The notes under the pieces: model-generated
What the model was told of the DNA's origin: nothing
Databases searched by the model: none
Seen by the model: only the letters and a program-made list of their open reading frames with translations
In this document: in pieces, positions 1 to 64,000 of the stretch
How positions within the stretch are numbered: the first letter of the stretch is position 1
How the letters are laid out: every line of letters starts with the position of its first letter
Program-made: the position numbers and the translations under genes
NCBI RefSeq assembly: GCF_026261605.1
Contig: NZ_CP102486.1
Span: 1,178,001-1,242,000 of the forward strand
Length of the DNA: 64,000 nt
Direction of reading: 5' to 3'
Source: Dechloromonas sp. A34
GTDB lineage: Bacteria > Pseudomonadota > Gammaproteobacteria > Burkholderiales > Rhodocyclaceae

Positions 1-1
1 T

Positions 2-355
2 TCGGAGGCCCTGGCCACGATGTGGAGCAAGGAGAAGGCGCATTTCGACACCGTGTTGTTGCAGCTTTTCATCCGCGCCATGGGCGTCTATCCGCCCGGC
101 TCCATCGTTCAATTGAGCGACGGCCGGGTCGGCGCGGTGGTCGCCTCGGCCACCACCGACCATCCGCTCTGCCCCCAGGTCATGATCTACGCGCCGGAAG
201 TGCCGCGCCGGCAGGCGATCATCGTCGATCTGGCCGGCAATGAGGCGTTGCGGATCGAGCGTCCGCTCCGGCTGCAGGAACGCCCCGACGACGAACTCGA
301 TTACCTGCTGCCGCGCCGCAAGCTGAACTGGTTCCACGCGAGCGAAACGCCTTAG
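2..355 (+). CDS. HD-GYP domain c-di-GMP phosphodiesterase, C-terminal fragment
   Basis: The gene enters from outside the window, and the reading frame is open from base 2 to a TAG stop at 355. The visible ~117 residues contain a helical stretch (FDTVLLQLFIRAMG) followed by YPPGSIVQLSDGRVGAVV. In HD-GYP phosphodiesterases this is the typical ending after the catalytic HD-GYP core: a small beta-rich tail with the 'YPPGxxVxLSDGRxGxV' signature. The catalytic residues themselves lie upstream and cannot be checked here. An internal ATG at 20 is in frame but is not a likely start, since homology continues upstream. The family hydrolyses cyclic di-GMP. The N-terminal sensor and localisation are unknown. 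Confidence 0.8.
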   Translation, partial: SEALATMWSKEKAHFDTVLLQLFIRAMGVYPPGSIVQLSDGRVGAVVASATTDHPLCPQVMIYAPEVPRRQAIIVDLAGNEALRIERPLRLQERPDDELDYLLPRRKLNWFHASETP

Positions 356-367
356 TAGCTTCCTGCC

Positions 368-1705
368 TTACCCCGTGGTCAGTTGCAGGGGGCGCGCGAC
401 GTGCAGGGCAAAGCGGCCGCGCCCGGTCTTGGCCAGGCCGATGCCGGCGTCGCGTTCGGCCAGCCGGCGCTGGAGCAGCACCAGTCGGGCTTCCAGGTTG
501 TCGCTGACCCCGGGCAGGCGGAGCCGGGTGTCGAGCCGCAATTCCTTGTTGGTGAAGCTGCTCCGCCCGCGCTCGACGAAATCTCTGAGCAGCGCCCAGA
601 GGATGGCGCCGGCGACGCCCTTGATCAGGTATTCGTCGCCCAGGAAGACGCTGTCGTTGGCGGCGAAGTGGCGGACCACCAGCGGCGGCCCGGCCGGTGC
701 GGGGGCGCTGCTCTCGGCCGCCGGCGGCTCTTCGGCCAGTTCTTCGGCCTGCTGGTGGTGATGGATGGCGAGGCCGAGCTGGCCGGCGAAGGCGACCAGC
801 GCATCCTCGTCGTCGTAGCCGAAATGCAGGTCGGCTACGCTTTCGACGTAAAGCACGCCGAGCAGGCGGTCGAAGACGGTGATCGGAACTGCCAGCTGGC
901 TGGCCGCGTCGGGCAGGCCGGGGAGCGGAATGGCCGTCTCCAGCGTATCGCCGTGGCCGTCGGCGGCGATCCGTTCGCGTACGGTGCGGCCGTAGGTGTA
1001 CTCGCTGGTCATGAAGCCGATGCGGATCGGCGTTCGTTCACGGGCGCTGATGCCGATCACCCCGGCCCCGACCGGGATTTCCGAACCGATGCCGGACTCC
1101 GGGTAGCCGCAGCTGGCCAGGGTATAGAGCCGGCCGCGTCCTTCGTCGTGCATCAGCAGCATGACGTGGTCGATGCCGAATTCGCTGCCCAGGCAGGCCA
1201 GGGCGGTTTCGAGCAGGCATTCCAGCGTCGTGCAGCCGGCCAGGCGCTGACTGGCCCGGCGCAGCGCAGTCAGGTAATTGACCGGGGGCGGCGGCGGCGC
1301 CACGGTCGTTCCCGGCACCTGCTCGATGGTCAGCACGCGGTAGATATCCGAACCGAGCAGGTGAAAGACGCCGCTCATCCCGGTATGCGAAGCGATGCCG
1401 GCGAGCTTGGCCTTCATCTGCTCGAACAGCGGGCCGCTGGTTTCGGTGCGCAGGTAGCGCAGGGTCAGCCGGTACTGGGCGCCGGTCAGGTGGCTGGTGA
1501 GCAGCAGGCGGACTGGCGAATCGGCCAGGATGTTCTGCCGGGTGCGGTTGAAGAACTGGTAGGAGAGGGCAACATGCTCGTTGTCGATGAACTGGACTTG
1601 CGAGAGGTAGGCCAGGTTGGGCATGCCGGCCGTGTCGCAGGTGGCGATGTGCCCGGGAATGATGCCTTCCAGGCATTCACGGATGGTTTCCAGACGTACG
1701 CTCAT
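368..1705 (-). CDS. FMN-binding split-barrel / GAF domain sensor protein
   Basis: A 445-residue protein without membrane segments. Residues ~1-130 resemble the pyridoxamine-phosphate-oxidase-like FMN-binding split barrel (IATCDTAGMPNLAYLSQVQFID). Residues ~150-315 form a GAF domain (LECLLETALACLGSEFGIDHVMLL ... LGVLYVESV). A Pro/Ala/Glu linker near residues 320-340 leads to a C-terminal ~100-residue region (FLGDEYLIKGVAGAILWALLRDF) that looks like a winged-helix effector domain of the kind found beside some cyclase and transcription modules. Its ATG overlaps the stop of the upstream FMN-barrel gene (ATGA), so the two are translationally coupled. A redox or small-molecule sensory role is inference; the family assignment of the C-terminus is uncertain. 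Confidence 0.72.
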   Translation of the reverse strand: MSVRLETIRECLEGIIPGHIATCDTAGMPNLAYLSQVQFIDNEHVALSYQFFNRTRQNILADSPVRLLLTSHLTGAQYRLTLRYLRTETSGPLFEQMKAKLAGIASHTGMSGVFHLLGSDIYRVLTIEQVPGTTVAPPPPPVNYLTALRRASQRLAGCTTLECLLETALACLGSEFGIDHVMLLMHDEGRGRLYTLASCGYPESGIGSEIPVGAGVIGISARERTPIRIGFMTSEYTYGRTVRERIAADGHGDTLETAIPLPGLPDAASQLAVPITVFDRLLGVLYVESVADLHFGYDDEDALVAFAGQLGLAIHHHQQAEELAEEPPAAESSAPAPAGPPLVVRHFAANDSVFLGDEYLIKGVAGAILWALLRDFVERGRSSFTNKELRLDTRLRLPGVSDNLEARLVLLQRRLAERDAGIGLAKTGRGRFALHVARPLQLTTG

Positions 1706-2256
1706 GACGATCCGGCGATCGGTTCGCCGGCTTTCGGGCCGGGGGTTTGCGAAAAGGCGGCCGAAGGCGAATAGACCACGGTCACCAGATCTTCCGTCGC
1801 GCAGGCGAAGACCGCACGCACCACCGCTTCGGTCATGCCGAGCGGCAGAACCTCGCGAACGAAGTCGGTGATGTGGGCCTCGATGATCGGCAGGTCGCCG
1901 GCTTCAAAGGGCAGGATCCGGGCATCGACGCCTTTCAGCTGCAGCGTGCGGTTGCTGCTCGGCAGGCTGAAGACATTGGCCACCCGGCCACTGGCCCGGA
2001 TGTGGTCGAGCAGGTCGGTCGCTTGCGAGCGCTGGATGAAGATGCCAATTTGCCGTCCGCCGTCGATCAGCTTGCAGCCCATTCCCCGGCTCATGCTCGG
2101 CAGGCGATCGCTGCCGCAGGCAGCCAGGCTGATGCTGACTCCGGTCAGGATGAAAGCGGCGTTGTCGCTATCCAGCATGGGTATCGAGGATGAGGGGAAA
2201 GCACCGATCATATCGCCATCGCCGCCGGGATAAAAGGTGTGGGTCGCCGGCCGCAT
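1702..2256 (-). CDS. pyridoxamine 5'-phosphate oxidase-like FMN-binding protein
   Basis: Up to 184 residues. The core (SLAACGSDRLPSMSRGMGCKLIDGGRQIGIFIQRSQATDLLDHI, written here as two overlapping family motifs around 'PSMSRGMG' and 'IGIFIQ') is typical of small FMN-binding split-barrel proteins. It has no known enzymatic activity. The start is unclear: in-frame ATGs exist at 2256, 2211 and 2178 and none has a strong ribosome binding site; the conserved part begins near the third. It overlaps the following GAF gene by four bases (ATGA), implying one transcript and probably one functional unit, perhaps a flavin-based sensor pair. Confidence 0.62.
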   Translation of the reverse strand: MRPATHTFYPGGDGDMIGAFPSSSIPMLDSDNAAFILTGVSISLAACGSDRLPSMSRGMGCKLIDGGRQIGIFIQRSQATDLLDHIRASGRVANVFSLPSSNRTLQLKGVDARILPFEAGDLPIIEAHITDFVREVLPLGMTEAVVRAVFACATEDLVTVVYSPSAAFSQTPGPKAGEPIAGSS

Positions 2257-2275
2257 CCGGCAAATTCATGGACCC

Positions 2276-2308
2276 CAAAAAGCGACAGCCGCCTGGCGGC
2301 GGCTGTCG
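2276..2308 (-). terminator. rho-independent terminator of the fba transcript
   Basis: Downstream of the fba stop on the minus strand there is a perfect 11-bp stem (CGACAGCCGCC / GGCGGCTGTCG, bases 2283-2293 and 2298-2308) with a 4-base loop. On the minus strand it is followed by CTTTTTGG. This ends the carbon-metabolism transcripts. Confidence 0.9.
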
Positions 2309-2329
2309 TAACTCGCGGCGTGGGCCGTG

Positions 2330-3394
2330 TTACCTGACGATCTGGTTGAGCTCGCCCTTGGCGTAACGCTCGGCCATCTTTTCCAGCGGAATGGCCTTGA
2401 TCTTGCTCGCCTGGCCGGCGCAGCCGAAGGCTTCGAAGCGGGCCAGGCAGATCTTCTTGGCGGCTTCGCGGGCCGGCTTCAGGTAGTCGCGCGGGTCGAA
2501 CTTGGTGGGGTTCTCGACCAGGTAGCGGCGCACGGCGCCGGTCATCGCCAGGCGGATGTCGGTGTCGATATTGATCTTGCGCACGCCGTGGGCGATACCC
2601 TTGACGATTTCCTCGACCGGCACGCCGTAGGTTTCCTTCATGTCGCCGCCGAATTCGCGGATTTCGGCGAGTAGTTCCTGCGGCACCGACGACGAGCCAT
2701 GCATCACCAGGTGGGTGTTCGGGATGCGGGCGTGGATTTCCTTGATGCGGTCGATGGCCAGGATGTCGCCGGTCGGCTTCTTGGTGAACTTGTAGGCGCC
2801 GTGGCTGGTGCCGATGGCGATGGCCAGCGCGTCGCAGTTGGTCTGCTTGACGAAGTCGGCGGCCTGGTCGACGTCGGTCAGCAGCTGTTCGCGGGTCATG
2901 TGGCCGTCGGCGCCGTGGCCGTCTTCCTTGTCGCCCTTCATGGTTTCCAGCGAACCGAGGACGCCGAGTTCGGCTTCGACCGAGACGCCGATGGCGTGGG
3001 CGAACTTGACCGTTTCCTTGGATACGGCGACGTTGTAGTCGTAGGAGGCGACAGTCTTGCCATCAGCTTCCAGCGAGCCGTCCATCATCACGGACGTAAA
3101 GCCGGAACGGATCGCCGACATGCAGACGGCCGGGCTCTGGCCATGGTCCTGGTGCATGACGATGGGCAGGTGCGGATAGGCTTCGAGGGCGGCCAGGATC
3201 TGGTGGCGCAGGAAGGGCTCGCCGGCGTATTTGCGGGCGCCGGCCGAGGCCTGCATGATGACCGGGGCATCGATCTGGCTGGCTGCTTCGCAGATGGCCC
3301 AGACCTGTTCCATATTGTTGACGTTGAAAGCGGGCAGACCGTAGCCGTTTTCGGCGGCGTGGTCGAGCAGTTGGCGCATGGAGACGAGCGGCAT
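2330..3394 (-). CDS. fba: class II fructose-1,6-bisphosphate aldolase
   Basis: Catalyses reversible cleavage of fructose-1,6-bisphosphate to dihydroxyacetone phosphate and glyceraldehyde-3-phosphate (also sedoheptulose-bisphosphate in related CbbA enzymes). The 354-residue length matches the CbbA/Fba class II subgroup. Visible signatures are the zinc ligand region [11 protein letters not shown] near residue 80, [10 protein letters not shown] with its acidic metal ligand, GTSHGAYKF, and the second zinc/phosphate site HGSSSVP; a C-terminal [13 protein letters not shown] segment is typical of proteobacterial CbbA. The start ATG is preceded by AGGAGT. It is the last gene of the tkt-gap-epd-pgk-pyk-fba row and is followed by a strong terminator. 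It serves glycolysis and gluconeogenesis; no Rubisco or phosphoribulokinase gene is present in this window, so a Calvin-cycle role cannot be claimed. Confidence 0.97.
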
Positions 3395-3436
3395 GGGAAC
3401 TCCTGTTCGGTAACGTGTTTAGCTAATCGGCTTATT

Positions 3437-4870
3437 TTAAAGGATTTGATGATCGCCGACCCGGACGATCTTCAGGGTATTGGTGCCGCCGGTGGAGCCG
3501 ATTGGTTCGCCGATGGTCAGCGCGATGAGGTCGCCCTTTTGTACGACACCGCGATCGATCAGGAGTTGCTCGGCTTCGGCCAGCAGGAGGTCGCGGTCGG
3601 TGTGCTGCTGCTTCATCGGTAGCGGGCAGACGCCGCGGTAGAGCACCATGTGGCCGACCGACTCGGCATCCGGGGTCAGTGCGTAGATCGGCACGCCGCA
3701 GTTCAGGCGGCTCATCCAGAGCGCGGTCGAGCCGGACTGGGTGAGAGCGGCGATGGCCTTGACCTTGAGGTGATGCGCCGTCCAGATCGCGGCCATGGCG
3801 ATCGACTGGTCGATGCGGGTGAATACGCGGTCGAGAAATTCGCGGTCGAGCGTGACTTCCGCCGAGCGCTCGGCTTCGACGCAGATGCGGCCCATCGATT
3901 CGACGGTCTCGACCGGGTACTTGCCGGCCGCGGTTTCGGCCGAGAGCATCACGGCATCGGTGCCGTCGAGCACGGCGTTGGCGACGTCGGAGACTTCGGC
4001 GCGGGTCGGCACCGGCGACTGGATCATCGATTCCATCATCTGCGTCGCAGTGATGGTCAGCTTGTTCTTGTCGCGCGCCATGCGGATCATCCGCTTTTGC
4101 AGAGCCGGCACCGTGGCATCGCCGACTTCGACGGCGAGGTCGCCGCGCGCCACCATGATGCCGTCGGAGGCGTCGAGGATTTCCGCCAGATTGGTGATCG
4201 CCTCGACCCGCTCGATCTTGGCGATCAGTACCGCCGAGCTTCCGGCGGCGCGCAACAGCTGGCGCGCCATGTACATGTCGGCGGCACTTTTCGGGAAGGA
4301 AACGGCGACGAAATCGACGCCGATCTGCGCCGCCGTCTTGATGTCGTCCATGTCCTTGGCGGTCAGCGCCGGTGCGGTCAGTCCGCCGCCCTGGCGATTG
4401 ATCCCCTTGTTGTTGGAGAGCTCACCGCCGACCAGCACGCGGGTGTGGATTTCATGACCGCGCACGCCTTCGACGACCAGCTTGAGGCGGCCGTCGTCGA
4501 GCAGCAGGATGTCGCCGACAATGACATCCTTGGGCAGATCCTTGTAGTCGAGGCCGACACGTTCCTGGTCGCCGAGCGCGCACTGGGCATCGAGGATGAA
4601 GTTTTCGCCGATGACCAGCGTGATCTTGCCGGTCGCGAACTTGCCGACGCGGATTTTCGGCCCCTGCAGGTCGCCGAGAATGCCGACCGTGCGCCCGTAC
4701 TTGGCCGCCGCGGCACGGATGCCGTCGGCCCGCGCCTTGTGGTCTTCGGCTGTGCCGTGGGAAAAGTTCATGCGCACCACATCGACCCCGGCCTGTACCA
4801 GGCGTTCCTGAACTTCCGGTGACGATGAGGCGGGACCCAGCGTGGCAACGATCTTGGTGTGACGCAACAT
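3437..4870 (-). CDS. pyk: pyruvate kinase
   Basis: Converts phosphoenolpyruvate and ADP to pyruvate and ATP. From the chosen ATG the protein is 477 residues, starting MLRHTKIVATLGPAS as expected for the family. Motifs visible: NFSHG, GDLQGPKIRVG, the active-site lysine segment LIAKIERVEAI, MVARGDLAVE, and the MMESMIQSPVPTRAE signature. The frame is open for 16 more codons upstream, to 4918, but that extension overlaps the terminator hairpin of pgk, lacks conservation, and the ATG at 4870 has a good ribosome binding site (GGGAAGAG). It sits between pgk and fba in the central-carbon row. Confidence 0.96.
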   Translation of the reverse strand: MLRHTKIVATLGPASSSPEVQERLVQAGVDVVRMNFSHGTAEDHKARADGIRAAAAKYGRTVGILGDLQGPKIRVGKFATGKITLVIGENFILDAQCALGDQERVGLDYKDLPKDVIVGDILLLDDGRLKLVVEGVRGHEIHTRVLVGGELSNNKGINRQGGGLTAPALTAKDMDDIKTAAQIGVDFVAVSFPKSAADMYMARQLLRAAGSSAVLIAKIERVEAITNLAEILDASDGIMVARGDLAVEVGDATVPALQKRMIRMARDKNKLTITATQMMESMIQSPVPTRAEVSDVANAVLDGTDAVMLSAETAAGKYPVETVESMGRICVEAERSAEVTLDREFLDRVFTRIDQSIAMAAIWTAHHLKVKAIAALTQSGSTALWMSRLNCGVPIYALTPDAESVGHMVLYRGVCPLPMKQQHTDRDLLLAEAEQLLIDRGVVQKGDLIALTIGEPIGSTGGTNTLKIVRVGDHQIL

Positions 4871-4916
4871 CTCTTGTCTCTTCCCGTTATTTGATTTCTT
4901 TTTGACTGGCGTGTTC

Positions 4917-4948
4917 AAAAGCAGACCGCAACATTGCGGTCTGCTTTT
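4917..4948 (-). terminator. rho-independent terminator after pgk
   Basis: Perfect 14-bp inverted repeat (AAAAGCAGACCGCA at 4917-4930, TGCGGTCTGCTTTT at 4935-4948) with a 4-base loop, six bases after the pgk stop. On the minus strand the stem ends in TTTT. It lies just upstream of pyk and separates pgk and pyk transcripts at least partly. Confidence 0.85.
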
Positions 4949-4953
4949 CCAAC

Positions 4954-6138
4954 TTACTTCGCGGCACGTTCCTCGAGCACGGCGATGGCCGGCAGGGTCT
5001 TGCCTTCGAGGAATTCCAGGAAGGCACCACCGCCGGTGGAGATGTAGCCGACGTCGTCATGGATGTGGAACTTGGCGATGGCGGCCAGGGTGTCGCCGCC
5101 GCCGGCGATCGAGAAGGCTTCGGAGTGGGCAATGGCGGAGGCCATCATCTTGGTGCCGCCGGCGAACTGCGGCAGTTCGAAGACGCCGACCGGGCCATTC
5201 CAGACGATGGTGCCGGCGTTGGCGATGATTTCGGCAAACTTGGCCGCCGTCTTCGGGCCGACGTCAAGAATACGGTCGTTGGCGTGCACGTCTTCGACGG
5301 CAATCTTGTTGGCGCGGGCCAGGGCCGAGACTTCATCGGCGACGACGACGTCGGTCGGCAGCGGCACTTCGGCACCACGCTCCTTCATGATGTCCATGAT
5401 GGCGTGCGCTTCCTTGACCAGGTCCGGTTCGGCCAGCGAGTGGCCGATGCGCTTGCCGTCGGCGAGCAGGAAGGTGTTGGCGATGCCGCCGCCGACGATC
5501 AGCTGGTCGACCTTGCTGGCCAACGACTTGAGGATGGTCAGCTTGGAGGAGACCTTGGAGCCGCCGACGATGGCGACCAGCGGGCGCTTCGGCTCGTGCA
5601 GGGCCTTGGACAAGGCGTCGATCTCGGCGCCCATCAGGATGCCGGCGCAGGCCACCGGGGCGTATTTGGCAATGCCGTGGGTGGTCGCTTCGGCGCGGTG
5701 GGCGGTGCCGAAGGCGTCATTGACGTAGATGTCGCAGAGCTTGGCCATCTTCTGGGCCAGTTCGTCGTTGTTCTTCTTCTCGCCCTTGTTGACGCGACAG
5801 TTTTCGAGCAGCACGACTTCGCCCGGCTTGACTTCGAAGCCGCCGTCCACCCAGTCCGTGATCAGGCGGACCGAGGTGTGCAGCATCTGGCCGAGGCGGA
5901 CGGCGACCGGCATCAGGCTGTCTTCGTGGTGCAGTTCGCCTTCGGTCGGGCGGCCGAGGTGCGAGGTGACCATCACTGCCGCACCCTTTTCCAGGCAGTA
6001 CTTGATCGACGGCAGCGAGGCGCGGATGCGGGTATCTTCGGTGATGTTGCCGGCTTCGTCCTGCGGCACGTTCAAGTCGGCGCGGATGAAGACGCGCTTG
6101 CCGGAGACGTCGAGGTCGGTGAGTTTGTTGACGTTCAT
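4954..6138 (-). CDS. pgk: phosphoglycerate kinase
   Basis: Transfers phosphate between 1,3-bisphosphoglycerate and ADP in glycolysis and gluconeogenesis. The length of 394 residues is normal for bacteria. Visible motifs: [12 protein letters not shown] at the N-terminus (substrate-binding arginine and aspartate), [10 protein letters not shown], the VGGSKVSSK nucleotide-domain motif, WNGPVGVFE, and the C-terminal nucleotide loop [10 protein letters not shown] followed by [14 protein letters not shown]. The ATG follows GGAGGAAC. It lies 19 bases from epd, so the two are probably co-transcribed. Confidence 0.97.
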
Positions 6139-6157
6139 GGGTTCCTCCTGAGGATTA

Positions 6158-7210
6158 TTAAATGACGGATTCTTGCGTCCAGCGTTGTGACCAGTAGTCG
6201 GCCACTTCTAGCATGCGGTTGGCAAAGCCCCATTCGTTGTCAAACCAGACGAACAGGTTTACCAAATGGGTGCCGGCGGTCCGCGTCTGGCTGCCATCGA
6301 CGATGGCCGAATGCGGGTCGTGGTTGAAATCGATCGAGGCGTGTGCCTCTTCGGAGTAGGCGATCAGTTTTTTCAGCGGACCGCCGGCGGCTTCGGCGAG
6401 CAGGCGGTTGATGCTGGGCGCCGAGACCGGGCGCTGGGTGCTGATAGTCAGGTCGATGGCCGAGACGTTCAGGGTCGGGACGCGGATCGCCTTGGCCTGG
6501 ACGCGCCCGCCCAGTTGCGGCAGCAGGCGTTCGACGCCGCGGGCCAGCCCGGTCGACACCGGGATGATCGACTGCATCGCCGAGCGTGTGCGGCGCAGGT
6601 CGTCGTGGTGATAGCCGTCGATCAGCGGCTGGTCGTTCATGACCGAATGCAGGGTAGTGAGCAGCACCTGCTCGATGCCGATCTCGCGGTCGAGCAGCGA
6701 AAGGACGGGAACGATGGCATTGGTCGTGCAGGAAGCGGCCGAGACCAGGCGCTCGTTGCCGCTCAGGCTGTGCTGGTTGATGCCATTGACGATGGTCGCA
6801 TCGACGTCCTCGCCACCGGCCCCGGGGTGCGAGAGCAGCAGGCGCGGGCAACCGGCAGCGATGAAACGGCTGAGCTCGGCGCGGCTGCCGTAGGCGCCGG
6901 AACATTCGACCAGCAGGTCGATGCCCTGGCCTCGCCAGTCGACCGCTTCCGGCTGGCGGGCATGGCTGACCGCGATGCGCTGGCCGTCGATCAGCAGGCT
7001 GTTGTCGCCGATCTCGACTCGGCCGGGAAAACGGCCGTGTGTCGAATCGTAGCGCGACAGATAGGCGATGCTCTCGAGATTGGCCGGCTCGTTGATGGCA
7101 ACGACCTGCAGACGGTGATCCGCCGGGTTCTCCAGCAGCGCCCGCAGAAAACAGCGGCCGATCCGGCCGTAGCCGTTGATGGCAAGACGCAGGGGAGAGT
7201 TTTTGGGCAC
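6158..7210 (-). CDS. epd: D-erythrose-4-phosphate dehydrogenase (GAPDH paralogue)
   Basis: A GAPDH-fold oxidoreductase of 350 residues directly downstream of gap. It resembles Epd, which oxidises erythrose-4-phosphate for pyridoxal-phosphate synthesis, more than the glycolytic enzyme. Evidence is the segment [22 protein letters not shown] with SIIPV, and the ending [16 protein letters not shown] plus [12 protein letters not shown]. The Rossmann glycine motif ([11 protein letters not shown]) and catalytic SAASCTTN are intact. No ATG occurs near the beginning of the conserved part; the start chosen is the GTG at 7210. The open frame continues to 7843, but that extra part is antisense-frame sequence within gap. 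A dedicated NADP-type GAPDH for gluconeogenesis is a possible alternative. Confidence 0.88.
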
Positions 7211-7240
7211 GGTTCCGATGGCTTTTCTGCGGGGTGAAAC

Positions 7241-7266
7241 AAAAGGGGCCTTGCGGCCCCCTTTTT
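7241..7266 (-). terminator. rho-independent terminator after gap
   Basis: Hairpin AAAAGGGGCC / GGCCCCCTTTTT with a 4-base loop directly downstream of the gap stop codon. On the minus strand the stem ends in TTTT. It separates gap from the epd start at 7210. Confidence 0.82.
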
Positions 7267-7278
7267 GCAACAAACAGC

Positions 7279-8307
7279 TTACTTGGCGTTCATCCAGGCG
7301 CGGGCAGCGTCCAGCATACGGCAGGAGTAGCCCCATTCGTTGTCGTACCAGGCCAGGACCTTGACCAGCGTGCTGCCATCTTCGCCCTTGATGACGCGGG
7401 TCTGCGTCGCATCGAAGGTCGAGGAAACGGTGGTGTGGTTGAAGTCGGAGGAGACCAGCGGCTCGTTGTTGACGTCGAGGATGCCCTTGAGCGGACCGTT
7501 GGCGGCGGCGGTCATCAAGGCGTTGATTTCTTCCTTGGTGGTGGCGCGCTCGGCGGTGAAGGTCAGGTCGACCAGTGAGACGTTGATGGTCGGCACGCGC
7601 AGCGCAAAACCATCGACCTTGCCAACCAGTTGCGGCAGCACGAGACCGACTGCCTTGGCAGCGCCGGTCTTGGTCGGGATTATGTTGGCGGCGGCGGCAC
7701 GGGCACGGCGCAGGTCCTTGTGGCGGACGTCGACGGTGACCTGGTCGTTGGTGTAGGCGTGGATGGTGGTCATCAGGCCCTGCTTGATGCCGATCGCGTC
7801 GGACAGGATCTTGGCGACCGGGGCCAGGCAATTGGTTGTGCACGAGGCGTTGGAGACGACGGTCATGTCGGCCTTCAACGCACCTTCATTGACACCGACG
7901 ACGATGGTGGTGTCGACATCATCGCCGCCCGGGGCGGAAATCAGCACGCGCTTGGCGCCCTGTTCGAGCAGCGCGCCGGCCTTTACCTTGGAGGTGTAGG
8001 CACCGGTGCATTCGAGCAGAATGTCGACGCCGTGGTCGGCCCAGTTGATGTCCTTCGGGTTCTTGGTCGAGTAGAAGGCGATCTTCTTGCCGTCAACGAT
8101 GATGCAGTTCTCACCTTCGGTCTCGACGCTGGTGCGGAAACGACCGTGCGTGGTGTCGTACTTCAGCAGATGGGCGTTGGTGGCCAGGTCGCCGGCCGCG
8201 TTGATGGCGACGACGTCGAACTCGTTCTGCAGACCCTGCTCGTAAATGGCGCGCAGTGTGCAGCGTCCGATACGACCGAAACCGTTGATTGCAACCTTGA
8301 TAGCCAT
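7279..8307 (-). CDS. gap: glyceraldehyde-3-phosphate dehydrogenase, type I
   Basis: Glycolytic/gluconeogenic GAPDH converting glyceraldehyde-3-phosphate to 1,3-bisphosphoglycerate. The protein has 342 residues starting [16 protein letters not shown]. The catalytic cysteine motif [12 protein letters not shown] and the motifs [22 protein letters not shown] and [12 protein letters not shown] are all intact. The start at 8307 is chosen because AGGAGAGG lies at the right distance; the longer open frame to 8400 has no conserved sequence. It lies 31 bases downstream of tkt and is followed by its own terminator, then by the paralogue epd. Confidence 0.97.
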
Positions 8308-8338
8308 GAAGCCTCTCCTCTGGAAAAAACCGTAAAAA

Positions 8339-10345
8339 TCAGGACAAAAGTTCTTTTGCCGTCTTGACGACGTTGCCGACGGTGAACCCGAACAATTCAA
8401 AGAGCTGGCCGGCCGGTGCCGACTCGCCGAAATGGTCGAGACCGATCACGGCGCCGTGCAGGCCGACATACTTGCGCCAGAAGTCGGGATGCGCAGCTTC
8501 GATGGCGATGCGGGTCTTGCAGGCGCCGACCACGGATTTCCTGTACTCCTCACTCTGCCGGTCGAAGACGTTGGTGCAGGGCATCGAGACGACGCGTGTC
8601 GCGATGCCTTCGCCGGCCAGCGCGGCCTGGGCGTCGAGCGCCAGCTTGATTTCGGAGCCGGTAGCGATGAAGGTGATCCGCGGTTCGCCGACGCAGTCGG
8701 AGAGCACGTAGCCGCCCTTGGCGATGTCGGCATCGGCAACCTTCTGCGTCACGGTCGGCAGGTTCTGGCGGGACAGGGCGAGCAGGCTGGGGCCGGTGGT
8801 CCGTTCGATGGCCGCCGTCCAGGCGATGGCCGTTTCGGTGGCATCGGCCGGGCGCCAGACGTCGAGGTTGGGAATGATGCGCAGGCTGGGGATGTGCTCG
8901 ACCGGCTGGTGGGTCGGGCCGTCTTCGCCGAGGCCGATCGAGTCATGGGTATAGACCATGATCTGGCGTTGCTTCATGAGCGCCGCCATGCGGATGGCGT
9001 TGCGGGCGTAATCCGAGAAGACCAGGAAGGTGGCGGTGTAGGGAATCAGGCCGCCATGCAGGGCGAGGCCGTTGGCAATCGCTGTCATGCCGAATTCGCG
9101 GACGCCGTAGTAGCAGTAGTTGCCGCCTTCTGTGCGGGTGACGCCCTTGCTGCCCTTGACGAAGGTCAGGTTGGAGCCGGCCAGGTCGGCCGAGCCGCCG
9201 AAGACTTCCGGTACCGCCGGGACCAGCGCGGCGATGGCGTTCTGCGAAGCCTTGCGGCTGGCGATGTTTTCGGCTTTCTCGCGGCAGGCAGCGATGTAGG
9301 TCGCCTTGGTCGCTGCCCAGTCGGCCGGCAGTTGGCGCTGCATGACGCGGCGCTCGAACTCGCCGGCTTCGGCCGGGAAGGTGGCTTGGTAGGCCTTGAA
9401 GCGGGTGGTCCAGTTTTCCTCGAAGGTGGCGCCGCGCGGCTTGCCGTTCCAGGCGGCGTACACGTCGCCCGGAATTTCGAAGGGCGCGTGGTTCCAGCCG
9501 ATGTAGGCGCGGGCGGCGGCGATTTCGTCCTTGCCGAGCGGGGCTCCGTGGCAATCGTGGCTGCCCTGCTTGTTCGGGGCACCCATGCCGATGGTGGTCT
9601 TGCAGCAGATCAGGCTCGGTTTGTCGGTGACCGCCTTGGCGGCGAGCAGCGCGCGTTCGATGGCTTCGCTGTCATGGCCATCGACATCGGCGACGACATG
9701 CCAGCCGTAAGCTGCGAAACGCTTTGGCGTGTTGTCGGTGAACCAGCCTTCGACGTGACCGTCGATGGAAATGCCGTTGTCGTCCCAGAAGGCGATCAGC
9801 TTGCCCAGGCCGAGGGTGCCGGCCAGCGAGCAGGCTTCATGGGAAATGCCTTCCATCAGGCAGCCGTCGCCGAGGAAAGCGTAGGTGTGGTGATTGACGA
9901 TTTCGTGGCCGGGCTTGTTGAACTCGGCGGCCAGCACCTTTTCGGCCAGTGCGAAGCCGACGGCGTTGCTGATGCCCTGGCCGAGCGGGCCGGTCGTCGT
10001 TTCGATACCGGCGGTGTAGCCGAATTCCGGGTGGCCCGGCGTCTTGGCGTGGAGCTGGCGGAAATTCTTCAGGTCGTCGATCGACAGGTCGTAGCCGGTC
10101 AGATGGAGCAGGGCGTAGACCAGCATCGAGCCATGGCCGTTCGACATCACGAAACGGTCGCGGTCGGGCCAGTGCGGGTTGGCCGGATTGTGACGCAGGT
10201 GGCGACGCCAGAGCACTTCGGCAATTTCGGCCATCCCCATCGGGGCGCCGGGATGCCCGGAATTGGCCTGCTGCACGGCATCCATGGCCAGGGCGCGGAT
10301 GGCGCCGGTCAGGGGTGAAAACTTGGGAGGGTTGCTGACGCTCAT
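8339..10345 (-). CDS. tkt: transketolase
   Basis: Thiamine-diphosphate enzyme moving two-carbon units between sugar phosphates in the pentose-phosphate pathway. The 668-residue length is typical. Visible features: [13 protein letters not shown] near the N-terminus, [18 protein letters not shown], the thiamine-diphosphate/metal motif [32 protein letters not shown] split over residues ~155-190, [16 protein letters not shown], and [19 protein letters not shown]. First gene of the tkt-gap-epd-pgk-pyk-fba series, so it probably carries the main promoter in the ~110 bases upstream. Confidence 0.97.
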
Positions 10346-10421
10346 GATCCGGAATTCCAGCCTGCTGAAAAGGTGAAATTATCCGGGAAAAGGGCCCTTT
10401 TGGGTAGGGCGAAGTTGGCAT

Positions 10422-10444
10422 CCGGCAGGTAAAAAGCCTGCCGG
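10422..10444 (-). terminator. hairpin between the lipoprotein gene and tkt, possible terminator
   Basis: Perfect 8-bp stem CCGGCAGG / CCTGCCGG with the loop TAAAAAG, 9 bases past the stop of the 10454-11113 gene. There is no T-run after the stem on the minus strand, so terminator activity is uncertain. A second short palindrome, AAAAGGGCCCTTTT, lies at 10388-10401 in the same gap. Confidence 0.35.
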
Positions 10445-10453
10445 AGTACCCAG

Positions 10454-11113
10454 TTACATCTTCGGGTCGTAATTGATCATCATCAGCACGCCACGGCCAC
10501 CACCCCAGCTACCGCCGGTGTAGGAAACGCTGCCCTGGCCGCGATAGACGACCTCGTAGCGGTAACGGTCAGTACCGTAATAGAAAGGAATGAAGGCCTT
10601 GCCGGTGGGCATGGTGCGTACGTCGTTGCTGGTGCCGCCGAGGATGCGTTCGACTTCCGGTTGTTCCATGCCGATCTGCAGCTTGGCCCATTTGCTGCCC
10701 GGCGGGATGTTGCCGTAAACCTCACCCTCGAAGGTGCCGTCGCGCGACTTGACGATGCGCGGCTTACTGGCTTCGGCCGGTTTCTCGGCCTCCTTGGTGG
10801 GGGCCGGTTCGGCAGCCTTGGTCGCGGTGGCGGCGGTCTTCGGTTTGGCCGGCTCGCAATCGACGGCTTCCGGTTCGGTCTTGGTGGTGGTCTTGGTCGA
10901 GGTCGTCTTTTTGGTGGTCTTGGTCTTGGACTTTGCAGTGGTCTTCTTGGTCGTCGATTCGGGCGGGCATTCCGGCTTGCTGGCTACCGGGGCCGCGGCA
11001 GGGGCTGGTGTGGCGGCTGCTGCGGGTGTGCTGTCGGGCTTGGTTTCCTTGCTGGCACAGCCGGCGCCGACGGCGGCGACGGCGACGATGAGGGCGAGGG
11101 TAGGCAGATGCAT
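10454..11113 (-). CDS. lipoprotein with Lys/Thr/Ala-rich low-complexity linker
   Basis: No function recognised. The 219-residue product starts MHLPTLALIVAVAAVGAGCAS: a short hydrophobic signal and a lipobox-like VGAGC, so it is probably lipid-anchored. Residues ~25-115 are low complexity, made of Ala/Pro runs and KTTTKKTTST-type repeats. A conserved-looking C-terminal domain (~residues 120-219: SRDGTFEGEVYGNIPPGSKWAKLQIGM, split here, then QPEVERILGGTSNDV) resembles SmpA/BamE-type small domains in which a 'G.s...V..ilG.P' pattern occurs; that similarity is weak. The start is supported by GGAGGAA. The linker may span peptidoglycan. Upstream neighbour is fbp. Confidence 0.72.
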   Translation of the reverse strand: MHLPTLALIVAVAAVGAGCASKETKPDSTPAAAATPAPAAAPVASKPECPPESTTKKTTAKSKTKTTKKTTSTKTTTKTEPEAVDCEPAKPKTAATATKAAEPAPTKEAEKPAEASKPRIVKSRDGTFEGEVYGNIPPGSKWAKLQIGMEQPEVERILGGTSNDVRTMPTGKAFIPFYYGTDRYRYEVVYRGQGSVSYTGGSWGGGRGVLMMINYDPKM

Positions 11114-11157
11114 GGCGGAATTCCTCCGGGGCGTGGATGGGGTCAATTTACATCAAT

Positions 11158-12171
11158 TCAGGCGGCATGATATCCGGCGACGCGTTCGACCTCGTTCTTC
11201 GAACCGAGGATGACCGGCACGCGCTGGTGCAGCCGCTCCGGCACGATGTCGAGAATGCGCTGGCGACCAGTGGTGGCGGCGCCGCCGGCCTGTTCGACCA
11301 GCATTGCCATCGGGTTGGCTTCGTACATCAGGCGCAGCTTGCCGCCCTGTTGGCGGACCTTCTCGTCCATCGGGTACATGAAGATGCCGCCGCGGGTCAT
11401 GATGCGATGCACGTCGGCCACCATCGAGGCCACCCAGCGCATGTTGTAGTCCTTGCCGAGGGGGCCTTCCTTGCCCGCCTGCATTTCGCCGACATAGCGC
11501 TGGACCGGCGCTTCCCAGAAGCGCTGGTTGGCCATGTTGATGGCGAATTCCTTGGTCTCGGCTGGAATCTGCACCTGGTCCTGGGTCAGGATGAAGACGC
11601 CCTGTTCGCGGTCGAGGGTGAAGACGGCGACGCCGTCGCCGACGGTCAGCACGAGCAGCGTGGTCGGGCCATAGACGGCATAGCCGGCGGCGACCTGGGC
11701 GGTACCCGGTTGCAGGAAGGCGGCTTCGGCGGCGGCCGGGGTCGATAGATCGGCGCCTTCCGGGCACTTGAGCACCGAGAAAATGGTGCCGATCGAGACA
11801 TTGACGTCGATGTTTGAGGAGCCGTCGAGCGGGTCGAAAGTCAGCAGGTACTCGCCCTTGGGGAAACGGTGCGGCACCAGGTGGGGCAGGTCCATTTCCT
11901 CGGAGGCCATGGCCGCCAGGTGGCCACCCCATTCGTTGGCTTCGAGCAGGATTTCATTGGACAGTACGTCGAGCTTCTTCTGCGCTTCGCCCTGCACGTT
12001 GTCGCTGCCGGCTTCGCCGAGCACGCCGCCCAGGCCGCCCTTGCCGATGGCGATCGAAATCGCCTGGCAGGCGCGGGAGACGATTTCGATCAGGAATTTC
12101 AGGTCGGCGGTGATGACGCCTTTGTTGCGTTGTTCTTCGGTGAGATAGCGGGCCAGCGTGCGCTCTGCCAT
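11158..12171 (-). CDS. fbp: class I fructose-1,6-bisphosphatase
   Basis: Hydrolyses fructose-1,6-bisphosphate to fructose-6-phosphate, the committed step of gluconeogenesis. The length of 337 residues fits the class I family. Visible are the metal-site signature [13 protein letters not shown], the EEMD acidic cluster, [28 protein letters not shown] and [14 protein letters not shown]. It forms a functional set with aldolase, pgk, gap and transketolase downstream but is separated from tkt by the lipoprotein gene. Confidence 0.97.
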
Positions 12172-12204
12172 GGCGGGTTCCTGCAGTGAACGAAAGCGCG
12201 AATT

Positions 12205-14697
12205 TTAACCCGGCACTTCGCAGGCGTGCAGAAAGGCAAAGGCGGCGGCGCTGCTCAGCGGCTTGCTGAACAAATAGCCCTGGACTTCGTCGCAACCGTT
12301 GGTGCGCAGCAGTTCGAGCTGGTCTTCGGTCTCCACCCCTTCGGCGATGACGTTGAGGCCCAGCGAATGGGCCAGCGCGATGGTGCCGAAGGCGATGGCG
12401 CGGTCGTTGAGGTCGTGTTCGATATCGGCGACGAAGGAGCGGTCGATCTTCAGGTGGTCGATCGGGAACAGCTTGAGGTAGGCCAGCGAGGAATAGCCGG
12501 TGCCGAAATCGTCGATCGCCAGCGAGACGCCCATGCGCCCGAGGCGCTCGAGAATGAGCACGGCCTCTTCCGGGTTTTCCATCACCGAACTTTCAGTGAT
12601 CTCCAGTTCCAGCAATTCGGGCGGCAGGCCGGACTCGGCGAGCACGCCGGCCACCGTCTCGCAGAAGTCGCGGCGCCGCAACTGGCGGGCCGAGACATTG
12701 ACTGCCATGCGGATCGGCGTCAGGCCGGCGTCGATCCAGTGCTTCATCTCACGGCAGGCATTGAGCAGCACCCATTCGCCGATCTCGACGATGATGCCGC
12801 TCTCCTCGGCGACCGGGATGAAGCGGTCCGGGGCGATCATGCCGTCGGTCGGGTGATGCCAGCGGACCAGCGCCTCGACCCCGGTCGGCTGCCGGCGGTC
12901 GGCGCGGAACTGGGGCTGGAAACAGAGCGCCAGTTCGTTGCGGGCGATGGCGTGGCGCAGCTTGCGCTCGATATCGAGGCGCTCGGCGGTGACCCGGTTC
13001 ATGTCGGCGGCGAAGAACTGGAAATTGTTCCGGCCGGCCGCCTTGGCGTGATACATCGCGGTGTCGGCATTTTTCAGGATGCTGTCGCCGTCCGGGCCGT
13101 CGTCCGGGAAGATGCTGATGCCGATCGACGGGCTGGTGTGCAGTTCGTGGCCCTCGGCCTCGATTGCCGTTGACAGCGTCGCGACGATCTTGCTGGCGAC
13201 GATGGCGGCGTCCGACGGCGAGTTGATGCCGGGCAGAATGACGACGAACTCGTCGCCGCCGAGGCGGGCGACGAAGTCGGTTTCGCGGACGACGCTGGAC
13301 AGCCGGCAGGCGACTTCGCGCAGCATTTCGTCGCCGACCTGGTGGCCAAGCGTGTCGTTGATGATCTTGAAGCGGTCGAGATCGATGAACATGATCGCGA
13401 TGCTCCACTGGTGGCGGCGCGCCTCGGGCAGCAACTGGGCGAGGCGCATGAGCAGCGCGAGGCGGTTGGGCAGGCCGGTCAGCGCGTCGTGCTGGGCGAT
13501 ATGCCGCATCCGTTCCTCGGTCTGCCGGCGTTCGGTGATATCGGCGAGAATCCAGATGTAGTGGGCCGCCATCCCACTGTGCGGGTCGTCGACGCGGGTG
13601 ACGCGGATGCCGGCCGGGAAATCGCCACCATTCTTCTTGGTGATTTCCAGCTCGCCGTTCCACGAGCCGCGCCGGGCAATACCTTCCTGGAAGACTTCGG
13701 GCGTTTCTTCCTTGGGCAGATTGATCAGTCCGAAAACCGTATGGCCGAGCAGCTCGAAGGGCTCGTAGCCGGTCATCTGGCTGGTCGCCGGATTGATCGA
13801 GAGAATGCGGTGGGCGTCGTCGGTGAAGATGATGCCGGCCGGCGTGTGGGTGAACACCTTTTGCGCCAGTTGGTCACGCTCGGCGCTGGTGCGGCGCTCG
13901 GTGACGTCGGTGTAGATGGTGACAAAGCCGCCGTCGGCCAGGGGGACGCCGCGGATGTCCAGGGTTCGGCCATTCGGCCGGGTGCGCTCGATATGGTGGT
14001 GCGTCGGTTTCCTGGCGCGCGCCAGCAATTCGCCGACAATGGTTTCCGGATCGCCCGGGCCGTATTCGCCACGCTCGGCATTGAAGCGAAAGATGCTCTC
14101 CAGGGTGACCGGTCCCTGATCAATCAGCGTCGGCGGCAGGTCGAGCAGGCGGAGCAGTTCCTGGTTGTGGAGGATCAGTTGCTGATCCTTGTCGAACAGG
14201 CTGACTGCGCTCGGGATGCTCTCGATCACCGTCTGCAGCAAGTCGTGCTGGGCGCGCAGGGCTTCTTCGGCCGCCTTGCGCTCGGTGATGTCGGTGTAGG
14301 TAGTGATGAAACCGGTCAGTTGGCCGTCGATGAAGAGCGGTTCGCCCTGGACGAGATGGGTGCGGCCGCTGGGCCGGGTGCGTTCGAAGCTATGGGCCTC
14401 GAATTTTTCGGCTAGTTCGGTTTTCCGGCGAACATGCGTATCGACATCGCCGGGCCCGTATTCGCCGCGCAGTGCCGGGATGCGGATCAGGTCGGAAAAA
14501 TGAACCCCGTCGTATACCGCCTCGGCCGGCAGATTCAGAACCTCAAGGAAGCCGTCGTTCCAGACCCGCAGGCGCAGATTTTCGTCGAAGACACTGATGC
14601 CTTGCGGCATGCTGGACAGCACCGCCTTCAGGTAGGCGTGCTGGCGCCGGGTTTCGCCGTTTGATGCAGAGGTGTCCAAGGGTTCCAAAATGGCCAT
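12205..14697 (-). CDS. PAS-PAS-PAS-GGDEF-EAL cyclic di-GMP turnover protein
   Basis: A soluble 830-residue signalling protein. Three PAS domains lie at roughly residues 20-140, 145-275 and 280-395; the first two are related to each other (each has RGEYGPGD and ERTRP.GRT), suggesting internal duplication, with coupling motifs TDITERK and TDVTERR. A GGDEF domain follows (~395-560) with intact RLGGDEF, then an EAL domain (~570-820) with EALVRWHHP, NVSARQL, EITES, IDDFGTG, LKID and AEGVE. Both catalytic sites look complete, so it could make or degrade c-di-GMP. No transmembrane segment is present. It is monocistronic or leads the redoxin-independent block; its input ligand cannot be read from the sequence. 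Confidence 0.92.
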   Translation of the reverse strand: MAILEPLDTSASNGETRRQHAYLKAVLSSMPQGISVFDENLRLRVWNDGFLEVLNLPAEAVYDGVHFSDLIRIPALRGEYGPGDVDTHVRRKTELAEKFEAHSFERTRPSGRTHLVQGEPLFIDGQLTGFITTYTDITERKAAEEALRAQHDLLQTVIESIPSAVSLFDKDQQLILHNQELLRLLDLPPTLIDQGPVTLESIFRFNAERGEYGPGDPETIVGELLARARKPTHHHIERTRPNGRTLDIRGVPLADGGFVTIYTDVTERRTSAERDQLAQKVFTHTPAGIIFTDDAHRILSINPATSQMTGYEPFELLGHTVFGLINLPKEETPEVFQEGIARRGSWNGELEITKKNGGDFPAGIRVTRVDDPHSGMAAHYIWILADITERRQTEERMRHIAQHDALTGLPNRLALLMRLAQLLPEARRHQWSIAIMFIDLDRFKIINDTLGHQVGDEMLREVACRLSSVVRETDFVARLGGDEFVVILPGINSPSDAAIVASKIVATLSTAIEAEGHELHTSPSIGISIFPDDGPDGDSILKNADTAMYHAKAAGRNNFQFFAADMNRVTAERLDIERKLRHAIARNELALCFQPQFRADRRQPTGVEALVRWHHPTDGMIAPDRFIPVAEESGIIVEIGEWVLLNACREMKHWIDAGLTPIRMAVNVSARQLRRRDFCETVAGVLAESGLPPELLELEITESSVMENPEEAVLILERLGRMGVSLAIDDFGTGYSSLAYLKLFPIDHLKIDRSFVADIEHDLNDRAIAFGTIALAHSLGLNVIAEGVETEDQLELLRTNGCDEVQGYLFSKPLSSAAAFAFLHACEVPG

Positions 14698-14771
14698 TTA
14701 ACGCGTTGTACAGTGGTAAATGATAGCCCATGCCCCAGGCCGGAAAATGAGGTGGCGCAAGTTTTTGGCTA

Positions 14772-15338
14772 TTACGCGGCGGTGTCGCCCCGCCACTTGA
14801 TCGAGCAACCGATCGAGGCGATCTGGGCGGTGGGTCCATGGCCGCTGGCGGCGATTTCGCGCATCGCCTCGAACAGCTCGCGGGGGGCGTCGGGCGGGCC
14901 GGGGTTGCGCCCGGAGGCGTCGAGCCGGCCGCGATATTGCAGCTCCAGGCGGGCGTTGTAGCCGAAGAAATCCGGCGTGCACACCGCACCATAGGCGCGG
15001 GCGACCTGCTGGCTTTCGTCGTAGAGATAGGGAAAGGGGAAGGCCAGTTCGGCGGCCCATTGTTGCATCTTGTCGGGCGCGTCTTCCGGGTAGTCGGCGA
15101 CATCATTGCTCATGATCGCGACGCAGCCGATGCCGTGGCCGGCCAGTTCGCGGCAGTCGCGCAGCAGGCGGTCGATGATCGCCTTGACGAAGGGGCAATG
15201 ATTGCAGATGAACATCACCAGCAAACCATTGGGGCCACGGCAACTGGCCAGCGAATGGCGCCTGCCATCGGTGCCAGGCAGGTCGAAATCGATCGCCGGC
15301 TGGCCAAAATTACATACAGGCGGGTTTAATGCGACCAT
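14772..15338 (-). CDS. thioredoxin-fold redoxin (AhpC/TSA-like) with CxxC
   Basis: A 188-residue thioredoxin-fold protein. The active-site-like motif is MFICNHCPFVK (CNHC), typical of a family of 'thioredoxin family' proteins that carry CxxC followed by P-F/Y-V. Other family features: DFDLPGTDGRRHSL at the N-terminus, VAIMSNDVADYPEDAPD, and AVCTPDFFGY (cis-Pro region). The ATG at 15338 follows a near-ideal GGAGGGG; a longer frame to 15368 is not supported. No signal peptide, so it is cytoplasmic. It is divergent from rsmE, the two starts being only 40 bases apart. The substrate is unknown; peroxide or disulfide reduction is inferred from the fold. Confidence 0.83.
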   Translation of the reverse strand: MVALNPPVCNFGQPAIDFDLPGTDGRRHSLASCRGPNGLLVMFICNHCPFVKAIIDRLLRDCRELAGHGIGCVAIMSNDVADYPEDAPDKMQQWAAELAFPFPYLYDESQQVARAYGAVCTPDFFGYNARLELQYRGRLDASGRNPGPPDAPRELFEAMREIAASGHGPTAQIASIGCSIKWRGDTAA

Positions 15339-15378
15339 CTGTTCCCCTCCAAAAGGCATTTCGCCCATAATAGCATCG

Positions 15379-16116
15379 ATGAATCTGCACCGTTTTTACT
15401 GCCGAGAAGCCCTTGCACCGGGCGCCCATGTCGAATTGCCCGAACCGGTGGCGCGCCACGCGGTGCGCGTCCTGCGCCTGCCGCCCGGGGCGCCGATGGT
15501 GCTCTTCGACGGGCGCGGCGGCGAATACCCGGCGCGCATCGAACGCATCGAGCGCGACCGCGTGCTGGCCGAGCTCGGCGCCTGGCAGGATGTCGAACGC
15601 GAGTCGCCGCTGGCGATCACCCTGGTACAGGCCCTGCAGGTTGGCGAGAAAATGGATTTCACCATCCAGAAGGCCGTCGAGCTCGGCGTCCGCGACATCG
15701 TGCCGGTCGAAAGCCGGCGCAGTGTCATGCGCCTGGCCGGCGAGCGCGCCGCCAAGCGGGTGGCCCACTGGCAGGGCGTCGCTGCCGCGGCCTGCGAACA
15801 ATGCGGGCGCAATCAGGTGCCGCTGGTCGCGCCGCTGGAGAAGCTGGAAAACTGGCTGGCGCGCCCGACCCACGCCGCCTTGCGCCTGATGCTGGCGCCG
15901 GATGCCGAACAGACGCTGGTCGAGATTCCGCCGGCTGGAGAAGTGCAACTGTTGATCGGGTCGGAAGGGGGACTCGATCCGCAGGAGGTGATCGCGGCGA
16001 CGCAGGCCGGTTTTCGGGCGGTCCGCCTGGGGCCGCGCGTGCTGCGCACGGAAACGGCGGGTCTGGCTGCGCTGGCGGCCATGCAGGCCATCTGGGGTGA
16101 TTTCAGGGAGGGGTAG
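15379..16116 (+). CDS. rsmE: 16S rRNA (uracil1498-N3)-methyltransferase
   Basis: Methylates U1498 of 16S rRNA using S-adenosylmethionine. The protein has 245 residues; the N-terminal PUA-like part starts MNLHRFYCREAL, with HAVRVLRLPPG. The SPOUT (knotted) methyltransferase part contains EKMDFTIQKAVELGV, VPVESRRSVMR, the AAACEQCGRN motif, and the cofactor-loop signature LLIGSEGGLDPQE and RLGPRVLRTETAGLAALAAMQ. The start at 15379 is where conservation begins; no ribosome binding site is evident, and a CATAAT hexamer lies only 8 bases upstream, so the message may be leaderless. It is followed 4 bases later by pap. Confidence 0.95.
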   Translation: MNLHRFYCREALAPGAHVELPEPVARHAVRVLRLPPGAPMVLFDGRGGEYPARIERIERDRVLAELGAWQDVERESPLAITLVQALQVGEKMDFTIQKAVELGVRDIVPVESRRSVMRLAGERAAKRVAHWQGVAAAACEQCGRNQVPLVAPLEKLENWLARPTHAALRLMLAPDAEQTLVEIPPAGEVQLLIGSEGGLDPQEVIAATQAGFRAVRLGPRVLRTETAGLAALAAMQAIWGDFREG

Positions 16117-16120
16117 AACA

Positions 16121-17629
16121 ATGTTCGAATCAGCTGAGCTGGGCCACAAGATCGACAAGGAAACCTTCAAGAAAGAGGTGCCGAAACTGCGCGCCGCCCT
16201 GCTTGATGTGCAGTACGACATGCTGGAGAAGAAGGAATTTCCGGTCGTCATCCTGATCAGCGGTGTCGATGGCAGCGGCAAGGGCGAAACCATCAACTTG
16301 CTCTACTCGTGGATGGACCCGCGCCATATCTCGACGCTGGCCTTTTCCGCCCCGACTGACGAAGAGCTGGCCCGCCCCTACATGTGGCGCTACTGGCGTG
16401 CCCTGCCGCCGCGCGGCAAGGTCGGCATCTTCGCCGGTTCCTGGTATTCGCAGCCGATTACCGACCGCATCACTGGCCATATGCGCCGTTCCGAAATGGA
16501 CGAGCGCCTCGACGACATCAATCGTTTCGAGGCCATGCTGGTCAATGAGGGGGCGCTGGTCCTCAAGTTCTGGTTCCACCTTTCGAAGGACGGCCAGAAG
16601 ACGCGGCTCAAGGCCCTGGAAAAGGATCCGCGCACAGCCTGGCGGGTGACCAAGGAAAGCTACGACCGCCTGAAGACCTACGGCAAGTTGCAGGAAGTCG
16701 CCGGCCATGTGCTGCGCGTCAGCAATACGGCGCATGCGCCGTGGATCATCGTCGAGGGCACCGACGACGAATACCGCTCACTGACCGTCGGCCGCATCGT
16801 ACTCGACGCCATGCAGCGCCGCCTGCAGCAGGAAGGTCGGCAGCAGGTGCCGGTGGCGCCGCCGATCGTCCATACCATCGACCAGAAGAACGTGCTCAGT
16901 GCCCTCGACCTCAAGCTGAAACTGGACAAGAAGGCCTACGAGACGCAACTGGCCAAGTACCAGGCCCGGCTCTCGGAACTGGTGCGCGATCCGCGCTTCG
17001 TCGGCAAGCGCTCGCTGGTCATGGTCTTCGAAGGGGCGGACGCGGCCGGCAAGGGCGGCAGCATCCGCCGCATCGGGTCGGCGATGGATGCCCGGCAATA
17101 CCAGATCGTGCCGATCGCCGCGCCGACCGAGGAAGAACGGGCGCAACCGTATTTGTGGCGTTTCTGGCGCCACCTGCCACGCCTTGGCCGGGCCGCGATC
17201 TTCGACCGCTCCTGGTACGGTCGCGTGCTCGTCGAACGGGTCGAGGGCTTCTGCTCCGAGGCCGACTGGCTGCGCGCCTATGCCGAGATCAACGACTTCG
17301 AGCACCAGATGGTCGATGCCGGTGCCATCGTCGTCAAATTCTGGCTGCAGATCAGCGCCGACGAGCAGTTGCGTCGTTTCAAGGAGCGCCAGGACACCGA
17401 GTTCAAGCGCTTCAAGATCACCGAAGAGGACTGGCGCAACCGCGAGAAATGGGATCAGTACGTCTCCGCCGTCTGCGACATGGTCGACCGCACGTCAACC
17501 GGGCTGGCGCCCTGGACGTTGGTTGAGGCCAACGACAAGAACTACGCCCGGGTCAAGGTGCTGAAAACGGTGTGCGAGCGCCTGGAAAGCGCCTTGAAGG
17601 ACGACGACGGAAAATACGGCGACAAATGA
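16121..17629 (+). CDS. pap: polyphosphate:AMP phosphotransferase (two-domain PPK2)
   Basis: Transfers phosphate from polyphosphate to AMP, giving ADP. The 502-residue product holds two PPK2 domains in tandem, the class II architecture of Acinetobacter-type PAP. The first (~residues 10-235) has Walker A GVDGSGKGETI and lid motif WRALPPRG; the second (~275-495) has GADAAGKGGSI, WRFWRHLPRLG and FDRSWYGRVLVERVEGF. By family knowledge the C-terminal domain is the catalytic one; here the FAGSWYSQPI of domain 1 differs from the FDRSWYGR of domain 2, consistent with that. The ATG follows GGGAGGGG. It sits 4 bases after rsmE and its stop overlaps argA (ATGA). With pst/phoX in the same window it suggests active polyphosphate metabolism. 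Confidence 0.94.
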   Translation: MFESAELGHKIDKETFKKEVPKLRAALLDVQYDMLEKKEFPVVILISGVDGSGKGETINLLYSWMDPRHISTLAFSAPTDEELARPYMWRYWRALPPRGKVGIFAGSWYSQPITDRITGHMRRSEMDERLDDINRFEAMLVNEGALVLKFWFHLSKDGQKTRLKALEKDPRTAWRVTKESYDRLKTYGKLQEVAGHVLRVSNTAHAPWIIVEGTDDEYRSLTVGRIVLDAMQRRLQQEGRQQVPVAPPIVHTIDQKNVLSALDLKLKLDKKAYETQLAKYQARLSELVRDPRFVGKRSLVMVFEGADAAGKGGSIRRIGSAMDARQYQIVPIAAPTEEERAQPYLWRFWRHLPRLGRAAIFDRSWYGRVLVERVEGFCSEADWLRAYAEINDFEHQMVDAGAIVVKFWLQISADEQLRRFKERQDTEFKRFKITEEDWRNREKWDQYVSAVCDMVDRTSTGLAPWTLVEANDKNYARVKVLKTVCERLESALKDDDGKYGDK

Positions 17630-18945
17630 GCGATACCCCTTACGACGAACACTTCGTTTCCTGGTTCCGGGCGGTCACGCCCTACATCAACGCCTTCCGC
17701 GGCAAGACCTTCGTCATTGCCTTCGGCGGCAAGGCGGTGGCCAGCGAGTTCGCCAAGACGCTGGCCTACGATGTCAATCTGCTGGTCAGCCTGGGCATCC
17801 GCCTGGTGCTGGTGCATGGGGCGCGACCGCAGATCGAGGAAGAGCTGCTCGAGAAGAATCTGGAGTCGATCTACCACCGCGGCTACCGGGTGACCGACGC
17901 GGCGGCACTCGATTGCGTGCTCGACGCGGTGGGCAGCGTCTATCTCGAAATCGAGGCCATGCTCTCGCAGGGCCTGCCCAACACGCCGATGGCCAATAGC
18001 CGGATTCGCGTGATCGGCGGCAATTTCATCACCGGCCAGCCGATCGGCGTCCTCGACGGCATCGACATGCAGTACGCCGGCAAGGTGCGCAAGGTCGACG
18101 CCGAGGGCATCAATGCCCAGCTCGGCCTCGGCAACATCGTCCTGCTCAACTGCGAAGGGCCGTCGCCGACCGGCGAAATCTTCAACCTGCAGATGGAAGA
18201 GGCGGCCGAGGCCGTGGCCGTGGCGATCCGCGCCGACAAGCTGGTCTATCTGACCGACAGCCGCGGGGTGACCGACAAGGAAGGTGAACTGCTCGACGCG
18301 ATGACCGCCGACGAGGTGGACAAGACGCTGAGCGGCGGCGAGTGGCTGTCGCCCGACATCCGCCGCTACCTGCCGTGCACCGTGCGGGCGACGCGGGCCG
18401 GCGTTGGCCGCGTACACCTGATCAGCTACGAGCATGACGGCGCCCTGCTGCGCGAGTTGTTCACCCACGACGGGGTGGGCACCGTGGTCACCCGCGAATC
18501 GCTGGAAAACATCCGCGAGGCCAAGCCCGACGACATCGCCGCCCTGATCGCATTGATCGAGCCGATGGAGCAGGAGGGCATCCTGGTGCATCGGCCGCGC
18601 GAACTGCTCGAACGCGAAATCGAGCATTTCTCGATCATGCTCCACGACAACATCATCGTCGGCTGTGCGGCGCTCTATCCGCACTCCGAGGAAGAGGCCG
18701 AACTTGCCTGTCTGGCCGTGTCGCCCGACCAGCGCGAATGGGGTTACGGCGAGCAGCTCATGAAGCGCATCGAGAAACGCGCCAAGAAAATGGGCATCAA
18801 GCGCCTCTTCGTGCTGACCACGCGCACCGAGCACTGGTTCGTCGAACGCGGCTTCAAGCTGGTCAGCGTGGACGACCTGCCGGCCAAGAAGCGCGACATG
18901 TACAACTATCAGCGGCGTTCGAAAGTTCTGTTCAAGACTTTATAA
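17626..18945 (+). CDS. argA: amino-acid N-acetyltransferase (N-acetylglutamate synthase)
   Basis: First step of arginine synthesis: acetyl-CoA plus glutamate to N-acetylglutamate. The 439-residue protein has the classical two-part architecture: an amino-acid-kinase-like domain (~20-290, with [50 protein letters not shown]) and a C-terminal GNAT acetyltransferase domain (~295-439, with [29 protein letters not shown], and [16 protein letters not shown]). The start overlaps the pap stop by four bases (ATGA), so translation is coupled to the polyphosphate gene, an unusual pairing. Confidence 0.96.
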
Positions 18946-18974
18946 TCTGCCGCATCAACCCCCTGGAGTTTCAC

Positions 18975-19247
18975 ATGGCACGTACCGTCAATTGCATCAA
19001 ACTCGGCCGCGAGGCCGAAGGCCTGGATTTCCCGCCCTATCCGGGCGAGCTCGGCAAGCGCATTTTCGAATCGGTCTCGAAAGAGGCCTGGCAGCAGTGG
19101 ATCAAGATGCAGACCATGCTGATCAACGAAAACCGCCTGAACCTGGTCGATGCGCGGCACCGCAAGTATCTGGCCGAGCAGGTTGAAAAGCATTTCTTCG
19201 GCGACGGCGCCGACCAGATCCAGGGTTACGTTCCCCCCAAGCCCTGA
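18975..19247 (+). CDS. yggX: Fe(2+)-trafficking / oxidative damage protection protein YggX
   Basis: A 90-residue cytoplasmic protein matching the YggX family over its whole length: [18 protein letters not shown], with the conserved cysteine at position 7, [29 protein letters not shown] and the ending [14 protein letters not shown]. YggX protects iron-sulfur clusters and is linked to iron handling. The ATG is preceded by GGAG at a normal distance. It follows argA by 29 bases and is followed by a strong terminator. Confidence 0.96.
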
Positions 19248-19263
19248 TCCGGAAAAACCTCAA

Positions 19264-19293
19264 CGAAGACCCGCTACGGCGGGTCTTCGCTTT
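19264..19293 (+). terminator. rho-independent terminator after yggX
   Basis: Perfect 11-bp stem CGAAGACCCGC / GCGGGTCTTCG (19264-19274, 19279-19289) with a 4-base loop, followed by CTTTT on the plus strand. It ends the rsmE-pap-argA-yggX transcript. Confidence 0.92.
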
Positions 19294-19464
19294 TCAGGCC
19301 ATCTTGTTCAGCGCAAAGAGCAGCAGTGCGCTGCCCGGAATGGCCGCGATGGCCAGGCGAAAGCTCGTGCGGCGCAGGCCTTCCCCGAGTTCCTCGATGA
19401 ACTGCTCCATGCCATCGAACAACTCGGGAAAGGCGGCGATGTCGCTGCGACCGGTTTTTTCCAT
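19294..19464 (-). CDS. small hypothetical protein with C-terminal membrane segment
   Basis: A 56-residue protein starting MEKTGRSDIAAFPELFDGM. A charged N-terminal half (GMEQFIEELGEG) is followed by a single hydrophobic segment (RLAIAAIPGSALLLFAL) at the C-terminus, so it could be a small tail-anchored inner-membrane protein. The ATG has GGAG at 8 bases. It begins 14 bases after the stop of the PhoX gene on the same strand and is probably co-transcribed. No family is recognised. The longer overlapping frame running up to 19848 is antisense-frame sequence in the PhoX gene. Confidence 0.6.
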   Translation of the reverse strand: MEKTGRSDIAAFPELFDGMEQFIEELGEGLRRTSFRLAIAAIPGSALLLFALNKMA

Positions 19465-19478
19465 GGCAGTCTCCAAAG

Positions 19479-21407
19479 TCAGGTGGTAATCGGCTGGCCG
19501 TCGGGGCGGGTGATTGCGAGAGTGGCCGAACGCGGCCGCCCGCCGACGGCTTCCGGGAACTGGCTGGCCGGCCAGGCCGAGATCGCGGTCGGCCGAGCCG
19601 GGTCGGAACGTTCGCTGGTGCCTTCGCCGGGATGCTGGATATTGACGAAAAGTGTTTTGCCATCCGGCGTGGTCGTCATGCCGGTCAGTTCGCAGCCTTT
19701 CGGGCCGGTCAGGAAGCGGCGGGTTTCGCCGCTCCGCACATCGGCGACCAGCATCTGGTTGTTGCCGAGGCGGGCGTAGTCGCCCTGGTTCAGGACGCTG
19801 GTCGAGACGTCGGTCTGGATCCACAGCCGCCCGGCCCGGTCGAACCACAGGCCGTCCGGGCTGCCGTAGGCATCGCCCTTGATGGTACCGCGCTGGCCTG
19901 CGCTGGCATGCTGTGGGTCGCCGGTCAAGGCGAAGATGTCCCAGTCGAAGGTATTGGCCGCCGCATCCTGGCGACTTTCGCGCCAGCGCACGATATGGCC
20001 GAAGACGTTATCGGGGCGCGGGTTCGCGGCGTTCAGGCCGGCTCCGGCCGGGGTCCCGCGCTGGCTGTTGTTGGTCAGCGTGACATAGACCTCGCGACTC
20101 TGCGGATGCACCGCGATCCATTCCGGTCGGTCCATCTTGGTGGCGCCGGCGAGGTCGGCGGCCTGCCGGCAGCGGATCGCCACATCGCCCTGGTTGCTGA
20201 AGCCGTATTCGGGAGTCAGCGCCCCATTCGGATATTTTTCGCCGTGGCGCAGTGGCAGCCAGCGGCCTTTGCCATCGTCGCCAAAGCGGGCGACGTAGAG
20301 CGTGCCATGGTCGAGCAGGGTGGCAGTGTCGCTCTGCCCGGCGATGTAACGGTCGCGCGAGACGAACTTGTAGATGTATTCGAAACGCTCGTCGTCGCCC
20401 ATATAGACGACGACCCGGCCGTCGCGGGCGAGGGTGACGGTGGCCCCCTCGTGCTTGAAGCGGCCGAGCGCGGTGCGTTTGACCGGCGCCGCCTGCGGGT
20501 TCCAGGGATCGATCTCGACCACCCAGCCGAAGCGGTTGGCTTCGTTCGGGTGGCGCGCCAGATCGAAGCGCTCGTCGAATTCGTGCCAACGGTAGCCGGC
20601 CGTCTTGCCGCTGATGCCGTAGCGCATCTGATCGGCGCTCGGCGTCGTCGGGGCCTTGAAGTAGCCGTTGAAATTCTCTTCGCAAGTCAGGTAGGTGCCC
20701 CAGGGCGTGACGCCCATCGCGCAGTTGTTCAGCGTGCCGAGCGCGAATTCGCCCCAGCGGTCGGTGGCGGTCAGCATCGCCGGGTGGGCGCGGGCCGGGC
20801 CGCTGATCCGGCACGGCGTATCGGCCGTGATCCGGCGCGCCCAGCGCGAGGGGCGGACGACCTGCCAGCCGTCCTTGGCGCGGCGCACTTCGATCACCGA
20901 AACGCCTGTCGCCGCCTTCGACTTGGCGACCTTCTCGGCACTCCAGTCAGCCATGCCGCCGACGTGGAGCAGGCCGTCGTCGGTGTATTCGTGATTGATG
21001 CAGATCAGGCCGTGCGTCGAGGAAGCATTGCCGCGTTCGACGAAAGGGAAGAAGTGCATGCCGTCGTGATGCATGCCGGCCTGCTGCAACTGCTCGGCGG
21101 CGCTGTCGGCGGCGTCGGCTCTGGCGCGCGGCCCGTCGGACACCGGATCGCCCCAGGCGTAGAGCAGCTGGGCGGCAAAGCCGCTGGCCAGGCGAACTTC
21201 GTCGGCGGTGGACGCGCTCAGCGTGGCGAAGTCGGGGAGCCGGCCGGCGGCCAGGGCGGGGAGCGGGAGGCCGACCGCGGCCAGCGCCCCGCCTCCGGCG
21301 GTCAGTACGGCGGCGGCGAGCAGGCGGCGGCGAAACGGATCGGCCAGGTTGTCCGGTGTCGGGTTGGCGATGGAGTCGGCAGCGGGTTCGAAGCAGGAAT
21401 TCGGCAT
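19479..21407 (-). CDS. phoX: PhoX-family phosphatase (DUF839), Tat-exported
   Basis: A ~642-residue secreted protein. The N-terminus holds a twin-arginine-type signal (DPFRRRLLAAAVLTAGGGALAAVG). The body carries PhoX/DUF839 landmarks: LICINHEYTDDG, WGTYLTCEENFNGYF (a cysteine/acidic metal region), FGWVVEIDPWNP, GRFKHEGATV, VYMGDDERFEYIYKFV, RPEWIAVHPQ, VTLTNNS, NPRPDNVFGHIVRW, GSPDGLWFDRAGRLWIQTD. PhoX enzymes are calcium/iron-dependent alkaline phosphatases releasing phosphate from monoesters in the periplasm. ATG at 21407 is chosen; an in-frame TTG at 21437 is an alternative. A possible Pho box lies just upstream. The symbol rests on family resemblance; some DUF839 proteins have no proven phosphatase activity. 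Confidence 0.83.
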   Translation of the reverse strand: MPNSCFEPAADSIANPTPDNLADPFRRRLLAAAVLTAGGGALAAVGLPLPALAAGRLPDFATLSASTADEVRLASGFAAQLLYAWGDPVSDGPRARADAADSAAEQLQQAGMHHDGMHFFPFVERGNASSTHGLICINHEYTDDGLLHVGGMADWSAEKVAKSKAATGVSVIEVRRAKDGWQVVRPSRWARRITADTPCRISGPARAHPAMLTATDRWGEFALGTLNNCAMGVTPWGTYLTCEENFNGYFKAPTTPSADQMRYGISGKTAGYRWHEFDERFDLARHPNEANRFGWVVEIDPWNPQAAPVKRTALGRFKHEGATVTLARDGRVVVYMGDDERFEYIYKFVSRDRYIAGQSDTATLLDHGTLYVARFGDDGKGRWLPLRHGEKYPNGALTPEYGFSNQGDVAIRCRQAADLAGATKMDRPEWIAVHPQSREVYVTLTNNSQRGTPAGAGLNAANPRPDNVFGHIVRWRESRQDAAANTFDWDIFALTGDPQHASAGQRGTIKGDAYGSPDGLWFDRAGRLWIQTDVSTSVLNQGDYARLGNNQMLVADVRSGETRRFLTGPKGCELTGMTTTPDGKTLFVNIQHPGEGTSERSDPARPTAISAWPASQFPEAVGGRPRSATLAITRPDGQPITT

Positions 21408-21460
21408 GGCGGTCCACGGGTAGTCGGTTGCCGGCAACTATCGCCAGCCATTGTTGCAGG

Positions 21461-21494
21461 AGCATGACGACGGCTTGTCACAGTAGCTTAACGA
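21461..21494 (-). promoter_or_regulatory. weak candidate Pho box and -10 upstream of phoX
   Basis: On the minus strand two 7-base units TCGTTAA and CTGTGAC occur with an 11-base period (plus-strand bases 21488-21494 and 21477-21483). CATGCT lies 10 bases further on (21461-21466) as a poor -10. The match to the CTGTCAT consensus is partial; position and gene function make it plausible only. Confidence 0.35.
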
Positions 21495-21540
21495 GCCCGC
21501 CCTATCGTGTCGCACTCCTTCTCCTGTCTCAGGTAGCGTT

Positions 21541-23520
21541 GTGTTGAAAAACGGATATGAATTTCTTCTTGGCCGCCTCGGCTTTCGCGGCTTCTTCGTC
21601 ACCATCGGCCTGGTCTTTACCCTGGCCTTTCTGGCGGTCGCACTGCCGCATCTGCTCTTGCGCTGGGAAGCCAGGCAGGCCGCCGAGGCGCGTCTCGAAG
21701 CGATCCGCCTGAGCGAACCAGCGCGCCAATTGCTGCGTGAATTGCGTCAGCACCGGGCCCGGCTGTTCTTTGCCGGCGCCGGCGATGCCCAGGCGGCCAC
21801 CGACTTGCCGGCCAGGATGCCCGAGCTTGCCGCCGTCCAGGATGGCGGCGACAAGCTGCGCGAACTGCTCGCCATCAGCCCGGAAGACAGCGCCGGACGC
21901 AAGCGGATGCAGTGGTTCGCCGCTTTCAGCGAGGCGAGCGATGGCCTGCAGCAGCAGATCACCGAGCGCCTGGGCAGTGCCGGCGGCATGCCGGGCGACG
22001 GCCATTTGCCGGTTCTGGCAGGAATCTGGATCAACGACTTGCCGCTCCTCACCGAGTCGCTTGCCCGCCTGCATGTGCTGGCCGGCGTCGCGGTGCGCGA
22101 AGGCATGGTCGCCGAGCGCCTGCGCCCCGAGCTGTCGGCTTCGATTGCCGTGGCGGCCCATGCACTGGCCAAGCTGCAACGGGAAATCGAGCCGCTGGCC
22201 GGCGCCGCGCCGGCCCTTGTTGACCTGCAGGCGCGCGTCGTCACCCTCGGCGAGCAATTCGAACTGATCCGCACGTTGGCCTATGGGTTGGCGCTGAGCA
22301 ATACCGTGTATTCCACCGCCGAGGTCGAGAGCGCCATCGGCCAGCCCCTGACGCAGGCCGAGGAGATCGCGCAGCACAGCGAGCGGGCCGTGTTGGCCGC
22401 GCTCGGCGATGAACTGGAACGGGCCCGCTTCGACCTCTTGATGACGCTGCTGGTGATCGCCGGCAGCATGCTGCTTTCCTGCGGCGGCCTGTATCTGGCG
22501 TATTCCCGCCTGGCCTCGAGCATCGAACTGCTGGCCCGCGGCGCGCAGCAACTGGCGACCGGCGATCTGGCAGTGGCGATCGAACTGTCCGGCCAGGACG
22601 AATTGCAGCGGATCGCCGAATCGCTGCGCGCGGTACGCGACGGCATGCGTTCGCTGGTCGGCGAAATCGTCGCCAGTGCCCAGGCGCTGACCGCCGGCTC
22701 GCTTGCCTTCGCCCAGGCGGCCGGGGCCTCGGCTGAGCGGGCGCGGCAGCAGCAGGGCGATACCGCGCATGTCGTCAAGGCGGTTGAGGAGGCCGGACGC
22801 CAGGTCGCCGAGATCGCCCAGGCCGCCGGCGAGGGCGATGCCGTGGCCCGCAGCTCCGACCACCTGGCCAGTTCCGGCCTGGCTTCGGTCAGCCTGGCCA
22901 AACAGGTTCTCGAAGCCATGAACACCGACATCGGACTGGCGACAGCCTGTCTGGAACGCATGGAGATGGAGACGCGGCAAGTCTCGTCGGTGGTCGCGGT
23001 GATCGCCGGGATCGCCGAACAGACCAACCTGCTGGCACTCAATGCCGCCATCGAGGCGGCGCGGGCCGGCGAAAGCGGCCGCGGTTTTGCCGTGGTCGCC
23101 GACGAAGTGCGCAAGCTGGCAGAACGGACGGCGCAGAGCACCAAGGAAATCGGCCAGATGATCGGCCGCATGCAGGGTATTGCCGGCGAAACGGCGGTCG
23201 CCGTGCGCACGGCGGCCAGCCATGTGGCGAGCAGCAACGAAAGTGCCGGGGAGGCGGCCGCGGCGATGAGCCGGGTTCGGGATCAGGCGCGCCAGGTCGA
23301 GTCGGCCAGCACGCGGATCACGACGGCCCTGGTGACCCACCGCCGCGAGGCTGAGCGCATCGAGACACTGGTCGCCGGCATCGCCAGTCTGTCGCTGGAA
23401 AACGGCGAGGCCCTGCTCGGCGCTGCGCATTCGGCGCGCTCGCTGGAGAGCCTGGCCGCCGATTTGCGGCGGGCGATCGGGCGCTTCAGGCTGGCCGGAG
23501 CCGCATACAGTCCGGCCTGA
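21541..23520 (+). CDS. methyl-accepting chemotaxis protein
   Basis: A 659-residue chemoreceptor with a GTG start. A transmembrane segment (~residues 17-38, [22 protein letters not shown]) precedes a long helical periplasmic region (~40-300), followed by a second membrane segment (~302-322, [23 protein letters not shown]), a HAMP-like linker ([19 protein letters not shown]) and the cytoplasmic signalling domain. The hairpin tip [20 protein letters not shown] and the following [18 protein letters not shown] are intact, so it should bind CheW and CheA. There is no CheR-docking pentapeptide at the C-terminus. The ligand cannot be inferred; the periplasmic region resembles no obvious Cache domain. 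Divergent from phoX. Confidence 0.92.
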
Positions 23521-23523
23521 AAC

Positions 23524-23763
23524 TCAGGGGTGCAGCGGCCACTCGTGGCGCTGCTGCACTGTGCGCTCGGCAATACGGCGCGAATCCTCGCGATTGATCG
23601 CCGTTTGTTGCTGGCCGAAGGCGTCGCGTTCCTGGCGGGCACGGGCGGCGGCTTCAATGCTGCGGATGCAGCGCCAGCGCTCGCCATGGCTGGTCTTGAA
23701 GGGCCGCATCTGGTCCTTGGGGTGATGCACGCGGCAGCAGTAGCAGAAAACCATTTCAGTCAT
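23524..23763 (-). CDS. small cysteine-rich (zinc-ribbon-like) protein
   Basis: A 79-residue protein starting MTEMVFCYCCRVHHP. The CYCCRVHH cluster plus a later RWRC suggests a small metal-binding fold; the rest is basic and helical (RSIEAAARARQERDAFG). The ATG at 23763 is preceded by GAGGT at a suitable distance; the frame extends to 23805 without support. It ends 3 bases from the convergent chemoreceptor gene. No named family is recognised. Confidence 0.62.
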   Translation of the reverse strand: MTEMVFCYCCRVHHPKDQMRPFKTSHGERWRCIRSIEAAARARQERDAFGQQQTAINREDSRRIAERTVQQRHEWPLHP

Positions 23764-23897
23764 TTCAACCTCGGGGGAAAAGGAACCGACCTTGGCTACA
23801 AGCATGATAGGCCTCTATTGCAGGGTGATGACATTTATTTCAGGGCGTCACGGCAGTGAAATGTTTGCTTCCTAAACTGAAGGCCCTCTTTCTGTAG

Positions 23898-25733
23898 ATG
23901 AATGTGATGCTTGTTGCGATGGATGTCGAAGCTGCCGAGTTGTGCCGGATCATGGCCGAAGGGCTGCTCTATCCAGTTTTTCAGCCGATCATGGATTTCC
24001 GCGTGCGGGCCATTCTCGGTTACGAGGCCCTGATCCGCGGCCCGGCGGACAGTGCCCTGCATCGTCCCGATCAGCTGTTCGCTGCCGCCGCCCGCAGCGG
24101 CGTCGCGCTCGATCTCGAACACGCCTGCCGCGAGGCCAGTCTGCGCGCCTTTGCCGCCCAGCGTCTGGCCGGCCGCTTGTTCCTGAACGTCACGCCGGGG
24201 TGTCTGCTCGATCACAAAATGATGAACGGCCACACCCGCGCCCTGCTCGCCGAGCTGGGCATCACGCCCAACCGCATCGTCATCGAATTGACCGAGAACC
24301 AGCAGATTACCGATCTGCCGGGCATCCACGAAGCCTTGCTGCACTATCGTGGGCGCGGGTTCCAGATCGCCATCGACGACCTCGGCGAAGGCTTCGCCAA
24401 TCTGCGCATGTGGTCTGAGCTGCGCCCGGAATTCGTCAAGATCGACAAGCACTTCGTGCATGGCATCGCCGACGACCGCATCAAGTTCCATTTCGTGCGG
24501 GCGATGCAGGATCTGGCGGAAATCTGCAACGCCTCGCTGGTCGCCGAAGGCATCGAACGAGGCGACGATTTCACCTGCATCCGCGACATGGGCATCGCCT
24601 GCGGTCAGGGGTTTTTCATTGCGCGTCCCGAGACCCACCCGGTGCGCGTGTTGCCGGCCGGCATCGTGGCCGCCCTCGGACAGCAACGCCTGTCGCTGTC
24701 GCCGATGATGGGCGGCATGCCGACGGCGCGCACGCTGCTGCGGCCGATCGCGCCGGTGCCCGAGGATGCGACCAATGCGATGGTCATCGACCGCTTCGAG
24801 GCCGATCCGGAACTCGACGTGCTGCCGGTGGTGCACGAAGGTCAGCCGATCGGCATGATCAACCGCCACAGCATGATCGACCGCTTCGCCCGGCCCTTCC
24901 GCAAGGAACTGTTCGGGCGCAAGCCTTGCGAAATGTTCATGGACCACGCGCCGCTGGTCGTCGATCAGCATGCCACCATCCAGGAGCTGGCGCTGATGCT
25001 GGCGCTGGCCCCCAAGCATTACCTGTTCGACGGCTTCATCGTGACCGGCGATGGCTCCTACCTCGGGGTCGGCAGCAGCCACGACCTGATGGCGACGATC
25101 ACCGAGATGCAGATCAGTGCGGCGCGCTACGCCAATCCGCTGACCCAGCTGCCCGGCAACGTGCCGATCAACGAGCACATCGACCGCATGCTGACGGCCG
25201 GCAGCAGCTTTGTCGCGGCCTATGTCGATATCGACAATTTCAAGCCTTACAACGATGCCTTCGGCTACCGGCGGGGCGATGACGTGATCCAGACGCTGGG
25301 CCGGCTGATCGGCGACATTGCCGACGAACGCCAGGATTTCGTCGGCCACATCGGCGGCGACGACTTCTTCGTGATCTTCCAGAGCGCCGACTGGGAAATG
25401 CGCTGCTGGCAGCTGGTCAGCGCCTTCGCCGAAGCCATGAACGCGCTGCTCAGCCCCGAGGAGCGGGCGCACGGCGGCTACATGGCGGAAAACCGGCGCG
25501 GGGAGCTGAGCTTTCAGGTTCTGCCGACGCTATCGGTCGGGGTGGTGCGCATCGGTCCCGGCGACTTCGAATCGCACCGCGAGGTGGCGGCCGCCGCCTC
25601 GGTGGCCAAGAAGCAGGCCAAGAAGAAATCGCGCGATCCGGCCAGCGAGTCGCTCGGCGGCAGCGTTTTTGTCGAGCGACGCCGCCCGGCCTCGGGGGAA
25701 GGAATGAACGTGCTGGCACGCGCCCTGAATTGA
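23898..25733 (+). CDS. EAL - CBS pair - GGDEF-like protein
   Basis: A 611-residue soluble protein with the order EAL (~20-250), two CBS-like segments (~265-395) and a C-terminal GGDEF domain (~405-560). The EAL site looks active: YEALIRGP, NVTPG, IELTENQ, IAIDDLGEG, FVKIDKHFV and AEGIE. The GGDEF motif reads HIGGDDFFVIF, with Asp replacing the metal-binding Glu of GG(D/E)EF, so cyclase activity is doubtful and the domain may be a GTP sensor or weak enzyme. This EAL-CBS-GGDEF order is known from a small class of c-di-GMP phosphodiesterases. The CBS part includes LPVVHEGQPIGMINRHSMID. The extreme C-terminus is Lys-rich (KKQAKKKSRD). Confidence 0.88.
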   Translation: MNVMLVAMDVEAAELCRIMAEGLLYPVFQPIMDFRVRAILGYEALIRGPADSALHRPDQLFAAAARSGVALDLEHACREASLRAFAAQRLAGRLFLNVTPGCLLDHKMMNGHTRALLAELGITPNRIVIELTENQQITDLPGIHEALLHYRGRGFQIAIDDLGEGFANLRMWSELRPEFVKIDKHFVHGIADDRIKFHFVRAMQDLAEICNASLVAEGIERGDDFTCIRDMGIACGQGFFIARPETHPVRVLPAGIVAALGQQRLSLSPMMGGMPTARTLLRPIAPVPEDATNAMVIDRFEADPELDVLPVVHEGQPIGMINRHSMIDRFARPFRKELFGRKPCEMFMDHAPLVVDQHATIQELALMLALAPKHYLFDGFIVTGDGSYLGVGSSHDLMATITEMQISAARYANPLTQLPGNVPINEHIDRMLTAGSSFVAAYVDIDNFKPYNDAFGYRRGDDVIQTLGRLIGDIADERQDFVGHIGGDDFFVIFQSADWEMRCWQLVSAFAEAMNALLSPEERAHGGYMAENRRGELSFQVLPTLSVGVVRIGPGDFESHREVAAAASVAKKQAKKKSRDPASESLGGSVFVERRRPASGEGMNVLARALN

Positions 25734-25749
25734 AGGGGCGCGGGGGGTT

Positions 25750-26763
25750 CTAGTAAAACAGGCGGGCGAGGTCGAGCGTCGAGGCCCGCCCGACCGTCGG
25801 GCCCTGATTGCGCAGCCAGTCCTGGCCATGTTCCCGGCCGCTCTCGTGCAGTCGCTCGAAAAAGGGCAGATTGACCGCCAGTTTGCTCTCGGGTGGCAGC
25901 GTCTGCAGCAACTCGTCGGCGGTGACAGCGTGAAAGCGGATGGCGCCGATCCGTTTTTCGAAGCGGCTGGTCTGCAGCCAGCGCGGCAGCCAGCGCGAGT
26001 GGGGTTCCTGTTCGATCTGGTCGCGGACGTGGGCGAACATTCGCATCTCGCGCAGGAAGGTCGCGTTGAAGGCCAGTTCGCGTAGGCGCAGCTTGATGTC
26101 GGAGGCCGATTCCGGGGTTTCGGCATAGTGCAGCGGGGTGAGCAGGACGAGCAGGATGTCGCCGGTGGTGCACTCGTAAAAGAGCGGGAAAACCGCCGGA
26201 TTGGCGCTGTAACCGCCATCCCAGTAAGGCTCACCGTCGATCAAGATGCTCCGGTGGATGGTCGGCAGGCAGGCCGAGGCGAGCAGGGCGTCGATCGACA
26301 GTTCGGGGTTGCGGAAAATGCGCAGCTTGCCCGAATTGGCGTGGGTCGCGGCGATGAAGACCTTGATCGGGCTATGGCGCTGGAGGGCGGCGAAGTCGAT
26401 CTGCGCGGTGATGATGTCGCGCAATGGATTGAGGTCAAAGGGGTTGAGTTGCTCCGGCGACAGATGGTCGGTCCATTGCAGCATCAGCTTCAGGCCCGGC
26501 GCCATGGTGCTGCCGTCGCCGCCCTGCTGGAAGGGCGAGCTTTCGGCGACTGCGGTCCAGAAGCGGCGCAGCGCGGCGCGCGCCCCTTCCTTGCCACCGT
26601 CCATCAGGCCCTGGGCCAGGCAGATGGCGTTCATCGCCCCTGCGCTGGTGCCGCTGACCCCTTCAACGTCGAACCGTCCGTCTTCGAGCAGGGCATCGAG
26701 TACGCCCCAAGTGAAGGCGCCGTGAGCGCCACCACCTTGCAGCGCGAGATTGATTCCGGGCAT
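25750..26763 (-). CDS. patatin-like phospholipase
   Basis: A 337-residue patatin-domain protein starting MPGINLALQGGGAHGAF. The Ser-Asp dyad can be seen: oxyanion hole GGGAHG, nucleophile elbow GVSGTSAGAMNA, and catalytic aspartate in YWDGGYSANP. By family the enzyme hydrolyses acyl chains from lipids in the cytoplasm or at the inner membrane. It has no signal peptide. The start at 26763 follows AGGAG; the longer open frame to 26901 is not conserved. It lies 25 bases downstream of the DUF4239 membrane protein on the same strand. Such genes often relate to polyhydroxyalkanoate or membrane-lipid turnover, but nothing here decides that. Confidence 0.92.
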   Translation of the reverse strand: MPGINLALQGGGAHGAFTWGVLDALLEDGRFDVEGVSGTSAGAMNAICLAQGLMDGGKEGARAALRRFWTAVAESSPFQQGGDGSTMAPGLKLMLQWTDHLSPEQLNPFDLNPLRDIITAQIDFAALQRHSPIKVFIAATHANSGKLRIFRNPELSIDALLASACLPTIHRSILIDGEPYWDGGYSANPAVFPLFYECTTGDILLVLLTPLHYAETPESASDIKLRLRELAFNATFLREMRMFAHVRDQIEQEPHSRWLPRWLQTSRFEKRIGAIRFHAVTADELLQTLPPESKLAVNLPFFERLHESGREHGQDWLRNQGPTVGRASTLDLARLFY

Positions 26764-26788
26764 CTTCGTTTCTCCTGTTGCCTTGAGT

Positions 26789-27568
26789 CTAACCGGGCAA
26801 GTCGGCAATGGCTTCGATAATCGGGCCTGGGGTGACTGCGGTCGGGTGCTGGAAGGGGTTGCCCTGGACCAGCACGATGGCCGCCGTCGGGGCGGCGGCA
26901 AAGGCGAAGAGGAGGACGGCGAGCAAGGCGGCGCGCGGCTTGTCGAGATGGACGACGGCGACCGAAAGCAGAGTCAGGAAACCGAGAAAGGCCATGCCCA
27001 GCCATTTCAGCGGATTGACGTGGGTCTGGCTGAGGCCGATGCGCAGATCGCGTTCGTCGCGGATTTCGACGGCCTTGCGCAACATCAGCGCCTGGACGTT
27101 GTCGCCAGCGCTGTTCGCCACCGCCTTGCCGGCGAGCAGGGTAAGCAGCGCATCGGCCAGACGGGCGACTTCCGGGCTCGATCGGCGGGCGGCCAGCATC
27201 GGCCATTCGTCGGCGCTGGCCCGGCCGTAGGCGACGAGCGTCGTGCGCAGTTCGTCACGCAGGGGTTTGGCCAGTTGTTCGGAAAGGACCGCGATACTAC
27301 GCAGCGAGTCGGCCTCCTTGAATACCGCGTTCATCGCCCGATCGTGGGCGCTCCAGGTGTCGTTGGCGAGAAAGGCCAGGGTCAGGCCGAAGAGGACGCC
27401 GATGATGTTGATGAAGGGCGGCGCGACCCCCTGCCAGGCAGCCATTTGCCCGGCCCAGCGCGGGCGCTGCATGATGCGGTGGACGGCGATGACGGCGAGA
27501 AAGGTGCCGACCACGGCCAACGCGGCATAGCCGTAGTGGTCGTAGGTCTGCCAGTCGTTGGGGAGCAT
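26789..27568 (-). CDS. DUF4239-type (bestrophin-like) membrane protein
   Basis: A 259-residue protein starting MLPNDWQTYDHYGYAA. Four hydrophobic segments are visible: ~residues 14-34 (ALAVVGTFLAVIAVHRIM), ~50-68 (FINIIGVLFGLTLAFLAND), ~188-208 (GMAFLGFLTLLSVAVV) and ~213-235 (ALLAVLLFAFAAAPTAAIVLV). The pattern GVLFGLTLAFLANDTWSAHDRAMNAVFKEADSL is characteristic of the DUF4239 family: a conserved membrane helix followed by W..r..a...v..Ea..l. The biochemical role is unknown. Conceivably co-transcribed with the patatin gene downstream. Confidence 0.75.
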   Translation of the reverse strand: MLPNDWQTYDHYGYAALAVVGTFLAVIAVHRIMQRPRWAGQMAAWQGVAPPFINIIGVLFGLTLAFLANDTWSAHDRAMNAVFKEADSLRSIAVLSEQLAKPLRDELRTTLVAYGRASADEWPMLAARRSSPEVARLADALLTLLAGKAVANSAGDNVQALMLRKAVEIRDERDLRIGLSQTHVNPLKWLGMAFLGFLTLLSVAVVHLDKPRAALLAVLLFAFAAAPTAAIVLVQGNPFQHPTAVTPGPIIEAIADLPG

Positions 27569-27664
27569 GGTCGTCTTGTCCGTTCGTTGTTTTCCCGGGA
27601 TTTCGGACACAGTCTGGGATATCGCCCATCCCATCGTCAATTGCTAATCGCATTGTGTGGCGGA

Positions 27665-27689
27665 CAAAAAAAGCCCGGCGACGCCGGGC
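27665..27689 (-). terminator. rho-independent terminator
   Basis: 7-bp GC stem GCCCGGC / GCCGGGC (27673-27679, 27683-27689) with a 3-base loop. On the minus strand it is followed by an uninterrupted run of eight T. It terminates a leftward transcript coming from rpiA and/or the small frame at 27725-27913. Confidence 0.85.
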
Positions 27690-27724
27690 AAAATGGAGAG
27701 AGTTTTTTTGGTGGAGCGCCGGGT

Positions 27725-27913
27725 TCAGCCCATGGCCGGCCGGTAGATGCCGGTCGGGAACCGGAGCAGGGGGGCGACAAAGGGAATCTCGCGGAGGTGG
27801 GCCGGCGGCTCCGAAAAGCCGAGGTCGGCGGCGAAATAGGCGGAAGAAAGGCTGAGCAGGTTGCTCAGGATGTGATCGCCAGTCGGGGCGATCAGTAGCG
27901 GTCTCAAGGACAT
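27725..27913 (-). CDS. small hypothetical protein (tentative)
   Basis: A 62-residue frame starting MSLRPLLIAPTGDHILSNLL. It resembles no family known to me. For it: it occupies an otherwise empty ~400-base stretch, a strong terminator follows 36 bases after the stop on the same strand, and the composition looks protein-like. Against it: no clear ribosome binding site and no visible domain. The start region lies inside an 8-bp inverted repeat (CATCGGAG at 27911-27918 and CTCCGATG at 27955-27962). It could alternatively be the 3' untranslated region of rpiA. Confidence 0.35.
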   Translation of the reverse strand: MSLRPLLIAPTGDHILSNLLSLSSAYFAADLGFSEPPAHLREIPFVAPLLRFPTGIYRPAMG

Positions 27914-27977
27914 CGGAGGCTCACGGCAGCTGGTGGAATAGCCGCAGCTTAGCGCTCCGATGTGACAGCCATATGAA

Positions 27978-28646
27978 TTAGCGGATGGTTTTGACGCCTT
28001 CGCTGGTGCCGAGTAGCAGGAGGTTGGCCGGACGCAGCGCGAACAGGCCGTTGGTGACGACGCCGGTGATCTGGTTGATCTGCGCTTCCAGGCCCTTGGG
28101 GTCGGTGATGGCGAGGCCCTTGACGTCGAGGATCAGGTTGCCGTTGTCGGTCACGAAGCCTTCGCGCAGCACCGGGGTGCCGCCCAGTTTGGCCAGTTCG
28201 CGGGCGACGTGGGCGCGGGCCATGGGGATGACTTCGACCGGCAGCGGGAACTTGCCCATGGTGTCGACCAGCTTCGAGCCGTCGCAAATGCAGACGAAGG
28301 TGTCGGCCACGGCGGCGACGATCTTCTCGCGCGTCAGCGCGCCGCCGCCGCCCTTGATCATGTTGAGGCCGGCGTCGATCTCGTCGGCGCCATCGACATA
28401 GACCGGGATGTGCTCGACGTCGTTGAGATCGAACACGGCAATGCCGTGGTCTTCCAGGCGCTTGCGGGTGGCCTCGGAGCTGGCGACGGCGCCCTTGTAC
28501 CTGTCCTTGAGCGGGGCCAGCGCATCGATGAAGAAATTGGCCGTCGAGCCGGTGCCGACGCCGATGATGCTGCCGGACGGTGCGTTGGCCGCCACGTAAT
28601 CGGCGGCAGCCTGGGCTACGGCCTGCTTGAGTTCGTCCTGGGTCAT
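27978..28646 (-). CDS. rpiA: ribose-5-phosphate isomerase A
   Basis: Interconverts ribose-5-phosphate and ribulose-5-phosphate. The product has 222 residues. Visible signatures are [16 protein letters not shown] near residue 30, the DGADEID catalytic motif, [15 protein letters not shown], and [11 protein letters not shown]. The ATG at 28646 follows AGGAG; the frame open to 28676 is not supported. It complements transketolase in the pentose-phosphate pathway. The ~105-base gap to the divergent histone-like gene contains a perfect palindrome that may control either gene. Confidence 0.96.
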
Positions 28647-28693
28647 GGGGATGCTCCTGAATGGGGATGGGCGCATTTTACCCTGTCAAAAAA

Positions 28694-28726
28694 GTTTAAC
28701 TTTGGCGCTGCGCCAAATCGCTAAAC
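28694..28726. promoter_or_regulatory. palindromic operator candidate between rpiA and the histone-like gene
   Basis: A perfect palindrome TTTGGCGC-T-GCGCCAAA (28701-28717), flanked by a further inverted pair GTTTA (28694-28698) and TAAAC (28722-28726). No T-run follows, so it is better read as a protein-binding site than a terminator. It lies ~25 bases upstream of the histone-like gene and ~55 bases upstream of rpiA. Confidence 0.5.
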
Positions 28727-28751
28727 TGCGCATACCGTTTACAGGGAGAAG

Positions 28752-29372
28752 ATGATGACCGTACAAAAAAAGAGAAGCCCCGCTGCCAAACCCGCGGCCA
28801 AGCCGGTCGCCAAGGCTGACGCGGCACCGAAGCCGGCGCCGAAGCTGATTCCGCGTACAGCACCGAAAGCAGCGGTCAAGACGCCGGAAGTACCGGTTAC
28901 GCCAGCACCGCCGGTCGTCGAGCCGAAGGTGGCGCCAGCCGCTGCAGCCAAGGTCGCGACGCCGGCGACTGCTGCCGCAACAGCCAAGGCGCGTCCGCCG
29001 CGCAAGCCGTCGCGGGTCGATGAGACTGTTGCCAAGCACCAGGCCGCGCTCGCCGATGCGTTGGTCAAGGCGCAAGCCATCAAGTACGACCAGCCGAAAG
29101 TCATGCAGCCGGCCAAAAAGGCGGACAAGCCGGCCAAGGTCAGGAAGGCCAAGCTGGTCCGCGACAGCTTCGCGATGCCGGAAGCCGAGTACGCCAGGAT
29201 CGGTGAACTCAAGAAGCGGCTGGCGGCGCTCGGGGCCGAGGCCAAGAAGAGCGAGCTGCTGCGCGGCGGCATCGCCGTGCTGGCGGCCTTGAACGACGCC
29301 GAACTGAAGGCGGTGATGGGGCGTGTCGAGCGGATCAAGACCGGCCGCCCGAATAAGGACGCCAAAAAGTAA
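28752..29372 (+). CDS. Ala/Lys/Pro-rich histone-H1-like protein with C-terminal conserved domain
   Basis: 206 residues. Residues 1-~115 are low complexity (KPAAKPVAKADAAPKP-type repeats), as in bacterial histone-H1-like DNA-binding proteins. The C-terminal ~75 residues are different: KLVRDSFAMPEAEYARIGEL, then KKRLAALGAEAKKSELLRGG and an ending with KTGRPNK. This matches a beta-proteobacterial domain of unknown function whose 'RDSF.MP..E......LK.R......KKSELLR.G...L' pattern resembles ribbon-helix-helix proteins. Nucleoid or polymer-granule binding is inference. GGGAGAAG precedes two adjacent ATG codons, either of which may be used. Confidence 0.78.
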   Translation: MMTVQKKRSPAAKPAAKPVAKADAAPKPAPKLIPRTAPKAAVKTPEVPVTPAPPVVEPKVAPAAAAKVATPATAAATAKARPPRKPSRVDETVAKHQAALADALVKAQAIKYDQPKVMQPAKKADKPAKVRKAKLVRDSFAMPEAEYARIGELKKRLAALGAEAKKSELLRGGIAVLAALNDAELKAVMGRVERIKTGRPNKDAKK

Positions 29373-29383
29373 GCAGCAGTCGC

Positions 29384-29417
29384 GATTGTTACAGCCCGTC
29401 ATTTGGCTGTAACAATC
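29384..29417. repeat. 13-bp perfect inverted repeat overlapping the pst Pho box
   Basis: GATTGTTACAGCC (29384-29396) and GGCTGTAACAATC (29405-29417) are exact reverse complements separated by 8 bases. There is no T-run after it, so it is not an obvious terminator for the upstream gene. It covers the PhoB repeats. Confidence 0.85.
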
Positions 29418-29429
29418 GCCGGGTAATCT
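29385..29429 (+). promoter_or_regulatory. Pho box promoter of the pst operon
   Basis: Three 7-base units with an exact 11-base period: ATTGTTA (29385-29391), CCGTCAT (29396-29402) and CTGTAAC (29407-29413); the last two match the PhoB consensus CTGTCAT-N4-CTGTCAT well. A -10-like TAATCT follows 10 bases later (29424-29429), the spacing typical of PhoB promoters where the Pho box replaces the -35. It implies autoregulated induction of pstSCAB-phoU-phoBR at low phosphate. Confidence 0.82.
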
Positions 29430-29468
29430 GCACTTGTTGTCATTCCCAACTGTGTGCAGGAGTTACCC

Positions 29469-30470
29469 ATGTTCAAGCAATCCAAGCTCGTTTCCGCCCT
29501 GGCTGTGGCCGGCGTCGCCCTTTTTGGCGCCTCGGCAGTTCAGGCGCAGGTCGTCAAGATCGACGGTTCCTCCACTGTCTACCCGATCACCGAAGCGGTC
29601 GCCGAAGAATTCCAGAAAGCCAAGAAGAACGCCATCAAGGTGACGGTCGGCATTTCCGGTACCGGCGGCGGCTTCAAGAAGTTCTGCCGCGGCGAAACCG
29701 ATATTTCCAACGCCTCGCGCCCGATCCTGAAAAAGGAAATGGATGCCTGCAAGGAAACCGGCGTCCAGTACGTCGAACTACCGGTCGCCTTCGATGCGCT
29801 GACCGTGGTCACCAACCCGAAGAACGCCTTCCTCAAGCAGATCACCGTCGATGAACTGAAGCTGATGTGGGAACCGGCCGCCCAGGGCAAGATCACCAAG
29901 TGGAACCAGGTCAATCCGGCCTGGCCCGATGCGCCGATCAAGCTGTTCGGCGCCGGCGCCGATTCCGGCACCTTCGACTATTTCACCGAAGCCGTGGTCG
30001 GCAAGGCCAAGTCCTCGCGCGGCGATTACACCGCTTCCGAAGACGACAACGTGCTGGTCCAGGGCGTCTCCCGCGACGTCAATGCCATCGGCTATTTCGG
30101 CTATGCCTATTACGCCGAGAACACCGCCAAGCTGAAGGCCGTGCCGATCGTCGAGAAGGCTGGCAAGCCGGCCGTCCTGCCCTCCGAAGAGAGCGTCCTG
30201 AAGGGCACCTACCAGCCGCTGTCGCGCCCGATCTTCATCTATGTCAATGCCAAGTCGCTCGACAAGCCCGAAGTCAAGGAATTCCTCGAGTACTACATGA
30301 AGGACGGCGCCAAGCTGACCAAGGAAGTTAAGTACGTGCCGCTGCCGGCCAAGGCCTACACGGTCAATCTCGAGCACATCGCCAAGAAGAAGCTCGGCAC
30401 CGTGTTCGGCGGTACCGCCGAGGTCGGCATCACCATCGAAGAGCTGCAAAAGCGCGAAGCCAAGATCTGA
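29469..30470 (+). CDS. pstS: phosphate ABC transporter, periplasmic phosphate-binding protein
   Basis: A 333-residue periplasmic protein with a clear signal peptide (MFKQSKLVSALAVAGVALFG, cleavage near AVQA-Q). Phosphate-ligand motifs are visible: KIDGSSTVYPITEAVAEEF, the GISGTGGGFKKFCRGETDISNASRP loop (read as GISGTGGG and FCRGETDI), and FGAGADSGTFDYFTE. Start at 29469 follows AGGAG; the frame begins earlier at 29454 without support. It belongs to the PstS subgroup lacking a lipobox. First gene of the operon, followed by a hairpin that may reduce read-through. Confidence 0.96.
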   Translation: MFKQSKLVSALAVAGVALFGASAVQAQVVKIDGSSTVYPITEAVAEEFQKAKKNAIKVTVGISGTGGGFKKFCRGETDISNASRPILKKEMDACKETGVQYVELPVAFDALTVVTNPKNAFLKQITVDELKLMWEPAAQGKITKWNQVNPAWPDAPIKLFGAGADSGTFDYFTEAVVGKAKSSRGDYTASEDDNVLVQGVSRDVNAIGYFGYAYYAENTAKLKAVPIVEKAGKPAVLPSEESVLKGTYQPLSRPIFIYVNAKSLDKPEVKEFLEYYMKDGAKLTKEVKYVPLPAKAYTVNLEHIAKKKLGTVFGGTAEVGITIEELQKREAKI

Positions 30471-30496
30471 TCGTTCAACAAAAACAGCTTTCGCTC

Positions 30497-30529
30497 AAAA
30501 AGCCTGGTTCCTGACGGGGCCGGGCTTTT
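30497..30529 (+). terminator. attenuator hairpin between pstS and pstC
   Basis: AAAAGCCTGG and CCGGGCTTTT form an imperfect stem around a 12-base loop, ending in TTTT, in the 78-base pstS-pstC gap. Such partial terminators commonly make the binding protein more abundant than the permease. Read-through into pstC is expected, as no other promoter is evident. Confidence 0.65.
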
Positions 30530-30548
30530 ATCATAGGGAATTCTTCAA

Positions 30549-31499
30549 GTGAATTCACAAGCCATGTCTGCAAACAACACTTCTGGCCTGCATCGGGTCA
30601 GTGATCGTCTGGCTTACAACGCCATGCGCCACTGGAAGGAGCGCCTGATCGAGGCGATCCTGCTGGCCGCCGCTGCCGTTTCCGTCCTGACGACCCTGGG
30701 CATCGTCTATGTCCTGGTTTCCGAGTCGGTCGCCTTCTTCTCGCAGGTCAGCATCGTCGATTTTCTGACCGACACCCAATGGACGCCGCTCTTCGACGAC
30801 GCCCACTTCGGGATCATGGTGCTTGTTTCCGGCACTCTGGTTTCCTCTCTTGTCGCCCTGCTGGTGGCGATCCCGATGGGCACCATCATCGCCATCTACC
30901 TGTCCGAATTCGCCGACTCGCGCGTCCGTGAGGCGGCCAAGCCGATTCTCGAACTGCTGGGCGGCATCCCGACCATCGTTTTCGGCTACTTCGCCCTGCT
31001 CGTCGTGACCCCGCTGCTGCAGATGATCTTTCCGGAACTGCCGGGCTTCTCGCTGCTCTCCGCCGGCCTGGTGATGGGAATCATGATCGTCCCCTACATC
31101 GCATCGCTGTCCGAAGATGCCATGCGCGCCGTGCCGATGAGCATGCGCGAAGGCGCCTATGCGATGGGTTCGACCAAGCTCTACACGGCGGTTCACGTCG
31201 TCGTTCCGGCCGCCGTATCGGGCCTGGCCGCTTCCTACATCCTGGGCATTTCCCGTGCCGTCGGCGAGACGATGATTCTCGCCGTCGCCGCCGGCATGCA
31301 GCCCAACCTGACCTGGAACCCGATGGAACCGGCCGCCACCATCACCTCCTACATCGTGCAGGTGGCACTGGGCGACCTGCCGCACGGCTCGATCGGCTAC
31401 CAGACCATCTTCGCCGCCGGCCTGACCCTGTTGCTGATCACCCTGGTCTTCAACATCCTCGGCCAGTGGCTGCGCGCCAAATACCGCGAGGCCTACTGA
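30549..31499 (+). CDS. pstC: phosphate ABC transporter permease PstC
   Basis: Inner-membrane permease of 316 residues (GTG at 30549; an ATG at 30564 is a possible alternative). About six membrane helices; first segment IEAILLAAAAVSVLTTLGIVYVLV. The characteristic EAA loop reads MSMREGAYAMGSTKLYTAVHVVVPAA, followed by the PstC motif GISRAVGETMILAVAAG. PstC pairs with PstA. Its stop overlaps the pstA start (TGATG). Confidence 0.95.
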   Translation: MNSQAMSANNTSGLHRVSDRLAYNAMRHWKERLIEAILLAAAAVSVLTTLGIVYVLVSESVAFFSQVSIVDFLTDTQWTPLFDDAHFGIMVLVSGTLVSSLVALLVAIPMGTIIAIYLSEFADSRVREAAKPILELLGGIPTIVFGYFALLVVTPLLQMIFPELPGFSLLSAGLVMGIMIVPYIASLSEDAMRAVPMSMREGAYAMGSTKLYTAVHVVVPAAVSGLAASYILGISRAVGETMILAVAAGMQPNLTWNPMEPAATITSYIVQVALGDLPHGSIGYQTIFAAGLTLLLITLVFNILGQWLRAKYREAY

Positions 31500-32431
31500 T
31501 GAAACCGCTGACCACCGAAGAAATCCGCGCCGTCATCGCGCGCGGCAAGCTCAAGGACAACATCTTCAAGGCGACCGGGATTTTCTGCCTGTCGCTGGCC
31601 CTGATCGTGATCGTGGCCTTGATCGCCGACATGGTGATCAAGGGTTCAGAGCGCTTCACGCTCGACTTTTTCCTCAATTTCGCCTCGCGCCGGGCGACGC
31701 AGGCCGGCATCCTCTCGGCCTGGGTCGGCTCGCTGCTGGTCATGCTGGTCACGGCGCTGGCAGCCGTCCCGCTCGGCGTCGCCGCCGGGCTGTACCTCGA
31801 GGAATACGCCAAGCGCAACTGGCTGACCAACGTCATCGAGATCAACATCAGCAACCTGGCGGCGGTGCCTTCCATCGTCTATGGCCTGCTGGCGCTCGGC
31901 ATCTTCGTCTATCAGTTCGGTTTCGGGCAGAGCATCCTCTCCGCCGGTCTGACCCTGGCCCTGCTGATCCTGCCGATCATCATCGTGTCGACCCGCGAAG
32001 CGATCCGCGCCATTCCGGCGATGATCCGCGAAGGCTCGATGGCGGTCGGCGCGACGCGCTGGCAGACCTGCCGCTACCACATCATCCCCTACGCCATGCC
32101 CGGCATCCTGACCGGCGTCATCATCGGCCTCGCCCGGGCGATCGGTGAAACGGCACCGATCATCACCATTGGTGCCCTGACCTTCATCGCCTTCCTGCCG
32201 CCGGCGCCGATGTCTACGCTCGGCGACGGTTCGACTGCCGGTCTCTTCGACTGGGTGATGGCGCCCTTCACGGTGATGCCGATCCAGATCTTCAACTGGA
32301 CCTCGCGCCCCGACCCGGCCTTCGAAGTCAACGCCGCCGCCGCCGGCTTCGTGCTGATGGCCATGGTCCTCTCGATGAACGCCGTCGCCATCTACCTGCG
32401 CTACAAGATGCGCAAGAACATCAAGTGGTAA
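31499..32431 (+). CDS. pstA: phosphate ABC transporter permease PstA
   Basis: Second permease subunit, 310 residues, starting [16 protein letters not shown] with the start overlapping the pstC stop by one base. About six membrane helices, first [21 protein letters not shown]. Family motifs: [20 protein letters not shown], the EAA loop [23 protein letters not shown], and [18 protein letters not shown]. The frame extends upstream inside pstC but the conserved N-terminus fits this start. Confidence 0.95.
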
Positions 32432-32442
32432 AAGGAATAAAC

Positions 32443-33222
32443 ATGCAAATTCACGACAACCCGACGCTCAAGGCCGAAGCCCGCAACCTGAACTTCTTTT
32501 ATGGCGAGGCCAAGGCGCTCAAGAACATCAACATGCCGATCTACGACAAGAAGGTGACCGCTCTGATCGGTCCTTCCGGTTGTGGCAAATCGACCTACCT
32601 GCGCAGCTTCAACCGCATGCATGACCTCTACCCGGGCAACCGCTACGAGGGCGAGATCCGTTTCTTCCCGGACAACACCAACCTGCTGTCGCCGGAAGTC
32701 GATCCGATCGAAGTCCGGATGCGCATTGGCATGGTCTTCCAGAAGCCGAACCCGTTCCCCAAGTCGATCTACGAGAACGTCGCCTACGGCCTGCGCGTGC
32801 GCGGCGAAAGCAACCGCCGCGTGCTCGATGACAAGGTCGAGCACGCCCTGCGCGGCGCGGCGATCTGGGATGAGGTCAAGGACCGCCTGCAGGAACTGGC
32901 CTCCAATCTGTCCGGCGGTCAGCAACAGCGCCTGTGCATCGCCCGCGCCCTGGCTACCGACCCCGAACTGCTGCTCTTCGACGAGCCGACTTCGGCCCTC
33001 GACCCGATCGCCACGGCGGCCATCGAGGAACTGGTGCACGAACTGAAGAAGCGCGTCACCATCCTGATCGTCACCCACAACATGCAGCAGGCGGCCCGGG
33101 TTTCCGACTACACCGCCTACATGTTCCTCGGCGAAATGATCGAGTTCGGCAAGACCGACGAGATTTTTATCAAGCCGCAGGATAAACGGACCGAGGATTA
33201 CATCACCGGCCGCATGGGCTAA
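32443..33222 (+). CDS. pstB: phosphate ABC transporter ATP-binding protein
   Basis: ATPase of 259 residues, starting [16 protein letters not shown]; the ATG at 32443 has AAAGGAA upstream. All ABC motifs are present: Walker [12 protein letters not shown]-loop [17 protein letters not shown] (PstB-specific), signature LSGGQQQRL, Walker [14 protein letters not shown] and the switch histidine in IVTHNM. Drives high-affinity phosphate import and is required for PhoR signalling. Confidence 0.97.
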
Positions 33223-33236
33223 CGAGGAGAATGACA

Positions 33237-33938
33237 ATGAACGAAAGCCAACACCTATCCAGCCAGTTCGACGAAGACCTCAGCCGCCTGCGCACCCACG
33301 TCCTGCAAATGGGCGGGATGGTCGAAACCCAGGTCTCCGCCGCCATCGACGCCTATACCACTGGCGAAGTGGCGAGCGTCAAATCGATCGTCGAGACCGA
33401 CCGCAAGGTCAATGAGCTCGAGAAGGCGATCGACGACGACTGCGCCCACATCATCGCCAAGCGTCAGCCGACCGCCTCCGACCTGCGCTTGGTGCTCGGC
33501 ATCAGCAAGATCGTCACCGACCTCGAACGGGCCGGCGACGAGGCCAAGAAGATCGCCAAGGGCGTCCGTCGCATCTACGAAGGCGGCCACATGCCGTCGC
33601 AGTACGGCGTCGGCATCCGCCACCTGGCCGAAGCGGCGCTGGTCATGGTGCGCCAGGCGCTCGATGCCTTTGCCCGCCTCGATACCGAACTGGCCAAGAG
33701 CGTCATCCGTGCCGATACCGATGTCGATACCGAGTTCAAGTCGATCATCCGCCAGCTGATCACCCACATGATGGAAGACCCGCGCACCATCACCACCTCG
33801 ATCGACATCATCTCGATCGCCCGCGCCATCGAACGGATTGGCGATCACGCCAAGAACGTCTCGGAGCAGGTGATCTACGTCGTCGAAGGCCGCGACATCC
33901 GCCATACCAAGGAGATCACCAAGGAGGCCGGCAAGTGA
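33237..33938 (+). CDS. phoU: phosphate signalling protein PhoU
   Basis: A 233-residue cytoplasmic all-helical protein with two PhoU repeats. The metal-binding motifs are visible: VETDRKVNELEKAIDDDC and SKIVTDLERAGDEAKKIA in the first half, and IIRQLITHMMEDPRTI plus ISIARAIERIGDHAKNVSE in the second. ATG at 33237 is preferred to 33231 because the GAGGAG is then at a normal distance. Links Pst transport state to PhoR. Its stop overlaps the phoB GTG by four bases. Confidence 0.96.
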   Translation: MNESQHLSSQFDEDLSRLRTHVLQMGGMVETQVSAAIDAYTTGEVASVKSIVETDRKVNELEKAIDDDCAHIIAKRQPTASDLRLVLGISKIVTDLERAGDEAKKIAKGVRRIYEGGHMPSQYGVGIRHLAEAALVMVRQALDAFARLDTELAKSVIRADTDVDTEFKSIIRQLITHMMEDPRTITTSIDIISIARAIERIGDHAKNVSEQVIYVVEGRDIRHTKEITKEAGK

Positions 33939-34621
33939 CACCGACGATTCTGGTCGTCGAGGACGAACCGGCAATCCAGGAACTGGTCACTATCAACCTC
34001 AAGCACGCCGGCTTTCTGGTCGCCCGCGCCGGCAGTGCGGAAGAGGCCGAGTCGGCCATCCGCGCCGCGCTGCCCGACCTGGTGGTGCTCGACTGGATGC
34101 TGCCCGGCCAGTCAGGCGTCGCGCTCGCCAAGAAAATCCGCGCCGACGAGCGCAGCCGCGAATTGCCGATCATCATGCTGACCGCCCGCGTTCATGAAGA
34201 AGACAAGGTGCAGGGGCTGGAAGCCGGGGCTGACGATTACGTCACCAAGCCCTTCTCGCCCAAGGAGCTGGTCGCCCGCGTCCGTGCCGTGCTGCGTCGC
34301 CGCGCCCCGCACCTGGCCGGCGAAGCGGTCGAGGTCGGCGATCTGGCGCTCAACCCGGCGACCCACCGCGTGCTCGCCGGCGGCCAGCCGATCGAACTGG
34401 GACCGACCGAATTCCGCCTGCTCTTCTTCTTCATGACCCATGCCGAGCGCGTCTATACCCGCGCCCAGTTGCTCGATGAAGTATGGGGCGACCATGTCTT
34501 CATCGAGGAACGCACGGTCGATGTCCATATCCGCCGCCTGCGCGCCGCCCTGGAGAGCTCGGGCCATCACGAGCGGGTTGAGACCGTGCGTGGCACCGGC
34601 TATCGCTTCCGCGGAGCCTGA
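33935..34621 (+). CDS. phoB: phosphate regulon response regulator PhoB
   Basis: 228-residue OmpR-type regulator with GTG start (GTGA overlap with phoU). The receiver domain has the acidic pocket VVEDEP, phosphoacceptor Asp53 in VVLDWMLPG, switch threonine in MLTAR and the KPF lysine. The C-terminal winged helix contains LGPTEFRLLFFFM, the recognition region EERTVDVHIRRLRAAL and VRGTGYRF, as in PhoB. It would bind the 11-base-period repeats seen upstream of pstS and at 41454-41493. Confidence 0.96.
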   Translation: MTPTILVVEDEPAIQELVTINLKHAGFLVARAGSAEEAESAIRAALPDLVVLDWMLPGQSGVALAKKIRADERSRELPIIMLTARVHEEDKVQGLEAGADDYVTKPFSPKELVARVRAVLRRRAPHLAGEAVEVGDLALNPATHRVLAGGQPIELGPTEFRLLFFFMTHAERVYTRAQLLDEVWGDHVFIEERTVDVHIRRLRAALESSGHHERVETVRGTGYRFRGA

Positions 34622-34626
34622 ACGCG

Positions 34627-35919
34627 GTGTCCGAACAGCTGATCCGGGCGGTCCTGATCGCCCTGCTCGCCGCACTCTTTGCCTTGCCGGTCGGATATTT
34701 CGTGGCCCCCTGGATGGGTTGGGCCATTTTCTGCGCCGGCCTCGGCTTGCAGATGGTCTTTCATTTCCGCAATTTCACCCGTCTCGACCAATGGTCGAAG
34801 GCGCCGGTCGTCGACAGCAGCCTGGAAGGCGAGGGCGCCTGGGACGGCATCTTCGGCCGGCTCTACCGCCATGAAAAGGATCTGCGCAACCAGATCGCGG
34901 TCCGCGACGAGGAAATTTCCCGGGTCATCGCCGCCGTTCAGGCGCTGACCGACGGCGTCGTCTCGCTCGACCTGAACAACCAGATCGTTTTCTGCAACAC
35001 CACGGCGGAAGCGCAACTCGGCCTCGTCCTGCGCGTCGATCAGGGTCAGCCCATCGTCAATCTGGTGCGCCAACCCGAGTTCGTCGCCTACCTGGACGCC
35101 GAAGATTTCTCGCGGCCGCTGACCCTGCGCTCGGAGCGCAGCGAGGATCGCGTGCTCTCGATCTACGTCATTCCCTATGCCGGCAACCGGCGGCTGATGC
35201 AGATCAAGGACGTGACGCAGACCGACCGCCTCGACCGCATGCGCCGCGATTTCGTGGCCAACGTCTCGCACGAGTTGCGCACGCCGCTGACCGTGCTCGC
35301 CGGTTTTCTCGAAACCCTGCAGGAAATCGAGCTCGACCGTGAGGAGCGTGATCGCTATCTGACGATGATGGCCGAACAGTCCAAGCGCATGGAATCGATC
35401 GTCCAGGATCTGCTGACCCTGTCCTCCATCGAGTCGGCGCCGCCGCCGGCCAACGAAGTGGTCGACATGGCGAATCTGATCGACAAGCTGCGCCGCGACG
35501 CCGAGGCGCTCTCGGCCGGCCGCCATCGCGTCGTCGTCGAAACCGAGGGGCACAGCGACCTGCGCGGCTCGGAGCCGGAGCTGGTCAGCGCTTTCGGCAA
35601 TCTGGTGGCCAATGCGGTGCGCTATACGCCGGCCGGCGGTACCGTTTCGATCAGCTGGAAGACTTCGCCCCAAGGCGCCGAATTCGCGGTGCAGGATACC
35701 GGCATCGGCATCGACGCCAAGCACATTCCGCGGCTGACCGAACGCTTCTACCGCGTCGACCGCGGGCGTTCGCGCGATGCCGGCGGCACCGGCCTCGGCC
35801 TGGCCATCGTCAAGCATTCGCTGAACCGCCACCAGGCGCAACTCAACATCAGGAGCACGCCGGGGGTGGGCAGCCGTTTCGCCTGCAGCTTTCCGGCCAG
35901 CCGCGTGGCCGGGGCCTGA
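34627..35919 (+). CDS. phoR: phosphate regulon sensor histidine kinase PhoR
   Basis: 430 residues, GTG start 5 bases after phoB. Two N-terminal hydrophobic segments (~6-24 and ~28-46, LFALPVGYFVAPWMGWAIFCAG) with almost no periplasmic loop, a PAS domain (~90-195, DGVVSLDLNNQIVFCN), HisKA with NVSHELRTPL, and the ATPase part with NLVANAVRYTP, VQDTGIGI and GGTGLGLAIVKH. This architecture, without an external sensor, is standard for PhoR, which senses phosphate through Pst and PhoU. Confidence 0.95.
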   Translation: MSEQLIRAVLIALLAALFALPVGYFVAPWMGWAIFCAGLGLQMVFHFRNFTRLDQWSKAPVVDSSLEGEGAWDGIFGRLYRHEKDLRNQIAVRDEEISRVIAAVQALTDGVVSLDLNNQIVFCNTTAEAQLGLVLRVDQGQPIVNLVRQPEFVAYLDAEDFSRPLTLRSERSEDRVLSIYVIPYAGNRRLMQIKDVTQTDRLDRMRRDFVANVSHELRTPLTVLAGFLETLQEIELDREERDRYLTMMAEQSKRMESIVQDLLTLSSIESAPPPANEVVDMANLIDKLRRDAEALSAGRHRVVVETEGHSDLRGSEPELVSAFGNLVANAVRYTPAGGTVSISWKTSPQGAEFAVQDTGIGIDAKHIPRLTERFYRVDRGRSRDAGGTGLGLAIVKHSLNRHQAQLNIRSTPGVGSRFACSFPASRVAGA

Positions 35920-35952
35920 GCAACCGGTTCAATCCGGCTCGGGCTTTGCCGT

Positions 35953-37152
35953 TCAGCCGGCGACCGGCTTCACTTTGCTCGCCGCCAGCTTGGCGCGTTC
36001 CCGGGCCTGCTCCACGCAGTCGCCATTGGCGATGGCGACGCCCATGCGGCGCTTCTTGAAGGATTCCGGCTTGCCGAACAGGCGGAGGTCGGTGCGTGGG
36101 ACGGCCAGCGCCTGCTCGATGCCTTCGAAGGCGATCCCGGCCGCCTCCATGCCGCCGTAAATGACGGCCGAGGCGCCCGCCTCGCGCAGGGCCGTGTCGA
36201 CCGGCAAGCCGAGAATGGCGCGGGCGTGCAGTTCGAATTCGGAGAAGCGCTGCGAGCACAGCGTGACCAGTCCGGTGTCGTGGGGCCGCGGACTGACTTC
36301 GGAGAAACAGACCATGTCGCCCTTGACGAACAATTCGACGCCGAACAGGCCACGGCCGCCGAGATTGCCGGTGACGGCGGCGGCGATGCTCTGGGCGCGC
36401 TCCAGCGCAACCGGCGACATCGGATGCGGTTGCCAGGATTCGACATAGTCGCCGGCGACCTGGATGTGGCCGATCGGGTCGCAGAAATAGGTCTGGACGA
36501 CGCCGTTCTCGTCGCGGGCGCGCACGGTGAGCAAGGTGATTTCGTAATCGAACTCGACGAAACCCTCGACGATGACCCGCCCCTGGTTGACCCGGCCGCC
36601 GCTGGCTGCGGTGTCCCAGGCCGCCTGCACGTCCTGGGGTCCCTTGAGCAGCGACTGACCCTTGCCGGAAGACGACATCACCGGCTTGACGATGCACGGA
36701 TAGCCGATGTCGCTGTCGATCGCCATCTGCAGTTCGCGCAGCGAGTCGGCGAAGCGGTAGGGCGAGGTCGGCAGGCCGAGGGTCTCGGCCGCCAGCCGGC
36801 GGATACCTTCGCGGTTCATCGTCAGCTTGGTGGCGCGGGCGGTCGGGATGACCTCGGCCAGACCTTCGGCTTCGATCCTGACCAGCATGTCGGTGGCGAT
36901 GGCTTCGATTTCCGGCACGATCAGGTGCGGTTTTTCCAGTTCGACCAGGCGGTGCAGGGCGGCGCCGTCGGTCATCGAAATAACGTGGGAACGGTGGGCG
37001 ACCTGGTGGCCGGGCGCATTTTCATAGCGGTCGACGGCGATCACTTCGACGCCGAGGCGTTGCAAGGCGATGATCACCTCCTTGCCGAGTTCGCCGGCGC
37101 CGAGAAGCATGACGCGCAGGGCGCCGGGGGAAAGCGGGGTGCCGATTTTCAT
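35953..37152 (-). CDS. purT: formate-dependent phosphoribosylglycinamide formyltransferase
   Basis: ATP-grasp enzyme converting GAR plus formate and ATP to formyl-GAR in purine synthesis. The 399-residue length is normal. The N-terminal part has [20 protein letters not shown] and [19 protein letters not shown]; the ATP-grasp core has [13 protein letters not shown], and the C-terminal part [14 protein letters not shown] and [16 protein letters not shown]. The ATG at 37152 has AGGAGT upstream; the frame open to 37221 is not conserved. Convergent with phoR. Divergent from the 37300 gene. Confidence 0.97.
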
Positions 37153-37299
37153 GAGGACTCCTGAAGTGTCCAAGCCGGTTGCACAAGCGATGGTGTTGCC
37201 GTACCGCGTCGAGCGGCCCACTTAATTAAGATTGGGTAGGCAGGGGGGCGCTATCTCGCTACAATGAAATAACATTATAACTAAAGTGGTATCACCACC

Positions 37300-38139
37300 G
37301 TGCTCAGGACATTCCTCGGCTACGGGCTGTGGCTGGTCAGTCTGCTGGTCGCCGCGCCCGCCGCTGGACAAGAGGTCGCTCCGCTGCGTCTTGCCGTGCA
37401 TCCTTACGCCAGCACGCTGGCCCTGATCAATACCCATCGGCCGTTGCAACAATACTTGGCGGCTCGCTTGGGCCGGCCCGTCGAGTTCTACACGGCGCCC
37501 AATTTCGACGGTTTTGTCGATGCGCTGCTCGCCGGCAGCTACGACATCGCGATCAGTCCGCCGCATTTTGCCGTGATGGCGATGGACAAGGACTACGTGC
37601 CGCTGGTGCATTACCGGTCGCGACTGGAACCGCTACTGGTCGTCCGTTCGGCCAGCCCGATTCGTCAGCCGGCGGATTTTCGCGGCAAGCAGATTGCAAT
37701 GGCCGACCGGACATCTTTCATTCGTCTGGTTGCGGTCAAGTGGCTGGCCGACAACGGCCTGATTGCCGGTCGCGACTACCAGATCGTCGAACGTCCGAGT
37801 CACGGCGCGACGGTAGCAGCCACTGCGGCCGGCGAGGTAGATGCCGGTCTGGCGACCGCAACGGCGCTCAAACAGTTGCCGTCCGACCTCCAGCAGCAGG
37901 TGCGCATCATCAATACCGGGCAGCGCTTTCCGCATCTGTTCACGATGGCGCATCGCCGACTCGGCGAGCCATTGATTGCGCGGCTGAAGAGCGCGCTGCT
38001 CGCCTTCCCGGAGACCGACGAAGGTCGGCAGTTCATGGAAAAAAGCGCCTATCTCGGCTATGAGGCGATTTCCGCTGAAGAAATCAGCGTCATGAAACCC
38101 TATGTCGAGACTTACCGGCGGATGGACGACCGTCGCTGA
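37300..38139 (+). CDS. PhnD-like periplasmic phosphate/phosphonate-type binding protein
   Basis: A 279-residue periplasmic binding protein (type 2) with a GTG start and signal peptide (FLGYGLWLVSLLVAAPAAG). PhnD-family traits: RLAVHPYASTLALINTHRPLQQYL, FYTAPNFDGFVDALLAGSYDIAISPPHFAVMA, and GKQIAMADRTSFIRLVAVKWL, with the pattern 'G...A.....SGs.....l' degenerate. No transporter genes are adjacent; instead the stop overlaps the start of a membrane GGDEF/EAL protein (TGATG). It therefore more likely serves as a ligand sensor feeding that protein. The ligand may be a phosphonate, phosphite or other oxyanion; the sequence does not tell. Confidence 0.82.
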   Translation: MLRTFLGYGLWLVSLLVAAPAAGQEVAPLRLAVHPYASTLALINTHRPLQQYLAARLGRPVEFYTAPNFDGFVDALLAGSYDIAISPPHFAVMAMDKDYVPLVHYRSRLEPLLVVRSASPIRQPADFRGKQIAMADRTSFIRLVAVKWLADNGLIAGRDYQIVERPSHGATVAATAAGEVDAGLATATALKQLPSDLQQQVRIINTGQRFPHLFTMAHRRLGEPLIARLKSALLAFPETDEGRQFMEKSAYLGYEAISAEEISVMKPYVETYRRMDDRR

Positions 38140-40676
38140 TGGCGTTGTCCTTCAAACGATCCCTGCGCTTTCGCCTGCTCTTTGTCAGCCTGCTGATCGT
38201 GGCCGTGATGCTGGCGGTCCTGGTCGGCAACAGTGCCCGCCTGATCAGCCAGCACCTGACGCACCAGGCCGAAGTCCGCATCCAGGCCATCGAGCTGGCC
38301 TACAAGACGGCACTGGCGGTGCCGCTGGCCTCCCGCGACTATCCGACCCTGCGCGACATTCTCGAGGGCTGGAAAGGGGCCGAGGATATCCGCTATCTCG
38401 CGGTCGCCGACAACCAGGGGAAGGTGCTGGTCGCCGTCGGCTGGGATCCGGCCAAGCCCCTGCCCGAGCCGTCGGCCCTCAGTGCCGGCAGCGAGGTCAT
38501 CCATGTCGCTTTCCCGGTCGAATACCAGGGGGCGTATTACGGGCGCGTGCACTACGGACTTTCCTCTGACTTCCTGCGCGATGCCCGGGCAGCGCTGTTC
38601 AAGCAGAGCGTCAGCATCGCCCTGATCGAATTGAGCCTCACCTTCCTGTTGCTGCTGCTTACCGGCTACTGGCTGACCCGTGGCTTCTCGGCGCTGACCC
38701 ACGCCAGCGAGCGGATCGGCCAGGGCGATTACGCGGTTCGGGTGGCGCTCCACGGCGACGATGAAATCACGGCCGTCGGCCGCAGCTTCAATGCCATGGC
38801 GGCCGGCGTCGAGGAGCGGATTGGACAGCTCGCCGAGAGCGAACAGCGTTTCCGCGCCATCGCCGACTATACCTATGGCTGGGAGAGCTGGTTCGGTGCG
38901 GATGGTCACTTGCGCTGGGTAAATCCGGCGGTCGAGCGGATGACCGGCTACGCCGTACGCGATTGCATGGCGATGGCGGATTTCCCGTTGCCACTGGTGC
39001 ATCCCGCCGACCGCGACCTGCTGCGCCGCCACCAGGAACAGGCGCTGGCCGGGCGGACCGGACAGGATCTCGAGTTCCGGGTGCTGACCCGCGACGGCCG
39101 CAGCTTGTGGGTAGCGATGGCCTGGCAGCCGATCTTCGGCAACCAGGGCGAGAGCCTCGGTTATCGGGCGAGTATCCGCGACATCTCGCTGCAACACAGT
39201 GCCAACGAAGAACTGCTTTACGCAGCGGCGCACGATGCGCTGACCGGACTGAACAATCGCCGCGCCTTCGAAGACGAGCTGGCCCGCGAACTGGCCGCCT
39301 TCGGCTCGGCCAGCGGGCCGCTGATTGTTTTTTACATCGACCTCGACCAGTTCAAGGTGATCAACGACAGCTGTGGTCACTCGGCTGGTGACGCCTTCCT
39401 GCAGCATCTGGCACGCCTCATGGAGGCGCGCTTCTCGTTCGGCTTCCTGGCCCGCCTGGGCGGCGACGAATTCGGCATGATCCTGGCCGGCATCGAGCTC
39501 GATGAAGCCGAGCGCCGTGCCCAGCACATCATCGACGACATCCGGACCCTGCCTTTTGTCTGGGAAGGGCGTTCCTTCCGGATCGGCGCCAGTATCGGCA
39601 TCGCCGTCGCCTCGCCGCAGATCGCCAGTGGCACCGACCTGCTGATCGCCGCCGATACCGCCTGTTACGCCGCCAAGGAGCGCGGCCGCAATCGTGCCCA
39701 GGTCTTCATCCCGGACGATCAGTACTTCCGCGAGCGCAAGGCGGATTTCCTCTCGTTGACGCAAATTTCGGACGCCCTGGCGCGCAACCGGCTGCTGCTT
39801 TACGGTCAGCGTATCGTGCCGCTGCACGACGGCGTCGAGCCTTATGCCGAAGTGCTGGTTCGCATGCATGGCGACGATGGCAGCATCATCCCGCCCGGCC
39901 GCTTCATTCCGGCCGCCGAGCGCTACGGCATGATGCCGCTGATCGATCGCTGGGTGATCGACGCCACCTGTGCCCGGATCGCCGCCTGGCAGGCCGAGGG
40001 GCTGAGCGCGCCGCGCCTGCACATCAACCTTTCCGGCCTGACGCTCGCCGATCCCGGTCTCGAGGAATATATCGAGTTCGTCTTCCGCGAGTATGGCATC
40101 CAGCCGCAGCGGGTCGGCTTCGAGATCACCGAAAGCTGCGCCATCGCCCAGCTCGACATGGCGCTCGGCTTCATCGAGTTCTGCCGAGAGATCGGCTGCG
40201 AACTGGCGCTTGACGATTTCGGCAGCGGCCTGTCGAGCTTCGCTTACCTGAAGCGTTTCAAGGTGCACTCGTTGAAAATCGACGGCATGTTCGTCAAGAA
40301 TGCCGATAACGACGGCGACGACCGGGCGGTGATCGAAACCATCGTTCGTCTGGCCCAGCACAAGAAGCTGCATACGGTGGCCGAATTCGTCGGTAGCCAG
40401 GCCGTGCTCGATACTGTGCGCGCCCTGGGGCGGACTACGGCCAGGGCTTCCATCTGCACGTGCCGGAGCCCCTGGATAACCTGGTGCGTCTGGCGATTGA
40501 CAAGCAATCCTCCGGCTTACGATAATCCAGGCATCTGCGGGAGAGAGAGTCCTGGATTTCCGGACTCCGCCGAAGGCGCAAACTCCCATAATCGCTCAGG
40601 CATGCTGAACCGCAGAAATGATTCGCCGGCTGGAGAGAAGTTGCCTTGGCAACTCACCGAAGGGGCAGGCTCGTAA
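38139..40676 (+). CDS. membrane HAMP-PAS-GGDEF-EAL protein, frameshifted near the C-terminus
   Basis: Literal frame 845 residues. Order: membrane helix (~10-32), periplasmic domain (~33-160), membrane helix (~163-185), HAMP (~186-240), PAS (~245-355), GGDEF (~365-520, intact RLGGDEF) and EAL (~530-770; EVLVRM instead of EALVRW, but NLSG, EITES, LDDFGSG, LKIDGMFV and VAEFV present). After VRALG the frame is wrong: the expected DYGQGFHLHVPEPL ending is encoded in the next frame and stops at 40525. A single extra G in the GGGG run at 40427-40430 restores it. As read, translation runs into the glycine riboswitch, which is surely not native. Coupled to the PhnD-like gene upstream by a one-base overlap. 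Confidence 0.85.
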   Translation: MALSFKRSLRFRLLFVSLLIVAVMLAVLVGNSARLISQHLTHQAEVRIQAIELAYKTALAVPLASRDYPTLRDILEGWKGAEDIRYLAVADNQGKVLVAVGWDPAKPLPEPSALSAGSEVIHVAFPVEYQGAYYGRVHYGLSSDFLRDARAALFKQSVSIALIELSLTFLLLLLTGYWLTRGFSALTHASERIGQGDYAVRVALHGDDEITAVGRSFNAMAAGVEERIGQLAESEQRFRAIADYTYGWESWFGADGHLRWVNPAVERMTGYAVRDCMAMADFPLPLVHPADRDLLRRHQEQALAGRTGQDLEFRVLTRDGRSLWVAMAWQPIFGNQGESLGYRASIRDISLQHSANEELLYAAAHDALTGLNNRRAFEDELARELAAFGSASGPLIVFYIDLDQFKVINDSCGHSAGDAFLQHLARLMEARFSFGFLARLGGDEFGMILAGIELDEAERRAQHIIDDIRTLPFVWEGRSFRIGASIGIAVASPQIASGTDLLIAADTACYAAKERGRNRAQVFIPDDQYFRERKADFLSLTQISDALARNRLLLYGQRIVPLHDGVEPYAEVLVRMHGDDGSIIPPGRFIPAAERYGMMPLIDRWVIDATCARIAAWQAEGLSAPRLHINLSGLTLADPGLEEYIEFVFREYGIQPQRVGFEITESCAIAQLDMALGFIEFCREIGCELALDDFGSGLSSFAYLKRFKVHSLKIDGMFVKNADNDGDDRAVIETIVRLAQHKKLHTVAEFVGSQAVLDTVRALGRTTARASICTCRSPWITWCVWRLTSNPPAYDNPGICGRESPGFPDSAEGANSHNRSGMLNRRNDSPAGEKLPWQLTEGAGS

Positions 40677-40720
40677 CGGGCTGAAACTCTCAGGTAAAAG
40701 GACAGGGGGAGAGGCGTCGC
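40535..40720 (+). promoter_or_regulatory. tandem glycine riboswitch
   Basis: Two consecutive gcvT-type aptamers. Aptamer 1 is closed by CTGCGG (40535-40540) with CCGCAG (40610-40615) and contains GGGAGAGAG, GCCGAAGGCGCAAACTCCC and GCTCAGGCA. Aptamer 2 (about 40630-40715) contains TGGAGAGAAG, CACCGAAGGGGCA, AAACTCTCAGGTAAAAGGACA and GGGGGAGA. (The fourth of these is 40684-40704 in part.) The motifs 'CCGAAGG.GCAA' and 'AAACTCTCAGGTA..GGACAG' are diagnostic. It precedes a glycine-transporter family gene whose start is ~47 bases after the second aptamer. A further hairpin (AGAAG/CTTCT with ACTCG/CGAGT, 40721-40744) lies between aptamer 2 and the ribosome binding site and could be the expression platform. 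Confidence 0.92.
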
Positions 40721-40766
40721 AGAAGCACTCGATTCGAGTCTTCTGATCTTTGACGGAGTCCTCCCG

Positions 40767-41435
40767 ATGTTAGAAAGTCTCGCCCTCGTTTTTCAGCCCC
40801 TCGCCACTAAGCAATTCGACCTGCTGCTGGTCGTCTATCTTGTCGCCATCGCCGCCGAAGCCATGTCCGGTGCGCTGGCGGCAGGACGTCGCAACATGGA
40901 CATCTTCGGGGTGGCCGTGATTGCATTCGTTACCGCTCTTGGCGGTGGAACGATCCGCGATGTGGTCCTCGGCAACTTCCCGATCGGCTGGACGCAACAT
41001 CCCGAATACGTCTATCTCGTGATCCTGGCAGGTTTGGCGACTACCTTGCTGGCCAGGTTCATGCACCACATGAAAGGCCTCTTCCTGATGCTGGATGCGA
41101 TGGGCCTGGTTGCCTTCTCGCTGATCGGCTGCAATGTCGCCCTGCAACTGGATTACCCGGTGGTCGTCGTCATCATGGCCGGCATGCTGACCGGGATCTG
41201 CGGCGGCATCCTGCGCGACGTGTTGTGCAACCAGGTGCCGGTGGTTTTCTGCCGCGAGCTTTATGCCAGCGTCTCGCTCTTCGTTTGCGCACTTTTTCTT
41301 GCATTGCGGTCATTCGGCATCGATGCCGACCTCAATACGCTGGTCTGTTTCATCGTCGGCTTCGGATTTCGCATGCTGGCGCTGCGGTTTGGTTGGAAGC
41401 TTCCAACTTTTTCCTACCAGCAGCGATGGGATTAG
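40767..41435 (+). CDS. TRIC / glycine-transporter (UPF0126) family membrane protein
   Basis: 222-residue integral membrane protein with the two-fold repeated UPF0126 (PF03458) domain. Repeat 1 has AIAAEAMSGALAAGRRNMDIFG and ALGGGTIRDVVLG; repeat 2 has DAMGLVAFSLIGCNVAL and GMLTGICGGILRDVLCNQVPVVF. The GGGxxRDV motif in each repeat is the hallmark of bacterial TRIC channels. About seven membrane helices. Proteins of this family under glycine riboswitch control have been interpreted as glycine transporters, and the tandem riboswitch directly upstream supports a role in glycine movement here. ATG at 40767 follows GGAG. Confidence 0.9.
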   Translation: MLESLALVFQPLATKQFDLLLVVYLVAIAAEAMSGALAAGRRNMDIFGVAVIAFVTALGGGTIRDVVLGNFPIGWTQHPEYVYLVILAGLATTLLARFMHHMKGLFLMLDAMGLVAFSLIGCNVALQLDYPVVVVIMAGMLTGICGGILRDVLCNQVPVVFCRELYASVSLFVCALFLALRSFGIDADLNTLVCFIVGFGFRMLALRFGWKLPTFSYQQRWD

Positions 41436-41453
41436 TGCCAGTGATTTGACCTC

Positions 41454-41509
41454 CTGTAACCGTCCGGTCATCCGGGCGTCACGAACCCTTCATTGGCGGC
41501 CGCTATCCT
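41454..41509 (+). promoter_or_regulatory. four-unit Pho box and -10 of the phosphoesterase-glycosyltransferase operon
   Basis: CTGTAAC (41454), CGGTCAT (41465), GCGTCAC (41476) and CCTTCAT (41487) recur with an exact 11-base period, i.e. two abutting Pho boxes in direct repeat. TATCCT (41504-41509) lies 10 bases after the last unit, the usual position of the -10 in PhoB promoters. The predicted transcription start coincides with the ATG of the next gene at 41516. Confidence 0.82.
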
Positions 41510-41515
41510 GCGGTC

Positions 41516-42301
41516 ATGCCCAAGGTCAGATCAGTTTTTCTCTCCGACATCCACCTCGGCACGCGGGCGTGCCAGGCGGATCGCCTGCTCGATTTCCTGC
41601 GTGAATACCCGGCCGAACAGACCTATCTGATCGGCGACATCATCGATTTCTGGGCGATGAGCCGCAGCATCCACTGGTCGCCGGCCCAGAACACGGTGGT
41701 TCAGAAGCTGCTGCGCCGGGCCCGTCACGGTGATCGCGTCGTCTTCATCCCCGGTAACCATGACGAGGCGCTGCGCGACTATTGCGGCATCGTTTTCGGC
41801 GATGTCGAGGTAGTCGACGAACTGATTCACGAAACGGCCGACGGCCGGCGCTTCCTGCTCATTCATGGCGACGTTTTCGATCAGGTGACGCGCCACCACC
41901 GCTGGGTGGCGGTGCTCGGCGACAAGGCCTACGACCTGCTGGTCCGCCTCAATCTGCTGCTCTCTTGGGGGCGGCGCAAGCTCGGGCTGTCCGGCTACTG
42001 GTCGCTGGCCGGCTACGCCAAGCGCAAGGTCAAGACGGCGCTGAATTTCATCTTCGATTTCGAGGATTCGGCCATTCACCATGCCCGCGAGCGCGGCCTG
42101 GATGGCGTCATCTGCGGCCACATCCACTGGGCCACGATCCGCGAGATCGATGGCCTGAGCTACGTCAATTGCGGCGACTGGGTAGATTCCTGCACCGCCA
42201 TCGTCGAACACTTCGACGGCCGTCTCGAACTGGTCGCCTGGGGCATGCGCAGCATGGTTCCGGCGCTGTCGGCGCCGGTCGTATTACATGCCGAGGTCTG
42301 A
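41516..42301 (+). CDS. calcineurin-like metallophosphoesterase (PlcP / UDP-diacylglucosamine hydrolase-like)
   Basis: 261 residues with a complete dimetal phosphoesterase site: FLSDIHLGTR, LIGDIIDFW, IPGNHDEALRD, LIHGDVFD and CGHIHWA. The sequence type (LLDFLREYPAEQTYLIGDII, YWSLAGYAKRKVKTALNFI) is the branch usually annotated as UDP-2,3-diacylglucosamine hydrolase but which includes the PlcP phospholipase C of alphaproteobacterial lipid remodelling. Two features favour the PlcP role: a Pho box directly upstream and a glycosyltransferase gene abutting downstream. No ribosome binding site is seen; the message may be leaderless. A lipid A role (LpxH-like) is the alternative. Confidence 0.86.
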   Translation: MPKVRSVFLSDIHLGTRACQADRLLDFLREYPAEQTYLIGDIIDFWAMSRSIHWSPAQNTVVQKLLRRARHGDRVVFIPGNHDEALRDYCGIVFGDVEVVDELIHETADGRRFLLIHGDVFDQVTRHHRWVAVLGDKAYDLLVRLNLLLSWGRRKLGLSGYWSLAGYAKRKVKTALNFIFDFEDSAIHHARERGLDGVICGHIHWATIREIDGLSYVNCGDWVDSCTAIVEHFDGRLELVAWGMRSMVPALSAPVVLHAEV

Positions 42302-43483
42302 ATGCGTGTCCTGATGGTATCCGATGTCTATTTCCCCAGGGTCAATGGCGTCTCGACCTCGATCGAGACCTTCCGGCGGACGCTGGCCGGGCACGGCATC
42401 GAGGTCCGCCTGGTCGTCCCGCGCTATGGCGACGAGCCCGAGGAGGCCGGGGTCGTGCGCGTCGCCGGGCGACCGGTGCCCGGCGACCGCGAGGATCGCC
42501 TGGTAGGCTGGCGTGCCATGCATCGCGCCGTGCTCGAAGCGGCGCGAGACTGCGATCTGATCCACATCCAGACGCCCTTCATCGCCCACTATGCCGGGCT
42601 CAAGGCGGCGCGCCGCCTCGGCCTGCCGGTGGTGGCGACCTACCACACGCTGTTCGAGGAGTATCTCCAGCACTACGCACCCCTGCTGCCCACCGGGTGG
42701 CTCAAGGAGCAGGCGCGGGCCTTCTCGCGTCGCCAGTGCAATGCCCTCGACAGCGTGATCGTGCCGTCGACGGCGATGCGCCAGCGCCTCGATGCCTATG
42801 GCGTGAGCGTGCCGCTGCACGTCCTGCCGACCGGCATTCCGACCAGCCGTTTTGCCGGTGGCAACGGCCCAGCCTTCCGTTATCGCCACGGCATCCTGTC
42901 GACCCGGCCGGTGGCGCTGTTCGTCGGCCGCGTGGCGCACGAGAAGAACATCGGTTTCCTGCTCGAGGCCTTGACCCATGCCCGCCAGGCCCGGCCCGAC
43001 CTGCTCTTCGTGGTCGCCGGCGAAGGTCCGGCGATGGCCGATCTGGCCGCCCAGGTCAAGGCGCTCGGGCTGCGCGATGCCGTCCAGTTCATCGGCTACC
43101 TCGACCGCAGCAGCGAACTGCCCGACTGTTACGCGGCGGCCGACGTCTTCATTTTCGCCTCGCGCACCGAGACCCAGGGCCTGGTGCTGCTCGAAGCGAT
43201 GGCGGCCGGCCTGCCGGTGATCGCGCTGTCCGAAATGGGGACGACCGACATCCTGGCGCCGGCGCGCGGGGCAATTTCGCCGCCGGCCGAGGTGCGGGCC
43301 TTCGGCGCGGCGCTTGCCGACTTTCTGAATCGGCCCACGGCCTGGCGGCACTTGCGGCGGGAAGCCGCGGCCTATGCCGGGGAATGGTCGGATGGCGCAA
43401 TGGCGGCTCGCCTGGCCGGGCTCTATCGCAAGCTGGCGGGCCGGGAAAATGTTGCGCCAGTTCCAACAGTCGCCGCGGCGTGA
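42302..43483 (+). CDS. GT4-family glycosyltransferase, Agt/diacylglycerol glycosyltransferase-like
   Basis: 393-residue GT-B fold enzyme. N-terminal acceptor domain: MRVLMVSDVYFPRVNGVSTS (the 'PxxNGV' acceptor loop of lipid glucosyltransferases such as SqdX and Agt), THQTPFI-like HIQTPFIAHYAG and TYHTLFEEYLQHY. C-terminal donor domain: FVGRVAHEKNIGFLLEA, the E-x7-E motif in SRTETQGLVLLEAMAAG. It starts on the base after the phosphoesterase stop, so the pair forms one operon under the Pho box. By analogy with plcP-agt operons the acceptor would be diacylglycerol and the product a mono- or diglycosyl lipid. Sugar specificity unknown. Confidence 0.88.
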   Translation: MRVLMVSDVYFPRVNGVSTSIETFRRTLAGHGIEVRLVVPRYGDEPEEAGVVRVAGRPVPGDREDRLVGWRAMHRAVLEAARDCDLIHIQTPFIAHYAGLKAARRLGLPVVATYHTLFEEYLQHYAPLLPTGWLKEQARAFSRRQCNALDSVIVPSTAMRQRLDAYGVSVPLHVLPTGIPTSRFAGGNGPAFRYRHGILSTRPVALFVGRVAHEKNIGFLLEALTHARQARPDLLFVVAGEGPAMADLAAQVKALGLRDAVQFIGYLDRSSELPDCYAAADVFIFASRTETQGLVLLEAMAAGLPVIALSEMGTTDILAPARGAISPPAEVRAFGAALADFLNRPTAWRHLRREAAAYAGEWSDGAMAARLAGLYRKLAGRENVAPVPTVAAA

Positions 43484-43495
43484 TTAAAATGCGGC

Positions 43496-43690
43496 ATGAC
43501 CGAACGCCTCGAACCGACCTGTAGCCATTGCCGTTACTTCCAGATGCAGGACGCTCAGAACGGCACCTGCCACCGCTTTCCGCCGGTTTTTGCCGGCGAA
43601 AGCTCGCCGCGGGAAACGCATCATTGGCGTTTTCCCGCCGTCAGCCCATTCGCGTGGTGCGGCGAATTCCAGCCCCTACCGCAACGCTAG
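43496..43690 (+). CDS. small cysteine-rich protein
   Basis: 64 residues: CSHCRYFQM, then GTCHRFPPVF and a late WCGEF. The spacing C-x2-C...C...C suggests one metal site. No known function; similar small 'CxxC...CxRxPP' proteins are scattered in proteobacteria. Starts 12 bases after the glycosyltransferase stop, so it may be part of the Pho-controlled transcript. Its 3' end overlaps the convergent gene by four bases. No strong ribosome binding site. Confidence 0.6.
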   Translation: MTERLEPTCSHCRYFQMQDAQNGTCHRFPPVFAGESSPRETHHWRFPAVSPFAWCGEFQPLPQR

Positions 43691-44379
43691 AACAGTTTTG
43701 GCGAGATCAGCCGCAGTCCGATCGAAAACCAGTGCTGGTCGGCGATCTGGCCGATCTGGCTGCCATAGGTGGTGTCGACCTGCAGGTGACCGGGCAGTAC
43801 CCAGTAGCGCAGACCCATCTGGAACAGGGCACTGCCCTTGTCCTGGCCGAAGCTCTCGGCAATCACATAGAGCCGGTCGGTGGTCTGCAACTCGCCGCCG
43901 ACGCCCCAGGTCAGCCGGCCTTGCCGGGTCTCGCGCTCGTGCACGTGGCCGAGGTTGGTATGGACGACCAGCCGGTCATCGGCCACAGAGAAGCTGAGCG
44001 GAATGTAAAAATAGGGTGATCCCGACTGGCCGCTGCCGGGTTGGGTGGCGTAGCCGGCGGCCAGGCCGACGCCCCAGCCGTTGGTTTCAAGCGGCTTGAA
44101 CAGCGTCTTGCCCTGGACGACCAGGGCGCCGCTCTCCTGATTGCCGTTGGCGTAAGCCAGGGCGCCGCCCAGCGTTATTTCGAAATTGCCGCCCGGATTG
44201 CAGGCCGGCAAGGCCCAATATTCGCGCTGGTAGTCATGGAGGTGCAGCCAGGACTCGACCTGGCAGGCACCGGCATCGGTCAGCCGGGCATCGTCGGTGG
44301 TCATCGGGCGGGCCGCCTGGGCTGAGGGGGTCAGCATCCCGAGCAGGGCGAACAGCAGGGCGGTGGGATGAATTTTCAT
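43687..44379 (-). CDS. putative outer-membrane / secreted beta-barrel protein
   Basis: 230 residues with a signal peptide (MKIHPTALLFALLGMLTPSAQA). The mature part begins RPMTTDDARLTDAGACQVESWLH and continues with alternating polar/hydrophobic strands rich in Gly and aromatic residues (GGALAYANGN, WGVGLAAGYATQPG, YFYIPLSFSV, ITWGVGGELQ-like LTWGVGGELQTTDRLYVIAE), ending in phenylalanine, as outer-membrane barrels often do. The 'TDDA.....G.cQvEsW' opening is shared by uncharacterised proteobacterial outer-membrane proteins. No ribosome binding site; Pho-box-like repeats with a TAGTAT -10 lie just upstream on its strand. Confidence 0.72.
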   Translation of the reverse strand: MKIHPTALLFALLGMLTPSAQAARPMTTDDARLTDAGACQVESWLHLHDYQREYWALPACNPGGNFEITLGGALAYANGNQESGALVVQGKTLFKPLETNGWGVGLAAGYATQPGSGQSGSPYFYIPLSFSVADDRLVVHTNLGHVHERETRQGRLTWGVGGELQTTDRLYVIAESFGQDKGSALFQMGLRYWVLPGHLQVDTTYGSQIGQIADQHWFSIGLRLISPKLF

Positions 44380-44385
44380 GGGCGC

Positions 44386-44432
44386 GCAATACTAGTCGGC
44401 AATTCTGACAATTGGGTGACATCGGCTGTCAT
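44386..44432. promoter_or_regulatory. candidate divergent Pho box between the outer-membrane gene and dgkA
   Basis: On the minus strand ATGTCAC and TTGTCAG (plus coordinates 44415-44421 and 44404-44410) share TGTCA with an 11-base period, and TAGTAT follows 10 bases later, ending about 9 bases before the ATG at 44379. On the plus strand a perfect CTGTCAT (44426-44432) precedes dgkA. The plus-strand spacing is less regular. Regulation of the minus-strand gene is the better supported. Confidence 0.5.
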
Positions 44433-44480
44433 CAAAGCTTAGCGCAGGCTGATTACCGTGAGCACTTTCACGGAGATCGC

Positions 44481-44897
44481 ATGCACGAACCCTCGCCGCC
44501 CGAACTCGGCCTCGACCCGGCCCATGAGTCGCCCTTCAAGGGCAAGACCGGCCTGCGCCGGGTCTGGAATGCCTTCAACTACTCGATCGCCGGCCTGCAG
44601 GCTGCCTATCTCTGCGAGGATGCCTTTCGCCAGGAGGTCCGCCTCGCCGCCCTGCTGATCCCGGCCGCCCTGCTGTTGCCGGTGCCCTGGCTGGGGCGCG
44701 GCCTGATGATCGCCAGCGTGCTGCTGGTGCTGGTCGTCGAACTGCTCAACTCGGCCATCGAAGCGGTGGTCGACCGGGTCAGCCTGGAAAACCATCGCCT
44801 GGCCAAACGCGCCAAGGATATCGGCAGCGCCGCAGTCCTCGTCTCGCTGCTGATCGTGTTCGTCGTCTGGGGTGGCGTCCTGCTGGAGACTTTCTGA
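44481..44897 (+). CDS. dgkA: diacylglycerol kinase (DgkA type)
   Basis: 138-residue integral membrane kinase phosphorylating diacylglycerol to phosphatidic acid. Family features: GLRRVWNAFNYSIAGLQAAYLCEDAFRQE, three membrane helices (LAALLIPAALLLPVP, GLMIASVLLVLVVELLNSAIEAVVD with the signature NSAIEAVVDR, and AAVLVSLLIVFVVWGGVLL) and KRAKDIGSAAV. The ATG at 44481 follows CGGAG. Its stop overlaps the next glycosyltransferase start (TGATG). In this setting it would recycle diacylglycerol released from phospholipids. Confidence 0.95.
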   Translation: MHEPSPPELGLDPAHESPFKGKTGLRRVWNAFNYSIAGLQAAYLCEDAFRQEVRLAALLIPAALLLPVPWLGRGLMIASVLLVLVVELLNSAIEAVVDRVSLENHRLAKRAKDIGSAAVLVSLLIVFVVWGGVLLETF

Positions 44898-46024
44898 TGT
44901 CGCTCGCTATCGCCTTCGTCACCGAAACCTTTCCGCCCGAGGTCAATGGCGTGGCAATGACGGTCGGCCGGCTGGTCGGCGGCATGCGCGAACGCGGCCA
45001 CCGAGTCAGTGTCGTCCGCCCCCGTCAGGGCGAGGCCGATGTCGGCAGCGCGCACGAGTTTCCGGTCCCCGGCCTGCCGCTGCCCGGCTATCCGGGCCTG
45101 CGCTTCGGCCTGCCGGCCGGTCGCCAGCTGGTGCGGCGCTGGCGCTTGCAGCGCCCCGATCTAGTCCATGTCGTGACCGAAGGGCCGCTCGGCTGGTCGG
45201 CGGTCAGTGCCGCCCGCCAGCTTGGCATTCCGGTGACTTCCGGCTTCCATACCAATTTCGACCGCTACAGCGTGCATTACGGACTGGGCTGGCTGCGCTC
45301 GGCGGTCGCCACCTACCTGCGCACCCTGCACCGGCGGACGCGGGCGACCCTGGTGCCGACCGCGGCGCTGGCTGCCGACCTGGCCGGCGCCGGGCTGAGC
45401 GGGGTGCGGGTGGTCGGGCGCGGCGTCGATACCGGCCTCTTCGACCCGGCCCGTCGCTCGCCGCAACTGCGCGCCGCGTGGGGCGTACCCGAGGGTGGCT
45501 TGGCCTGCCTCTATGTCGGCCGCCTGGCGCCGGAAAAAAACCTGGCGTTGGTCGAGAAAAGTTTTGCCGCGATCCGCAGCGTTTGTCCGGCCGCCCGCAT
45601 GATCTGGGTCGGCGACGGCCCGGCCGCCATCCGGCTGCGCGCGGCGCATTCCGATCACCATTTCGCTGGGGTGCGGCTGGCTGACGATCTGGCGGCGCAT
45701 TACGCCAGCGCCGACCTCTTTCTCTTTCCCAGCCTCAGCGAAACCTATGGCAATGTGGTTGCCGAAGCCATGGCCAGCGGCCTGCCGGTGCTTGCCTACC
45801 GCAGCGCGGCGGCGGCCGAACTGATCTGCGACGGGGCCAATGGCCAACTGGTGGCCCCCGGCGACGAAGCCAGCTATCTCATGGCCGCCTGCGAGCTGGC
45901 GGCCGGTGGGCGGGGGCGGCTGCCCGAACTGGCCATGGCGGCCCGCGAGGCTATGCTGCCGCGCAACTGGGCACTGGTTGTCGAACGCTTCGAGACGGTC
46001 GCCCGCGAGGCGATCCTGGCCTGA
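44897..46024 (+). CDS. second GT4-family glycosyltransferase, lipid-glycosyltransferase-like
   Basis: 375 residues, GT-B fold. Same acceptor-loop type as the 42302 gene: FVTETFPPEVNGVAMT, then HVVTEGPLGWSAV and SGFHTNFDRYSVHYG; the donor site has YVGRLAPEKNLALVEKS, WVGDGPA and SLSETYGNVVAEAMASG. This subgroup (FPPEVNGVA...) includes mannosyl- and glucosyl-transferases acting on diacylglycerol or phosphatidylinositol. It is translationally coupled to dgkA. The two glycosyltransferases, 1.4 kb apart, could add successive sugars or act on different lipids. Confidence 0.88.
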   Translation: MSLAIAFVTETFPPEVNGVAMTVGRLVGGMRERGHRVSVVRPRQGEADVGSAHEFPVPGLPLPGYPGLRFGLPAGRQLVRRWRLQRPDLVHVVTEGPLGWSAVSAARQLGIPVTSGFHTNFDRYSVHYGLGWLRSAVATYLRTLHRRTRATLVPTAALAADLAGAGLSGVRVVGRGVDTGLFDPARRSPQLRAAWGVPEGGLACLYVGRLAPEKNLALVEKSFAAIRSVCPAARMIWVGDGPAAIRLRAAHSDHHFAGVRLADDLAAHYASADLFLFPSLSETYGNVVAEAMASGLPVLAYRSAAAAELICDGANGQLVAPGDEASYLMAACELAAGGRGRLPELAMAAREAMLPRNWALVVERFETVAREAILA

Positions 46025-46025
46025 C

Positions 46026-49000
46026 TCAGCCTCTGTTTGCCCAGCGGCCGAGCACCGCGACGATCGCCTCGCGCGAGAAGGGCTTGGCCAGATAGTCGTC
46101 CATGCCGGCGGCCAGGCATTGCTCGCGGTCGCCCTGCATGGCGTTGGCGGTAATCGCGATTACCGGCAGGCGGGCGACTGCGGCGCCCGCCTCGCCGGCG
46201 CGCAGGCGGCGGGTGGCCTCGAAGCCGTCCATCACCGGCATTTGGCAATCCATCAGCACCATCTCGAAGGGCGCGGCGAGCAGCTGCTTGAGCGCCTCCT
46301 CGCCATTGACGGCAATGCTCACCTGGCAGCCCATTTTTTTCAGGATCGCCGCTGCTACCTGCTGGTTCACCCGATTGTCCTCGACCAGCAGGATGCGCAG
46401 GCCGGGCGGGATTGCACCGTCGGCGTCCACCGACGGCGGCGTTTCCGGCACCGGGCTGCGGACGGTGGCGAACGGAATCTGGAAGCGGAAGACGCTGCCG
46501 CTACCCGGGCTGGACTCGACCGTGATCCGGCCGCCCATCAGTTCGACCAGGCGCTTGCAGATCGAGAGGCCGAGGCCGGTGCCGCCGAACTGGCGGGTGG
46601 TTGAGGCATCGCCCTGGAAGAAGGGCGAGAAGAGGTTGGCGACGACGGCCGGCTCCATGCCGATGCCGGTATCGCGGATCGTGAAGCTGACCTGGACCCG
46701 GTCGGCGCTGGGTTTGCTGGTGATCTCGATATGGACGCTGCCGGCATGGGTGAACTTCAGGGCATTGCCGACCAGGTTAAGCAGGATCTGGCGCAGCCGG
46801 CCGGGATCGCCGAGCAGATGAGCTGGCAGATCGGGGGCGCAGGCGCTGGTCAGCGCGATGTCCTTGAGGTCGGCCTGGTGCCTGAGCAGGACGATGATTT
46901 CGGCGAGCAGGGCGGCCGGCGAAAAGACGATGGACTCGAGTTCGAGGCGGCCGGCCTCGACCTTGGAGAAGTCGAGAATGTCGTTGATCAGGCTGAGCAG
47001 GCCATCGGCGCTGTGGCGGATGGTGCTGGCGAAATCCCGCTGTTCGGCGCTCAGGGGGCTGCCGAGCAGCAGATCGGTCATGCCGATCACACCGTTCATC
47101 GGGGTCCGGATTTCGTGGCTCATGTTGGCCAGGAAGCTGCTCTTCGCCTGGCTTGCCGCCTCGGCAGCCCGCCGCGCCTCGTCGAGCTGCTCGAGGGCAT
47201 GCATGCGCTCGAGGAAGGCCCCGGCCCAGCGCGCCAGCATGCGGACGAATTCGAGGTCGGAGGGGTCGAAGTCGTGATCGCGACCGGTGGTCGAGGAAAA
47301 GTTGATGGTCCCGAAGACCTCTCCGTTCACGTGGATTGGCGCCCCCAGGTAGGCCGCCAGATTGAATTCGCGGAAGCAGGGATGGAGCTGGAATTCGGAG
47401 GTCGCAGCATTGGGGATGGCAAGCAGTTCGCCCAGCTCGAGGGTGGTACTGCAATAGGTGATGCCCAGTTCGATTCGTTCATGATCGACCAGGGTTTGCG
47501 CCGGCGATACCTGGACCTCGATCTCGTAAGAGCCGGCCGTCCGGTCGATATGGCTGACGATGCCGTATTCGAGATGGAGGTGGTCGACGGCGACCTGTAA
47601 GGCGGCGCGCAGGGTCTCGCGCGGTTCGAGCGCGGTCAGCGCGACAATATCGTTGAGAGCGCGCAGGGCGGCCAGTTGGCGATGCAGCTGGATGGCCTGC
47701 AGGCGCTGTTCAGTGATGTCGAGTTTGACCGCAACATAGTGGGTGATCTGGCCGTTGTTTTCGCGGATCGGGGCGATGATGGCGCGTTCGTGATAGCTCG
47801 AGCCATCCTTGCGCAGGTTGAAGAACTCGCCTTCCCAGATCCCGCCGGCGGTCAGCGTTTGCCACATCGCGGCATAGGTTTCCTTGGGCGTCAGCCCGGA
47901 CTGCAGGAAGCGCGGGTTCTGGCCGATCACTTCCTCCGGGGCGTAGCCCGTGGTGCGGAAAAATTGCGGATTGACGTATTCGATGGCCGGTTCGAGATTG
48001 GTGATCACGATGCTTGTCGGGCTTTGCTCGACGGCCTGCGACAGGCGGCGGATCAGACTGTCGCGGCGACGTTCCGCGGAAACGTCCTCGAACACCCCGA
48101 CATAATTGATCAGCTTGCCCTTGCTGTCGCGGACGACGGAAATGGTCAGCCATTCCTCGATCAGGCTCGAATCCTTGCGCCGATTGACGATTTCGCCGCG
48201 CCAGAGGTCGTTGGCCTCGAGCTCGCGCCACATCGCCTTGTAAAAATCGGCATCGTGCAGGCCGGAGGCGAACAGGTTGGGATTCCGTCCAATCAACTCG
48301 GCGCTGCGGTAGCCAGTGACTTCTTCCAGGCGTGGATTGACCGCCACCACGCGACGTTCGGCATCGGTGATGATGACGCCGTTGGTGCTGTGTTCGAAGA
48401 CCCGCGCCGCGAGTTGCCGTTCTTTCTGCATCTGCGCCTCGGCGCGCAGTCCGTTGCGGACGCGGGCGATCAGCAGGCTGCTCAGCAGCAACAGGACAAA
48501 CAGGGCGAGGCCGACGGTGCTCAGGGTCTGGCGGGTCTCGGCCTGCCATTTGGCGAGCGCCTTGTCGCGGTCGACATGGACCATGACGAAGAGCGGGTAG
48601 CTGCGCGAGGTACGGAAAGCCGTCAGCATCGGACGCTGGCGCTCGTGGTCGTCGGCGATGCTGCCGATTTCCTCGTCCTGCACGGTCCGTAGCTGGGCGC
48701 TGTCGATATGCCGGGTGCCTGGGGCCAGATCGTCGCGCGACGAGAGCACGATCCGCCCGTCGTAGCTGATGACCTCGACCAGGGTCAGGTCCGGGTCGAT
48801 GTGGCGGGCGAAATGATTCAGGAAATAGTCCGGGTTGAGGCTGGCCAGCAGCTTCAGGCGCTGACCATTGACGGCTTGTTCGCGGACGACCGGGACGAAG
48901 CTGGCGGCGTCGGGAGGAATGGCCTGCTCCGCCGTCGACGGCTGGCCGTCTGCAATGTCGTGGCCCGACCAGGCTGGGCCGAGGCGCAGGAAATTGCCGG

Positions 49001-49460
49001 CCGAGAGTCCTTCCGGTCGGGGCTGGAATTCGTCGGTCACGATGGTCTTGCCGAGATTGGCCGGATTGGAGCTGGCGAACAGGCGCCCGTCGTGGTCGGC
49101 GACCGACAGCGAGCGCAGGAAGAACAGGCGGCGCTGGACCTGCTCCAGCTGGCTGGTGGCCTGTTCCGGAGTGACCGGCGCGCTTTGTCCGTGAGGCAGG
49201 AAATCGATCGCCTCCGGCAGGCTCTGCAGGGTCAGGTTGGTCAGGTTCAGCGTCTGGGTCAGTTGGTCCTCGAAGACGCGGGCCTGCGCTTCAGCTTCCT
49301 GCAGATGACGGGCCAGGGTTTCCTGGCGCAGGCTGTAGATGTTCGAGAGGGTGCCGGCGACGACTGAGACGACGAGCAGGATCTGCAGGCCGATCAGCAG
49401 TTTGGTGAAGCCCCGGGCCGGACGATTCGCCACCGGCTGGCGCTCAGTCGAGGACGGCAA
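46026..49460 (-). CDS. hybrid sensor histidine kinase (periplasmic sensor-PAS-PAS-GAF-HisKA-HATPase-REC)
   Basis: 1144 residues. Membrane helix (~18-38), a large periplasmic domain (~40-300), a second helix (~308-330), PAS (~345-465, [15 protein letters not shown]), PAS (~470-590, [15 protein letters not shown]), GAF (~600-750), HisKA with His at ~782 ([12 protein letters not shown]), ATPase with [17 protein letters not shown] and [11 protein letters not shown], and a receiver domain with Asp ~1071 ([13 protein letters not shown]). There is no Hpt domain, so phosphotransfer needs a separate partner not visible here. Its start overlaps the stop of an upstream periplasmic binding protein by 17 bases, suggesting that protein provides the input. 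Confidence 0.93.
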
Positions 49461-50232
49461 TGGTCAGCAGGCCGTGGCGCTCGGCGGCGGCTTTCAGCTC
49501 GCCGTTGCGCTTGACCCCGGCGACGAACTGCTCGACGCGGGCATGCCAGCGATCGTCACCGGGGCGCATGGCATAGGCGTAGGGAGTGATGTGGTAGGTG
49601 GCGTCGGGCTTGACCAGGCGGGCCCAGTCGGTGGTCTTCAGCATCCGCTGGCTGTAGGGGAAGTCGGTCATGAAGACGTCGGCGCGGCCGGATTCGACTT
49701 CCTGCTCGCGGGCATGCGGCGTGTCGAGCACGCGCAGGGTGCCAGCTTTCAGCTTTCCCTTCATCACCGGCTCATGCAAGGTGCCCTTGGCGACCGCGAC
49801 CACTGTCCCGGCCTTGTCGATGTCGCTCCATGTCCTGATGCGCCGGCTGCTCTTGGTGGTGATGGCGTAGATGTCGCTGGCCAGATGGGGCTTGGTGAAA
49901 CGCAGCTTTTCCTGTCGTTGTGGCGTGATGCCGATGGCGAACATGGCGATGTCGCAGCGGTCTTCGCTGACATCGGCGATCAGCCGGGCAAACGAGCTGT
50001 CGACAAATTCGACGCGGGCGCCGAGGTCGCGGCCGAGGGCCCTGGCCATGTCGATGTCGATGCCGGAGAGTTGCTGGGTCTTCGGGTCGCGATAGCTGAT
50101 GCCGAAATAGTCGGGCCAGATGCAGACGCGCACGGCCTGGCTGGCGGCGATATGATCGAGAACACTTTCTTCGCCGCTGGCTGCCAGCGGAATGGCGAGG
50201 AGCGACAGGGCGAGCAGTGTCAGGCGCGGCAT
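49444..50232 (-). CDS. periplasmic solute-binding protein (SBP_bac_3 type)
   Basis: 262 residues with a signal peptide ([20 protein letters not shown]). Family 3 binding-protein landmarks: [73 protein letters not shown], and [13 protein letters not shown]. Usually these bind amino acids or small organic ions. No permease or ATPase is adjacent; the gene overlaps a hybrid sensor kinase, so a sensory role is favoured. ATG at 50232 is preceded by AAGGGA; the frame to 50280 is unsupported. Confidence 0.87.
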
Positions 50233-50274
50233 GGTATCCCTTAGGACTTCGGCGATAATTTTTGGCCGCGAGTG

Positions 50275-50315
50275 TAACAAACCCCGCCGCGAAGCACACG
50301 CTTTCGGCGGCGGGG
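50275..50315 (-). terminator. rho-independent terminator after gloA
   Basis: 9-bp GC stem CCCCGCCGC (50282-50290) with GCGGCGGGG (50307-50315) around a 16-base loop. On the minus strand it is followed by TTTGTT. Lies 7 bases past the gloA stop. Confidence 0.75.
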
Positions 50316-50321
50316 CGGGGG

Positions 50322-50705
50322 CTAATGGCGCTGGATCAGTTCGATCTTGTAGCCGTCGGGGTCTTCGACGAAGGCGATGATCGTGTTGCCATGCTTCATG
50401 GGTCCGGCTTCGCGCACCACCTTGCCTCCGCGCTGACGGATTTCGGCACAGGCCGCCGCCGCATCCGGCACTGCCAGTGCGATATGGCCGTAGCCGTTGC
50501 CGAGATCGTAGCTGGCGGTATCCCAGTTGTGGGTCAGTTCGAGCACGGCGCCTTCGCTTTCCGGGCCGTAGCCGACGAAGGCCAGCGTGAAGCGGCCATC
50601 CGGGTAATCCTGGCGGCGCAGCAACTGCATGCCGAGGACTTCGCTGTAGAAGGCGATGGAGCGGTCGAGGTTGCCGACCCGGATCATGGTGTGCAGGATG
50701 CGCAT
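50322..50705 (-). CDS. gloA: lactoylglutathione lyase (glyoxalase I)
   Basis: 127-residue metalloenzyme detoxifying methylglyoxal as its glutathione adduct. Motifs: [20 protein letters not shown] (metal-binding His), [35 protein letters not shown] with the Glu and His ligands, and [14 protein letters not shown]. Length and sequence fit the nickel-type bacterial GloA. It is the last gene of a minus-strand run that begins at glyQ. Confidence 0.96.
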
Positions 50706-50721
50706 GCTGTTTTCCTTGGCG

Positions 50722-51444
50722 TTATTTGAGTTGGGGAATCTGCCGGCCGTGGTGGCGCAGTTCCAGGCGTCGCGCCCGCCATTCCGGGCAGAGTTGTTCC
50801 ACGACAGACCAGAAGCGTGGGCTGTGGTTCATTTCCTTGAGGTGGGCCAGTTCGTGGGCAACGACGTAGTCGATGACTGGCAGCGGCATGTGGATCAGCC
50901 GCCAGTTCAGCGAAATGCCGCCATGGTGGCTGCAACTGCCCCAGCGCGTGCGGGCGGCCGACAGGCGCAAGGGCGGGGCGACGACGCCGAGGCGTGGCGC
51001 GTAATGGGCGAGCCGTTCGGCGAACAGGGCGCGGGCTTTCTCGCGCAGGGCTTTTTCCAGCAATTGATTGGCGTCGGTGGTCGCCGAGGGCCAGAGGTGC
51101 AGCCGGTCGCCGGCGAACTGCCAGCGGGCGCGGCCGAGCGGAGTGACGGTTATGGTCAGCGCCTGGCCGAGCAGCGGGACCGTGCAGCCGTCGCTGACTT
51201 CAAGTCGGGCCGGAGCTGGGCGCTCCTGCCAGGCGGCCAGCTTGTCGAGCACCCACTGGCCGTGCTGGCGGATCAGGCTTTCGATGTCGCCGTGGCGGGC
51301 GCGCAGCGGAGCTCCGACGCGCAGTCCGCGATGATCGATCGCCAGACCGATGGTGCGGCGCTGGCTGCGTCGCAACTGGTAGGCGATCTCGCGGCCGGCG
51401 AGGGCGATGCGGTGGCTGGCTTCAGGTGGCGTTGAGCTGGGCAT
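50722..51444 (-). CDS. YgjP-like zinc metallopeptidase-domain protein (DUF45)
   Basis: 240 residues. N-terminal half: [25 protein letters not shown], characteristic of the YgjP/DUF45 family. C-terminal half: [21 protein letters not shown], then the zinc motif [19 protein letters not shown] (HExxH-like HELAH with a later His). Function in vivo is poorly known. The start region overlaps the end of plsC by 23 bases, implying translational coupling. Confidence 0.9.
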
Positions 51445-52174
51445 CCGAATAGCGGTGCGGCGAAATGCGGTGCATCTCGCCTTCGATCCATTCCTCGGCG
51501 CGGCGATTGACCTCGGCTTCGGAAAAACCGGTGGCGTCGAAGGCGGGGCCGATGCTGACGGTGATGGTGCCGGGTTTCTTCAAGAAGGCCTGGCGCGGCC
51601 AGAGTTCGCCGGCGTTATGGGCGATCGGCACGACCTTGCATCCGACGTGGGTCGCCAGGTAGGCGCCGCCTGGCTTGTAGCGCTTCTTCTGGCCGACCGG
51701 CACGCGCGTGCCTTCCGGGAAGATGATGACGTAGAAGCCTTGCTGCAGGCGCTCGCGGCCCTGGGTGACGACCTGGTCGAGGGCATCCTTGCCGGCGGCG
51801 CGGTCGATCGAGATCATCTTCATCGCAGCCAGCCCCCAGCCGATCAGCGGTACACGCAGCAGTTCCTTTTTCAGCACGAAAACGCAGTAGGCGCCGTTCG
51901 GCACATAGTCCTGCAAGGTCATCGTTTCCCAGGCCGACTGGTGCTTGGCGAGAATGACACAAGGTTCTTTCGGCATGTTTTCCTGGCCGATCACCCGGGG
52001 GCGGATGCCGAGCAGAATCTCGACGCCGGCCTGGATGCCGAGGCGCCACAGCTTGCCGGCGCGATAGCCCCAGAGGCCGCGCAGGAGCAGGGCGGCGACG
52101 ACGACCAGCGGCGCGGTGAGGACGGACCAGGCGAGCGCCCAGGCCATGAACAGCGTCGAGCGAATGTGAGTCAT
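51422..52174 (-). CDS. plsC: 1-acyl-sn-glycerol-3-phosphate acyltransferase
   Basis: 250 residues with an N-terminal membrane anchor (FMAWALAWSVLTAPLVVVAALLL). Acyltransferase motifs: ILAKHQSAWETMTL (H-x4-E variant of HX4D common in this branch), a middle block KKELLRVPLIGWGL, and IIFPEGTRVPVGQ. Makes phosphatidic acid for phospholipid synthesis. Overlaps gmhB by four bases and the YgjP gene by 23. Confidence 0.93.
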   Translation of the reverse strand: MTHIRSTLFMAWALAWSVLTAPLVVVAALLLRGLWGYRAGKLWRLGIQAGVEILLGIRPRVIGQENMPKEPCVILAKHQSAWETMTLQDYVPNGAYCVFVLKKELLRVPLIGWGLAAMKMISIDRAAGKDALDQVVTQGRERLQQGFYVIIFPEGTRVPVGQKKRYKPGGAYLATHVGCKVVPIAHNAGELWPRQAFLKKPGTITVSIGPAFDATGFSEAEVNRRAEEWIEGEMHRISPHRYSDAQLNAT

Positions 52175-52716
52175 GCCTTGCCCTTTGTGAGTATCCAGTC
52201 GACGGCCTGGGCAAGATCGGCAAATTCCCGGGTGCCCTCGGGCAGATTGCCTTCTTTTTTAGTCTTCTCGCCCTTGCCGGTCAGCACCAGAATGGGCTTG
52301 CAGCCGACGGCGGCGCCGGCCTGCAAGTCGCGCAACGAGTCGCCGATGGCCGGCACGCCAACCAGGTCGATATTCAGGGTTTGCGAAATCCGCTTGAACA
52401 TGCCGGGTTTGGGCTTGCGGCATTCGCAGGCCGAATCCGCCGCATGCGGGCAATAGAAGATGGCGTCGATCCGGGCGCCAACCGCGAACAAGGCCTTGTG
52501 CATCTTTTCGTGGATATGGTTCAGCGTATCCATGTCGAACAGGCCGCGTCCGACGCCGGACTGGTTGGTCGCCACGACCACGCGATAGCCGGCCTGGTTG
52601 AGGCGTGCGATCGCTTCCAGGCTGCCGGGAATCGGCTTCCATTCGGCCGGGCTCTTGATGAACTGGGCGGAATCGAAGTTGATCACGCCGTCGCGGTCGA
52701 GGATGACGAGTTTCAT
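52171..52716 (-). CDS. gmhB: D-glycero-beta-D-manno-heptose-1,7-bisphosphate 7-phosphatase
   Basis: 181-residue HAD-superfamily phosphatase in the ADP-heptose pathway for lipopolysaccharide core. Motifs: MKLVILDRDGVINFD (nucleophile Asp), VVVATNQSGVGRG, the zinc-binding CPHAADSACECRKPKPGMF and IGDSLRDLQAG. Overlaps glyS and plsC by four bases each (ATGA-type), so the cluster glyQ-glyS-gmhB-plsC-ygjP-gloA is probably one operon. Confidence 0.95.
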   Translation of the reverse strand: MKLVILDRDGVINFDSAQFIKSPAEWKPIPGSLEAIARLNQAGYRVVVATNQSGVGRGLFDMDTLNHIHEKMHKALFAVGARIDAIFYCPHAADSACECRKPKPGMFKRISQTLNIDLVGVPAIGDSLRDLQAGAAVGCKPILVLTGKGEKTKKEGNLPEGTREFADLAQAVDWILTKGKA

Positions 52717-54821
52717 GCCGAGAGCTTCGAGAGATCGGCGACGCGGTTCATCGCCGCATGCAGGTGGGCGAGCAGGCCGAGGCGGTTGGCGCGCAGGGCT
52801 GGATCGTCGGCATTGACCATGACGCCGTCGAAGAAGGCATCGACCGGGGCGCGCAGCGCGGCCAGGGCCTGCAGCGATTCCGTGTAGTCGCCGGTTACGA
52901 AGGCGGCGTCGGCCAGCGGTACGACATCGACCAGCGCGGCATGCAGCGCGACTTCGGCGGTTTCCTTAAGCAGGGCATGTTCGACATTGGCTTCGACGCT
53001 GCCTTCGACCTTCTTCAGAATGTTGCCGACTCGCTTGTTGGCGGCGGCCAGTGCGGCGGCTTCGGGCAGCGCCGAGAAGGCGCGCACGGCAGCCAGGCGC
53101 TTCGGGATGTCGCCCAGGCGCTGCGGCCGTTGCGATACGACGGCATCGACTTCCTGAGCCGTGTAGCCCTGCTCGCGCAGGCTGCCGGCCAGGCGGTCGT
53201 AGACGAAGTCGGCCAAAGCGTCGATGTTGAGCTGGAAGCCTTCGATGCCGTTGAACTGCGCAAAGACGCTGTTGAGCAGCTTGTCGATCGGCAGGTCGAG
53301 ATTGCCTTCGGCGAGCATGCGGATGACGCCCAGCGCGTGGCGGCGCAGGGCGAATGGGTCGCGGTCGCCGGTCGGAATCTGGCCGATGCCGAACATGCCG
53401 ACCAGTGTTTCCAGCTTGTCGGCCAGTGCGACGACGGTGCCAACCATGCCGCGCGGTAGCGAATCGCCGGCAAAGCGCGGTTTGTAATGGTCTTCGACGG
53501 CATCGGCGACGTCGGCGGCGAGGCCGTCATGCAGCGCGTAGTAGCGGCCCATGATGCCTTGCAGTTCCGGGAACTCGCCGACCATGTCGGTCAGCAGGTC
53601 GGCCTTGGCCAGCACGGCAGCCTGTTCGGAATGCTGGGTCAAGGCACCGCCGCCAAGGCTGTCGGCGATGCGGCGGGCAATCGCGGCAACGCGCGTGACG
53701 CGCTCGCCCTGGGTGCCCAGCTTGTTGTGATAGACGACCTTGGCCAGGCCGGCAACGCGCGATTCCAGCGATTTCTTGCGATCCTGATCGAAGAAGAACT
53801 TGGCGTCAGCCAGGCGCGGCCGGACGACGCGCTCGTTGCCGCCGATCACGGCGCTCGGGTCGGCCGGGCTGATGTTGCTGACAACCAGGAACTGGTTGGT
53901 CAGCTTGCCGGCTGCGTCGAGCAGCGGGAAGTATTTCTGGTTGGCCTTCATGGTCAGGATCAGGCATTCCTGCGGCACGGCGAGGAATTCCGCTTCAAAC
54001 TCGCCGATCAGCACGTTCGGGCGTTCGACCAGGGCGGTGACCTCGTCGAGCAGGGCATCGTCGTCGATCGGCTTGCCGCCGGCCCGGGCGGCGGCAACGG
54101 CTAGTTGGCGGGCGATTTCGGCGCGGCGCTCGGCGAAGGAGGCGATCACGGCGCCATCGGTCGCCAGCTTGGCGGCGTACTCGTCGGCGTTGTCAAACCT
54201 CACCGGATCAACGGCGGCTTCAAAGCGGTGGCCGTGCGTCTCGCGGCCGGAAGTCAGGCCGAGGACCGCGAGCGGCACGATGTCGCTGCCGTGCAGGGCA
54301 ACCAGGCCATGCGCCGGACGGACGAAATTGACGCTGCTCCAGCCGTCCTGCAACTGGTAGGTCATGACTTTCGGGATAGGCAGCGCGGCGAGCGCGGCTT
54401 CCAGCGCCTTCTGCAGGCCTTCGGCCAGCGTCGCGCCCTTGGCCAGGCTTTCGTAGAACAGCACGTCGGCCTTGCCGTCGTTTTCGCGACGCAGGCCGGG
54501 CACGGCCGAGGCGTCGGCGCCGAGGGCGGCCAGCTTCTTGAGCAGCGCCGGCGTGGCGTTGCCGGCGGCGTCGAGGCCGACGGCGACCGGCATCAGCTTC
54601 TGGACGACCGGCTTGTCGGCGGCGACAGCGGCGACCGCGGTGACGTGGGCGGCCAGGCGGCGCGGCGAAGCGTAGGCGGTAACCGTGGCCCCGGCGGCGG
54701 CCAGGCCGGAATTTTTCAGCGAAGTCGCGAGGCTCTGGGCAAAGACCTCGCCCAGCTTCTTCAGCGCCTTGGGCGGCAGTTCCTCGACGAACAGTTCAAC
54801 GAGCAGATTCTTGGCAGTCAT
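52713..54821 (-). CDS. glyS: glycyl-tRNA synthetase beta subunit
   Basis: 702 residues, normal for the tetrameric alpha2-beta2 enzyme. Motifs: NLLVELFVEELPPKAL at the N-terminus, RPAHGLVALHGSDIVPL, TMKANQKYFPLLDAAG, FVVSNI, NERVVRPRLADAKFFFDQD, and DPFALRRHALGVIRM. The C-terminal anticodon-binding part ends DPALRANRLGLLAHL. Two bases separate it from glyQ. Confidence 0.97.
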   Translation of the reverse strand: MTAKNLLVELFVEELPPKALKKLGEVFAQSLATSLKNSGLAAAGATVTAYASPRRLAAHVTAVAAVAADKPVVQKLMPVAVGLDAAGNATPALLKKLAALGADASAVPGLRRENDGKADVLFYESLAKGATLAEGLQKALEAALAALPIPKVMTYQLQDGWSSVNFVRPAHGLVALHGSDIVPLAVLGLTSGRETHGHRFEAAVDPVRFDNADEYAAKLATDGAVIASFAERRAEIARQLAVAAARAGGKPIDDDALLDEVTALVERPNVLIGEFEAEFLAVPQECLILTMKANQKYFPLLDAAGKLTNQFLVVSNISPADPSAVIGGNERVVRPRLADAKFFFDQDRKKSLESRVAGLAKVVYHNKLGTQGERVTRVAAIARRIADSLGGGALTQHSEQAAVLAKADLLTDMVGEFPELQGIMGRYYALHDGLAADVADAVEDHYKPRFAGDSLPRGMVGTVVALADKLETLVGMFGIGQIPTGDRDPFALRRHALGVIRMLAEGNLDLPIDKLLNSVFAQFNGIEGFQLNIDALADFVYDRLAGSLREQGYTAQEVDAVVSQRPQRLGDIPKRLAAVRAFSALPEAAALAAANKRVGNILKKVEGSVEANVEHALLKETAEVALHAALVDVVPLADAAFVTGDYTESLQALAALRAPVDAFFDGVMVNADDPALRANRLGLLAHLHAAMNRVADLSKLSA

Positions 54822-54823
54822 CT

Positions 54824-55756
54824 TCAGGCGGCTTTCTTTTCAATCTGGGCGAGGACTTCGGCGGCCCATTCTTTGGGCGCCATCGGGAAACCGAGGCGGG
54901 CGCGGCTGTCGAGGTAGGCTTGGGCCACGGCGCGCGCCAGGTTGCGGATGCGGCCGATGTAGGCGGCGCGCTCGGTGACCGAGATGGCGCCGCGGGCGTC
55001 GAGCAAGTTGAAGGTGTGGGCGGCTTTCAGCACCTGTTCATAGGCGGGCAGCGCCAGCTGGGCGCCCATCAGGTGCTGGGCTTGTTTCTCGTGGGCGGTG
55101 AAGGCGGTGAACAGGAAGTCGGCGTCGGAATGCTCGAAGTTGTAAGCCGACTGCTCGACTTCGTTCTGGTGATAGACGTCGCCGTAGGTCAGGCCCGGCG
55201 TCCAGGTCAGGTCGAAGACGTTCTCGACGCCCTGCAGGTACATGGCCAGGCGCTCCAGGCCGTAGGTGATTTCGCCGGTGATCGGCTTGCAGTCGATACC
55301 GCCGACCTGCTGGAAATAGGTGAATTGCGTCACTTCCATGCCGTTCATCCAGACTTCCCAACCCAAGCCCCAGGCGCCCAGCGTCGGATTTTCCCAGTCG
55401 TCCTCGACGAAGCGGACGTCGTTCTTCTTGAGGTCGAAGCCGAGGGCTTCGAGGGAACCAAGATACAACTCCAGAATATTGTCCGGTGCCGGTTTCAACA
55501 CCACCTGGTACTGGTAGTAGTGCTGCATGCGGTTCGGGTTTTCGCCGTAGCGGCCGTCCTTGGGGCGGCGCGAGGGCTGGACGTAGGCGGCTTTCCACGG
55601 CTCGGGGCCGATGGCGCGCAGGAAGGTGGCGGTATGGCTGGTGCCGGCGCCGACTTCCATGTCGTAGGGCTGGAGCAGGGCGCAGCCCTTGTCGCTCCAA
55701 TATTGCTGCAAGCGCAGGATGATTTCCTGGAAGCTGGGTTTCTGGCTGGTGGTCAT
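54824..55756 (-). CDS. glyQ: glycyl-tRNA synthetase alpha subunit
   Basis: 310 residues: [78 protein letters not shown] and [21 protein letters not shown] (all within residues 8-190) are near-invariant class II synthetase regions of GlyQ. The start at 55756 matches the family; the open frame to 55957 lies in an untranslated leader. First gene of the minus-strand run. Confidence 0.97.
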
Positions 55757-56131
55757 CGGGCGCACTCGGAATGACGGAAAGCCTTGAATTTTACTTGCTT
55801 TTGCCCGGATTCGGCACAGGGCTTCCCGGACGCTTGCGCGGCGGGAAAAGACTTCCGTGCGCTGCCTTTTGCCTGCCCTAAAAGAACGGAATATGTTGTT
55901 GCGGCGCAACGCTTTGGCTGTGGCGGCTTCCCCTGTGATTTGACAAAACACAAACAAATCAATAGACTGCGATTTATGTTGCGGTGCAGCATCGGTCTTG
56001 GATGGTGTCGAACCTGACGCCGTGCGGGATTCGGGCCACTTGTCCAGGTAGCTCGACCGATGTCGTATCCCCCTGTAACCGTTCGCTGGTGGAGATGTTT
56101 TTTCACCAGTGGCAACAGTGAAGGAGGTCTC
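55757..56131. other. 375-base intergenic region with a sigma70 promoter
   Basis: Between divergent glyQ and the transglycosylase gene. On the plus strand it holds TTGACA (55940-55945), a 17-base spacer and TAGACT (55963-55968), then a ~160-base leader. The leader contains a 6-bp hairpin CTGGTG/CACCAG (56086-56091, 56104-56109) just before the ribosome binding site GAAGGAGG. On the minus strand a TAAAAT ~35 bases upstream of glyQ could be its -10. No gene is seen in it, and the frames there are not protein-like. Confidence 0.6.
55940..55968 (+). promoter_or_regulatory. sigma70-type promoter for the lytic transglycosylase gene
   Basis: TTGACA, 17-base AT-rich spacer, TAGACT: a perfect -35 and a 4/6 -10, in a locally AT-rich stretch. 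It leaves a leader of about 155 bases before the ATG at 56132. Confidence 0.72.
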
Positions 56132-56824
56132 ATGTCCACTACGACTTTTCTCCCACCCGCGATGTTGCGGGTTTCAACAGTAGCCTACGCCCTGCTCCAG
56201 AAGTTTCTGATGGTTGCAGGCCTGATTTTTGTCATGGGCCTCATTGGCCTGCAGACCGGCAGCCTCAGCTTGCCTGATGGCCTGAAGTCGCTGATGCCCT
56301 CGGCCGAAGCGGCCAGCGTCGAAGACGAAGTTCCCGCCTCGCCGGTCGAAGAAGCCGTCGCGGCAGCGCTGAATCCGCGGATGCGCGGTGCGCTCGACTA
56401 TGTATCCCGGCGTTACCGCGTTTCCACCGATGCCTTGCAGCCTATATTTGCAACCGCAGAAGTGGTGGGGCGTGAATTGCACCTCGACCCCCTGCTTATC
56501 ATCGCCGTGATCGGTGTCGAGTCCGGCTTCAATCCCTTCTCCCAAAGCGTTTTCGGCGCCCAGGGCCTGATGCAGGTTGTGCCGCGCTTCCATAAGGACA
56601 AGCTGCCCGAAGAGGCCGACCAGGCCGCCTTCCTCGATCCTGTGACAAATGTCCAGATTGGCGCCAAGGTGCTCAAGGAGTCGATCCGCCGCTTCGGCGG
56701 CTTGGAAGATGGCTTGCAGCAGTTTGGCGGCGCGATGAACGATCCCGATCGCCGCTATTCCAGCAAGGTGCTGGCCGAAAAGCAGCGCCTGGAAACGGCT
56801 GTGCAGCGCCTGCGCACGACCTGA
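56132..56824 (+). CDS. membrane-anchored lytic transglycosylase (SLT domain)
   Basis: 230 residues. One N-terminal membrane segment (~22-44, [16 protein letters not shown]), an acidic linker, and an SLT catalytic domain (~95-225): [22 protein letters not shown] with the catalytic Glu, [10 protein letters not shown], and the late [17 protein letters not shown] in place of the usual 'YN.G...v..Y' ending. Cleaves peptidoglycan glycan strands in the periplasm. The start has an excellent AAGGAGG. Confidence 0.9.
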
Positions 56825-56913
56825 GCGCCGTTTTGCCAGGCGGCGCGGCCGCCTTCTTTGCCGGATCGAATATCGCGTTGTAATATCGCGCCACAAATTT
56901 TGTGGGGCCGGTG

Positions 56914-58431
56914 ATGAAAAACAGCTGCTGCGCTTGGGGTCTGGCGGGACTTGTCGCCATGTCGGGGGCGTCCGCGCTGGCCGACGAAGTTCGGAGTCCT
57001 TCTCCCGCCGCAGCGGCGAGCCATGTCTGTTCCGGGGAAATGCGCAGCACCTATGCGCAGGCCGATATGGCGAACCGGGTCAAGGCCTACCAGGTGCTGA
57101 CCGAAGAGGCGCTGAGCCTGCGCGAACAGGCCATCGCCTTTTTGCACGAACTCAAGGACAAGGACAGTCGCGGGGAGCCGCTCTCGGGTGGCGATCTGAA
57201 ACACCTGAACCAGGGGGCGGCCGCGCTGTTCGCCCAGCGCCGGTCGCTGCTGGCGGCCGCTGCCGAATACGAGTGCTGGCTCGACGACCCGGTACCCGCC
57301 GATCCGGCGGCAGCTCGCGCCCAGGCCACCGGCATTGCGATGTCGCTGTCGGCCGCCCTGATTCTCTATGACAACTATTTGACCGTGGTCGGCCTCTACC
57401 GGGCGACGCCATTCCTGCGCCAGCATTTGAACCGCAAGGACGCGGGCTTTGCCATTCCGCCGGGCGAGTTGAATCGAATTTCCGTCTCCTTCAGTTCGGC
57501 GATCAATCGCGCCCGCGTGCGTCGCGGTTTGAACTGGCACGGCACCTACGGGCGCATCCTGAGCGAGTCGGACAATCAGGGCGAGCGCTACCTGGCCGCC
57601 CTGATCGAGCAGAGTCCTTCACTCAACATGGTGCGTCGCCTGCGGCCGATCGGCTATGCCGAGAATCTGATGGGGTTTTTCGGTGTGCTCTCGATCGATA
57701 CCCTGAATCAACTGAAGAACGAGGGCATCAATTTTTCCAGCATGGTGTTTGGCAATGCGGTCGGCCTGGTCGAAACCCGCCGCGGCAAGCTGGATGGCAA
57801 TCCGCAGCTGGTCGAGAAGGTCGTCGGCACCCTGCGGGCCGGCGACATCCTGCTCGAGAAGACGCCGTTTCGGCTGACCGATGCCTTCATTCCCGGGCAT
57901 TGGGGTCATGCCGCCGTCTGGGTGGGCAATGAGCGCGAATTGCGCGAGCTGGGCATCTGGGAGCATCCCGTCGTCCGGCCGCATCAGGCGCGCATTCGCG
58001 ATGGCCGCGGGGTGATTGAGGCGCTGCGCGCCGGGGTCAAGATGAACACCCTGACGCACTTTCTGAATGTCGACGATCTGGCCGTGCTGCGCCGCGAGGC
58101 GGCCAATCCGGAGCAGCAGGTCGAGGTCATCCTGCAGGCCTTGCGCCAGGTCGGCAAGGCCTACGATTTCAATTTCGATGTCGAATCGACCGACCGCATC
58201 GTCTGCTCGGAACTGGTTTATCACGCCTACGGCGATATCCGCTGGCCGACGGCGCGCCATCTCGGACGGGCGACGGTCAGCCCGGACAACATCGCGGTGC
58301 TGGCGACCGGCGATGGCCCGTTGAGCGTATCGCTGCTCTATCACGATGGCCGCGAGGTGGCGGCCGATTCGCGCCGCTACATCTCGGCGCTGGTCAAGCC
58401 CGAAGTGGTCAAGGTCGCGCGCGGCGGATAG
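56914..58431 (+). CDS. YiiX/YebB-like permuted papain-fold (NlpC/P60-type, C92) protein
   Basis: 505 residues with a signal peptide (KNSCCAWGLAGLVAMSGASALA). Residues ~30-290 are helical with no known family. Residues ~300-480 carry a permuted NlpC/P60-like fold: GDILLEKTPFRLTDAFIPGHWGHAAVWVG with the catalytic His, and DRIVCSELVYHAYG with the catalytic Cys after it in sequence, the order of circularly permuted YiiX (peptidase C92) proteins. Substrate is probably an amide in the cell envelope. ATG at 56914 chosen; a GTG at 56902 is in frame. It overlaps the convergent lnt end by 23 bases. Confidence 0.82.
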   Translation: MKNSCCAWGLAGLVAMSGASALADEVRSPSPAAAASHVCSGEMRSTYAQADMANRVKAYQVLTEEALSLREQAIAFLHELKDKDSRGEPLSGGDLKHLNQGAAALFAQRRSLLAAAAEYECWLDDPVPADPAAARAQATGIAMSLSAALILYDNYLTVVGLYRATPFLRQHLNRKDAGFAIPPGELNRISVSFSSAINRARVRRGLNWHGTYGRILSESDNQGERYLAALIEQSPSLNMVRRLRPIGYAENLMGFFGVLSIDTLNQLKNEGINFSSMVFGNAVGLVETRRGKLDGNPQLVEKVVGTLRAGDILLEKTPFRLTDAFIPGHWGHAAVWVGNERELRELGIWEHPVVRPHQARIRDGRGVIEALRAGVKMNTLTHFLNVDDLAVLRREAANPEQQVEVILQALRQVGKAYDFNFDVESTDRIVCSELVYHAYGDIRWPTARHLGRATVSPDNIAVLATGDGPLSVSLLYHDGREVAADSRRYISALVKPEVVKVARGG

Positions 58432-59873
58432 CGACCAGGATCAGCAGGGCGATCAGCCCGAGCGCCGGCCAGTTGCCGAAGCGGGCATAGGGCGTCATAC
58501 CCTGATGGGCGCGGATCTCGGCTTTCAGGACGCCCTGGGTGAAGGGCGGCAGGCTGGCCTGCAGCGAGCCGTCGGCGGCGATGACGGCGGTCATCCCGGT
58601 ATTGGTCGCCCGCAACATCGGGCGGCCGGTTTCAATGGCGCGCAGGCGGGCAATCTGCAGGTGCTGCGGCTGGGCCAGAGAACGGCCGAACCAGGCAGTA
58701 TTCGAGATGTTGGCGAGAATTCCGGCGCGGGGCAGGGCACGAATGATTTCCTCGCCGAAAACGTCCTCGTAACAGATGTTCACCGCCACCTGCTGGCCGG
58801 CCACGGCAAGCGGGCCTGCACATCCGGGCCGCGCGAAAACGCCGACATCGGGATGCTGGCCAGATTCATGAACCACGAGAAGCCGGGCGGAATGATTTCG
58901 CCGAACGGCACCAGGTGGGTCTTGCTGTAAACCTGGAGCGGCGAGCTGCCGAGGCTGACCGCGCTGTTCCAGTAGCGCTCGCCGTCGCCGGTCAGCGTGC
59001 CGAGGATGAGGTCGCCGCCATGCGCCTGGGCCGCGGCTTTCAAGGCATTGATGTAGACCGGTGGCAACTGGTCGAAAAAGGCCGGGATCGCGGTTTCCGG
59101 CAGCACGGTGAGCTGCGCCGGATTCGCTTCGACCAGTTCGCGGTAAAGATCCAGCGTGCGGATGAAGGTCTCCGGGCGGAATTTCATTTCCTGCGGGATA
59201 TTGCCCTGGATCAGCGCGACGCTGACCGGGCGCCGACCGGGCTGGTCCAGGCTACCTGCAGTAGGCCGTAGCCGATTGCCGTGCTCGCCGCTACAAAGGC
59301 CAGGCCGACCCGCCAGCGCAAGAGCAGGGCGCCGGCCAGGGCGACCAGCAGCGACAGGCCGTGCACGCCGAGCAGCGGGGCGAAGCCGGCCAGCGGGCTG
59401 GGCGGCGCCTGCGAGTAGCCGACGGCGAGCCAGGGAAAGCCGGTGAAAATCCAGCTTCTGAGCCAGTCGGCAGCGGCGATCAGGGCGGCGAAGAAAAGCG
59501 CCTGCTGCCACCACGCCGCCGGCTGCCAGCGCTTGAAGAGCCCGCCGGCGAGCATCGGAAAGAGCGCCATGACGGCACAGAACAGGAAGGCGGCGATGCC
59601 GGCCAGCCACCACGGCATGCCGCCGAAGACCGAGAGGCTGACATAAACCCAGGACACGCCGCAGAGAAAGAAGCCGAGGCCGAAGGCGAGCCCGGTCAGC
59701 GCCGCCTGACGGGGCGAGCCGGCCTCGCGCAGCAGAGCGAATAGGCCGAGCCAGACAAGCGGCGCCAGCCAGAACAGGCCAAAGGGGGCAAAGCACAGGA
59801 CACCGCAGGCCCCGATCAGCGAGGCGACGACGAAGCGCGCTGCCTGGTGCCTAGACAGCAGTCTCTTCAGCAC
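58409..59873 (-). pseudogene. lnt: apolipoprotein N-acyltransferase, interrupted by two frameshifts
   Basis: Lnt acylates the N-terminal cysteine of lipoproteins in the inner membrane. The gene is read in three frames: 59211-59873 (GTG start; membrane helices, e.g. LIGACGVLCFAPFGLFWLAPLV), then ~58815-59230 (VSVALIQGNIPQEMKF, catalytic Glu in VLPETAIPAF, catalytic Lys in YSKTHLVPFGE), then 58409-~58814 (catalytic Cys in NICYEDVFGEE, ANISNTAWFG, and the last helix). Adding one C (G on the plus strand) at 59228-59230 and one at 58812-58814 restores a full-length protein of ~488 residues with all three catalytic residues. As the enzyme is normally essential, sequencing error is more likely than decay. 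Follows ybeX with a 23-base overlap. Confidence 0.88.
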
Positions 59874-60699
59874 CTTCGGGCTTGGTGAGGGGCGAAACGA
59901 GCAGGGTGTACAGGCGGCGGCTGTCGGCGCGCAGGACCTGGAAGCGGACGCCGTCGATATCGACGACTTCGTTGCGCTTCGGCACGCGACCGAGGTGGCG
60001 CAGAATCAGGCCGCCGACGGTATCGAATTCGTCGTCGGAAAATTTCGTGGTGAAGGCTTCGTTGAAGTCCTCGATTTCGGTGCGCGCCTTGACGCGGTAA
60101 CGGCCGGTCGAATCTTGGCGGATGTTGTCGTGGGCCTCGTCGAAGTCGTATTCGTCCTCGATGTCGCCGACGATCTGTTCGAGCACGTCTTCGATGGTGA
60201 CCAGGCCGGCAACGCCGCCGTATTCATTGACGACGATCGCCATGTGGTTGCGCGAAACGCGGAATTCGCGGAGCAGCACATTGAGGCGCTTCGATTCCGG
60301 GATGAAGACGGCCGGCCGCAGCCAGTCGCGCAGTTCGAAACTCTTTTCGGTGTGAATGCGCAGCAGATCCTTGGCGAGCAGGATGCCGAGGACATTGTCG
60401 CGGTCGCCGTCGACCACCGGAAAACGCGAGTGGGCGGCTTCGATGACGAAGGGCAGGATCTCGCTCATCGGGTCGTCGATGTCGATGACATCCATCTGGG
60501 CCCGCGGAATCATCACGTCGGTGACGCGGGTGTCGGAGGCGGCGAGCGCCCCTTCGATGATGGTCAGCGCATCGGCGTCCATCAGGTTGCGCTCGTAGGC
60601 CGAGTGCAGGATTTCAAGCAGTTGCTCGCGGTCTTCAGGCTCGCGCAGCAGTAGGGACGTCAGCCGTTCGATGAAACTCGGTTTACTCTCACTGTCCAT
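59851..60699 (-). CDS. ybeX: CorC/HlyC-family protein with CBS pair (YbeX)
   Basis: 282 residues, no membrane domain, so the short CorC/YbeX type. CBS1 has TRVTDVMIPRAQMDVIDIDD; CBS2 has VVNEYGGVAGLVTIEDVLEQIVGDIEDEYD (split across residues ~150-180), followed by the CorC_HlyC transporter-associated domain (DDEFDTVGGLILRHLGRVPKRNE). Implicated in magnesium/cobalt handling and, in the ybeZYX operon, in ribosome metabolism. Lies in the conserved miaB-ybeZ-ybeY-ybeX-lnt order, 5 bases after ybeY. Confidence 0.95.
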   Translation of the reverse strand: MDSESKPSFIERLTSLLLREPEDREQLLEILHSAYERNLMDADALTIIEGALAASDTRVTDVMIPRAQMDVIDIDDPMSEILPFVIEAAHSRFPVVDGDRDNVLGILLAKDLLRIHTEKSFELRDWLRPAVFIPESKRLNVLLREFRVSRNHMAIVVNEYGGVAGLVTIEDVLEQIVGDIEDEYDFDEAHDNIRQDSTGRYRVKARTEIEDFNEAFTTKFSDDEFDTVGGLILRHLGRVPKRNEVVDIDGVRFQVLRADSRRLYTLLVSPLTKPEGAEETAV

Positions 60700-60704
60700 A
60701 ATGT

Positions 60705-61166
60705 CTATTCCGCAGGGTTGCCCAAATAAGGGTCGGGGTAACCGAGTGCGGCAAGAATCTCCCTTTCTTCATTTTCCATGGCTTCGGCATCTTCGTCGTT
60801 GTCATGATCCCAGCCTTGCAAATGCAGCATACCATGCACCGTCAGGTGGGCGTAATGCGCCGCCAGCGGCTTGTTCTGTTCGTTCGCCTCGCGCGCCACG
60901 ACGCTCGGGCAGATCACCAGATCGCCCATCACGACCGGTTCGCTATCGTAGGGAAAGGACAGCACGTTGGTTGCGTAGTCCTTGCCGCGATACTCCTTGT
61001 TCAGCGCCTGGCCTTCGTCGGCCTCGACCAAGCGGATGGCGATCTCGCCGCCGCCGACCAGCGCGGCGCGGGCCCAGCGCACGAAATCCGCCCGCAAGGG
61101 TAGACCTTCGCGGTTACAGGCGTATTGCACGGATAGGTTAAGGCGTTTGCTTGGTGTGGGATTCAT
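60705..61166 (-). CDS. ybeY: endoribonuclease YbeY (rRNA maturation factor)
   Basis: 153 residues. Zinc site [15 protein letters not shown] (H-x3-H-x5-H) and the family block [16 protein letters not shown] are clear. Processes 16S rRNA 3' ends. ATG at 61166 gives an N-terminus [16 protein letters not shown] and overlaps ybeZ by 29 bases; a GTG inside at the LSVQY region is an alternative start. The open frame to 61247 is antisense-frame sequence in ybeZ. Confidence 0.94.
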
Positions 61167-62127
61167 AGGCGGCGACGATGCGGGCGACCAGCGGGTGGCG
61201 CACGACGTCTTCTTTTTGGAATTCGGTAAAGGCCAGGCCGCGCACATCCTTGAGGATGTCGCGCGCTTCGCGCAGGCCGCTCTTTTGCCCCTTGGGCAGG
61301 TCGACCTGGGTCAGGTCGCCGGTGACCACAGCCTTGGCGCCGATGCCGATGCGGGTTAGGAACATCTTCATCTGCTCGGGCGTCGTGTTCTGCGCTTCGT
61401 CGAGGATGATGAAGGCGTGGTTCAGCGTCCGGCCGCGCATGAAGGCCAGGGGCGCGATCTCGATGGCGTGCTTTTCGTAGAGCTTGCTGACCCGGTCGTG
61501 GCCCATCAGATCGTACAGGGCGTCGTAGAGCGGGCGCAGGTAAGGATCGATCTTCTGGGTCAAGTCGCCGGGCAGGAAACCGAGGCGCTCGCCGGCTTCG
61601 ACCGCGGGGCGGGTCAGGATGATGCGTTCGACCGTGTCGCGCTCGAAGGCATCGACCGCGCTGGCCACCGCGAGATAGGTCTTGCCGGTACCGGCCGGGC
61701 CGATGCCGAAGGTGATGTCGTGTTCCTGGATCGCCTTCAGGTAGGCCACCTGGCGCGGCGTGCGGCCGTGCAGTTCGGTCTTGCGGGTAACCAGTTGCGG
61801 GCCGTCGGTAATGCCGCCCGGCGAGATGCGGCGGACCGGGGCATTGGTCAGTTCGATCAGGCCGAGCTGGATTTCATCGACCGACAGCGACTGATGCGCC
61901 ATGCCGTAGAAGTGACGAATGGCATCGGCCGTCAGCTGGGCTTTTTCACCGACGATCGAGAAGCGCTCGTTGCGGCGGCGGATGATGACATCGAAGCCGG
62001 TTTCGATCTGCCGGATGTTCTCGTCGAGCGGGCCGCAGAGATTGGCGAGCAGCGTGTTGTCGACCGGCGCCAGCGAGATATCGACCGGTTTGCTCTTCGG
62101 CGCGGGCCTAGTCTTCGCGGATGACAA
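61138..62127 (-). CDS. ybeZ: PhoH-like ATPase (YbeZ)
   Basis: 329 residues. P-loop [31 protein letters not shown], Walker [22 protein letters not shown] and the [12 protein letters not shown] motif. N-terminal part carries a KH-like segment ([16 protein letters not shown]). Works with YbeY in RNA metabolism; the PhoH name is historical and no Pho box is seen here. Overlaps miaB by 20 bases. Confidence 0.95.
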
Positions 62128-63445
62128 TCTCGCCCCTCAGGCTATGGGCCAGTGCCGATGTGATGCGGACATCGACGAAGGTGTTGATCAGCCGCGGGTT
62201 GCCAACAAAGTTGACGATGCGGTTGTTGTCGGTGCGTCCGGCCAGTTCGTGCACATCCTTCTTCGAGGTGCCCTCGACCAGTACGCGCTGGACGCTTCCG
62301 ACCATGGCCTGGCTGATCACCTGGGCCTGTTCGTCGATGCGCTTTTGCAGGCGGCTCAGGCGGGCCGATTTGACGGCGGCCGGCGTCGAATCGTCGAGTT
62401 CCAGGGCCGGCGTGCCCGGCCGCGGGCTATAGACGAAGGAGAACGAGTTGTCGAAGCCGACCTCGTCGATCAGCTTCATGGTCTTTTCGAAATCGTCGTC
62501 GCTTTCGCCGGGGAAGCCGACGATGAAGTCCGTGGACAGCGAAATGTCGGGCCGCGCCGCGCGCAGCTTGCGGATGATCGACTTGTATTCGAGCGTCGTG
62601 TAGCCGCGCTTCATCGCCGCCAGCACGCGGTCGGAGCCGGCCTGGACCGGCAGGTGCAGATGCGAGACCAGCTTCGGCACCGTGGCGTAGGTATCGATCA
62701 GGCGCTGCGACATTTCGCGCGGATGCGAGGTCGTGTAGCGGATGCGCTCGACGCCGGGAACTTCGGCGATGTACTCGATCAACATCGCCAGGTCAGCCTT
62801 CTCGTCGGTGCCCGGCATGTCGCCGCGATAGGCATTGACGTTCTGGCCGAGCAGCGTGACCTCGACGACGCCATTGGCGGCCAGGCCGGCGACTTCGGTC
62901 AGCACGTCCTCGAACGGCCGCGACACTTCGCCGCCGCGGGTGTAGGGCACGATGCAGAATGTGCAGAACTTGGAGCAGCCTTCCATGATCGAGACGAACG
63001 CCGAGGCACCTTTGACTTCGGCCGGCGGCATGGCGTCGAACTTCTCGATTTCCGGGAAGGAGACGTCGACCGCAGCCTTGCCCTTGGCTTTGCGCTCGGC
63101 AATTAGTTGCGGCAGGCGATGCAGGGTCTGCGGGCCGAAGACGATATCGACGTAAGGGGCGCGGGCGACGATGGCATCGCCTTCCTGGCTGGCGACGCAA
63201 CCGCCGACGCCGATCACCAGATTGGGATTCAGTTGTTTCAGGTGCCGGACCCGGCCCAGATCGTGGAAGACCTTCTCCTGCGCCTTTTCGCGCACCGAGC
63301 AGGTATTGAACAGGATGATGTCGGCCTCTTCGGGGTTCTCGGTCCTGACAATTGTTTCGGAAGCATTGAGCACATCGGCCATCTTGTCCGAATCGTACTC
63401 ATTCATCTGGCACCCGAAAGTGCGGATGAATAATTTCTTGGGCAT
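62108..63445 (-). CDS. miaB: tRNA-2-methylthio-N6-dimethylallyladenosine synthase
   Basis: Radical-SAM methylthiotransferase of 445 residues. N-terminal UPF0004 domain with [17 protein letters not shown] and two more cluster cysteines ([19 protein letters not shown]). Radical SAM motif [17 protein letters not shown]. Ends with a TRAM domain ([25 protein letters not shown]). ATG at 63445 matches the family N-terminus; a TTG at 63463 is in frame. First gene of the miaB-ybeZYX-lnt operon. Confidence 0.97.
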
Positions 63446-63508
63446 GGGTAAATTACTTTGCAAATCAGGGGTTGCCGGTTCGGCAACGGGGCCGCCGGAA
63501 AGGTGTTC

Positions 63509-63537
63509 ATTATAACCGAGCGCAAATGCCTTGACCG
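63509..63537 (-). promoter_or_regulatory. promoter of the miaB operon
   Basis: On the minus strand CGGTCA, a 17-base spacer and a perfect TATAAT (plus bases 63509-63514), ~65 bases before the miaB ATG. Its -35 overlaps the -35 of the divergent tRNA promoter. Confidence 0.65.
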
Positions 63538-63560
63538 GAGAAAGCTCGGCAAACTATAAT
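63531..63560 (+). promoter_or_regulatory. promoter of the tRNA-Met gene
   Basis: TTGACC (63531-63536), 18-base spacer, TATAAT (63555-63560), followed by a GC-rich discriminator (CCGCGCCC) typical of stringently controlled stable-RNA promoters; the tRNA begins 18 bases after the -10. Confidence 0.85.
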
Positions 63561-63577
63561 CCGCGCCCTCAAAGCGT

Positions 63578-63654
63578 GGTGATGTAGCTCAGTTGGTTAG
63601 AGCGGTGGATTCATAACCCACAGGTCGGCAGTTCAATTCTGCCCATCACCACCA
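63578..63654 (+). tRNA. tRNA-Met (CAU), probably elongator
   Basis: 77 bases including the encoded CCA. Acceptor stem GGTGATG / CATCACC, D-arm GCTCAGTTGGTTAGAGC, anticodon loop TTCATAA with CAT, T-arm GGCAGTTCAATTCTGCC. The anticodon stem GTGGA/CCCAC has an A-C mismatch next to the loop. The 1-72 pair is a normal G-C, so it is not the initiator. A lysidine-modified tRNA-Ile2 with the same anticodon cannot be fully excluded by eye. Confidence 0.93.
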
Positions 63655-63665
63655 CCAGTACATGG

Positions 63666-63697
63666 AAACGGCCAACCCAAGCGGGTTGGCCGTTTTT
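63666..63697 (+). terminator. rho-independent terminator of tRNA-Met
   Basis: Perfect 13-bp stem AAACGGCCAACCC / GGGTTGGCCGTTT with a 4-base loop, ending in TTTTTG, 11 bases after the tRNA. Confidence 0.92.
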
Positions 63698-63698
63698 G

Positions 63699-63720
63699 TT
63701 TCTGGTCCATTTCTGGTCCA
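63699..63720. repeat. 11-bp tandem duplication
   Basis: TTTCTGGTCCA occurs twice in direct succession (63699-63709, 63710-63720) right after the tRNA terminator. Could be part of an attachment-site region or chance. Confidence 0.7.
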
Positions 63721-63870
63721 AATTTGGCAGTGGTAGGCCCTCCATATGCTCGGCCTTGAGGTCTTTCCTCCGATTAGATGATCGGGGTAAGCAGAGTGCC
63801 GGCCATGTCACCCGCGTAGAGTTGATGTACGATCCTCTCACCAAATTCTCTCAGCTCCACATGCAGCCTT

Positions 63871-64000
63871 ATGGCAACCACACTGCTTTTTGTCGATGCG
63901 GATAACCAAGCACCGATCCTTGCCACAACGCTAACCCGGTTTCTGAAAACTATCGGGCGTGAGTCCGCCAAAGCCATCGTCGCTGGCAACGGTGTAGGAG
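63871..64000 (+). CDS. NYN (PIN-like, DUF88) domain protein, N-terminal fragment
   Basis: Frame open from ATG at 63871 to the window end. The 43 visible residues begin MATTLLFVDADNQAP and continue LATTLTRFLKTIG...AIVAGNG. 'FVDADNQ' with the metal-binding aspartates at the first strand is the signature of NYN/LabA-like nuclease domains. Base composition here is lower in GC than the rest of the window. No strong ribosome binding site. The rest of the gene is outside; function may be RNA cleavage. Confidence 0.62.
   Translation, partial: MATTLLFVDADNQAPILATTLTRFLKTIGRESAKAIVAGNGVG

What the first reader, a model, noticed from the sequence alone, without database searches (positions are those of the whole stretch)
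41516..43483. Probable PhoB-controlled PlcP-Agt lipid-remodelling operon in a betaproteobacterium
Seen: a calcineurin-type phosphoesterase of the UDP-diacylglucosamine-hydrolase-like branch is followed with zero spacing by a GT4 glycosyltransferase with the lipid-acceptor 'PxxNGV' loop, and the pair sits behind a Pho box. Established: in alphaproteobacteria and marine bacteria, PlcP releases diacylglycerol from phospholipids and Agt glycosylates it, replacing phospholipids by glycolipids when phosphate is scarce. Inference: this organism, whose window also holds pst/phoBR, PhoX and PAP, does the same, which would matter for polyphosphate-accumulating relatives.
Basis: partly seen in the sequence, partly recalled or inferred. 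Interest (0 to 1): 0.78.

Follow-up and report, generated by a model that had tools for sequence, protein, structure and literature searches.

The report
Phosphate-starvation lipid-swap gene module, betaproteobacterial variant
A bacterium related to Dechloromonas carries genes that very probably strip phosphate off its membrane lipids and put sugars there instead when phosphate runs out; the kind of system is known, but here the first sugar-adding enzyme is of an untested branch and the module is larger than first reported.

Summary
Confirmed and extended. At 41516-43483 a PlcP-type phosphoesterase is followed with zero spacing by a GT4 glycosyltransferase, behind a four-repeat Pho box and a -10 element ending 6 nt before the ATG (predicted leaderless). 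Core promoter positions are kept in 27-30 of 30 same-genus loci; the site beats every simulated 64-kb background (43.3 bits against at most 6.7). PlcP is not LpxH: the genome has a separate lpxH and a tree splits the families with full support.

Two corrections. (1) The glycosyltransferase is not Agt/Agt1. It belongs to a separate GT4 clade (100/100), nearer to alpha-monoglucosyl-DAG-synthase-like enzymes, with Glu where Agt has Asp; no Agt1-type gene was found in 25 genomes of the genus, some incomplete. (2) The module continues to 46024: dgkA (DAG kinase) and a second GT4 of the Agt2 type (48% to Pseudomonas Agt2, a glucuronosyl-DAG synthase), behind a second Pho-box-like promoter. In other betaproteobacteria the order is plcP-gt1-(dgkA)-gt2.

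Function is inferred, not shown. New variant of a known kind.

The parts
41454..41493 (+). Pho box, four direct repeats at 11-bp spacing (CTGTAAC, CGGTCAT, GCGTCAC, CCTTCAT)
   Evidence: Sequence; 30-locus footprint; matrix score against simulated background
41504..41509 (+). -10 element TATCCT, 6 nt before the plcP ATG (predicted leaderless transcript)
   Evidence: -12 T 28/30, -11 A 30/30, -10 T 28/30, -9 C 27/30, -8 G 27/30, -7 T 30/30
41516..42301 (+). plcP: calcineurin-type phospholipase C-like phosphoesterase, 261 aa
42302..43483 (+). gt1: GT4 glycosyltransferase, 393 aa, alMGS-like branch, predicted DAG glycosyltransferase
44426..44459 (+). Second Pho-box-like promoter (CTGTCAT, 4 nt, GCTTAGC, 10 nt, TACCGT) in front of dgkA
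   Evidence: 0 of 500 resamples reach its score; anchored at the ATG: CTGTCAT in place in 24 of 29, CTTAG in 24 of 29
44481..44897 (+). dgkA: diacylglycerol kinase, 138 aa from this ATG
   Evidence: PF01219 111.5 bits
44897..46024 (+). gt2: GT4 glycosyltransferase, 375 aa, Agt2-type (predicted glucuronosyl-DAG synthase); start overlaps dgkA stop by 1 nt
   Evidence: 48% to Pseudomonas Agt2; clade 100/98 and 100/99
44389..44421 (-). Pho-like repeats TGTCAC and TTGTCAG, then TAGTAT, facing the divergent gene 43687-44379
   Evidence: 2.5 bits, not significant alone; TGAC at 11-bp spacing in 21-26 of 28

Best explanation
A PhoB-controlled phospholipid-to-glycolipid module. When phosphate is short, PhoB switches on plcP-gt1 and dgkA-gt2. 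PlcP cuts the phosphate head group from phospholipids and leaves diacylglycerol (DAG). GT1, an alpha-monoglucosyl-DAG-synthase-like GT4 that sits where other bacteria keep Agt1, adds a neutral hexose (probably glucose from UDP-glucose). GT2, an Agt2-type GT4, adds glucuronic acid to make an acidic glycolipid. DgkA returns surplus DAG to phosphatidate so that DAG does not build up. Shown here: gene content, order, families, promoter conservation. Inferred: activities, sugars, PhoB binding and the role of DgkA.
For: PlcP is 53% identical to the Pseudomonas and 52% to the Sinorhizobium PlcP, which are 46.6% to each other, against 46% published for the characterised pair (PMC8528852 passages). PlcP/LpxH split 100/100. 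Pho box 43.3 bits against a simulated maximum of 6.7. Among the best 80 loci kept by the named-genome scan, gt1 is next to plcP in 78, gt2 downstream in 55, dgkA in 34 (some stretches end early, and the 80 are the nearest relatives). Over 274 class-level genomes strong GT1 hits and plcP co-occur (26 of 30 GT1 genomes against 52 of 244 others; p 2e-12), as do strong GT2 hits and plcP (24 of 32 against 54 of 242; p 7e-9). GT2 groups with Pseudomonas Agt2, published as a glucuronosyl-DAG synthase. Three NDP-sugar dehydrogenases over the family cut-off could supply UDP-GlcA (which sugar they use was not tested). PlcP and DagK rise together under phosphate depletion in P. putida (PMC5082522 passages).
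Against: No biochemistry. GT1 is below every NCBIfam cut-off, alMGS included (129 of 400 bits), and its top model is N-acetylglucosaminyl-phosphatidylglycerol synthase (138 of 480 bits), which has another acceptor; the published DAG enzyme Agt2 has the same top model (135 bits), so this does not decide. Fold search of GT1 ranks MshA, PimB', GlgM, BshA and sucrose-phosphate synthase alike. Four of 77 class-level stretches hold both Agt1-type and GT1-type genes, so GT1 may do something other than replace Agt1. gt2 is absent from 25 of 80 named stretches, of which 18 had more than 4 kb of room. A DAG kinase works against net DAG release. Five of 36 same-genus genomes lack plcP, three of them at least 93% complete. 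The Accumulibacter and Niveibacterium plcP promoters did not beat all resamples.
Confidence: 0.77

Rival explanations
1. Same pathway, but GT1 is a second-step enzyme (adds a sugar to GT2's glycolipid or makes a diglycosyl lipid), or glycosylates phosphatidylglycerol, rather than being the first DAG glycosyltransferase.
For: Four of 77 class-level stretches hold both Agt1-type and GT1-type genes. GT1 differs from Agt1 and Agt2 at the acceptor-side motif (QTPFxAH against TEGPLG). Its top NCBIfam model is a PG-glycosylating enzyme, far below cut-off.
Against: GT1 directly follows plcP, and no Agt1-type gene was found in 25 genomes of the genus, some incomplete; gt2 is not always nearby. The PG model also tops the list for the DAG enzyme Agt2.
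Confidence: 0.15
2. GT1 and GT2 glycosylate another carrier (LPS core, exopolysaccharide) and merely share Pho control.
For: GT4 is a large family; the nearest solved folds include non-lipid enzymes.
Against: Repeated linkage to plcP in many families of the class, and GT2's clade includes the characterised Agt2.
Confidence: 0.06
3. The phosphoesterase is an LpxH paralogue acting in lipid A synthesis, as database names say.
For: Where a name is given, databases call homologues UDP-2,3-diacylglucosamine diphosphatase or pyrophosphatase LpxH.
Against: 41 bits to the LpxH model, cut-off 190; the Pseudomonas and Sinorhizobium PlcP records score 44.5 and 38.9; true LpxH elsewhere in the genome at 234 bits; tree.
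Confidence: 0.02

Closest known systems
PlcP-Agt1/Agt2 lipid renovation of Pseudomonas aeruginosa (PA3219, PA3218, PA0842; PMC8528852)
   Same: Pho box, PlcP orthologue, two GT4 enzymes, Agt2-type second enzyme
   Different: First GT is from another GT4 clade; gt2 and dgkA lie in the plcP neighbourhood here, while Agt2 (PA0842) is at another locus there
PlcP-Agt of SAR11, Agrobacterium, Methylosinus (PMC4796936, PMC8231724, PMC9239053)
   Same: plcP followed by a GT4; Pho-box control reported for plcP clusters
   Different: The Agt signature is FPSxTDTFG (Asp) and SAR11 GTcp has 334 aa; GT1 has FASRTETQG (Glu) and 393 aa; 31% identity to Pseudomonas Agt1
plcP beside non-Agt glycosyltransferases: types 3 and 5 of PMC4796936, type Ia methanotrophs of PMC9239053
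   Same: A different glycosyltransferase stands behind plcP, so the swap as such has precedents
   Different: Those are tied by their authors to di/triglycosyl-DAG enzymes (GT21 by PMC8231724) and to a Bacillus subtilis-like DAG glycosyltransferase; their sequences were not compared with GT1 here
alpha-monoglucosyl-DAG synthase family (alMGS, NF049988)
   Same: Best-scoring DAG-glycosyltransferase model; GT1 groups with a Latilactobacillus protein whose top model it is (100/100)
   Different: 129 bits against a cut-off of 400 (the Latilactobacillus protein has 222); different phylum and context
LpxH (UDP-2,3-diacylglucosamine hydrolase)
   Same: Calcineurin-type family and metal motif
   Different: Separate clade; separate lpxH in the genome

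Membership tests
PlcP | Calcineurin-type metal-binding motifs | tested here: met
   D11, H13, D41, N81, H82, H117, H202, H204 invariant in 10 sequences
PlcP | Falls with characterised PlcP and apart from LpxH | tested here: met
   100/100 split of 33 PlcP and 14 LpxH rows; the bootstrap had not quite settled. That the two reference records are the characterised orthologues rests on their 46.6% mutual identity
PlcP | Separate lpxH in the same genome | tested here: met
   G000:C1:1697865-1698554, 234 bits, cut-off 190
PlcP | Phospholipase C activity on membrane phospholipids | not testable with these tools
   Needs biochemistry
LpxH | Reaches the curated LpxH cut-offs | tested here: not met
   41.3 of 190.35 and 43.3 of 134 bits
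Agt / Agt1 (GTcp clade) | GT1 lies in the Agt1 clade | tested here: not met
   Separate clades, GT1 100/100 and Agt1 99/98
Agt / Agt1 (GTcp clade) | FPSxTDTFG-type motif with Asp | tested here: not met
   GT1 has FASRTETQG; Glu in all 26 GT1 rows, Asp in all 18 Agt1 rows; motif from PMC8231724 passages
Agt2-type glucuronosyl-DAG synthase | GT2 groups with Pseudomonas Agt2 | tested here: met
   48% identity; 100/98 clade of 17 rows
Agt2-type glucuronosyl-DAG synthase | UDP-GlcA:DAG activity | not testable with these tools
   Only three NDP-sugar dehydrogenases over cut-off as precondition
alMGS (NF049988) | GT1 reaches the curated cut-off | tested here: not met
   129 of 400 bits
N-acetylglucosaminyl-PG synthase (NF053787) | GT1 or GT2 reaches the curated cut-off | tested here: not met
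   138 and 149 of 480 bits
Pho regulon | Pho box in promoter position | tested here: met
   plcP. dgkA: weaker
Pho regulon | PhoB binding and induction | not testable with these tools
   Needs footprinting or RNA data
Prokaryotic diacylglycerol kinase | PF01219 over cut-off | tested here: met
   111.5 of 22.3 bits

The most novel reading that the evidence does not exclude
GT1 founds an uncharacterised family of diacylglycerol glycosyltransferases that took over the Agt1 slot behind plcP in Rhodocyclales and related betaproteobacteria, within a four-gene Pho module plcP-gt1-dgkA-gt2 in which a DAG kinase meters how much DAG becomes glycolipid.
Probability: 0.5. Interest if true: 0.55.

Novelty: new variant of a known kind. 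Interest (0 to 1): 0.45.

Why it matters
It predicts that many betaproteobacteria (Azonexus/Dechloromonas, Zoogloea, Gallionellaceae and Hydrogenophilales relatives, an Accumulibacter relative) swap phospholipids for glycolipids under phosphate stress, and it names an enzyme to test whose sugar and product cannot be read from known Agt enzymes. Where databases name these PlcP homologues they use an LpxH-type name, so the pathway is easily missed. If true, the phosphorus quota and lipid biomarkers of these organisms depend on phosphate supply.

Tried and rejected

Samples and weak points: the Agt1 set is a random 18 of 38 plus the Pseudomonas reference, 18 in all once L170 was dropped; PlcP rows are 5 (window and four named records) and 28 of 77 class-level loci; of 15 LpxH loci given, 14 gave a row (L217 did not). 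Strong hits in the co-occurrence test are E below 1e-85 (GT1) and 1e-80 (GT2), read off by hand; 18 and 20 genomes with weaker hits counted as without; the own genome is among the 274. The footprint was anchored on GTCAT, so that motif's invariance there is by construction; one search repeats it anchored at the ATG. It left out six loci where dgkA sits differently. In one search the plcP promoter beat all 50 resamples in 21 of 32 further loci; one (L104) has the same promoter as a training locus, so 20 of 31.

Literature: searches of open-access papers listed no experimental study of PlcP lipid remodelling in a betaproteobacterium; several lists were cut (20 of 48, 12 of 423, 12 of 31), subscription papers are not covered, and most listed papers were not opened. 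Seen as passages: PMC8528852, PMC4796936 (and its section 13 in full), PMC8231724, PMC13086504, PMC9239053, PMC5082522. The rest: listing and abstract start only.

Full report
Setting. The window is G000:C1:1178001-1242000 of a one-contig 4.76-Mb genome. Its PlcP is 93% identical to that of a named Azonexus MAG and 90% to Dechloromonas hortensis, so the host is of the Azonexus/Dechloromonas group; the genome itself is unnamed. Genes with pst/phoU/phoB/phoR domains, PhoX and a double PPK2 protein lie in the same window.

The pair. plcP (41516-42301) and gt1 (42302-43483) abut exactly. Close plcP homologues occur in 31 of 36 same-genus genomes, own included; of these 31, the 30 fetched all have gt1 next to it, 29 with -1 to +1 nt spacing and one (L035) at 279 nt.

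The promoter. Upstream of plcP the 30 loci keep four 11-bp-spaced Pho repeats, core positions in 27-30 of 30, and a -10 hexamer ending 6 nt before the ATG; three loci (L029, L039, L042) have a deviant hexamer. A matrix made from the 29 other loci gives the window site 43.3 bits; the next best place in the window scores 4.1 and the best of 40 first-order Markov sequences of 64 kb, both strands, 6.7. In 31 further loci, mostly of other genera, the best two-repeat-plus--10 match beat all 50 resamples in 20; Accumulibacter and Niveibacterium are among the 11 that did not.

PlcP, not LpxH. The protein scores 41 bits on the LpxH model (cut-off 190), as the Pseudomonas and Sinorhizobium PlcP records do (44.5 and 38.9). 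The genome has its own LpxH at 234 bits. A tree of 33 PlcP and 14 LpxH rows splits them with 100/100. The fetched Pseudomonas and Sinorhizobium proteins are 46.6% identical to each other, which matches the published 46% for the characterised pair; that these records are the characterised orthologues rests on this match.

GT1 is not Agt. In a tree of 61 GT4 proteins, GT1 (26 rows), the Agt1 type (18, with Pseudomonas Agt1) and the Agt2 type (17, with Pseudomonas Agt2) are three clades, supports 100/100, 99/98 and 100/98. The published Agt signature has an Asp (FPSxTDTFG; PMC8231724 passages); all 18 Agt1 rows have it, all 26 GT1 rows have Glu. GT1 also differs at the acceptor-side motif, QTPFxAH against TEGPLG. 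Four more GT4s, one a Latilactobacillus relative of the alpha-monoglucosyl-DAG synthase family, fall with GT1 and apart from Agt1 plus Agt2 (100/100); that protein itself scores 222 of 400 bits on the family model. A search with Pseudomonas Agt1 found no Agt1-type gene in the own genome or 24 further genomes of the genus, some of them incomplete (best 147 bits; the two own-genome hits are GT2 and GT1). Six genomes of other families in the order gave 326-363 bits and a seventh two partial hits (168 and 157), each within 100 bp of the plcP found.

The rest of the module. 44481-46024 holds dgkA and gt2, overlapping by one nucleotide. GT2 is 48% identical to the Pseudomonas GT4 that lies beside plcR, the context of PA0842/Agt2 as I recall it; PA0842 makes glucuronosyl-DAG (PMC8528852 passages). 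In front of dgkA stands CTGTCAT-N4-GCTTAGC-N10-TAnnGT. Aligned at the ATG, 24 of 29 sequences have CTGTCAT and 24 of 29 CTTAG at the same place. The window copy is reached by 0 of 500 resamples, and 25 of 29 other loci beat all of 50 resamples; against the whole window it is not significant (10.4 bits; simulated maxima average 10.1). In the 80 named loci gt1 follows plcP in 78, gt2 lies downstream in 55 and dgkA in 34. Niveibacterium (L106), Rhodocyclus (L117), L118 and L122 have plcP-gt1-dgkA-gt2 in a row; Tepidiphilus (L114), a Gallionellaceae MAG (L115) and a Hydrogenophilales MAG (L120) have plcP-gt1-gt2; in L111, L119, L121, L124 and L133 gt2 follows on the other strand. In 77 class-level plcP stretches Agt1-type genes are present in 36, GT1 in 12, GT2 in 5, dgkA in 14.

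Mechanism. PlcP makes DAG; GT1 and GT2 cap it with a neutral and an acidic sugar; DgkA recaptures surplus DAG. The PlcP and GT2 steps follow from orthology to studied enzymes, the GT1 step from family resemblance and position, the DgkA step from its family. P. putida raises PlcP and DagK together under phosphate depletion (PMC5082522 passages), so DgkA is a plausible partner. GT1's sugar is unknown; glucose is the best guess.

Novelty. PlcP-Agt remodelling is established in alpha- and gammaproteobacteria, and other glycosyltransferases behind plcP have been noted (PMC4796936 types 3 and 5; PMC9239053, type Ia methanotrophs). What differs is the GT1 branch, the dgkA and Agt2-type gene in the same neighbourhood, and the betaproteobacterial breadth.

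Noticed in passing
21476-21508 (+): PhoB-type promoter (TGTCAC, GCTTAAC, TATCGT; 22.4 bits, simulated maximum 17.5) between divergent phoX (19482-21437, -) and a methyl-accepting chemotaxis protein (21541-23520, +): a possible phosphate-starvation chemoreceptor.
   Followed up: partly
43687-44379 (-): 230-aa protein with an N-terminal signal-like stretch and no Pfam or NCBIfam hit at E 0.01, divergent from dgkA, with Pho-like repeats on its own strand; present in 17 of 80 named loci.
   Followed up: partly
29397-29429 (+): Pho-like repeats in front of the PstS-type gene 29454 (7.9 bits, within background for the whole window).
   Followed up: no
L137, L139, L146, L147, L162, L168, L169, L183, L191, L199, L201, L202, L206 (L153 doubtful): dgkA lies in the plcP stretch in 14 of 77 class-level genomes, 9 within 400 bp, in some of them where the GT is Agt1-type.
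   Followed up: partly
G049: A same-order genome has two close plcP copies, one with two in-frame stops.
   Followed up: no
NZ_CP137508.1, CP075839.1, NZ_CP042268.1: Three Pseudomonas aeruginosa plasmid records carry a plcP; in the one read (L050) an Agt1-type gene follows.
   Followed up: no
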